35,312 nucleotides of DNA, taken from the NCBI GenBank assembly GCA_029550925.1, contig JAKPGL010000029.1:1-35312 (forward strand). The letters run 5' to 3'. Position numbers and translations under genes: made by a program. The DNA comes from Planctomycetota bacterium. GTDB taxonomy: Bacteria; Planctomycetota; Planctomycetia; Pirellulales; Thermoguttaceae. The first letter of the stretch is position 1. Each line of letters starts with the position of its first letter. The notes under the pieces were generated by a model. It searched no databases, had not been told where the DNA came from, and saw nothing but the letters and a program-made list of their open reading frames with translations. Positions 1-35,312 of this stretch are shown piece by piece.

Positions 1-1
1 C

Positions 2-343
2 AAAGAAGAACCCAAACGCGAACCGCCTCCGCCGCCGCCCTCGCCTCCCCCCCCGCCACCCTTCGATCATGCGAAATACGCCTTCTTGACCGCGGTTACC
101 GAAGTCGCCGGCCGGCCTCAAGTCTGGGTCCACGTCCGCACCAAAGGAGAAACCTACTACCTCCAGGAAGGCGATCCGCTCCAGATCGGCTCCATCAAGG
201 GCGTGGTCGGTCCGATTGATCTGGATAGCCGCTCCATGCATATTCTCGTCAATGGCCGCACCTATCAGGTCCGGCACGGCCAATGCCTTTACGAGGCCGT
301 CAACGGCGGCGCTGCGGCAAATACCGTTAGCGCCGGCGGATAA
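2..343 (+). CDS. Partial proline-rich protein with PilP/GspC-like C-terminal domain
   Basis: Only the 3' part is present; the reading frame is open from base 2, so the gene begins outside the window. It opens with an almost pure proline linker (about residues 8-20 of the visible part) and then about 90 residues of predicted beta structure with the pattern AVTEVAGRPQVWVHV, YYLQEGDPLQIG and MHILVNGRTYQV. A Pro-rich linker followed by a small beta domain with a 'GD.l' turn is the layout of pilus/secretion assembly proteins PilP and GspC (homology region), which link inner-membrane platforms to the secretin. That assignment is by pattern only. A TTG inside the frame at 86 could be taken for a start, but the linker continues upstream without a stop. 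It faces the next gene tail to tail. Confidence 0.6.
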   Translation, partial: KEEPKREPPPPPPSPPPPPPFDHAKYAFLTAVTEVAGRPQVWVHVRTKGETYYLQEGDPLQIGSIKGVVGPIDLDSRSMHILVNGRTYQVRHGQCLYEAVNGGAAANTVSAGG

Positions 344-364
344 CCCAACGCTCCGGAACCAAGC

Positions 365-1915
365 TTATCGGCGCGGCGGCTGAAGGGTGCGACGCCGTTC
401 CGTTTGCCGCCGCAGCGGGTCTTCGGGACTACTGGAGAGCATCCGTTCCAATTGTTGCAGCACAGCGGGGTCATTGGTGGTGGCCAAAAGGCCCTTGGCT
501 GTTGCCCGTACTTGAGCATCCGGGTCTTCGCAGAGCCAAAAAAGCCAGGCCGTCGCCTCTACCCCGGCCATCGCCGGCAGACGGCGCACCAGGTCCAACC
601 GCACCTGCGGGTTGGGATCGCACAATTGCTGGGCCAACTGCCTAGTGACTTGTCCAAACCCTCGCCGGGCCAATTCTGCCTGAAAGGGCCTTTGCGCCTT
701 CCCAGAAGCCGCCGCCAAAAGCTCCAACAACGCCCCGACGGACTTCTCCTTCAGGTCCTCCCCTTTATCCCATGCAGCGTCGGGCGGGATTCCTTCCCCA
801 GAAATTCCTGTTCGGTTTTCCCTACCGCCAGAAATCTCCGGATGGTCCGAAGGCCGACCCTTGGGGAGCCTCATCCCATCGGTGGGCCTCGAAGACCCCG
901 AAGAGAGTTCGGCCCCTGGTTCTCCTGGGGCGTTGGGCGTGCGCACCGGCTGGTTCATCCGAGGCACTTTTCCTTCGGACCGATTCTGATCGGTTGGATT
1001 CGGTATGCTACCGGCCATCTTCGGAAAGGCGTCGGCTTGGATCGGCCCCAGAATCCGCAGCCCACCCGTTGGTTGGGAGGAAGGAAACTTCCGGGCCTCT
1101 GCCTCTGCTGCCTGAGCAATCACCAGAGAGTCGGCGGAAACCCCGTCCGCGCCAACAGACAAGTCCGAAGAAAGTCCCTCGACGGGCAAGCCGCCCCCGG
1201 CCAGATGAAATCCCTGCCCCGGATCGACCAGTTCGGTTCCCGGAGCCAGACTTCCCAATGGACGGCCAGAAACCATAGGGGAAGCAGATAGAGCAACACT
1301 CCCGGAAGAAGCGGCCGTTTGATCCAGATACGCCAAAACCCGTTCACACGATCGGACCATCTCCACCCGTTCGGGGCTTCCTTCGGGCGGATACCAACTC
1401 AGGATCCACTCGGCCAACTGCCGGGCAGTATGTCGGGAATGGGAGGGAAGGTCTTCTTTGCGGCGCTCCAGCGTTGTCGCAAGCAGGGATAAACTTTCCG
1501 AAACCTGATGCCAACCCTGATTTTCCCACTGTTGCTGGAGGTTGAACAGCTCCTTTTGGGCGGCCTCCGCCACTTCCGGACGGGAATCGCACAACCCCTG
1601 AATTAAGATCGGAATCCCGGTGGGTATCCAGCTAGCCATTTGGCGGAGAAGCAGGGTGGCTTCTTCTGGTGGGAGGTTGGGCAATTGACGTTCCCAGCGG
1701 GAAAGAGTCCATTTTGTCCAATCCACCCAAATTGCCAAAAAAGAAATCCCGGTTACTCCCAGCAACATCCCCCCCAGTACCCAAGGGCGGAGCAAAAAAA
1801 ATCCTCCCCTCCCGACGGACTTTCCCTCTGGCGTAGCCTCTTTTTGTGGGATTTTCTGGGAGGCCCCCTTAGATACTAAAGGTTTTTTCGGAAATGGCCG
1901 GGAAGGAAAAGGCAT
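365..1915 (-). CDS. Membrane-anchored HEAT-repeat-like protein, function unknown
   Basis: A 516-residue protein with a basic, proline-rich cytoplasmic N-terminus (1-38), one hydrophobic segment at about 39-63 and a large remainder. Residues about 80-180 are helical with alternating Leu/Ala. The middle (about 195-390) is low-complexity, rich in Gly, Ser and Pro and probably disordered. Residues about 392-495 contain two or three HEAT/Armadillo-like helical pairs (CDPNPQVRLDLVRRL and CEDPDAQVRATAKGLL are typical repeat cores). HEAT repeats are protein-binding scaffolds, so a scaffolding role at the membrane is the most that can be inferred. The ATG at 1915 is preceded by AGAGG about 10 bases upstream. 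It stands alone, 265 bases from the next minus-strand gene. No enzymatic motif is visible. Confidence 0.75.
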   Translation of the reverse strand: MPFPSRPFPKKPLVSKGASQKIPQKEATPEGKSVGRGGFFLLRPWVLGGMLLGVTGISFLAIWVDWTKWTLSRWERQLPNLPPEEATLLLRQMASWIPTGIPILIQGLCDSRPEVAEAAQKELFNLQQQWENQGWHQVSESLSLLATTLERRKEDLPSHSRHTARQLAEWILSWYPPEGSPERVEMVRSCERVLAYLDQTAASSGSVALSASPMVSGRPLGSLAPGTELVDPGQGFHLAGGGLPVEGLSSDLSVGADGVSADSLVIAQAAEAEARKFPSSQPTGGLRILGPIQADAFPKMAGSIPNPTDQNRSEGKVPRMNQPVRTPNAPGEPGAELSSGSSRPTDGMRLPKGRPSDHPEISGGRENRTGISGEGIPPDAAWDKGEDLKEKSVGALLELLAAASGKAQRPFQAELARRGFGQVTRQLAQQLCDPNPQVRLDLVRRLPAMAGVEATAWLFWLCEDPDAQVRATAKGLLATTNDPAVLQQLERMLSSSPEDPLRRQTERRRTLQPPRR

Positions 1916-2180
1916 GGAGGAATCCCTCTGGAGAGGGGAGCATTTGTAGGGCAGTTGCCCAGATCGGTCCCTCGGAACATGTTGGGTGAAACCGGCCCGA
2001 ATAGGACGAGGGTTCTCTTAGGAAGGAAAATTTACTCTGGCCGACTCCGGCCAAAGGATTCTCCAGAAAACAGGGACCGACTGCAAGAGGAAGTTAGCCT
2101 TTACGGACGGTTTCAGAAGGATCGAAAAGCAACAGGTACCCCTTTGTGGACAGCGTGGCAAACCAGCCGGGGGGTATGTT

Positions 2181-2525
2181 TTATTCCTGTTGGGACATCT
2201 GACTGCGATAGAGGGCCACCTGGGCTTGGCGGGCCAGGAACATGGCTTGTTCGGCCTCGGCCAATCGGCCTGCCTTTTGGCAGATCAGACTCAGCGCCAC
2301 ATAACTGAACGGGTCCTCGGGTTCCAATTGGCAGACCTGGCGCCCATGTTCGACTGCTTCGTCATATCGGCCCAGTTTTCCATAAAAAACGCTCAGGGCT
2401 GCATGGGCCAGGGCATACTGAGGGTCTTGCTGAAGAAGCTGCTGGAGTTTTGCCACAGCCGCTTCGATTTGGCCTGTTTGTTCTAGTTGGATTGCCTCGT
2501 CGTACACTTCGACGTTAGTTGGCAT
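2181..2525 (-). CDS. Small TPR-repeat protein
   Basis: A 114-residue soluble protein made almost entirely of three tetratricopeptide repeats: about residues 4-36 (YDEAIQLEQTGQIEAAVAKL), 38-71 (YALAHAALSVFYGKLGRYDEAV) and 72-105 (PFSYVALSLICQKAGRLAEAEQA). The canonical W/Y-G-Y-A-A-P spacing of the family is recognisable. No signal peptide or membrane segment is seen, so it is probably a cytoplasmic protein-protein adaptor; the partner is unknown. The ATG at 2525 has a good ribosome site (GGAGA, 9 bases upstream). It is divergent from lpxA across about 430 bases. Confidence 0.85.
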   Translation of the reverse strand: MPTNVEVYDEAIQLEQTGQIEAAVAKLQQLLQQDPQYALAHAALSVFYGKLGRYDEAVEHGRQVCQLEPEDPFSYVALSLICQKAGRLAEAEQAMFLARQAQVALYRSQMSQQE

Positions 2526-2954
2526 GATAGAAAGTCTCCAAAAATTGGGAAATCTATAGAGGTTAGGGAAATTCTAAAAACCTGGCCGGTTCTTCAGGCC
2601 CCTCAACCAGACCCCGAACCATCAGCATTTTGGGTAACTTCTTTCTAGTCTAAAGGGAAACCAGAAAGGTTGCCAGTCCCTGGAATGGACCTGCGGCAGA
2701 TTTTTTGTGGTACTCTTTTCACAAAATTTGGTTCTGCCTGGGAATCAGCCTTATGAGAAGAGAAACATCAAGGACCGTGGCCAAACGTTATTTTGGGAAA
2801 ACCCGGCTAAACAGGATCAATCCCCCCGGAGAGCATATCCGATACAACTTGTAGGCTCGGTCCTGAGTGCGAACAGGACGTGCTCACGGCCAGTCCGATG
2901 GCCGTCAAGGCGTTTCGCCCGGGTATTCCTTTTTGCCAGCAAAGGTCCTTTCCC
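2526..2954. other. Divergent intergenic region between TPR gene and lpxA
   Basis: About 430 bases that should hold the promoters of both neighbours. The lpxA frame is open upstream to 2880, but the extra 25 codons do not resemble LpxA. On the minus strand a TATAGA element lies near 2553-2558 without a convincing -35. A T-rich stretch near 2700-2730 is the most AT-rich part. No gene, repeat or terminator can be supported. Confidence 0.4.
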
Positions 2955-3833
2955 GTGAGTTCTCTCCATTTAAGTTCTATCAGTCCAGAGGCCCAGATTG
3001 GACAAGGAGTGAAAATCGGCCCGTTTTGCGTAATTGAGTCGGATGTGGTCGTCGGCGATCGGTGCCGATTGGAAAGCCGCGTAGTCCTCCGCAATGGGAC
3101 CCGGTTGGGGCCGGATAACCAGATTTTTGAAGGAGCGGTTCTCGGCGGGCCTCCCCAACATGTCCACATGCCCGAAAACCCCGGTCTGGTCATTATCGGG
3201 GCCGGTAATGTGATCCGAGAACATGTAACCATCCATCGACCGCTTCACGCCTCTGGTACGACTCGTATCGGAGACAACAATCTCCTGATGGTCAACGCCC
3301 ACATCGCCCATGACTGCCAATTGGGATCAAATATGATCATCGCCAACAATACGATGTTGGCCGGGCATGTCGAAGCGGCGGATCGGGCCTACATTTCCGG
3401 AGGCGTTGCCGTCCATCAATTTTGCCGAGTGGGCGCTTACGCCATGCTGGGCGGCCAAGCCCATGTGGTGCAAGACGTACCACCCTATGTCACGGTGGAT
3501 GGTCTGAGTAGTTGTATTGTGGGGATCAACGTGGTGGGCCTACGGCGTGCAGGCTTCTCCTCCGAAGATATCCTCCAGATCAAAAAGGCCTATCGGGTCA
3601 TTTACCGAAGCGAGTTGAAGTGGCAGGAGATCTTGGATATCCTGCGTACCGAATTCGCCCAAGGCCCCGCTGCTCTATTCTACTCGTTCCTTGCCGCCAC
3701 CAAACGCGGGATCGTTTCTGAACGCCGTCCGCCGGGTCGGGTGAGTCTGAAACTTCTGCGCCCTGAATCCGACCAGGAAGTGGAGATCATTCCTATCGAA
3801 GAACTTCCCCATCGGCAGGCAGCCGCCGGCTAA
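2955..3833 (+). CDS. lpxA: Acyl-ACP--UDP-N-acetylglucosamine O-acyltransferase (LpxA)
   Basis: LpxA catalyses the first step of lipid A synthesis in the cytoplasm, moving a 3-hydroxyacyl chain from ACP to UDP-GlcNAc. The protein shows the left-handed beta-helix hexapeptide repeats from about residue 7 (ISPEAQIGQGVKIGPFCVIE) to about 185, and the family signature NAHIAHDC. The second His of that motif, about residue 119, corresponds to the catalytic base (His125 in E. coli). VHQFCRVGAYAMLGG and QDVPPYV follow as in the family, then a helical C-terminal domain (GFSSEDILQIKKAYRVIYRS). I chose the GTG at 2955 because homology begins here and AAAGG lies upstream; an upstream start at 2880 would add 25 unrelated residues. 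About 292 residues, slightly longer than E. coli LpxA (262) because of a C-terminal tail. It implies an LPS-type outer membrane. No other lpx gene is adjacent. Confidence 0.93.
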   Translation: MSSLHLSSISPEAQIGQGVKIGPFCVIESDVVVGDRCRLESRVVLRNGTRLGPDNQIFEGAVLGGPPQHVHMPENPGLVIIGAGNVIREHVTIHRPLHASGTTRIGDNNLLMVNAHIAHDCQLGSNMIIANNTMLAGHVEAADRAYISGGVAVHQFCRVGAYAMLGGQAHVVQDVPPYVTVDGLSSCIVGINVVGLRRAGFSSEDILQIKKAYRVIYRSELKWQEILDILRTEFAQGPAALFYSFLAATKRGIVSERRPPGRVSLKLLRPESDQEVEIIPIEELPHRQAAAG

Positions 3834-3914
3834 ATAGATTCACGCGAAAAGAACCATCGCCTGCCGCTGCGTCGATAGATAGACGAAGGCCGACGGCTGG
3901 GGGATTGTCGTCGA

Positions 3915-5288
3915 TTACTCAACCGGAGGCAGTTCGGCCAAGGCGGCGTCGATCCGCTCCTGGGGATACTCATAGTCGTCCAACTGCCCGGTCAAGTATT
4001 TTTCATAGGAGCCTAGATCGCACACACCGTGGCCGCTCAGGTTGAACAAGATGCATTTTTCTTGGCCTGTTTCTCGGCAACGGAGGGCCTCCAGCACCGC
4101 CGCCCGGATGGCATGGCTGGTTTCCGGAGCGGGGATGATTCCCTCTGTAGCCGCAAACAGCCGGGCCGCCTCGAAACACTCCCGCTGATGCAAGGCCAGG
4201 ATTTCCACCCAGCCAAGCTTCACCGCCAAACTGACCATCGGCGCCATGCCATGATAGCGAAGCCCGCCGGCATGAATGCCCGGCGGCACAAAGCTATGGC
4301 CGAGCGTGTGCATTTTCAGCAGCGGCGTCTGCCCCGCCGTATCGCCGAAATCATACCGATACTGGCCTCGCGTCAGCGTGGGGCAAGCCCGAGGTTCGAC
4401 CGCGACCAATCGGATCGGTCGGCCTGCCACCTTATGACGGATAAACGGAAACGCCAACCCGGCGAAGTTGCTCCCGCCGCCGACGCAACCGATAATCACG
4501 TCGGGAAAATCTCCCCAAAGCTCCATCTGCTTCTCGGCCTCCAGGCCGATGACGGTCTGATGGAGCATCACATGGTTCAGCACGCTTCCCAATGCATAGC
4601 GGCATTCGGGATTACAGACGGCCGATTCGACCGCTTCGCTGATGGCGATTCCCAGGCTGCCCGGACACTGGGGATCGGCGGCAAGGATGTGTCGGCCCGA
4701 TTGGGTCTCCGAGGAAGGACTCGGCACCACCCGGGCGCCCCACAATTGCATCATGGTCCGACGGTACGGTTTCTGCTCATAGCTGACCCGGACCATATAG
4801 ACGGTGCACTCCAGGTCGAAAAGCCGACAGGCCAGGGCCAACGAGCTGCCCCACTGGCCCGCCCCGGTTTCGGTGGTCAATTGCCGGATGCCCTCGACTT
4901 TGTTGTAATAAGCCTGGGCCACGGCGGTGTTGGGTTTATGGCTGCCAGGCGGACTGACGCTTTCGTCCTTAAAATAGATGCGGGCAGGCGTCTTCAACTC
5001 CTTTTCTAAATTTCGGGCCCGCACGAGCGGCGTCGGCCGCCAAAGGCCCAAGGCGTCTCGAACCGCATCCGGAATCTCAATCCAACGTTCCTTCGAGACC
5101 TCCTGAGCGATCAGACCTCGAGGAAAGATCGGTTCCAACTCTTCGGGCCGAAGCGTCTCCTTCGTAACCGGATGGATCGGCGGCGGCAACGGCTCCGGCA
5201 AATCCGCCTGAAGATTATACCAGCGTTGAGGTATTTCACTCTGCCCTAAATAAATCCGCCGAGTTAAAAATGCTTTGTCGCCGCTCAT
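3915..5288 (-). CDS. trpB: Tryptophan synthase beta chain-like PLP enzyme (TrpB2 type)
   Basis: A fold-type II PLP enzyme that condenses indole (or phosphoserine/serine-derived aminoacrylate) to give L-tryptophan. It belongs to the TrpB2 subgroup: a longer N-terminus ([12 protein letters not shown]), the motif [10 protein letters not shown] with the PLP lysine at about residue 118, ETGAGQWG for substrate carboxylate binding, and [11 protein letters not shown] for cofactor phosphate. TrpB2 enzymes lack the TrpA-contact features of TrpB1 and are often encoded away from trpA, as here. About 457 residues is normal for the subgroup. I preferred the ATG at 5288, directly preceded by GTAGGT, over an in-frame GTG at 5297 with no ribosome site. 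No trpA is nearby; trpD lies about 13 kb away. Convergent with lpxA. Confidence 0.92.
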
Positions 5289-5893
5289 ACCTACCACTCA
5301 CTAAAAAACCGGTTTCATCTTTTCGTCCGACCTCTCCCTAGGGGCAGATCGGTATCCCGGCCTTCCCATGGCAATTTTCTTCTCTCCATTCCCAACGAAG
5401 CATAACGGATGGAACGCCCCTTTTCCCGTTCGCCAGGAGGACGGCTTGCCTTCTGGAAAAACCGCCGCCCCGGCGTACGAACTTGTTAGCATACTTTGCC
5501 GCTTGCCGATTGTCGATCCAACCCTCCCAAATTTGGAATATTTCCAGAAAAGCTAAATAGTCCATTTGTAACTGGATCGGGAGCTTTCGCGGGGGGTGAT
5601 GGACAGGTTACTCCACTTGGCTGCAATGTTACGAAATCAATAACTCGTCTCCTCGAACCGGCCCCTTTGTTCCCGGTTTCATAGTCAGGCATAGCATACC
5701 CCATTAGAGGGGCGTTAAAAGTAACATTCCGGCTGAAAAAGTCCCTTTGGTCCGTAAAGTTTTCCCTATCGGGTTCTTTTTTAGAATACCACGAAAAATG
5801 ACGATGTTAATTTATACCAAATAGACAATATAGAAAAAATACGCAAATTAAATAGAGAGATTTTGGGAAACCAATCACTGAGAAAGCTACTCC
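5289..5893. other. Long AT-richer intergenic region
   Basis: About 600 bases with only short, poorly coded frames. The 3' half (about 5700-5890) is distinctly AT-rich and presumably carries the promoter of the GAF gene, but no well-spaced -35/-10 pair is clear. Two inverted GTAACATT ends at 5625-5632 and 5721-5728 resemble the terminal repeats of the MITE near 34.2 kb (see findings). No RNA gene was recognised. Confidence 0.4.
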
Positions 5894-7603
5894 GTGTCCA
5901 ACCCATCTCCTGAGTTTGTGAATCCCTATTTCTGTGAACCATCGCCCCCCTCTACAAAGGGAATGGAGGAAGAAGATTTTCTGCGCCGATTGGAAACCCT
6001 GCAGGATTCCTTCCGGCAGGTAACCGGCTGGGACGTGAAATGGCATGTCCGGTCCAAAGAAATCCCGTCCAACGGAGAAGAACCCTCCGCAGAGGGAGAG
6101 GAGATTACCGAGGGGATTTCCTTTTCTTTGAAACCCGGGGCTGGCCGCTGTAAGGGTTCGGGAAAAGACTCCGATCCGCTGCTTTCTTCGCGCGGCCGTA
6201 GTCCCCAGACCCAGGAGGCCGTGCTCCAGTTGGCCGAGGGAGTAGCGGACCTTTTGGGCGAAATCCATCGGCTTCAGCAGACCCTTTGGCAGCGGGAGGC
6301 GGAGTTGGCCACCGGAGTGCCGGTGGTCGCCGATTTTTCGGATAGGAAGACCTTAGCCCCGCGTTTGCAAGCCATCCTCCGAGCCGGGGTAGAGGCCGTC
6401 GGAGCAGACGCCGCTGGGGTGTATCTATTGGACGAGGCGACCACGTGTTTGAAACTTCGCTGCGTCTGGGGGCTGCCGATCCAGAAACTGGCGGCGCCGC
6501 CTCGACCGCTCCGGGGCGCCCTGGCCGACCTGGAGGCCCTTTTGGGCCATGCAGTAGTCCTGGACGATCTGGCCCGAATGCCATCTTGGCAGTCGCCGGA
6601 GAAAGAATTCGGGGCGGCCGTCTGTACGCCTATTTCCACGGAGACCACCCTGCTGGGCACCCTGTGGGTCTTCTCCAAACAGCCCAGAGACTTTACCTCT
6701 CAGCAAACTAACATTCTGGAAGTGATCGCCGGCCGGATCGCCGCAGAGTTGGAACGAGAAGTCCTCTTGGCCGAGACGGCGGCCCTAAAGCCCTGGAAAG
6801 ACCATCTGTACCAGCTCCAGCAATGGCACGAAGAACAGGCCGATTGGAGTGCGTCTTGCGGCGAGGGCTGGGAGATCGGCCTCTGGCAGGAATCAGGGCC
6901 GGCAGGCTGGGGAGAGTTTTTTCAGCGTTTTGCCTGGGGAGATGAAGGCACGGCGCTGGTCCTGGGGCGAGTGCACGAGCAAGGTCTTCGGGCCGTGTTG
7001 GAGGCGGTTCGGATACGGTCGGTCGTGCAGGCCCATGCCGAACATGTTCAGCAGCCCCATCGACTGCTCCACCAAGTAGATGAGACATTATGGACCAGTT
7101 CGGCGGGCGAGTGCCAGGCAGCGGTCTGGGTGGGCAGACTGGGCCGGACCAACTCCACGCCGTCGGACCAGATGCAACTGCAATACGCCGCAGCCGGCCG
7201 GATGAGCTTGGTCTTGGTAACATGCGAGGGATGGAAATCTCTGAGCGAACCGTCGCCTCCGCTAGCAGCTCGGCCCAAGCCGTCTGCGGCGTCAACCGGC
7301 CCGTTGGGCAAACCGCTAGAGTCCGACAGGGAAATTCCGCAATATAAAAACCGACGCCATCGGCTCCGCCGGGGAGAAACGCTCGTCATTTTTCCCGCCG
7401 TTGAAGCAAGAGCGGAAGCAACGGCTATACGGGGCGGCCGGGGGGACGATCGGCTGCGGCAGATGGAAGCCCAATTGGCCGAGCACCTCCGAGGGCGTCT
7501 GGACAAACCAGCACCACAGTTGGCCGAACTGGCCCAAAAATTCCTCGAAAGGCAGGATATCGGCCTGCTTCCTCAAAGCCTCCTTGTGCTGAAAGCTCGA
7601 TAG
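5894..7603 (+). CDS. GAF-domain protein with degenerate SpoIIE/PP2C-type domain
   Basis: A 569-residue cytoplasmic protein. Residues about 1-135 are variable and end in a short coiled coil (EIHRLQQTLWQREAEL). Residues about 147-285 form a GAF sensor domain (LRAGVEAVGADAAGVYLLDE, CTPISTETTLLGTLWVF, NILEVIAGRIAAELERE). Residues about 315-565 align in layout with a SpoIIE-type PP2C phosphatase, as in RsbU-like regulators: ALVLGRVHEQGLRAVLEA, LQYAAAGRMSLVLV, LRRGETLVIFPAVEARAEA. The metal-binding Asp residues expected in AGDWYD, GDVSGHG and YTDG are replaced (for example GRVHEQG, FPAV), so it is probably a pseudophosphatase that binds but does not dephosphorylate. The GTG at 5894 is weakly supported; an ATG at 5963 (MEEEDF) just after AAAGGGA is the alternative. 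Stand-alone gene. Confidence 0.8.
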   Translation: MSNPSPEFVNPYFCEPSPPSTKGMEEEDFLRRLETLQDSFRQVTGWDVKWHVRSKEIPSNGEEPSAEGEEITEGISFSLKPGAGRCKGSGKDSDPLLSSRGRSPQTQEAVLQLAEGVADLLGEIHRLQQTLWQREAELATGVPVVADFSDRKTLAPRLQAILRAGVEAVGADAAGVYLLDEATTCLKLRCVWGLPIQKLAAPPRPLRGALADLEALLGHAVVLDDLARMPSWQSPEKEFGAAVCTPISTETTLLGTLWVFSKQPRDFTSQQTNILEVIAGRIAAELEREVLLAETAALKPWKDHLYQLQQWHEEQADWSASCGEGWEIGLWQESGPAGWGEFFQRFAWGDEGTALVLGRVHEQGLRAVLEAVRIRSVVQAHAEHVQQPHRLLHQVDETLWTSSAGECQAAVWVGRLGRTNSTPSDQMQLQYAAAGRMSLVLVTCEGWKSLSEPSPPLAARPKPSAASTGPLGKPLESDREIPQYKNRRHRLRRGETLVIFPAVEARAEATAIRGGRGDDRLRQMEAQLAEHLRGRLDKPAPQLAELAQKFLERQDIGLLPQSLLVLKAR

Positions 7604-7785
7604 CATTTCAGCCGAATGGCGGTTCCTCTTCGTGTCATCCCCGTGCAATCGCCCGATCCTGGGAAAATAGGCAGGAGTCTGGGGACGTGGTCTGGCCCTA
7701 ACGTCTGCATCGTCCGGCCTTGAAGGTTTCGGCGTTTGCGTGGACGGCGAGTAGGGGATTTTCGGCGCCGCCTGTTTCGGCGGGT

Positions 7786-8979
7786 TTAGCCTTCCTCCGT
7801 TGGTTGCTGTTCGGAGGGGCCTGGGGTTTTTCGCAGCAGCCGGGGCATTTCCAATACCGCCCGCATCAGGTCGATCGTCAGATACCAAAAGAGAAAGAGC
7901 ACATAAACAACTAAGGGCATTGCCGCGGCCACGCCAAGATGGAGAAAACCATCCCGAACGACAAAATAGGCTTCGAGCTTTTTGCTTACCAAAAGAACCA
8001 AGGCGTACAGGAGTTCTATCGTTCCCTGAAGGACGCCTAGCCCAAATAGGACCGGGGTCAATTTCACCAGTAGTTTCCCCAAGAAGGTCCAGAGGCCGAG
8101 GGCTTCTTCGCCGGCTCGGGTTTCGGGAGAGATGGTAATTTGCACGGTTTCTGGAGCGACGGCGATCAGGGCGGCCAATTCCACCACGATGAAAAGTTCC
8201 AGCGCTCCAAGAATCATGAGATAGTGATTCTCTTGGACGGCATAGACCACCAGGCTGAGTACGCCCGCCACCCCCAGGGCCAACAATAACAACGCCACGC
8301 AATCCAAAAAGGCGGTCGAACAGACCCGACCAGGAGAGTTTTTGTTCAATCTCTCCAAGGCGGGCAAAAATCGGCCCGCTGTGTATTGCAGCACCACCAG
8401 GGCGATCACCCCAGCCGCTCCCCAGCCCAAAAAAGAAACTTGCTTGGCGTCAATGCTTTGGGCCAACGTAACCATCAAGAAAAGGGCGGCGGCGGCGTAA
8501 AGGGTGTAATACCCGAGCACAGAAAAGGCTTGGCAGGTCGTCTCGATCAATACGGCGGGGAAAGAACGACGAAAGAGATCGAGGATCAGGTCGAACAGAT
8601 GTACTGATATGCCCTCTCTGGCCCGATAAAACGCCGCCAGCGAATTTTCAAATCCACGTCCTGGGCCTGCCGGGACGCCCGGCGCGGACACAACCACCGG
8701 CGTCGGAGCGGCGGGAAAAACCGGAGGCTCCGTGGGCGTAGGTGCGGGGGCGGGGGTGGCGGGTTCCGCTTCTGGGACGGCCGCTGCCTGCGGCGGCGGA
8801 GATTCCGCCTCGAAAAGTCCTTTCACCCGCCGGGCGGCGACCCAACTGTCCATCCCTTCGCGCCAGACCAGATCGTCGGGCTGGAGTTGGCCTGCCTCGG
8901 CCAGGGCCTTCAATTCCGCCGCCGATACAGGTCCGAAACGTTTGTTCTCTTGAGCATAAAACCATTCCACGGGACTCAT
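7786..8979 (-). CDS. GYF-domain polytopic membrane protein
   Basis: A 397-residue protein. Residues about 5-55 are a GYF_2 domain (EWFYAQENKRFGPVSAAELKALA, LVWREGMDSWVAA), a small module that binds proline-rich peptides. A Pro/Ala-rich linker follows (about 60-105), then about five or six hydrophobic segments between about 150 and 380. The GYF-linker-membrane layout is frequent in planctomycetes but has no assigned function; sorting or recruitment of partners at the inner membrane is inference. The ATG at 8979 has AAGG about 8 bases upstream. The gene is convergent with the GAF gene (182-base gap) and divergent from the Tat/MBL gene. The linker may itself be a GYF ligand. Confidence 0.8.
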   Translation of the reverse strand: MSPVEWFYAQENKRFGPVSAAELKALAEAGQLQPDDLVWREGMDSWVAARRVKGLFEAESPPPQAAAVPEAEPATPAPAPTPTEPPVFPAAPTPVVVSAPGVPAGPGRGFENSLAAFYRAREGISVHLFDLILDLFRRSFPAVLIETTCQAFSVLGYYTLYAAAALFLMVTLAQSIDAKQVSFLGWGAAGVIALVVLQYTAGRFLPALERLNKNSPGRVCSTAFLDCVALLLLALGVAGVLSLVVYAVQENHYLMILGALELFIVVELAALIAVAPETVQITISPETRAGEEALGLWTFLGKLLVKLTPVLFGLGVLQGTIELLYALVLLVSKKLEAYFVVRDGFLHLGVAAAMPLVVYVLFLFWYLTIDLMRAVLEMPRLLRKTPGPSEQQPTEEG

Positions 8980-9235
8980 AAGGGAACCTTTGCTCCATAG
9001 ATCACAAAGCGGCTAGTCCTTGGTAGGGGGGGCCAACAACCGGTTGGAAATTGCCCTCGAAAAAAGCAGCCCAACGGGCAAGGCGACTCTTTTCTTTTGA
9101 CCTCCGGGAGGATACATTGCAGGAGAGAATATGATCCCTTCTAATGTACTTCATAAACCTGCGTGCGTCATCCCCCCGAATCCTGAATAAGGAGGGGGGC
9201 CCCCCCGAAATCCCTTTTCCCTAGGAGATTTTGCC
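8980..9235. other. Divergent spacer with possible leader ORF and GC-rich hairpin
   Basis: Between the GYF gene and the Tat/MBL gene. An ATG at 9131 behind AGGAG begins a 19-codon frame ending at 9190. It is followed by a run of G (9194-9199) that can pair with C at 9172-9177 or with the adjacent C at 9200-9206. The real ribosome site of the downstream gene (AGGAG, 9 bases before 9236) comes just after. Whether the small frame is translated cannot be judged from one sequence. Confidence 0.3.
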
Positions 9236-11227
9236 ATGACCGGCAAAAAACCAACCCGACGGCAATTCTTGAAGCAAGCGGCCGGTGCCGCGGCGGTCGG
9301 CTCTGGCGGCGCCGCTCTGCTCCACCGTGTTAGGGCAGAAAGAGGGGGCCAGGTTTGGGCGGCCTCGGCCGGCACCCCCCAAACCCCGTGTACCCGGCTT
9401 TTCCCGCATCTGGCCGTCTTCCACGGCCCGGTCAATGTGGGCGTCCTTTTAGACGGCCAGGGCAAGGCCCTGCTGATCGACTGCGGCGACGGCCGGGTGG
9501 AGGAAGTTCTACCTTCTCTCGGCGTCCAGGCGGTGGATACGATCCTTTGCACCCACCATCATCGGGACCAGGCCTGCGGCGCCGCCCGGTTCACCCAGAA
9601 AGGCGCTAAACTTTTCGTCCCCGCTGCCGAACGCCCTTATTTTGAAAAACCCGAAACCTACTGGCAGGACCTGAAACACCGATGGAACTATTATATCTTC
9701 CATCCGCATCGGCTCATGTTGGTCGAAGGGTTGCCGGTGGCTGGCGAGTGCAAAGAAGATCAACAGATCGCCTGGGGACCGGCCCGCATCCGGGCGCTGG
9801 CCACCCCCGGCCATACCGACGGCGCCGTCAGTTTTCTCGTCGAAGTCGATGGCCGACGCGTAATCTTCTGCGGCGACCTGATCTACGACCACGGTCAAGT
9901 CTGGGAGCTTTACAGCTTGCAAAAGGGGTTTCGCCGAGGCAAACGCCAGATCAGCGATTACCACGGCTTCATGGGCGCCCAGTGGGAGCTCAAAGACAGT
10001 CTGGATCGGCTGCGCAAAGCCAAGCCGGACTTGCTCATCCCCTCGCACGGCCGAATCATGGAGAAGCCGTCCGAAGCCATCGACGCCCTTACAGCCCGGA
10101 TGGACGCCTGCTACGACAAATACGTCGCCATATCGGCCCTGCGGCATTATTTCCCGGAGCTATTTGAGGAGTTTAAGGGGCGTCCGGGGCACATGCCGCT
10201 TCGGCCTGGGTTGCCTGTGCCGGACTGTCTTCGGCACATTGGCACCACATGGATTTTGGTTTCCCAGCAGAAGAAGGCGGCGCTGGTGATGGATTGCGGC
10301 GGCCCCGGGATCGTAAAAACCCTTCAGCAGATGCAGCAGAAAGGCGAACTTGGTCCCATCGAAGGCCTGTGGATCACCCACTACCACAACGATCATGTGG
10401 GCGGGGTGGCCGAGTTCCAAAAAACCTTCGATTGCCCGTGCATTACCGATGAACATCTGGCCGCCGTGCTTACGCAGCCGATCGGTTGGCGGTTACCCTG
10501 CATCTCGCCGGACGTGATCCGGGTGCATCGGCCCACCAAGCACGGCGAGTCGTGGACCTGGCGTGAATTCAAACTGACGGCGTTTTTCTTTCCGGGTCAG
10601 ACGCTTTACCATTCCGCTCTGCTGGTCGAACAGGGCGACTTGAAGATGTTCTTTGTGGGCGATTCGCACACGCCGGCCGGTATCGACGACTACTGTGCGC
10701 AGAACCGCAACTGGCTCGGCCAGGACGTGGGCTTTGACCGGTGTCTGGCCTTGGTGGAGCAGTTGCAGCCCACGCACATGTTCAATTGCCATGTCGATGT
10801 GGCGTTTAGTTTCCGGACGGAAGACATCCGGTTCATGCGGGCCAACCTGGCCGAGCGCGAAAAGCTGTTCGGTCAGCTTATGCCCTGGGACCATCCGAAC
10901 TACGGGATGGACGAGTCCTGGGTGCGGGCGTTCCCGTATGAACAGAAGACCAAATCGGGTCAGGGGGCGGCGCTGGAGGTGGTGTTGACCAATCATTCAG
11001 CCCATGCCCAGCGGGCGGCGGTCCGGGCCGTGTTGCCCACCGCTTGGGGCGGCGGAGCGACCGACTGGGCCGAGGCGGAAATCCCGGCCAAAACCGAACA
11101 CGGCGTCCGACTGCGGATACCGATCCCCGCTTCGGCCCAGGCAGGCCGATATGTCCTGCCGATCGACGTTCGCTTCGGCCCTTGGGACCTGCCGCAACTG
11201 GCCGAGACGGTCCTGCAAGTCGAGTAG
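9236..11227 (+). CDS. Tat-exported protein with two metallo-beta-lactamase-fold domains
   Basis: A 663-residue protein with an N-terminal twin-arginine signal (TRRQFLKQ, Arg8-Arg9, then an Ala/Gly-rich segment), so it is probably folded in the cytoplasm and exported to the periplasm. The first MBL domain (about 60-290) has THHHRDQ at 106-112, PGHTDGAV (His193), FCGDLIYDHG (Asp214) and SHGRIM; the last ligand of HxHxDH is Gln instead of His. The second MBL domain (about 320-570) has the canonical THYHNDHVGG (His382, His384, Asp386, His387), GDSHTPAGID and FNCHVD. The last 90 residues look like a beta-sandwich. MBL-fold enzymes are usually binuclear metal hydrolases; the substrate is unknown. 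Strong ribosome site AGGAG 9 bases before the ATG. The first domain may bind one metal or act structurally. Confidence 0.85.
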   Translation: MTGKKPTRRQFLKQAAGAAAVGSGGAALLHRVRAERGGQVWAASAGTPQTPCTRLFPHLAVFHGPVNVGVLLDGQGKALLIDCGDGRVEEVLPSLGVQAVDTILCTHHHRDQACGAARFTQKGAKLFVPAAERPYFEKPETYWQDLKHRWNYYIFHPHRLMLVEGLPVAGECKEDQQIAWGPARIRALATPGHTDGAVSFLVEVDGRRVIFCGDLIYDHGQVWELYSLQKGFRRGKRQISDYHGFMGAQWELKDSLDRLRKAKPDLLIPSHGRIMEKPSEAIDALTARMDACYDKYVAISALRHYFPELFEEFKGRPGHMPLRPGLPVPDCLRHIGTTWILVSQQKKAALVMDCGGPGIVKTLQQMQQKGELGPIEGLWITHYHNDHVGGVAEFQKTFDCPCITDEHLAAVLTQPIGWRLPCISPDVIRVHRPTKHGESWTWREFKLTAFFFPGQTLYHSALLVEQGDLKMFFVGDSHTPAGIDDYCAQNRNWLGQDVGFDRCLALVEQLQPTHMFNCHVDVAFSFRTEDIRFMRANLAEREKLFGQLMPWDHPNYGMDESWVRAFPYEQKTKSGQGAALEVVLTNHSAHAQRAAVRAVLPTAWGGGATDWAEAEIPAKTEHGVRLRIPIPASAQAGRYVLPIDVRFGPWDLPQLAETVLQVE

Positions 11228-11328
11228 GCAACGCCGTGCGCGCTCGGCCAAGAATAAGGTAGAATTGCTGGACCGGTCGGTTGGCGATGGCTTAGGGTCT
11301 GCGCCTGTTTTGAGGAACGGGAATTGCC

Positions 11329-13206
11329 ATGTCGGAGTCGAAAGGGGGGAGGGCGATCGGCGGCGAGAGGTTAGGCGTGCGGAAGTTCTCCGGCGATTGG
11401 CGCGGCTACGCGGTGGGCTTGGGGCTTGCGCTGGGCATGTTGGTCCTCTATCATGCCAACGGGGATTTTCTGCCCGGCAATGATGCGACGGCCAACCTCT
11501 ACCTTCCGGTCAACCTGTTGCGGGGGCGTGGGTTGAGTTTTCAACCGGCAGAGACGCCGCAGATGTTCCTCTGGCGGATAGAGCCGCCGGCGGCCAAGCA
11601 ACCGGAGAAATCAGCTCGGGCCGTGAGCCGACGCACCGTGCGACTGACCCACTGGGACCGGCCCGTGGACGAAAAAAGCTGGCAATGGCTCCAAAAGGTC
11701 CATTCGATCCCCTGGACCGAACCGCCCACCTGGCGGCAATTGCAGCAAGCGGGCTGGCTCCAATTGGCAGGTCCGGAGTATTATCTGGTGCCGTCGAAAG
11801 ACCCGGATCGGTTTGGGTACGTCAACCAATATGGACCAGGAGCGGGGCTGACGGCCCTGCCGGTACTGGCCCTGGTGGACTGGTGGACAGGCGATCTGGA
11901 ACAACGCCCGGCCGCCCTCTGGTACGGCGGAAAGTTCGCGGCGAGTCTTTGCACGGCCTTGTCCGTGGGTTTGGTGTATCTCACGCTGTGCCGGATGACT
12001 AAACCGCTGGCCGCCTTCCTGATCGCTTTTGTTTATGGGACGGGCACGTGTGTGTGGAGCATGTCAAGCCAAACCCTCTGGCAAAGCGGCCCGAACGTCC
12101 TCTTTTTGGCCTTGGCCGTGTATTGCCTTGTGCATACTTCCCTCTACCGGCCCACGAGAACCCGCCGAGAGTGGGCGTGGACGGCGGCAGCAGGACTTTC
12201 GGCCGGTTGGGCCGTCGTCTGCCGACCCACTTCCGCGCTGGTAGCGGCCGCTGTGGCGGGGGCTTTATTGGTCCGGGCTTTGCTGATCTGGCGGATCGAA
12301 CATCTGCGTAAAGCGGGTTCGGCGGGGGACGCAGCAGGCCCGTCAGCGGCGTCCCAGGCGTGCGGCGGGCAATCGCCGTCTCCCCAAGCCGGTCCCGGCA
12401 AAACCGCCTTCGCCCTGGGCGCTTTGGGGGCGTTTGTGCTGGGGTTGTTGCCGCCGGCCGCATTTTTGGCCGGGTATAACACCTATTACCTTGGCGCTCC
12501 CTGGCGGTTTGGCCAGGTGGAAGCGGGCCGACGCATCGCCCAGGATCAACTAGGCGACGCAGCCGCTTGGTCCGGCAACTTCTTGGAAGGGCTTTATGGA
12601 CAGTTGATCAGCCCGGCGCGGGGGCTGCTGGTCTATTCGCCCATTCTTGGGTTTTCCATCTGGGGGATGGCCTTGGCCTGCCGAAAACGCCGTTACCGGT
12701 TGCTTCGGCCTTTGGCGGCGGCGGTGCTGCTACTGCTTCTGGTCCAGTCGAAATGGTTCAACTGGCACGGCGGTTGGTCGTTTGGCTATCGGCTGATGGT
12801 AGATGCCATGCCGCTTGCGGCCGTGTGTGCGGCGCCGACCGTCCGATGGATGCGGCGGTATTGGTCGTTGGCGGCGCTGGCGGGGGTGTTGGCGGCCTGG
12901 TCAATAGGAGTGCAAATTCTCGGGGCGTTTGCCTATGATGTGGTCAGTTGGAACTGTCGGGAGGGGTTAGTTGTTCGGCTGCCAGATGGCCGGGCTGTGC
13001 CAGTGGCCGATAAAGAGGAGGCGGCGGCTTTGGCCCGGCAAACCGGCGGCGCGGTCCAAACGGTGCTGATGGATGTGGATCGTCGGCCCTGGCACGGTAG
13101 GCTTTGGTCGGTGCGGGATAACCCGATCCAGTATTATCTGACGCATTTCTGGGAGGCCCGCCAACGCAAACACCAACTCATCCAGTCGGTGCTCCAGTCG
13201 CCTTGA
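11329..13206 (+). CDS. GT-C-type multi-spanning membrane protein, probable glycosyltransferase
   Basis: A 625-residue integral membrane protein. The first transmembrane segment (about 25-44) is followed by NGDFLPGNDATANLYLPVNLLRGRGLSF, where the acidic residue in the first loop is placed as in GT-C polyprenyl-phosphate-sugar transferases. A periplasmic insertion (about 75-165) contains many Trp and Pro, then about nine further hydrophobic segments, and a soluble C-terminal tail from about 560. GT-C enzymes transfer sugars from lipid-phosphate donors in the periplasm; donor and acceptor are unknown. The ATG at 11329 follows GGGAA by about 6 bases. It lies 101 bases after the Tat/MBL gene on the same strand, so co-transcription is possible. 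It faces another GT-C gene tail to tail, with a 56-base gap. Confidence 0.75.
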   Translation: MSESKGGRAIGGERLGVRKFSGDWRGYAVGLGLALGMLVLYHANGDFLPGNDATANLYLPVNLLRGRGLSFQPAETPQMFLWRIEPPAAKQPEKSARAVSRRTVRLTHWDRPVDEKSWQWLQKVHSIPWTEPPTWRQLQQAGWLQLAGPEYYLVPSKDPDRFGYVNQYGPGAGLTALPVLALVDWWTGDLEQRPAALWYGGKFAASLCTALSVGLVYLTLCRMTKPLAAFLIAFVYGTGTCVWSMSSQTLWQSGPNVLFLALAVYCLVHTSLYRPTRTRREWAWTAAAGLSAGWAVVCRPTSALVAAAVAGALLVRALLIWRIEHLRKAGSAGDAAGPSAASQACGGQSPSPQAGPGKTAFALGALGAFVLGLLPPAAFLAGYNTYYLGAPWRFGQVEAGRRIAQDQLGDAAAWSGNFLEGLYGQLISPARGLLVYSPILGFSIWGMALACRKRRYRLLRPLAAAVLLLLLVQSKWFNWHGGWSFGYRLMVDAMPLAAVCAAPTVRWMRRYWSLAALAGVLAAWSIGVQILGAFAYDVVSWNCREGLVVRLPDGRAVPVADKEEAAALARQTGGAVQTVLMDVDRRPWHGRLWSVRDNPIQYYLTHFWEARQRKHQLIQSVLQSP

Positions 13207-13262
13207 ACCGGCAGGTACGGCTCCCGGTGGTCTTTCCATGTTGGGCAGGCGCTAAGTTTGCC

Positions 13263-14948
13263 CTACGTGTTCCGGCCGGATGGAGGCGGAGCGTCCGCAG
13301 GTTGACAGAGCGGTTTGCCTTTTCGCACAAAGATCACCATCCCCGGCGTTGGAGAGCGGAGCCGCTGGAAATGGGTTTCCAAGAGTTTCTGTGTGGTGGG
13401 CCAGTGTTTGGCCAGGAAGGGGTCTGGTTTGGCCAGGGAAGAGGCTCGCAGGACCACAAACGAGACCGGATACGGTCCTCGGCCTTCCAGATACGCCTGG
13501 ACGGCCGAATACGGGGCAAATTGCAGGACCGTGGTAGGTCGATCTGTGAAGAACTGAATGCCGGTATCCTCGGCCAATACGCCGTCGCCCACCGGGTCGA
13601 TCTGGTTTAGGAACTGGGCTACCTGAGCGGTTCGGCTTCCAGCCGGGATACGCAGTGGCACCTCCCAGGGCCGATCGGCCAGCCATTGCCAGGCCAAAAG
13701 CCCTAACAACACGCCGCCCAACACGAACTGCTTTTTGCTGGGCGGTGTTTCCGGAAGGTTGGCGGTGGCTTCCGCATTAGGCATTGGCAGAAAAGGCGGT
13801 TTTTCCAGGGCCACTGCAGCGGCCCGGCCAGCCAGCACAGCCAACGCAGGAACCGCGGAGATCAAATAATACGTACCTGCCCCGCACAATTTCGCAACCG
13901 CCACATTAAAAAGGCCCACCGCTCCACAGTAGCATGCCAACAGGCTAGCGAATCGGCTTTCTGCCCGGCCGGGCCACAATCCCAGCAGAGCCAGCCATAA
14001 CAGCCAGCCCAAATATATGATCATTTTTATAGGCAAAGCCACGTAGTAAGCGGCGATTTGCTGCCATGTCAATCCGGTGGTATCCAACTGCTGCGTGGTG
14101 TGGGTTAGGCCGCCCCCGTATTGAGCGGCATCCGGGCCGGGAAGCATGATCAGATAATAATACAACCCCGCTACCATCAGCAGACTGGCGATGAATTGGA
14201 ACCCAATGGGCCGGAGCGTCTGGAGCACCGTCTGCCATTGCCTCCGTAAGACCAGCATCGCTAAGAACAGTCCAATGGCCATTGGCAGACAGACGGCCTG
14301 GAACTTGACGGCTACGGCGGCGGCCAAACTGAGGCCCGCTCCAAGCGCCCACAGCCAACCGGTCCGCCCCGGTTCCATCGCCCGATAAAAGCACCACAAA
14401 CTCGCCAAACTCCACAGTCCCAACGGCACATCCAGCCGAACTACGCTAGCATGCCCCAAAAACTGCGCATGCGACAAAAGCACCGCCAAAGCAAAACAGC
14501 CCGGCCAAGGGCCGTACATTCGCCGGCTGATCCACCAGACCAACACATACAAGGGCCAAGAAAAGACCAGCACATGGACCAGTCGGCTTGGCCAAAGTCG
14601 GCCAGGCCAAAGGGCCTGGGTCGGTGCGGCAACGGCCATCACCAGCGGCGGACTGGTAATGAATACCTCTTCGCGTTCGATATGTTCTAGACCTCTCAAA
14701 TAGGGCAGCCCAGTCCGGGCAATCGACTTGGCAATCTGCAGATAATTCGCTTCGTCGTAGTCGATCTCCCGGTCGATGGAACCTATCAAAAAGACCCCGG
14801 CCAAGACCAAAAGCGCAATCCCCGCCAAGTCCGGCCAGCCCCAGCGGAGTGGTTCCGGTAGGAGATGGACTTCGGCGTCCCGTGTTTCCTCCGACGCCCC
14901 AGAAGCATTAGGTCTAAGATTGGTTTCGGATGAAAAGAGTTTCGCCAT
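13263..14948 (-). CDS. ArnT/PMT-like membrane glycosyltransferase (GT-C, PMT_2 type)
   Basis: A 561-residue polytopic membrane protein. After the first transmembrane helix (about 42-60) comes DREIDYDEANYLQIAKSIARTGLPYLRG, the Asp/Glu first-loop motif typical of the PMT_2 glycosyltransferase family, then STSPPLVM-type sequence (FITSPPLVMAVAAPTQAL) where the family has a loop that contacts the acceptor. About ten more hydrophobic helices and a short periplasmic C-terminal domain (about 455-550) follow. Such enzymes use undecaprenyl-phosphate-linked sugars to modify lipid A, proteins or glycans. The presence of lpxA in the window makes lipid A conceivable, but no substrate can be assigned. The ATG at 14948 has AGAGG about 7 bases upstream. 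Confidence 0.85.
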   Translation of the reverse strand: MAKLFSSETNLRPNASGASEETRDAEVHLLPEPLRWGWPDLAGIALLVLAGVFLIGSIDREIDYDEANYLQIAKSIARTGLPYLRGLEHIEREEVFITSPPLVMAVAAPTQALWPGRLWPSRLVHVLVFSWPLYVLVWWISRRMYGPWPGCFALAVLLSHAQFLGHASVVRLDVPLGLWSLASLWCFYRAMEPGRTGWLWALGAGLSLAAAVAVKFQAVCLPMAIGLFLAMLVLRRQWQTVLQTLRPIGFQFIASLLMVAGLYYYLIMLPGPDAAQYGGGLTHTTQQLDTTGLTWQQIAAYYVALPIKMIIYLGWLLWLALLGLWPGRAESRFASLLACYCGAVGLFNVAVAKLCGAGTYYLISAVPALAVLAGRAAAVALEKPPFLPMPNAEATANLPETPPSKKQFVLGGVLLGLLAWQWLADRPWEVPLRIPAGSRTAQVAQFLNQIDPVGDGVLAEDTGIQFFTDRPTTVLQFAPYSAVQAYLEGRGPYPVSFVVLRASSLAKPDPFLAKHWPTTQKLLETHFQRLRSPTPGMVIFVRKGKPLCQPADAPPPSGRNT

Positions 14949-15110
14949 GTCGGCCTCTTTTACGGAGAAAAGAGCGAGCCGGGGAAAAAAGCTCTATCCA
15001 AATGTAGCATGGAGGAGGCCGACAAGGAGAAAAACGCCCCCCTTTCCTGTGGGGGACTGAAATGATAGCAACTTGGCAAGCCTTCCGAGTCCGGCCGAAA
15101 TGACGCCGGG

Positions 15111-16547
15111 TTAGCTGGGCTTTTTCCTCGGCTTGTAAAGATCGGTGGCCACGCCGAAATAGACTTCCGCCGCCGCGGAAAGCGTCTCGCACAAGGTGGG
15201 ATGCGGGTGGATGGTTTCGGCCAGGTCTTCCAGATGGCAGGCCAATTCGACCGCCAAAGCGGCCTCACCGATCAGGTCCCCGGCGCCGGCGCCTACCACG
15301 GCGCAGCCGAGCACCCGCTCCGATTCTGGATCGACGATCCATTTGGTCAGACCTTCGGTGCGGTCCATGCTCAGGGCCCGACCGCTGGCCGCCCAGGGAA
15401 ACACAGCCGTTTCGATGCGGCGATGTTGCGCTTTGGCCTCAGTTTCGGTCAGGCCGACCCAGGCGATCTCCGGATCGGTGAAGACCACGGCCGGGATAGC
15501 CCGGGGATTGAACTCTATGGCCTGGCCAGCAATGGCCTGGACCGCCGCTTTGCCTTCTCGGGCTGCTTTGTGGGCCAGCATAGGTTGCCCGGCTACGTCG
15601 CCGATGGCATAGATTGACGGTTCTGCAGTCCGCCGCTGGGCGTCCACCTGGATGAAACCCTGCTCATTGATCTGGACCTTAGTACGTTCCAGGCCGAGGT
15701 TTTCTGTATTTGGCCGACGGCCTACGGCAACTAAGACCCGATCAAACGATTGCGTCTGGGACTTGTCGCCGTCGGCCGATTGGAGAAGGGCTTCGAGACG
15801 TTTGCCTTTGCCCTTTTCGGCCAAACTGGCTATCTGGGTCCGAAGATGAACGGCCTCGAAGAGCTTTTCGAGTCGTTTTTGCAGCGGTCGAACCAAGTCC
15901 CGATCCACGCCCGGCAGCAGCCCATCGGTCATTTCCACCACCGTAACCCGACTTCCCAAGGCGGCGTAAATCGTCCCCATTTCCAGACCGATATACCCCC
16001 CGCCTATGACCAGAAGGGTTTCAGGTATCTCTTCCATCTGGAGGGCGGCGGTGGAATCCCAAAGCCGATCGCTTTCGATCTGGAGGGCCTTGGGGATCGC
16101 CGGTCGGGAACCGGTCGCCACGATACAATGGTCGAATCGCAGCCGATCCGCAGTCGGCCCGCCCTCGGCGACCGGCTCCAGGTGGAGGGTGTAGGCGTCC
16201 AGAAAGCTGGCCCGGGCCTGCACCAGTTCTACTTTGCGCCGGGAGGCGATCTGTCGGAGACCGCCGGAAAGGGTTGCGAGGATTTTTTCTTTTTGCCCAC
16301 GGAGGGCGGCCAGGTCGATTGCAGGTTTGGCAAACCGGACGCCCCAGGCCGCCAGGTGCTCGGCCTCGGCCAGCACCTTGGCCACATGCAGCAGCGCTTT
16401 CGACGGGATACAGCCCCGCAACAGGCAGGTGCCGCCTAATCGGGAGTCCTGTTCGATCAGAGTGACTTTCATTCCCAGATCAGCGGCCAGGAAGGCGGCG
16501 GCATAACCGCCCGGCCCGCCGCCAAGAACAGCCAATTGGGTTTCCAC
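15111..16547 (-). CDS. lpdA: Dihydrolipoyl dehydrogenase
   Basis: E3 flavoprotein of the 2-oxoacid dehydrogenase and glycine cleavage complexes; it reoxidises dihydrolipoamide with NAD+ in the cytoplasm. Visible elements in order: FAD-binding GGGPGGYAAA (9-18), the redox disulfide in GGTCLLRGCIPSK (Cys41, Cys46), the NAD-binding GGGYIGLEMG near 185, the second FAD motif YAIGDVAG near 320, and the C-terminal catalytic pair in HPHPTLCE (about His449 and Glu454). The usual Ser/His before that Glu is Cys here, which is outside the catalytic pair. 478 residues is full length. The start is GTG at 16547, supported by AAGGAG 8 bases upstream and by the Rossmann motif starting at once. No E1/E2 gene is adjacent; it follows an MFS gene on the same strand after about 87 bases. 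Confidence 0.95.
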   Translation of the reverse strand: METQLAVLGGGPGGYAAAFLAADLGMKVTLIEQDSRLGGTCLLRGCIPSKALLHVAKVLAEAEHLAAWGVRFAKPAIDLAALRGQKEKILATLSGGLRQIASRRKVELVQARASFLDAYTLHLEPVAEGGPTADRLRFDHCIVATGSRPAIPKALQIESDRLWDSTAALQMEEIPETLLVIGGGYIGLEMGTIYAALGSRVTVVEMTDGLLPGVDRDLVRPLQKRLEKLFEAVHLRTQIASLAEKGKGKRLEALLQSADGDKSQTQSFDRVLVAVGRRPNTENLGLERTKVQINEQGFIQVDAQRRTAEPSIYAIGDVAGQPMLAHKAAREGKAAVQAIAGQAIEFNPRAIPAVVFTDPEIAWVGLTETEAKAQHRRIETAVFPWAASGRALSMDRTEGLTKWIVDPESERVLGCAVVGAGAGDLIGEAALAVELACHLEDLAETIHPHPTLCETLSAAAEVYFGVATDLYKPRKKPS

Positions 16548-16634
16548 AGACGCCGCTCCTTTCTACCAAAGTCTTCGCGGATGGGACTTTTTCGGAGTGT
16601 TCGTTCGAGCCTTTTTGATCTATTGTACCACCGG

Positions 16635-17903
16635 CTACAATAGGGCCCCTTCGTCGGAAGGGGGCGGGGCGGGCGGCGCCTCGGGCATCGCCGGCCGATG
16701 GATGAGCCACAACAGGGCGGCCAGCAGGGCAGCCAAGGCCAATATGCCCGCCAAGACAGGATACAAAATTTCGTCTTTTTGAATCTGTCCGGCCAAGGCC
16801 GGTCCCAGGCTTCCTATACCGAATCCCAGCGTGAAACTGACCCCATAGGCCAACCCTCGGCGTCGGCCCACGACGTACTTGGCCACCGCACTGTTATAGA
16901 GCGGCTGATGGGCGAAAAACAAGACGGCAAAAAGTCCCGCCGCCGCCAATCTGGCCGGGCCTTGCGCAAACCCCATCCACACCACACACGGCGTAGCCAA
17001 CGCAAAGGCCAAGGCGATCAGCGGTTCCAGCGTCTTGGGCCGACCGATCCGACCGGCCGTGTATTGCCCCAAAATCCCCAAGACCAAGACAAACCCTGTT
17101 TGGTAGGTCCGCATACTGGCCCGGCTCACACCCGCCAGGGCCAGGCCGGTTTCATCCAGATACCGCGGCAGAAAAGTGGTGATCGCGGCATAGACCATGC
17201 CGGCCAAGCTGGTCATGGCCGATAGAATCCAAAAGCTCCACCAGAAATCTTCTTCCCGGGGCTGAGCCGACGCCGACGCCGTCTGGGAAGCAGCCCCCCC
17301 GGGCGAGTCGGTTCGAGAGCCGTCGGGCGACTGTCCGGATGGTTCTTCCCGCGGCAGTGCTAAAGAAAGCCCCCAGGCCAACAACCACCCCAGCAGTCCC
17401 AAAATCAAGTAGTAGCCCCGCCAACCAACGCCCAAATCGAACACCAAGGCGGCCAAAAATGGTCCGGCGGCAATCCCCGCAGAACCCAAAATGCCATGAT
17501 ACCCCAAGGCCAGGGGCCGAGTATCCGGCTGGGTATGCTGGGCGATCCATCCGACCCCGGCCGGATGGTAAATGCCGGCAAAGACGCCCAACAGAAACAT
17601 GGCCAAAAACATCCCGGCCAGTCCCGGAGAAAACCAGGCCAGCAGGGAGGAACAGGCGCATCCTCCCACATAGACCAACAACAGCCGTCGAGCACCCCAT
17701 CGGTCTGCCATCCAACCGGCCGCCAAGGCAAACAGACCGAACGGCAATCGTAAACAGGAACCGATCAGGCCGGTCGTCTCCTTGCCCACCCCGAATTCCT
17801 GTCCCACCAATTGCTCCACGCTGGCAAAAGAGTGTTCGTAAATATGGACCAATCCGTGGCAACAGGAAACCAGAAGCACCAGGCGAAATGTAGCGGGAGA
17901 CAT
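16635..17903 (-). CDS. Major facilitator superfamily transporter (Fsr/fosmidomycin-resistance-like)
   Basis: A 12-helix MFS transporter of about 422 residues. The loop 2-3 signature is MADRWGARR, and the motif GVFAGIYHPAG in helix 4 is characteristic of the fosmidomycin-resistance-type subgroup. A long Ser/Pro/Gly-rich cytoplasmic loop joins the two halves (about 190-215), and the tail is Pro-rich. Export of a small molecule is likely, but the substrate is unknown. I chose the ATG at 17903 (MSPATFRL), immediately before the first helix; a TTG at 17927 would add 8 residues. Neither start has a clear ribosome site, which is unusual here and could mean translation coupled to the upstream trpD (85 bases away). 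Minus-strand run trpD-MFS-lpdA. Confidence 0.88.
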   Translation of the reverse strand: MSPATFRLVLLVSCCHGLVHIYEHSFASVEQLVGQEFGVGKETTGLIGSCLRLPFGLFALAAGWMADRWGARRLLLVYVGGCACSSLLAWFSPGLAGMFLAMFLLGVFAGIYHPAGVGWIAQHTQPDTRPLALGYHGILGSAGIAAGPFLAALVFDLGVGWRGYYLILGLLGWLLAWGLSLALPREEPSGQSPDGSRTDSPGGAASQTASASAQPREEDFWWSFWILSAMTSLAGMVYAAITTFLPRYLDETGLALAGVSRASMRTYQTGFVLVLGILGQYTAGRIGRPKTLEPLIALAFALATPCVVWMGFAQGPARLAAAGLFAVLFFAHQPLYNSAVAKYVVGRRRGLAYGVSFTLGFGIGSLGPALAGQIQKDEILYPVLAGILALAALLAALLWLIHRPAMPEAPPAPPPSDEGALL

Positions 17904-17987
17904 CAGTACGGTATAAGTCGGTTTCAAGGACGTGTACGGAAAACAGGAAGAATCGTTTCTGGAAGACGATTTCCGGTTGCCGAAGGG

Positions 17988-19019
17988 TTATCCGGCATGG
18001 GTACGTTGGACCAGTTGTTCTAGGAGCGTTTGGGCTTTCCCGGTGTCGATGGTCAGGGCGGCCTGCTGGACGCCTTCGACCAAACTGGCCGCCGCACCAA
18101 CACACCAAAGCGCCGCAGCCGCATTGGCCAGCACGATATCTCTTGGCCCGCCGTGCTGGCCGGCCAAGATCTGCCGAATTACCCGGGCGCTCTCCGCCGG
18201 CCCCTCCACCTGGAGTTCCTCTCGGTGGACGATCGGCAGGCCGAAATCGGCGGGCGTCCAGCAGTATTCTCGTATCCCCTCAGCGGTAATTTCGCTCACC
18301 CAGGTAGGGCCGGAAAGACTCACTTCGTCCAACCCCTCTGTCCCATGGACTACCAGAGTCCGCCGTGTCCCCAGCAGGGCAACCGCCTCGGCCAACAGGG
18401 GACGAAGCTCCGGTCGGCCTACGCCGATCAATTGGTACCCGGCGCCGGCTGGGTTGGCCAATGGGCCGAGCAGATTGAAGATCGTCGGATGGGGCAATTG
18501 CCGACGCACCGGGGCCACATGGTGCATGGCCCGATGGCAAAGCGGTGCAAAACAAAAACAAACGCCCAATTCCTCCAGACAGGCTTCCACGCAGGCCAGG
18601 TCCGCTTCGATGTTCACTCCCAGGGCGGCCAGGACATCGGCCGACCCGGATCGGCTAGTGGCCCGGCGATTGCCGTGCTTGGCCGTCGGCGTCCCTGCTG
18701 CCGCTACGACCAGGGCCGCTGCCGTGCTGATGTTAAACGTGCCGGAGGCGTCCCCGCCGGTTCCCACCACATCCACCAACACCGAATGCCGATGCCGAAT
18801 GGGCGTCATGTGGCGGCGCATGGCCAGGGCGGCACCGGCTAGCTCGGCGCATGTTTCTCCTTTGCGATGGAGGGCCGTAAGCAGCCGGGCCATTTCCGGC
18901 TCGGCCAGATGGCCTTCCATCATCAGGCCAATCAAGGCGGCCATTTCCTCCATAGAGAAAGGTTGGCCTGATTCCGCCTGTTCAATGGCCCAAGTTATAC
19001 CGACTGTCGGTTGGTCCAT
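17988..19019 (-). CDS. trpD: Anthranilate phosphoribosyltransferase
   Basis: Transfers the phosphoribosyl group of PRPP to anthranilate, the second step of the tryptophan branch, in the cytoplasm. The 343-residue protein carries the family motifs: VGTGGD (85-90) binding PRPP, NISTA (96-100), KHGNR (114-118), SGSADVLAALG, and the second half LLGPLANPA and HGTEGLDEVS. Full length, with no fused glutamine amidotransferase domain. The ATG at 19019 has a G-rich ribosome site about 9 bases upstream. It is isolated from trpE/G/C/A; trpB2 is 13 kb away, so the pathway appears dispersed in this genome. Yaa-type TrpD homologues exist, but the full set of motifs favours the biosynthetic enzyme. Confidence 0.94.
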   Translation of the reverse strand: MDQPTVGITWAIEQAESGQPFSMEEMAALIGLMMEGHLAEPEMARLLTALHRKGETCAELAGAALAMRRHMTPIRHRHSVLVDVVGTGGDASGTFNISTAAALVVAAAGTPTAKHGNRRATSRSGSADVLAALGVNIEADLACVEACLEELGVCFCFAPLCHRAMHHVAPVRRQLPHPTIFNLLGPLANPAGAGYQLIGVGRPELRPLLAEAVALLGTRRTLVVHGTEGLDEVSLSGPTWVSEITAEGIREYCWTPADFGLPIVHREELQVEGPAESARVIRQILAGQHGGPRDIVLANAAAALWCVGAAASLVEGVQQAALTIDTGKAQTLLEQLVQRTHAG

Positions 19020-19438
19020 TACAAAGCCCCCCCTTTTAGGAGGGATATATCTAAAAAGGCAAAAAAATGGCTGGTATTGGGCGGCACTTCTGAGCCTTCG
19101 ACGCCATCTAAAAAGGGGTACCTCGTCGAGCGGCCGCCTTGGCTCGGAAACCGAGCGATTCCCAAGGAACTTCCCGATTCTATCCAGAACCGCCCCAAAA
19201 GAGTAGGCGGACGGGAAAGAGCAGAAAGAAACGCAGGATTTCCAAAAAGCAGGAAGTTTACATCTTTAGCAGGGCATCTATCCACCCGAAATGGCGTAAA
19301 AAGGTTTTGAGGTTCCCGGAGGCCGTGTTCTACGCCGGTCGCCTAGTAGTCGGACAAGCCGAGAGGAATTACACTTAAAAGAATAAGAGGTATCAGGTCA
19401 TCTCCAAGCTGGGGCGGACTTGGGGGGAGTGTCTGTGT
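19020..19438. other. Divergent intergenic region between trpD and ECF sigma gene
   Basis: About 420 bases that must contain both promoters. Visible structure: a nested inverted repeat at 19137-19167 (outer CCTTGG/CCAAGG, inner GCTCGG-AAA-CCGAGC). The short frames here have no ribosome site and poor composition. No reliable sigma-70 promoter pair could be assigned. Confidence 0.35.
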
Positions 19439-20116
19439 ATGTCGCCGCTGATTAGTAAATCGTCGGCCCGTCGTCATGCGATGGTCGATCCGGACGTGCA
19501 TCTGATGCTCCGGGTCCGGGATGGCGACGCCGAGGCGTTTACCGAGTTAATGCGTCGGTATCAGGGCCGAGTGCTTTTGGTCTTGGAGCATCTGGTTGGC
19601 AGTCGGGATTGGGCCGAGGATTTAACGCAGGAGGTCTTTTTGCGGGTCTATCGCGCCCGGAAGACGTACACGGCGGATGCGAAGTTTGTTACTTGGCTAT
19701 TCACGATTACCAATCATGTGGCCTCGAACGCCCTGCGGACCAAGGCCCGTCGGCGGGAGGTGCGGTTGCGTGGGGCGGCCAACAGTTCCGGCAGCGGCCG
19801 ACCGTTGGAACGGTTCTTGCAGTGTTCCAGCGGTCAAATCCCCGCCCGCCAGTTAGATAAAACAGAAATGCGCGACATCGTCCGTCTGGCTATGGAAACG
19901 CTCAACGAACGCCAGCGCATGGCCGTGCTGCTCAACAAGTTCGAAGGCATGTCGTACGCCGATATCGCCCAGGCGATGGAGATGACCCCGCAAGCGGTCA
20001 AATCGCTGCTTTCGCGTGCTCGGCTGAATCTGCGGCAGATGCTCATTCCCTATCTGGAGACTGGCCGACCGCCCGAAGCGCCGCCCTCGGTGGGTGCGGA
20101 AGAACTCGCTTCGTAA
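19439..20116 (+). CDS. ECF-type RNA polymerase sigma factor
   Basis: A 225-residue sigma-70 family factor of the extracytoplasmic-function group. Region 2 spans about residues 25-100 (DAEAFTELMRRYQGRVLLV, DLTQEVFLRVYRARKTY, FVTWLFTITNHVASNALR). A variable, Ser/Gly-rich linker follows, then region 4 at about 155-205 with the helix-turn-helix MSYADIAQAMEMTPQAVKSLLSRAR that reads the -35 element. Regions 1 and 3 are absent, as expected. The ATG at 19439 follows a GGGGGAG ribosome site. The next two genes, an anti-sigma factor and an envelope protein, run in the same direction, so the three form a regulatory unit. The factor probably responds to an envelope signal; targets cannot be deduced. Confidence 0.93.
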   Translation: MSPLISKSSARRHAMVDPDVHLMLRVRDGDAEAFTELMRRYQGRVLLVLEHLVGSRDWAEDLTQEVFLRVYRARKTYTADAKFVTWLFTITNHVASNALRTKARRREVRLRGAANSSGSGRPLERFLQCSSGQIPARQLDKTEMRDIVRLAMETLNERQRMAVLLNKFEGMSYADIAQAMEMTPQAVKSLLSRARLNLRQMLIPYLETGRPPEAPPSVGAEELAS

Positions 20117-20189
20117 GGTTTTTGGTGGAACAGGTTCCTCGCCGCTCTGGCGACGCCCCCTGCGGAAAAAGGAAGACCCCAACTCCATC

Positions 20190-20687
20190 ATGGATGCTCC
20201 GCAGCCGCCCAAAATCACCGATGAAGATCTCATCGCCTATCTGGACGGCGAGCTGGAGGACGCTGCTTGTCGGTGGATCGAAAAATTGCTGATGACCGAT
20301 CCGGCGATCCGCCGACGACTCCAAGAACTGGAGCGGACCTGGGAACTGCTGGAAAAGTTGGATGAACCGGTCGCCGACGATCGGCTTACACGTTCCACGT
20401 TGGAAATGGTAGCCGTAGAGGCCGCCCGGGAAGTCCAAGAGACTTCTCCTCTACAGGGCCGGCGATTCTGGGTTCGCTGGCTATTGGTTCTGGGCAGCCT
20501 GCTTGCAGCGGCGGGGTTGGGTGTTGCTGTCGGTTGGTTCCTGACCGACGATCCGGATCGCCAACTCCTGGAAGACCTGCCGCTTTTGGAAAATCTGGAC
20601 TGCTACCGGCAGATCGACGATTTCCAGTTCCTCAAGGGCCTTCAGGAGCGGATGCTTTTTCAGGAGGACCAATCCGATGAGGGATAA
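20190..20687 (+). CDS. Membrane anti-sigma factor, zinc-less type
   Basis: A 165-residue protein with a cytoplasmic N-terminal domain (ITDEDLIAYLDGELEDAACRWIEKLL, residues about 9-34, like the anti-sigma domain helix layout), one transmembrane helix at about 95-118 and a short acidic periplasmic tail. The HxxxCxxC zinc-binding residues of ZAS-type anti-sigma factors are absent. By position it should sequester the ECF factor encoded 73 bases upstream. I used the ATG at 20190 (MDAPQPP); the frame is open to a GTG at 20094 inside the sigma gene, but those 32 residues are basic and unrelated. The 3' end overlaps the next gene by 11 bases, suggesting translational coupling. Confidence 0.8.
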   Translation: MDAPQPPKITDEDLIAYLDGELEDAACRWIEKLLMTDPAIRRRLQELERTWELLEKLDEPVADDRLTRSTLEMVAVEAAREVQETSPLQGRRFWVRWLLVLGSLLAAAGLGVAVGWFLTDDPDRQLLEDLPLLENLDCYRQIDDFQFLKGLQERMLFQEDQSDEG

Positions 20688-21732
20688 ACTGCCTGAAGGA
20701 GGCAGGGACCGGCTCTTTGAGGAACCTAGGGCGTCCACGTCGAGGTGGGCAATGGCGGACCGCCCAGAGACAACCAAAACAAAGCGCTGGCGGCAGAAAG
20801 GAATTGGGCTTTTTTGGGGGGTGTGGATCGCAGCGGCGTTTGGTTGGGCCTGTTTGGCAGGGTGTATGGACTGGGGATGGGCCGATCGGCTAGCCCAGCG
20901 GCGGGTCAAAGTGGCCTCGATGAGCCGACTCCAAAAGGCCCACCTCCTCCAGGCACAAATGCGGTTGCAAGCCCTCCCGCCAGCGGAACAAGAGCGTCTC
21001 CGGCGTCTGAATCGGCAGATCGATCAGGATCCCCAGGCCGCCGATCTCCGGCAGACGGCCCAACGCTATTACGCCTGGCTAAAGACCCTTCCCATGTATC
21101 GGCGGGCGGAGTTGCAGGAGACGCCTCCCCAGCAGCGTTTAGACGCGATTCAGCGGGCCTTAGAGGAGGAGTCGGCCCAATCGGTGCGTCGGCCTCGGCC
21201 CCAGGACGCCGAAGCCCTGTGGCGGTGGATGCAGCAGTACGCCCAGCAACATGAAGCGGAGGTATTGGCCGCTCTCCCGCCGGACCGACAACAGGAATGG
21301 CAATCCGACCCCGAACACCGCCGCCGATTGGCCATGAGCCTGTTGTGGATGCACGGGCCTTCGACCTCTTGGAAAATCCCCCGTCCTAACCAAAACGACC
21401 TGGAAGAATTGTATCGGGGACTTTCGACGCAAACTCGGCAACGTCTCCAGGCCATGCCGCCAGAGGGACAATGGAAACGCATTGCCAGTTGGGCCAGGTA
21501 TCTGGTCCATTATCAGACGGACCGAGCCACCGGCTGGGTCCCGCCCGAAGTCAGTGAGGCCGAACTGCTCCACTTTTTCGAGTATGAACTCTCGCCGGAA
21601 CAGACCGACGCCCTGTTGGCCCTGCCGGCGGATCAAATGCTTCAGGAACTCCGCCGGCTCTATTTTCGGGTGAAGATTCCCGGATGGGAGGACCAGACGC
21701 CCGAAGAAACTGCCCTTCCCCTGGGGCCGTAA
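20677..21732 (+). CDS. Membrane-anchored or lipoprotein Gln/Arg-rich helical protein
   Basis: A protein of up to 351 residues, third gene of the sigma/anti-sigma unit. One hydrophobic segment (about 43-62) ends in LAGC, a lipobox-like sequence. The remainder is helical and very rich in Gln, Arg, Leu and Pro, with repeated pieces of the form ALPPAEQERLRRLN, ETPPQQRLDAIQ, ALPPDRQQEWQ and AMPPEGQWKRI spaced along the chain. This recalls DUF3106-like or periplasmic stress-sensor (CpxP/ZraP-like) proteins, but the match is by flavour only. Two starts are credible: the ATG at 20677 behind AGGAGG (overlapping the anti-sigma stop) and the ATG at 20752 behind GAGG, which would make a standard lipoprotein signal. 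A sensory or partner role for the sigma system is inference. Confidence 0.7.
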   Translation: MRDKLPEGGRDRLFEEPRASTSRWAMADRPETTKTKRWRQKGIGLFWGVWIAAAFGWACLAGCMDWGWADRLAQRRVKVASMSRLQKAHLLQAQMRLQALPPAEQERLRRLNRQIDQDPQAADLRQTAQRYYAWLKTLPMYRRAELQETPPQQRLDAIQRALEEESAQSVRRPRPQDAEALWRWMQQYAQQHEAEVLAALPPDRQQEWQSDPEHRRRLAMSLLWMHGPSTSWKIPRPNQNDLEELYRGLSTQTRQRLQAMPPEGQWKRIASWARYLVHYQTDRATGWVPPEVSEAELLHFFEYELSPEQTDALLALPADQMLQELRRLYFRVKIPGWEDQTPEETALPLGP

Positions 21733-21814
21733 AAAGTGCTATCTTTGAACAAACTTCTTACACCTTAAGGCCATTTTTTCGAGTCTATTCCATATTGTTG
21801 ACGAAGGACGGCAG

Positions 21815-22489
21815 GTGCATCGGCACGACGTTTCCGAACAGGTCCAATCAGCCCAGTCGCCTCCAGAGGCAGACTCGGACCGTCCCCGCAAACGCCCGGG
21901 ACCGATGAAACGACTTTATCGGTGGGTGCTTCACTGGGCGGAAACGCCGTACGGCACGCCCGCCTTGTTTGGGCTGGCCTTTGCCGAAAGCTCTTTCTTT
22001 CCCATTCCGCCTGATGTCTTGCAGATTGCCCTTTCGGTCTCCAAACCGCGCCGATCGTTTTACTATGCTTTGGTGAGCGGCGTCGGTTCGGTCCTGGGCG
22101 GCATAGCGGGCTGGGTGATTGGGTTTGCCTTCTGGTCCGCGGTCAGCGGTTTTTTCTATAACTATGTGCCCGGCTGCACGCCGGAAAACTTCCAACGGGT
22201 CCAAACCCTTTACGAGCAAAACGCCTTCTGGGCCATCCTGGGCGCCGCCTTTACGCCCATCCCCTATAAAGTGTTTACCATCGCCGCCGGCGTCTTCAGC
22301 ATTGCTCTGCCGGTTTTGATCACGGCTTCTTTTTTGGGTCGGTTTGGCCGATTCTTCTTGGTCGCCTCGGCCATTTACTTCCTTGGTCCCGGCATCCAAC
22401 GGCTGCTAGACAGATACTTTGAATGGGTAACGTTGGCCCTGTTTGTCCTGCTGGTAGGCGGCTTCCTGGCGATCAAGTATCTCCTCTGA
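21815..22489 (+). CDS. YqaA/VTT-domain (SNARE-associated) membrane protein
   Basis: An integral membrane protein of 194-224 residues. From MKRLYRWVLHWAETPYGTPALFGLAFAESS onward it follows the YqaA branch of the DedA/VTT superfamily: FFPIPPDVLQIALSV, then a glycine-rich helix (VSGVGSVLGGIAGWVIG), and AAFTPIPYKVFTIAAGVF, the second re-entrant Pro motif. VTT proteins are linked to lipid scrambling or flippase roles in the inner membrane; the exact role of YqaA is unknown. The start is uncertain: a GTG at 21815 with a weak ribosome site adds 30 polar residues, and the ATG at 21905 matches the family start. It follows the sigma-factor unit by about 80 bases, probably independently. Confidence 0.85.
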   Translation: MHRHDVSEQVQSAQSPPEADSDRPRKRPGPMKRLYRWVLHWAETPYGTPALFGLAFAESSFFPIPPDVLQIALSVSKPRRSFYYALVSGVGSVLGGIAGWVIGFAFWSAVSGFFYNYVPGCTPENFQRVQTLYEQNAFWAILGAAFTPIPYKVFTIAAGVFSIALPVLITASFLGRFGRFFLVASAIYFLGPGIQRLLDRYFEWVTLALFVLLVGGFLAIKYLL

Positions 22490-22494
22490 ATGCG

Positions 22495-24222
22495 TTAAGG
22501 GATGCGGACCACCAACACGTCGTCGAACCAAGCGACGTCATCGGTACTTTTTTGCCCTTGGGCGGACAAAAGCACCAGCAACTTGCCCACCCCTTCGGGC
22601 ACTTCGACCACAGTAAATAGCTCGGTCCAGGCAGAACCGGACTGGTCGGCCGGATAGGCCAGCGCATCCTGGTCTTCTCGTGTCCAGCGGCTTTCGGGCG
22701 TCTGCCAGCGGATACGGAGATGGACCTGACCTTGGCCGGTACGTCGGCAACGGGCTTGCACGGCGTAACGTTGGCCAGGCTGGACCACAATGGCCTGCAG
22801 GAGGCAGCCGTTGGCCACCCCGGCCAGTTTGACCGAGCCTGGCCCGCCGGCCCCGGTCTGCCGATCCCAAAGGAAGGTTCCTTTGGACCCATCGGCCTGC
22901 CATGCGGACCAGCCGACCGGTGGTCCCCCTTCCTTCCAGACCAACGGCTGCCCCCCCAGGGTGAGCTTTTCGGCGCCGAAATCGCCGTTTTGCAGGAGAT
23001 TGGGGACCTGCCCGGCCGATTGCAGCCTGGCTAATTCGGTACGGGCAAAGCCGATCGGGTCTCTGGCAAACGCCAGGGCGGCGTCACAGCCGGGTAGGGC
23101 CTCCGGCCAAGTTTTGGGGTTAATCCTGGGATTAGGCGTCGGCCACCAACGGAACTTTTCGCCATAGATCCACACATATTCATCGGCTATTTCCAGAGCG
23201 TCCCGTACATTGATCCGGAGGCGATCCACCCGGCTGCCGCCCCGGCCGTCGATATACCAGGGCGAACTGGGCGGATTCCAATAGGCGTCCAGATAGATGC
23301 CGAAGCCCACCTGCACCTGGGCACGGTACTTGGCCCGGTTCTCCGGCGAGATCAACTCTTGACACCGGCCCTTGATGGCGACGGCCGCTTCAAGAAAATC
23401 GCGTCGGCTGTTATACCGGTAGGCCGACTCGCAACCATCCACAAAGGTCATGCTGGCCGGGGCCGCATCCAACCAGCCGTCCAAAAACGCCGGCAAAAGA
23501 CCATAACCACTCGAGGCCAATGCTTGCCGAGGATCGGGATGGCCGGTCGCGTGCATGTTGACGCTGAGCAGGAAATAGCAAAATAGGGTCATGTCGGGGT
23601 ATTCGGCGGCGAGGGCCTCCATGACTTGTCGGCCTCGTTGGCGGGCCTTGGCCCAATACTGATCAAAAGTGTGCTTTGCCGACTCCGGCTGTTGGCTGTA
23701 CTGAAACTGGGCATACGGTGGTGTGTAAGGTTCCGGATCAAAAAGCAGGCCTCGGCAACCGGCCTGTTTGGCCGAACGGGCCGCTATCCGCCAATGTTCC
23801 ACAATCGCCTGCCAACCGGCTTCGTCGAACCAATCCACATTGCCCGGATTGGCGCCGACCAGGATGAAATTGTCCTTTAGTCGCAGCGGCCGACAGACGC
23901 GAAGCTCTTCGATCGCCCCAGCAAACCACTCCGGTTTCCACGACTCGGCACAAAACAGCGCAGCCATGGGACATGGTTTGCCGTCGTCCCGCTGGCCTAC
24001 CAGATTCAATACGGCGCCGTTAAAAGGCCGACGTTCCATCTGAGCTAGATTTTCACGGAATTGTTTTGCGTCCGGCTGGTCCCAGCCGGTGGTTATCAGC
24101 TTCTTGGGCCGACGCCAATCCTGCCGCTCTGCCTCCGCCGCCAAAACCGCCTGGGCCAACGCCAGCGCCAACACCGCCCAACTTACAACACTACCAAAGA
24201 TTAGACAAAAGAGTTTTTTCAT
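22495..24222 (-). CDS. Secreted TIM-barrel-like protein with C-terminal CBM-like domain
   Basis: A 575-residue exported protein. The signal peptide is MKKLFCLIFGSVVSWAVLALALAQAVLAAEA. The central region (about 40-400) opens with KKLITTGWDQPDAKQFRENLAQMERRPFNGAVLN and contains strand-end acidic motifs LLFDPEPY, TFVDGCESAY and GIYLDAYW, consistent with a TIM-barrel glycosidase-like fold. The last 160 residues (NLLQNGDFG ... WFDDVLVVRIP) resemble a CBM4/9-type beta-sandwich. No named glycosidase family could be assigned; polysaccharide degradation is an inference. The ATG at 24222 is chosen because AGGAG lies 8 bases upstream and the Lys-Lys signal begins here; an in-frame ATG at 24240 lacks this. 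It follows an anti-sigma-like gene by 80 bases. Confidence 0.8.
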   Translation of the reverse strand: MKKLFCLIFGSVVSWAVLALALAQAVLAAEAERQDWRRPKKLITTGWDQPDAKQFRENLAQMERRPFNGAVLNLVGQRDDGKPCPMAALFCAESWKPEWFAGAIEELRVCRPLRLKDNFILVGANPGNVDWFDEAGWQAIVEHWRIAARSAKQAGCRGLLFDPEPYTPPYAQFQYSQQPESAKHTFDQYWAKARQRGRQVMEALAAEYPDMTLFCYFLLSVNMHATGHPDPRQALASSGYGLLPAFLDGWLDAAPASMTFVDGCESAYRYNSRRDFLEAAVAIKGRCQELISPENRAKYRAQVQVGFGIYLDAYWNPPSSPWYIDGRGGSRVDRLRINVRDALEIADEYVWIYGEKFRWWPTPNPRINPKTWPEALPGCDAALAFARDPIGFARTELARLQSAGQVPNLLQNGDFGAEKLTLGGQPLVWKEGGPPVGWSAWQADGSKGTFLWDRQTGAGGPGSVKLAGVANGCLLQAIVVQPGQRYAVQARCRRTGQGQVHLRIRWQTPESRWTREDQDALAYPADQSGSAWTELFTVVEVPEGVGKLLVLLSAQGQKSTDDVAWFDDVLVVRIP

Positions 24223-24302
24223 GAAAAAAGCTCCTGGCAAGGGAACATTTCAGGGGAAGGGAGGACCATCTCCTCCCTGCGCAACCAGGGAACCGGTCCT
24301 GG

Positions 24303-24704
24303 TTATTTTCCCCCGGGGAGGTATCCGGTCGTGGAATCGAAGTAACGACGGCGGCGATCTGCGGCGGCGGGAGGGGCCTCGGTCTGTTGGCTTTGCAGGT
24401 CGGCCAGGTTGGCCTGGCAATATCGGCAGCCCCCCACTTCCAGATGCATTCGCATGGCGGCGGCCATGTCCGGGTCCACTGCCCCGAGCAAAAAACTGCC
24501 CCAGGTTTCCCGGCTGGGGCAACTGATCCGATGCCGACGCCAAATGTCGCTGACCGAATGCATGCCGCTATCCCGCCGGGCGTGAATCTGGGCCAATTTC
24601 TCCACCAGCGCCGGCTGCTCACGCAACAGCAGTTCGATCCGGGCCATCTCGTCGGCCGGCAACGCCTCGTCCAAAAACGCTTCCAGTTCCGCTTCGGAAA
24701 GCAT
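24303..24704 (-). CDS. Small anti-sigma-like protein with Cys/His zinc-finger motif
   Basis: A 133-residue soluble protein. The N-terminus (MLSEAELEAFLDEALPADEMARIELLLREQPAL) resembles the start of anti-sigma and related regulators. The middle has CPSRETWGSFLLGAVDPDMAAAMRMHLEVGGCRYC, where Cys62, His87, Cys93 and Cys96 match the C...H-x-C-x2-C pattern of the ZAS zinc-binding anti-sigma domain. There is no transmembrane helix and no sigma gene beside it, so it may control a distant sigma factor or be a cytoplasmic redox/zinc switch. It lies 80 bases upstream of the secreted TIM-barrel gene on the same strand, suggesting a shared transcript. The ribosome site before the ATG at 24704 is weak. 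Family assignment is tentative. Confidence 0.7.
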   Translation of the reverse strand: MLSEAELEAFLDEALPADEMARIELLLREQPALVEKLAQIHARRDSGMHSVSDIWRRHRISCPSRETWGSFLLGAVDPDMAAAMRMHLEVGGCRYCQANLADLQSQQTEAPPAAADRRRRYFDSTTGYLPGGK

Positions 24705-24976
24705 CGGCGGATCGCCCCAGGCAATAAAGGACGGAAACTACCTCGCTTGATCCGATTTGTTTAGAATAATTCCCCAGACAGGCGGTTGGCAAGTGCCGGT
24801 AGTAGCCCGGAGGGGCATTCTGACCTGTCGAGTCCGTAACGTCGTCTAACCAAACGGCGGTCTGTAACTTAGGCTGTCCAGCCTGAGCGGTCCGTAACTT
24901 AGGCTGTCCAGCCTGAGTCGCTGTCTAAACAGACGGCGGTACAAACAAACGGGGCGGTACGCTGGGAGACGCACTC
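24705..24976. repeat. Composite repeat cluster upstream of alcohol dehydrogenase gene
   Basis: Two tandem 30-base units at 24857-24886 and 24887-24916 differ at one position. Each contains the hairpin AGGCTG-TC-CAGCCT, extended to 9-base-pair arms by flanking CTT/GAG. Around them are related pieces: TCCGTAAC at 24835-24842 and in the second unit, and a TCTAA-CA-ACGGCGGT element at about 24845-24861 and 24924-24940, with a degenerate third copy ending near 24960. The layout resembles REP-like dispersed intergenic repeats. The far end abuts the ribosome site of the downstream gene. Confidence 0.7.
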
Positions 24977-25981
24977 ATGAAAGCCATGGTTTTAGAAAAG
25001 GTCGATTCGATTCGGAACTCGCCGCTTCAGATGCGGGAACTCCCGACGCCACAACCGCCGGAAGGGCATGTGCGGGTTCGGGTTCGAGCTTGTGCGATTT
25101 GCCGGACCGATCTCCATGTCATCGAAGGCGAGCTGCCCGAGGCAAAGCTGCCGTTGGTCCCAGGCCACCAAGTAGTAGGGGTTGTGGATGCGTTGGGGCC
25201 GAATTGCCGACGGTTTCGCCCCGGCGATCGGGTGGGCATTGCCTGGCTTCGGCAGACCTGCGGGCAGTGCGAATTTTGCCGGGCGGGCAAGGAAAATCTT
25301 TGCGAGGCGGCCCGGTTTACCGGCTATCATGCCGACGGCGGCTATGCAGAGTATGCCTTGGTGCGGGAAGATTTTGCCTATCGGATTCCGGAGACCTTTA
25401 CCGACGAGGAGGCGGCGCCGCTCCTGTGTGCGGGGATTATCGGCTATCGGGCCTTTCGGCGGGCGCAAGTGCCGGAGGGGGGCCGTCTGGCCCTATATGG
25501 GTTTGGTTCGTCGGCCCATGTGGTCTTGCAACTGGCCCAGGCTCGGGGGTGTGAGGTGTTTGTGGTAAGCCGGGGTGAAAAACACCGCCAATTGGCCCGG
25601 CAGATGGGGGCCGATTGGGTGGGCGAGTCGGCCGAGCAGATCCCCACGAAGGTCCATAGTGCGATTATTTTCGCACCAGCGGGGGAGATCGTCCCCCCCG
25701 CTTTGGAGATGATCCAAAAGGGAGGCACCCTGGCTTTGGCTGGTATCTACATGACCCCCATCCCCCAAATGGACTACCAACGGTATGTCTTCTATGAACG
25801 GGACATCCGATCGGTTACCTCCAACACCCGACAAGATGGGGAGGAACTATTGGCCGAGGCGGCCCGGATTCCGATCCGGCCTCATACGACCGTGTATGCT
25901 TTTGCTGAGGCGAACCGGGCCTTACAAGACCTGAAAGCCGACCAGATCGCCGGGACAGGAGTCCTGAGGATGGAGAGCTAG
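24977..25981 (+). CDS. Zinc-dependent medium-chain alcohol dehydrogenase
   Basis: A 334-residue MDR-superfamily oxidoreductase. The N-terminal GroES-like domain carries catalytic zinc ligands Cys42 (ACAICRTD) and His64 in PGHQVVG. The residue after His64 is Gln rather than the usual Glu, as in the adh_fam_2 type subgroup. The structural zinc is held by Cys95, Cys98, Cys101 and Cys109 (CGQCEFCRAGKENLC). The Rossmann half follows with YGFGSSAHVVLQLAQARG instead of the classic GxGGxG. It should interconvert alcohols and aldehydes with NAD(P)H in the cytoplasm; the substrate is unknown. The ATG at 24977 has GGGAG 8 bases upstream. Stand-alone gene behind a repeat cluster. Confidence 0.92.
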   Translation: MKAMVLEKVDSIRNSPLQMRELPTPQPPEGHVRVRVRACAICRTDLHVIEGELPEAKLPLVPGHQVVGVVDALGPNCRRFRPGDRVGIAWLRQTCGQCEFCRAGKENLCEAARFTGYHADGGYAEYALVREDFAYRIPETFTDEEAAPLLCAGIIGYRAFRRAQVPEGGRLALYGFGSSAHVVLQLAQARGCEVFVVSRGEKHRQLARQMGADWVGESAEQIPTKVHSAIIFAPAGEIVPPALEMIQKGGTLALAGIYMTPIPQMDYQRYVFYERDIRSVTSNTRQDGEELLAEAARIPIRPHTTVYAFAEANRALQDLKADQIAGTGVLRMES

Positions 25982-26456
25982 GCCTCCATGACCCTTCAAA
26001 ATAGTTATTTGATATTACCCTAAAAGGCTTGCCCCCCCGTAGAATCAGCCCCCACCGATCCGCCGAGAGGGTAAAACCTGGTATCAGCGAGGCAGGCAAT
26101 CCTACCGGCCATCCCCCACCGATGCTGTTTTTGGCGAGGCGAGGTAACCTCTTTCTGGAGCAAGGCTTTTTTCTTCGGGGAATAACAGGACGCATCGGGA
26201 AACGAATGAAAATTAGGTTTTAGAGCAAGAGGCCCTCGGCTAGAAGTCGGTTTGTTTGGATGGGTTTTACCAGAAGAGACGGTCGTTTTGCCGGTTTTGT
26301 TGTTTTTTGAGTCGATCAAACCCAAAATCGACGAGACCTTCAAATTGGCAGACCTCCCGTTAGCAGGCCTGCTTTCATTCATTCGGAAAACGTGGATAGG
26401 ACTCGGTTTGGAACGGCGGCGCGGGCAACTTTTGCCATTCGATGGGAGGGCCTCGC

Positions 26457-26486
26457 TTGACAGCCCAAAGAAGGATACAATAGATT
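26457..26486 (+). promoter_or_regulatory. Sigma-70-type promoter candidate P1 for exbB
   Basis: A perfect -35 TTGACA at 26457-26462 and a -10 TAGATT at 26481-26486 separated by 18 bases. It points at the exbB-exbD-exbD genes with a start near 26493, leaving a leader of about 265 bases. Confidence 0.5.
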
Positions 26487-26530
26487 TTTTAGACTGAGCG
26501 GCGTTCTCGAAAAAGGATTGCACCAAGGGT

Positions 26531-26558
26531 TTGCACCTTCGAGAATTTGGATTACAAT
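26531..26558 (+). promoter_or_regulatory. Sigma-70-type promoter candidate P2 for exbB
   Basis: TTGCAC at 26531-26536, a 16-base spacer, and TACAAT at 26553-26558. This is in tandem with P1 and gives a leader of about 190 bases. Either or both may be used. Confidence 0.5.
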
Positions 26559-26757
26559 AGTTATTTTCTTCTGCTTTCCTTCGGTCTCTATCCTGGCCAT
26601 GCAGCCAGGGGGCAGTATCTGATTCGGACGGCAGGGCAGAGGCGGCCGGTGGAAAGAGTGGGCGGCGATGAAACGAGTGGAAACAAAAAGATCGGAAGAC
26701 GCTTTCTGGAGCAAGTCTTTAGCGGCATGTGAAGGTCTTAGACGACGGGAGGTTATC

Positions 26758-27591
26758 ATGCACAGTGCGCAGTTGAAGCGGTTTTTAGGAGTGAGCTTTT
26801 TGGCGATGTTGGTGTTGGCCGTGTATGTGGGCGTTTTCACGGCCTCGGTCCTCAAACCCACCCCCGCACAAGCAGAAGAGGAAACCGAAGGGGCCGCTTC
26901 CGCGGCCGCGGAAAACCAAGCGGGGGGCGAAGCGGAAAGCAGTGCAAAATCAGAGAGCATGTTGGTCTGGCTTTACAAGTCATTGGGGCTCCGGTATGTA
27001 ATTGTTTTTCTGTTCATTACGTTTAACCTGGTGGCCCTGTTTGTGATGAACATATTGGCCGTTCGCCGGGAGGCTATCATTCCGCCGGCCCTATTGCAGA
27101 TGTTTGAGGCCCATTTGAACGAAAAGCGATATCAGGAAGCCTACGAGTTGGTCAAAGCCGACGAGTCCTTCTTGGGCCGGGTGTTGGCCGCCGGAATGCA
27201 GCAACTATCCAGCGGCTACGATGCGGCGGTGGCCGCCATGCAGGAAGCCGGCGAAGAAGAAAACATGAAATTGGAGCACCGCCTTGGGTATGTAGCCCTG
27301 ATCGGACAGATCAGCCCGATGTTCGGTCTGCTCGGCACGGTCGATGGGATGATCGTCGCCTTCAATAAGATTGCCCAGAGTACCACGACGCCAAAACCTT
27401 CGGAATTGGCCCAAGGTATCGGTATGGCTCTGGTCACCACGCTGGTGGGGCTGATTATTGCGATTCCTTCGATCGTCTATTACCAATTTGTGCGGAATCG
27501 GCTGAATCGGCTGGTAAGCGAGGTGGGAGTCATCAGCGGAGAATTGATGAAGCGGTTTGCCACCGTAGGCACAGGCGCCAAAAAGGCGTAA
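26758..27591 (+). CDS. exbB: MotA/TolQ/ExbB proton-channel family protein
   Basis: Inner-membrane stator subunit that, with ExbD, uses the proton gradient to drive outer-membrane transport or envelope movement. The 277-residue protein has an N-terminal hydrophobic segment (about 8-31) followed by an Ala/Glu-rich periplasmic linker ending in AQAEEE, which looks like an exported extension. The three family helices follow: about 78-100, about 176-201 (GQISPMFGLLGTVDGMIVAF, the TolQ/ExbB signature) and about 216-245 (GMALVTTLVGLIIAIPSIVYYQF). The ATG at 26758 is chosen for the GGGAGG ribosome site 7 bases upstream; the frame is open to 26668. Two ExbD genes follow. No TonB is present in the window. 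Confidence 0.92.
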   Translation: MHSAQLKRFLGVSFLAMLVLAVYVGVFTASVLKPTPAQAEEETEGAASAAAENQAGGEAESSAKSESMLVWLYKSLGLRYVIVFLFITFNLVALFVMNILAVRREAIIPPALLQMFEAHLNEKRYQEAYELVKADESFLGRVLAAGMQQLSSGYDAAVAAMQEAGEEENMKLEHRLGYVALIGQISPMFGLLGTVDGMIVAFNKIAQSTTTPKPSELAQGIGMALVTTLVGLIIAIPSIVYYQFVRNRLNRLVSEVGVISGELMKRFATVGTGAKKA

Positions 27592-27854
27592 TCGCGAAGG
27601 AGAAAAACGAAGGCGAAGGGAACAGCGGGCCGGAAGGCCGACGAAAAAAGCTCGTCGTTGTATCACACCCCAGCCTTTTCGGCTTCGTCAGGTTCCTCTA
27701 CGAGCCGGGTAGGATTGGGGATGGAATTTGGTAAAGGGTCCTAACGGCGGGAAAAGGCAACCTGCGGTGCGGGGCCTTTCGCCGCGGCGTGGTTTGGAAC
27801 GAGGAAAACCTAATCCAGCAACCTGATCGCCAACGATTTCGTGCGAGGATAACC

Positions 27855-28319
27855 ATGAAGATTTTTAAGCATCATGTGGAAAGCGAAACCTGCAATCCGG
27901 ACATGACGCCGATGATCGACGTAACGTTTCAGTTGATCATCTTCTTCATGCTCACGCTGAACTTTGTTACCGAAGACCAGAGCGAGCGGATCAAGCTGCC
28001 CGAAAGCGAATTGGCCAAGCCGCCCGAAAGCCCGTGGGAATCGCCCATCATTTTGCAACTGACGGACACCAAGCCGCCCACGGTGATCGTCGGCGGCGAC
28101 GAAGTCGCACTTCGATCCGTCAAAGTCGTGCTGGAGCGGGAAAAGGCGCGACTCCGGGAGATGAATAAAAGCGTAGGCAAGGCCACCGTCATTATCCGGG
28201 CGGATCGCCAGGCCCATACCGGCACTGTTCAGCGACTGATCAAAGAGTGTCAAGATTTGGGATTCGAACGCTTTGTCCTCCGAGCAAGGGAACGATATTC
28301 CGGCGTTGCGCAAAGGACC
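27855..28319 (+). CDS. exbD: ExbD/TolR-family biopolymer transport protein (first copy)
   Basis: Partner of ExbB: a short cytoplasmic N-terminus, one transmembrane helix and a periplasmic domain. The 155-residue protein has DMTPMIDVTFQLIIFFMLTLNFV, with the proton-relay Asp at residue 22 (Asp25 in E. coli ExbD). The periplasmic domain (about 45-150) ends with the QRLIKECQDLGFERFVLRA helix-strand pair typical of the family. The ATG at 27855 follows GAGGAT by about 7 bases; the frame is open to a GTG at 27789, which lacks support. Only 6 bases separate its last sense codon from the next ATG (the TAA occupies 28320-28322), so it is translated together with the second exbD. A 263-base gap separates it from exbB. 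Confidence 0.92.
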
Positions 28320-28325
28320 TAAGCT

Positions 28326-28811
28326 ATGCAACTCGGCGCCCGAGACGAAACCGGTTTCCAACGGATCGAGCTGAACATGACGCCGATGATCGACGTCTGT
28401 TTCCAGCTTTTGATCTTCTTCATGCTCACGTTGAAGGTCTTCGCCACCGAAGGGGATTTCCACATCAAAATGCCCATCGCCGCCCCTTCGGAAGGTAAGC
28501 CCGAAGACATGCCCAACCCGCCGATTACCGTGCGTCTGAAAGCCGACGATCGGGGCCGGCTCGCAAGCATCCAGATGGTCGAAAAAACTCTGAAATCTTT
28601 CCAGGAACTCCGCGAAGAAATCAAATCCATCTGTGCCGGCAAGGACCCCACGACCTTAGAAGTCGAATTGGACTGCGATTATGTCCTGCGGTATGAATAC
28701 GTCATGGAAGCGATTACGCATATTTCCGGCTATGTAACGCCGGATGGGACCATTGCGAAACTCATCGAAAAGATCAAGTTCAAGCCTGCCCGCGGCGGCC
28801 CGGTGGAATAA
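28326..28811 (+). CDS. exbD: ExbD/TolR-family biopolymer transport protein (second copy)
   Basis: A 161-residue second ExbD. NMTPMIDVCFQLLIFFMLTLKVF carries the conserved Asp at residue 23. The periplasmic domain (about 45-155) differs clearly from the first copy (CAGKDPTTLEVELDCDYVLRYEYVMEAI), so the pair is an old duplication and could form a heteromeric stator. It starts 3 bases after the stop of the first copy, behind AAAGGA. Paired exbD genes behind one exbB are common in planctomycetes. The gene ends in a short inverted repeat followed by T-rich sequence (28799-28822) that could be a weak terminator. Convergent with the next gene. Confidence 0.92.
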   Translation: MQLGARDETGFQRIELNMTPMIDVCFQLLIFFMLTLKVFATEGDFHIKMPIAAPSEGKPEDMPNPPITVRLKADDRGRLASIQMVEKTLKSFQELREEIKSICAGKDPTTLEVELDCDYVLRYEYVMEAITHISGYVTPDGTIAKLIEKIKFKPARGGPVE

Positions 28812-28874
28812 ACCGGTTTCTTCGCTCTCTTGTCGTTTCCTTTCGGAGGTTCATCGCTGCTGGATAAAGGGGGG

Positions 28875-31043
28875 CTATTTCTCCTCGGGGCCGATGTACG
28901 GCTGAAGTTCTACGAAGTTTAGCAGGATTTCCTGCCCGGCTTGGCCGCCGGCCTTTTGGCTGTCCGGCCCATCGCTAATGATAAGTCGGCCGCTTGCGCC
29001 CTGCGCCCGAAACACCCGCCAGTGATACGTCATCCAGAACGGCTTTTCACTGGTAAACGGGCCGACCGGCTCAAAACTTCGGAAGGGCCAATCGAACCGA
29101 TTCGTTTCGCCCGGCGCCGGTTGCACTCCCTCCAGATGGATCGACAGGCCGGTAGGTATTTTTTGGCTTCGGCCAGCCACCAGGTCCTGATAATCGGCGG
29201 AGATCATTTTCAGGCAGTAGAGTCGGCCCGGCTGGAGGTTTTGGATTGTTTGGCTGATTCGGTTCGGCCCCTTACTGCTGCGGCGGAAAATGAGGAAGTT
29301 ATTGCCCACCGGTTCCGACGGCGGCCATCGGCCTTCCAACGCCCCCAGTCCCCGGTACGACCCGGTCCGAATGCCGCCCATCTCCGCCGCCTGGACCTCC
29401 CAGTGCTGCACTCCATCCGCAAAGTCAGGGTTTCGTAGATGCACCAGTTCATAGGGATCGGCGCCCAGCCGGTCCCGTCGGCCTTCGATCCCATAGTGTC
29501 GAAGCAGTCGGCCCATCCAGCGCAAGGTCTCCGGATCGGCATAATTCGACCGGTACGGCTGCACCCCATACAGCCCGAATAGGGCCGGGTGGGCGGCCAA
29601 ATGCTGCATCTGCATCTCCAGATGCACTTTGAAATCCACGCTCGGCAGGGTGTTGGTCATGCAATAGGGAAGCGACGAAAACATCGGGCAGACGATCGTT
29701 CGCCGCACCAGGCCGGGCAAGTGTTTTTCCCACCGGATCAATCGGCCCGCCATCCGACGCTCGATTTCCGCCTGGTCAAGCTGGGCGTTGGGTTTTTCCG
29801 GCAGATAGATTTCCAGGGAAAACGGCCAGCCGGCTTCCAGCACCGCCTCGAAAAAGGCCCGCCGACCCGGCCGATCCGGGTCCACCGTTACAAACGGAAT
29901 CCAGAGCCGACCTCGAAACTTCTGGTCTCCGGCCAGTCGGCGCACCGCCTCGGCAAACAGGCTATATTCGGCGTCGCTGTATCGGCCGGTAAACTCGTCG
30001 ATCTGCATTCCATCGGCAAGCGGGTGGCTGTAGCCGGGCGACTGTTGCCAGTGAGCCAAAAGCAATTCTACCGTGCGAGGATGGCCCTGCGGCGGGTCCG
30101 GCACGCCGACAGGCAGCACCCACTTTCGGCCCAAGGCCCGCCACCGCGTCGTCTCCTGCTCATACACCCGGATACCCTCGATCATGTTGCAGGCCGGGAA
30201 ATACACCTTCTCCAGCAAGTCCCAGGTCTGCACGCCGAACGGCACGATCTGCGTGCCGGTCTGATACACATTGTAAAACAGCACCGGCACTGCCCGGACG
30301 ATGAGCTCCGTCGGTTGGCCTTCGATTCGGAGCCGATGTCGGCCTGCCGGCAAAAACCGCATCGTCTCCACGGGCGCATGGTCAGCCTGGTTTTGCAGGA
30401 TCGGTTCCTCGGCGTCGTCGAGTCGTACTTTGGCCGACCCGGCCAATTGGAACCAGCACCAGCCATCCCGCGGATTCATGAACGGGATTTCCGGTTGGCC
30501 GAGCATCTGGCGCCGGCGGGCGTTGGCCAGTTCGCTGACCAAATTGTTGAGCACCTCGATTTTGTACGCATCGCCGGGCAGCACAGTGATCAGGGCAGAA
30601 GCGGCATAAACAGGCCGGCCTGCCTGGTCCTGCAACACCGCCCGAAGATCATAGGCCCCCCAGGGGAACTCATACGGGATATTCGCCAAATCCAGCACAG
30701 CCGACTGCGGGCTGGGCCAAATCGCCGACCAAACTGTCTGCCCTGTACTGCGGGCTACCAGGGAAAGTTCCAGCTTCGTCTGCTGCAACTGCCTGGGTTT
30801 GGCCTCCAGCCAAATCCGCACCGGGCGTAAACCCGCCCGTTCCACCCGGGGCGCAGCCTGCCACGGATCATCGACCACCAGTCGAACTGGCCTTGTCGGT
30901 GCTTCCTGAAGCTCCTCTTGCACCCGGCTCAGAATCTTTTGCAGGAGCGAAGGTTCTTCCGCCGCCCCGGCTAAAAGGACTTCATAAGTTCCGAAGCCAA
31001 ACGAAGCGATCAGCCCAAAGATCGTCCAACGGTTGGGAAACAT
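28875..31043 (-). CDS. Large secreted protein of unknown family with C-terminal CBM-like region
   Basis: A 722-residue exported protein. The signal-like N-terminus is MFPNRWTIFGLIASFGFGTYEVLLAGAAEE. A beta-rich N-terminal part (about 50-270) contains MNPRDGWCWFQLAG and a carbohydrate-binding-like stretch. The middle (about 280-540) shows TIM-barrel-like strand ends, including DGMQIDEF, LWIPFVTVDPDRPG and LFGLYGVQPYRSN. The last 170 residues start with HLRNPDFADGVQHWEV and run as a beta-sandwich. The architecture parallels the secreted protein at 22.5-24.2 kb, but sequence similarity is not evident by eye. A secreted or periplasmic role on a glycan is plausible only. GGAGG lies 6 bases before the ATG at 31043, and a promoter is visible upstream. 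Confidence 0.78.
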   Translation of the reverse strand: MFPNRWTIFGLIASFGFGTYEVLLAGAAEEPSLLQKILSRVQEELQEAPTRPVRLVVDDPWQAAPRVERAGLRPVRIWLEAKPRQLQQTKLELSLVARSTGQTVWSAIWPSPQSAVLDLANIPYEFPWGAYDLRAVLQDQAGRPVYAASALITVLPGDAYKIEVLNNLVSELANARRRQMLGQPEIPFMNPRDGWCWFQLAGSAKVRLDDAEEPILQNQADHAPVETMRFLPAGRHRLRIEGQPTELIVRAVPVLFYNVYQTGTQIVPFGVQTWDLLEKVYFPACNMIEGIRVYEQETTRWRALGRKWVLPVGVPDPPQGHPRTVELLLAHWQQSPGYSHPLADGMQIDEFTGRYSDAEYSLFAEAVRRLAGDQKFRGRLWIPFVTVDPDRPGRRAFFEAVLEAGWPFSLEIYLPEKPNAQLDQAEIERRMAGRLIRWEKHLPGLVRRTIVCPMFSSLPYCMTNTLPSVDFKVHLEMQMQHLAAHPALFGLYGVQPYRSNYADPETLRWMGRLLRHYGIEGRRDRLGADPYELVHLRNPDFADGVQHWEVQAAEMGGIRTGSYRGLGALEGRWPPSEPVGNNFLIFRRSSKGPNRISQTIQNLQPGRLYCLKMISADYQDLVAGRSQKIPTGLSIHLEGVQPAPGETNRFDWPFRSFEPVGPFTSEKPFWMTYHWRVFRAQGASGRLIISDGPDSQKAGGQAGQEILLNFVELQPYIGPEEK

Positions 31044-31095
31044 GGCGCCCTCCTTTTTTAGAGAGTGGTGCTGGCTGTATTGCTACTTTCACGGT

Positions 31096-31125
31096 AGTAT
31101 AATGGAAAATATTCGGAATCCGCAA
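31096..31125 (-). promoter_or_regulatory. Promoter candidate for the 722-residue secreted protein gene
   Basis: On the minus strand, TTGCGG (31125-31120) and TATACT (31101-31096) are separated by 18 bases, giving a start near 31089 and a leader of about 45 bases. The same AT stretch also contains a TATAAT on the plus strand (31098-31103), but without a -35 partner. Confidence 0.5.
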
Positions 31126-31156
31126 TTTATTCCTTCGGACTGCGGAATTGCCGTCC

Positions 31157-31196
31157 GCGTTTCCCTCCCCTTTTTCCCCACAGGGGAAGGAAACGC
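31157..31196. repeat. Long inverted repeat between divergent genes
   Basis: The arms at 31157-31170 and 31183-31196 are complementary over 14 positions with a single mismatch, around a 12-base loop. It lies between the minus-strand promoter and the FG-GAP gene, about 90 bases before that start. It could be an operator, a transcript structure or a remnant repeat. Confidence 0.5.
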
Positions 31197-31286
31197 ATAG
31201 CGTTATTCCGTTCGGGGAAGGGCTGCACAATGTTCTCGGCTTCTAGAGGTTTTTCTTGGTCCTTTTTTCCACAAGGAGAACGAACG

Positions 31287-32480
31287 ATGCGATGGGTGAT
31301 GGGTAGCTTGATGTGGATGGCGATGGGCGGTCTGTTATGGGCTGCGGAGTCGGCAGGCCAACAAGAACCTCCCACCAAGGTGAAGTTCGTCATGCATCGG
31401 GTGGGCAACTACAGGAGCGAAGCCTGCGCAGTGGGCGACTTCAATGGCGACGGTAAACTGGACATCATCGCCGGACCGTATCTGTATCTGGCCCCCGATT
31501 GGAAAGCCGTCAAGGTGCGCGAAATCTTCTCCGACGTCAACGACGAAGGTAAAGGCTATTGCCATGACTTCATGAACCTGGCTATCGACGTGGATGGCGA
31601 CGGCCGACTGGATGTGGTCTCCTGCACCTGGCACGAAAAACGTTGCACCTGGTATCGGAACGTCGGCGTCGATGGGAAGCTATGGCCGGAAGCGGTGATC
31701 GAAGAAAACGGCAACTTCGAGTGCGGCGATCTGGGGGACATCGACGGCGACGGCAAACCGATGGAAATCCTGCCCCATGTCCAGCGAACCGTCTGGTACG
31801 ACCTGGTCAAAGGGCCGGACGGCAAGCAGGGGTATGTGGTTCGGCTGGTGTCGGAGGATAAACTCAATTTCGGCGGCGGGGTGGGCGACCTGAACGGCGA
31901 CGGTCGGCCTGACATTATCCGGCCCGACGCCTGGTACGAGGCCCCGGCCGATCCAAGAAAAGGCGAGTGGAAGAAACATCCGCTGGCCCTAGGCGGTCTG
32001 GACGGCAAAGTGGAACACACCCCGCAAATCCTCGTCTATGATGTCAACGGTGATGGACTGAACGACATCGTCACCAGCTCCGCCCACCGGTACGGCATCT
32101 TCTGGTACGAGCAGGTCCGCCAGGACGGCAACATCTCCTGGAAACAGCATGTGATCGACAAAAGCTGGAGCCAGGCCCATAGCCTCACCCTGGCCGACCT
32201 GGACGGCGACGGCGACCTGGACCTGGCGACCGGCAAACGCTTTTTCGCCCATAACGGCGGCGACCCCGGCGCGCTTGAGCCGCTGTGCGTCTATTGGTAC
32301 GAGCTGAAACGCGAAAAAGGCAAAGAACCGGAGTGGGTCCGTCATGCCATTTCCGTGGGCCAGGGCATCGGCTCCGGCATGAATATCCCGGTGGTCGATC
32401 TGGACGGCGACGGCGACCTGGACGTGGTGGTAACCGGCAAATGGGGCGGCCCGGTCTGGTTTGAAAATAAACTCAAATAA
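31287..32480 (+). CDS. Secreted FG-GAP/VCBS beta-propeller repeat protein
   Basis: A 397-residue exported protein. The signal peptide is MRWVMGSLMWMAMGGLLWAAESAG. The mature part contains about seven calcium-binding-like loops spaced along a propeller: DFNGDGKLD, DVDGDGRLD, DIDGDGK, DLNGDGRPD, DVNGDGLND, DLDGDGDLD and again DLDGDGDLD. FG-GAP/VCBS repeats form seven-bladed propellers used in adhesion or ligand binding, and such proteins are numerous in planctomycetes. The number of loops fits a single complete propeller with no other domain. The ATG at 31287 follows AAGGAGA by about 8 bases, and the frame extends upstream without support. It ends before a clear terminator. Confidence 0.88.
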   Translation: MRWVMGSLMWMAMGGLLWAAESAGQQEPPTKVKFVMHRVGNYRSEACAVGDFNGDGKLDIIAGPYLYLAPDWKAVKVREIFSDVNDEGKGYCHDFMNLAIDVDGDGRLDVVSCTWHEKRCTWYRNVGVDGKLWPEAVIEENGNFECGDLGDIDGDGKPMEILPHVQRTVWYDLVKGPDGKQGYVVRLVSEDKLNFGGGVGDLNGDGRPDIIRPDAWYEAPADPRKGEWKKHPLALGGLDGKVEHTPQILVYDVNGDGLNDIVTSSAHRYGIFWYEQVRQDGNISWKQHVIDKSWSQAHSLTLADLDGDGDLDLATGKRFFAHNGGDPGALEPLCVYWYELKREKGKEPEWVRHAISVGQGIGSGMNIPVVDLDGDGDLDVVVTGKWGGPVWFENKLK

Positions 32481-32608
32481 TAAAACCTTGGAGCTTGGGT
32501 TGTTTGCCCCGGAACCAGCAGGCTAGTCTCTCCGGCGGTGGAGAAGAGGGGCTAGGGGAGAGGGTGCGTCCGCTGCTGGGGAGAAATCGCAAGCATCGGT
32601 GAAGTGCT

Positions 32609-32645
32609 GGGGGCCCCGGTCATACCGTGGGCCCCTTATTTTATT
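32609..32645 (+). terminator. Rho-independent terminator after FG-GAP gene
   Basis: GGGGCCC (32610-32616) pairs with GGGCCCC (32629-32635). Inside, CGGT-CAT-ACCG forms a second 4-base-pair stem with one bulged T. The hairpin is followed by TTATTTTATT. Its T-rich tail overlaps the 3' end of the convergent methyltransferase gene. Confidence 0.8.
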
Positions 32646-34092
32646 CCCAAACCCCGGTTGAGTCTGGAGAGTTCGGAATATCCGTCTCCCCTTTGCCTAT
32701 CGGCGGCGAAACGCTGGGAGGGGCAGACAACAAATCCAGCGCTTCCGAAGGCATGGGCAAAGGGGAACTCGTCCAGAAATTCGGCGCCGGAATGGCGGGA
32801 TGGACCGGCTGTTTCGTCTCCTCCGCGGCGACTCCGGAAGAGCTGGTTCCTGCTGGTCGATACGGATGGTCATCAAGGAAATAGTCCACCCATCGGCCCT
32901 GATACTCGATCAAAACAGTCCGGCATGGAATGCCTTGCTGCTGGATTTCCAGCACGATGTCGGCCGCCCGCCATTGGGGGGCAATCAGGATGACATCTAC
33001 CGGATGGTCCTTCAGATAGTCCCGGAACCGGATCAACTGGCCTGTGCCGGGAACATAAGTGCCTGCTTTTTGGATGTCCGAATCCACGACCAGGGGGAAC
33101 CGCTGGGCGTCCAGGCCGCACTGATTGATCAGCGCGGCGGCCTTGCCCGTGCCGCCCCAAATAGCCACCCGAACTCCGCTTCGGACGAGGGCTTCCAATT
33201 GGCGAGCCAACGCCTGACGCCGCCCTTCGGCCTGTTGGGCGAAACGAAGGGCTTCTTCGGCCAATTGAACCTGGCGGGCCTGGACAGGAAGCAAGGCCAA
33301 GGCAAAGACTACCTCGCCGCCGTAGCCTTTTTCCAGCAGTTCGATCTTGGCCCCGGCCCGTTCCAACATCCGTCGTAAGGAAAGGGTAGTAAAATGAGAA
33401 TTGTGTTCGTAGAAAAAGTCGGTCGTTCGGCCGGTTTCGAGGGCCTGGTCGATGCAGGGCATTTCGACAAAAAGTCGCGTTGGCCGACGGGTCCAACTGA
33501 CCGCCAGAGCAATCGCTTGCAGGAACTGGAGCGGATCGACCAGATGCTCCAGTACATGGCGGGCCACGAGCAAATGGGGCCGACATTCCGCCAAATGCCG
33601 CTCCGGTACAAAAAGCTCCACCCGGGCCTCAATCCGGCCGTCGTCGGTCTGAATGGCGGCGTTCGGATCAAAACCGATGTAGCGCCCCTCCGGACGAGCA
33701 CCAGCCAAGGCGCTCAGTAAATGCCCATCCCCACAGCCGATCTCTACCACCGTGGGCCGAGCCGGTAATATCCCCAACAGCAATTCCCGCACATACTCCA
33801 GATGCTTCCGCCACAAGGGACCTTGATTGAACATCCGATTGGGATGCTTGCTATAGGGAACCTGGCTATAGTCGAACTCGGTATTATAAACATGCCCACA
33901 GTCCACACAGCGGACAAACCGCAGCCGATACCGAGGAAGGTTTTGGGCTTCGTCGGCGGACTGGGGGAAAGCCAGGGTGGCTAACGGCTGGGCGCCGGCG
34001 TCCCAAAACGGCGCCGCCACTCCATGGCCGCAGGCCGGGCATCGCCCCGGCAGCATCATGGATTCCAACGTCTGGCCTGGGATATAGTGCAT
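32641..34092 (-). CDS. Class I SAM-dependent C-methyltransferase with zinc-binding N-terminal domain
   Basis: A 483-residue cytoplasmic protein with the three-part layout of deoxysugar/antibiotic C-methyltransferases. The N-terminal zinc-binding domain has CPACG (Cys18, Cys21) and CVDCGHVY (Cys62, Cys65). The SAM-binding domain has VVEIGCGDGHLL (about 115-126) and HVLEHLVDP. The C-terminal Rossmann-like domain has VAIWGGTGKAAALIN near 310 and is followed by a long Pro/Ser-rich tail (about 425-483). Such enzymes methylate NDP-sugars or related carbonyl substrates, so a role in surface polysaccharide synthesis is plausible; the substrate is unknown. The ATG at 34092 has AGAAGG about 11 bases upstream; a later start at MMLPGRC is possible. 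A MITE is inserted 18 bases upstream of the start codon. Confidence 0.88.
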   Translation of the reverse strand: MHYIPGQTLESMMLPGRCPACGHGVAAPFWDAGAQPLATLAFPQSADEAQNLPRYRLRFVRCVDCGHVYNTEFDYSQVPYSKHPNRMFNQGPLWRKHLEYVRELLLGILPARPTVVEIGCGDGHLLSALAGARPEGRYIGFDPNAAIQTDDGRIEARVELFVPERHLAECRPHLLVARHVLEHLVDPLQFLQAIALAVSWTRRPTRLFVEMPCIDQALETGRTTDFFYEHNSHFTTLSLRRMLERAGAKIELLEKGYGGEVVFALALLPVQARQVQLAEEALRFAQQAEGRRQALARQLEALVRSGVRVAIWGGTGKAAALINQCGLDAQRFPLVVDSDIQKAGTYVPGTGQLIRFRDYLKDHPVDVILIAPQWRAADIVLEIQQQGIPCRTVLIEYQGRWVDYFLDDHPYRPAGTSSSGVAAEETKQPVHPAIPAPNFWTSSPLPMPSEALDLLSAPPSVSPPIGKGETDIPNSPDSTGVWE

Positions 34093-34117
34093 GGCTGCCG
34101 CAGCCTTCTGTACTGGG

Positions 34118-34311
34118 GTAACCTTTTAGCCGAATGCAGTAACTTGTCATTCCCGCGTAAGTGGGAATCCAGGGTCTTGTGAGGCGGCTACTTGGTTATT
34201 CCTCCCAAGGAGTGGCTGCAAGAAGCCTAGATTCCCGCTAGAGCGGCAGTGACAATCCTGGGCAAATTTCGCCCTAAAATAAATCTCCTTTGCATTCGGC
34301 TAAAATGTTAC
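34118..34311. mobile_element. MITE, 194 bp, IS66-like ends, with 8-bp target duplication
   Basis: The terminal inverted repeats at 34118-34138 and 34291-34311 match at 20 of 21 positions and begin GTAAC. They are immediately flanked by a perfect direct repeat GTACTGGG (34110-34117 and 34312-34319), the expected target-site duplication. The interior has no coding capacity. 5'-GTAA ends and 8-bp duplications are known features of IS66-family elements, so a full-length IS66-type element elsewhere in the genome is the likely source of transposase. The interior includes two REP-like hairpin units. No transposase gene lies in the window. Confidence 0.85.
34144..34255. repeat. REP-doublet-like inverted pair inside the MITE
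   Basis: Two 30-base arms (34144-34173 and, inverted, 34226-34255) match at 23 of 30 positions. Each arm is itself palindromic (ATTCCCGC-GTAA-GTGGGAAT in the left arm). The TTGTCATTCCCGC...GGGAATC type of sequence is a widespread bacterial REP-like motif, and an inverted pair of such units resembles a REPIN or BIME. Confidence 0.65.
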
Positions 34312-34319
34312 GTACTGGG

Positions 34320-34668
34320 AGGTTTGGGGATCGTGGATCCGGCTTCCCCCCAGGAAAGATGTATTTTTCCCCCCCGAAATGGTTTTACGGGAAAAACGTA
34401 AGAGGGACACGGGAATCCTAGGTCTTATCGGGTATATGATTAAAACGGAATAAGCAAAATATGCAGAGGATTTAGCAGGCTATTCATTAAACGCAAACTT
34501 CCTATTTTACGTATATGTTGCAAACAACCCATTTCCTGCGTGCTTCTCAGATTTTCCATTCCACAAGCAAAGTAAATTTCACCTAACTCCCTTTTGCTAG
34601 ACGATTTAATTCTAGATTAGAGATAACAGACAAGGGGGAACCTACGCGCGTGGGCTTGGAAGAATGCC
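34320..34668. other. AT-rich intergenic region upstream of fliD
   Basis: About 350 bases, clearly more AT-rich than the genes around it. It should contain the fliD promoter. I looked for sigma-28 (CTAAA/GCCGATAA-like) and sigma-54 (GG/GC at -24/-12) elements and found none that are convincing. Confidence 0.35.
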
Positions 34669-35312
34669 ATGGGTACCATTCAAACTACAGTCGGCCTGAT
34701 TACCGGCATCGACATCAAAGGGCTGGTCGATCAGCTCATCGAGATTTCCGCCCGGCCCAAGACGATGCTCGAAGAGCGGAACAAGACGCTCCAAGAGCAG
34801 CAGACCGCCCTGGGTACGTTGGCCGGGTTGCTTTATTCGGTAAAGATGGCGGCCACGAATCTGGCCAAAACCGAAACCTATCAGCAGAGTCAGGTTACCT
34901 CCAGCAATTCAGACATCTTGGCGGCCACCAAAACCGGCACTCCCGCCCTGGGCCTCTATGAATTGACGCCCATCCGAATGGCCCAAAGCCATAAGCTGAT
35001 TAGTTCCGCGTTCCGATCGACCGAAGAGGCGTTAGGAATCGAAGGGACCATGACGATCCGGTTCGGGGACCACGTCCAGCGGGGGCTTTCACTCAGTCTT
35101 GTGAACGGCGGCGAGGGCATCCAACGCGGCAAACTCCGCATCGTCGATCGCAGCGGCGCTTGGGCCGACATCGATCTATCCACCGCACAGACCATCGACG
35201 ATGTGCTGGACGCCATCAACAGCAATACCAGCGTCAATGTACTGGCCAGCGTCCGGGACGGCCGAATCCGCCTGGAAGACCAAACCGGTCAGACGGTATC
35301 CAATCTGAAGGT
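34669..35312 (+). CDS. fliD: Flagellar filament capping protein FliD (5' part)
   Basis: The first 214 codons of FliD (hook-associated protein 2), which caps the growing flagellar filament and catalyses flagellin insertion. The N-terminus TVGLITGIDIKGLVDQLIEISARPKTMLEERN matches the conserved FliD_N helix (the family usually has SGLDv..iv..LM..E..P...l). It continues with the coiled-coil region and the variable D2-D3 domains, up to SVNVLASVRDGRIRLEDQTG. Nothing interrupts the frame to the window edge. The start is the ATG at 34669 with GGAAG about 7 bases upstream; a GTG at 34650 is in another frame. It implies a flagellated cell, in line with the motile swarmer stage of many planctomycetes. 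Other flagellar genes should follow outside the window. Confidence 0.92.
   Translation, partial: MGTIQTTVGLITGIDIKGLVDQLIEISARPKTMLEERNKTLQEQQTALGTLAGLLYSVKMAATNLAKTETYQQSQVTSSNSDILAATKTGTPALGLYELTPIRMAQSHKLISSAFRSTEEALGIEGTMTIRFGDHVQRGLSLSLVNGGEGIQRGKLRIVDRSGAWADIDLSTAQTIDDVLDAINSNTSVNVLASVRDGRIRLEDQTGQTVSNLK

Follow-up and report, generated by a model that had tools for sequence, protein, structure and literature searches.

A MITE with IS66-type ends and an interior built on a CGTC-type REP pair in a Planctomycetota genome

The 35,312-nt stretch of Planctomycetota DNA analysed here (the window) carries at positions 34118-34311 a genuine non-coding mobile element, and its identity as a MITE was confirmed. 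This 194-bp element was very probably moved, now or formerly, in trans by an ISBst12-like IS66 transposase (TnpC). All the features by which MITEs are recognized were found, as the element is short and non-coding (its longest stop-free stretch is 50 codons), has inverted ends with an abutting target duplication, and belongs to a family of many dispersed copies. The terminal inverted repeats are 21 nt long and complementary at 20 of 21 positions (95%), with the mismatch at position 6, and an exact 8-bp direct repeat, GTACTGGG, abuts both element ends without a gap (Table 1). By simple independence arithmetic, the inverted repeat alone has a chance expectation of 2.8e-4 in a window-sized sequence, and the inverted repeat plus the abutting exact 8-bp repeat one of ~5.5e-9 in the 35-kb window. 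A preliminary description had claimed a MITE with an intact duplication and a boundary precision beyond chance; both claims were borne out and its coordinates required no correction.

Table 1. Features of the element and its neighbourhood in the window.
Feature	Positions	Strand	Remarks
Left 8-bp target duplication, GTACTGGG	34110-34117	.	Direct repeat
Left terminal inverted repeat, GTAACCTTTTAGCCGAATGCA	34118-34138	+	0 mismatches to GTAACNTTTTAGCCGAATGCA
Left REP arm, CGTC-1-type, tag outward	34144-34173	+	Definition from PMC3733652
Core C1, reverse complement of the majority orientation	34174-34225	-	Module type of the element: S0 / C1- / S1
Right REP arm, degenerate, inverted to left arm	34226-34255	-	77% complementary over 30 nt
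Right shoulder, type S1	34256-34290	+	S1 shared by 64 of the 92 elements
Right terminal inverted repeat, TGCATTCGGCTAAAATGTTAC	34291-34311	-
Right 8-bp target duplication, GTACTGGG	34312-34319	.	Direct repeat
Neighbour: C-methyltransferase-like gene	32641-34092	-	PF13489, PF08484
Neighbour: fliD-like gene, divergent, cut by window end	34669-35310	+	PF02465

The preliminary description had proposed a search for further copies in the genome, and this search showed the element to have many relatives. With up to 3 mismatches allowed, the end pattern GTAACNTTTTAGCCGAATGCA matched 169 + 169 times on the two strands of the 4.90-Mb, 233-contig host genome, while the same pattern written backward gave 0 + 0 matches. 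A wider end pattern, GTAACATTTYAGCCGARTGNA (3 mismatches), matched 266 + 258 times, and BLAST with the 194 bp returned 131 matching pieces, partial and self-complementary ones included. When ends lying 60-330 bp apart with at most 10 mismatches together were paired, 127 fetched loci yielded 92 distinct elements; these loci, being chosen for matching ends or a matching element, do not sample the genome at random, and a number of the loose pairs are probably false. Among the 91 elements with both flanks, an exact 8-bp duplication was present in 29 and a duplication with one mismatch in 11; the flanks had two mismatches in 5 elements and three or more in 46, so that 51 of 91 differ by at least 2 bases, because of either decay or mispaired ends. 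At lengths of 4, 5, 6, 7, and 9, exact repeats were found in 1, 0, 0, 2, and 1 of these elements, respectively, and shuffled flanks gave a mean of 1.0 duplication at up to one mismatch, compared with 40 of 91 for the real flanks. The duplication length of the family is clearly 8 bp.

Two degenerate halves of related elements also lie within the window. One is a right half with the end TCCACTTGGCTGCAATGTTAC (5612-5632, 2 mismatches), extending upstream to ~5560, where the end is preceded by an apparent REP remnant and neither a left end nor a duplication was found. The other, at 7600-7660, is a left half whose end has 3 mismatches and is followed by an apparent REP remnant; it overlaps the 3' end of the open reading frame at 5894-7603. 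Elsewhere, the motif CAAAACTCCAG recurs either directly or 8 bp outside element ends (loci L122, L093, L135, and L165, and reversed at L032), and may represent either another repeat family or a favoured insertion target.

The preliminary description had also assigned the ends to IS66, and this affinity was upheld by IS66 copies of the host, since the right terminal repeat, TGCATTCGGCTAAAATGTTAC, once reverse-complemented, matches at all 21 nt the left ends of those on contigs C224 and C149. The IS66 transposase profile PF03050 (DDE_Tnp_IS66) had three matches in the genome, on C224, C232, and C4. On C224, the exact 21-mer occupies 3389-3409 and an IS66 TnpC frame opens 44 bp after it, at 3454; the frame runs for 393 aa before leaving the contig end inside tnpC, and scores 196.3 bits against NF033517 (transpos_IS66; cut-off 180) and 91.8 bits, likewise over the cut-off, against PF03050. 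Since the 44-bp gap leaves no room for tnpA or tnpB, the arrangement points to the single-tnpC layout of the ISBst12 group, a reading taken from the C224 spacing; the IS66 profile search of the genome covered TnpC. The available part of a report on ISDge4, a member of that group, gives ends GTAACTGCTCAGCA and GTGACTACTCAGCA, an 8-bp duplication, and a single transposase of 449 aa (PMC12898284). C149 (L122, 1-619) joins the same left end to a TnpC with a large internal deletion (residues 1-88, then 323-393), C232 carries a frameshifted C-terminal part of TnpC and a right end that has 3 mismatches, and in the 8 kb read around the C4 match the best end has 5 mismatches. Thus, of the IS66 with tnpA, tnpB, tnpC, and the same ends that had been anticipated, an IS66 was found, but with tnpC alone and in no complete assembled copy; no copy lies complete within one contig of the assembly, and no 8-bp duplication was found around the IS66 copies. 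The 266 + 258 wider-pattern ends represent a large repeat load for the host and, given that none of the three IS66 matches was shown to be complete, this load is probably mostly orphaned.

IS66 relatives outside the host genome were retrieved as well. A loose end-pattern search for complete IS66 elements produced many chance pairs, so that only L114 and L111 were kept, for their 8/8 duplications, and pairs such as L112 (ends 21/25, flanks 1/8) were dropped. L114 (1449 bp, duplication GCTCGCTC) and L111 (1506 bp, duplication TTCTGGCA) have GTA-starting ends around the genes of distant TnpC relatives from the same order (frames of 474 and 478 aa, 28-29% identical). L098, whose TnpC is 41% identical, and L100 both have GTAA ends matching at 20/25, and their flanks, which agree at 2/8 and 3/8 positions, respectively, show no duplication, which counts against the IS66 explanation. 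Two Planctomycetota/Phycisphaerae MAGs have ends of the GTAACNTTTTAGCCGAATGCA type, in 9 contigs altogether; in 8 of these the end is no more than ~140 bp from where the contig stops, the pattern that a multi-copy IS would produce. One of the two MAGs gave no TnpC match, and the other only a 33% relative. In the Phycisphaerae MAG JAGVHG01, where TnpC was not found, seven contigs with an IS end (L085-L091) break off ~98-139 bp inside it.

Eight-bp duplications are not confined to IS66, and occur for example in ISL3, IS256, ISAs1, and IS1595. The ends could therefore derive from another transposase family that makes 8-bp duplications, with the IS66 resemblance a coincidence. The likeness of the MITE to the IS does stop after 21-23 bp, and PF01797 was, besides IS66, the sole transposase profile searched in the genome. 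Against this, two IS66 copies in the host have left ends identical at 21/21 positions, the backward control of that end pattern is empty, and the GTAAC start and AGC motif are those given for ISDge4 in the part of PMC12898284 available, making an origin from another family very unlikely. A second possibility, that the MITE arose by internal deletion of an IS66 copy, was not supported, as the shared sequence amounts to 21-23 bp only. The S1 shoulder was not found in the IS66 pieces compared. C149 demonstrates that such internal deletions of IS66 do arise; it is not the MITE.

The position and fold of the element raise the question of whether it persists as a structured RNA or a regulatory hairpin and not as a transposon copy. 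It lies in a divergent spacer, ~350 bp from the start of the fliD-like gene, and the first ATG of the methyltransferase gene is 17 bp from the left duplication, which places the element in the upstream region of that gene. As single-stranded DNA it folds strongly (z -7.7), but inverted repeats fold well by construction. Over 34 aligned copies the covariation term was only -0.58 kcal/mol, and two-sided change was seen in 5 of 34 pairs, a weak test in which 4 of the 34 rows have a flipped core. The window had no Rfam match at gathering score. A scan of 34000-34700 was uninformative, with 0 promoter sites, compared with 0.8 in shuffles, and a single terminator-like site that falls outside the element. 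Finally, the aligned flanks enclose an orthologous spacer of 235 bp in the sister species G001 and of 450 bp in the window, and the element is, judging by this alignment, absent from G001. Retention as an RNA or hairpin is thus highly improbable. The preliminary description had looked to relatives for an empty insertion site; the absence from G001 agrees with this, but since the G001 spacer is too diverged, the exact empty GTACTGGG site is not visible letter by letter. In a second sister species, G002, only the fliD side of the locus aligns.

The 194-bp sequence matched 6 of 99 genomes, the host included, and the others mainly through the inner palindrome. The wider end pattern GTAACATTTYAGCCGARTGNA (3 mismatches) matched 147 + 161 and 225 + 202 times in the two sister species, 5 + 2 times in G017, and 0 + 0 times in G041, with at most 1 match per strand for its backward control. 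In a set of 25 paired elements, the 18 from G001 and G002 included 2 with an exact duplication and 5 with one mismatch, the 4 from G017 included 1 exact duplication, and the 3 from the host (G000) comprised 2 exact and 1 with one mismatch. TnpC relatives at E ≤1e-20 were found in neither sister species (drafts, 92-93% complete), a point against the IS66 explanation, as both carry hundreds of related ends. The nearest full-length relatives of the window copy are 85% identical to it, among assembled copies (those at contig ends may be lost), and other pairs reach 94%. The window copy is therefore not visibly recent, so that the recent movement proposed initially was not borne out, and its perfect duplication says only that there has been little decay since insertion.

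Inside the ends and the right shoulder, the element consists of an inverted REP pair, tags outward, around a 52-bp core. In the part of PMC3733652 available, CGTC-1 REPs are defined by a CGTC or TGTC tag, an 8-bp stem, a 4-base loop, and a CCA tail, with TGTC being a common variant of the CGTC tag. All four features are present in the left arm (34145-34171), namely the tag TGTC (34145-34148), the stem halves ATTCCCGC (34149-34156) and GTGGGAAT (34161-34168) with one G-T pair, the loop GTAA (34157-34160), and the tail CCA (34169-34171). The right arm departs from the 28-base REP pattern at 3 positions. By sequence comparison, the interior is not recognizably derived from an IS. At the threshold used, REPs were recognizable in both orientations in 49 of the 92 elements, in one orientation in 23, and in none in 20.

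The REP pattern GTCATTCCCGCNNNNGCGGGAATCCAG (up to 1 mismatch) matched 67 + 68 times in the host genome, 44 + 44 and 32 + 28 times in the sister species, and 70 + 77 times in G017, with 0 or 1 match in the remaining 56 of 60 genomes. Thirty exact REPs of the host were inspected, and IS66-type ends lay on both sides of 6, on one side of 8, and near none of the other 16, the corresponding numbers for 956 random control places being 5, 27, and 924. REPs are therefore strongly associated with IS66-type ends but also occur without them. G017 belongs to another genus of the same family. Of 10 of its REPs inspected (L217-L244), all have the CGTC tag, 5 have an inverted partner 44 bp away, and 0 have IS66-type ends. 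The REPs without ends, and a genome as REP-rich and end-poor as G017, argue against IS66 as the only spreader of REPs, and are equally compatible with a MITE that took up a pre-existing REP pair. Such capture is favoured by six of the 92 elements (type B) that have the same ends and another palindromic interior, only one of them with a duplication within one mismatch. Interiors made of CCCTCTCCC-type palindromes, between the same ends, were seen at L051 (1501-1681), L172 (427-613), L032 (1173-1356), L169 (265-453), and L171 (410-592), which suggests that repeats of more than one family have come to lie between such ends. That the palindromes were instead spread as REPs or REPINs by a RAYT (tyrosine transposase), with the IS66-like ends as decoration, would suit the two inverted arms and the many genomic REPs, more than half of the exact ones inspected lacking nearby ends, but is scarcely credible given that the duplications abut the GTAAC ends, that Y1_Tnp (PF01797) has 0 matches in the host genome (97.5% complete) and is found in 5 of 14 control genomes, and that the type-B elements keep the same ends around another interior.

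The family also records rearrangements of its interior. Alignment showed that the window copy has its core reverse-complemented relative to the majority, with the polarity of the shoulders unchanged. Core orientation could be classified in 50 of the 92 elements, 42 with the majority orientation and 8 flipped, and was undefined in 42. Sorting by module, at thresholds somewhat different from those of the 42/8 orientation count, gave 38 elements of type S0/C1+/S1; 8 of S0/C1-/S1, of which 3, the window copy among them, have exact duplications; 6 of S0/C1+/S2; 4 of S0/C1-/S2; and 2 of S1/C1-/S2, one with an exact duplication. Another 5 have C1 without a recognized shoulder (3 and 2), 10 have a C2-type core, 6 a type-B interior, and 13 an unclassed core. 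Since both core orientations occur in both shoulder classes, at least two rearrangements are required. A single clade of flipped copies was rejected on shoulders (p 0.006) and not on cores (p 0.07), and a tree of the middle part had well supported branches at 3 of 44; the two p values make recurrent flipping among copies likely, not proven. The pattern itself is observed; recombination at the hairpin-forming REP arms, or template switching there, probably lies behind it.

We envisage that TnpC would recognize the 21-bp ends beginning GTAAC and insert the element, making the 8-bp target duplication, and that the interior would have no role in end recognition. The REP arms, for their part, may permit inversion of the core and exchange of shoulders between copies. 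We regard it as possible, though on balance we lean against it, that IS66-type ends serve as a vehicle for CGTC-type REP pairs whose arms make the interior invertible, so that copies repeatedly turn their core round and trade shoulders, and subfamilies arise by recombination besides point mutation. As CGTC REPs were described without a transposase in the part of PMC3733652 available, IS66 ends offer a testable vehicle, but such ends are lacking at 16 of the 30 REPs inspected. That 2013 survey, as far as available, left open what moves CGTC-type REPs, and should IS66 TnpC prove to mobilize these cassettes, this question would in part become experimentally accessible. Moreover, because each shoulder class occurs with the core both ways round, the family preserves a natural record of inversions between short inverted repeats inside a mobile element.

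The element combines features of three known systems. With the ISBst12 group, as represented by ISDge4 in the available part of PMC12898284, it shares the GTAAC ends, AGC at positions 11-13, and the 8-bp duplication, and the presumed parent IS shares the single tnpC frame; unlike these IS, the element is geneless, is 194 bp long, and has no likeness to them beyond 21-23 bp. With the CGTC-1 REPs, which include dRS3 of Neisseria, it shares the TGTC tag, a stem starting AT, the 4-base loop, and CCA. According to the portions of PMC3733652 available, inverted CGTC dimers are of the types HH and TT and have spacers of 20-100 bp, some of them conserved, which the 52-bp core resembles; no associated transposase is reported in these portions, whereas the pair described here is enclosed by IS66-type ends and duplications. 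As to hosts, the Results of that paper give five phyla for CGTC repeats, with Planctomycetes not among them in the text available, and its abstract and discussion name Planctomycetes for two super-families together. With other bacterial MITEs, such as NEMIS and Nezha (both named in the available part of PMC3733652) and MITEAba12, the element shares its short, non-coding nature, inverted ends, target duplication, and many copies; it differs from them in its IS66-type ends, REP-dimer interior, two core orientations, and exchanged shoulders. A MITE derived from IS66, or an IS66-type one with a REP pair as its interior, was not present in the open-licence literature among the matches listed. The MITE as such is of a known kind.
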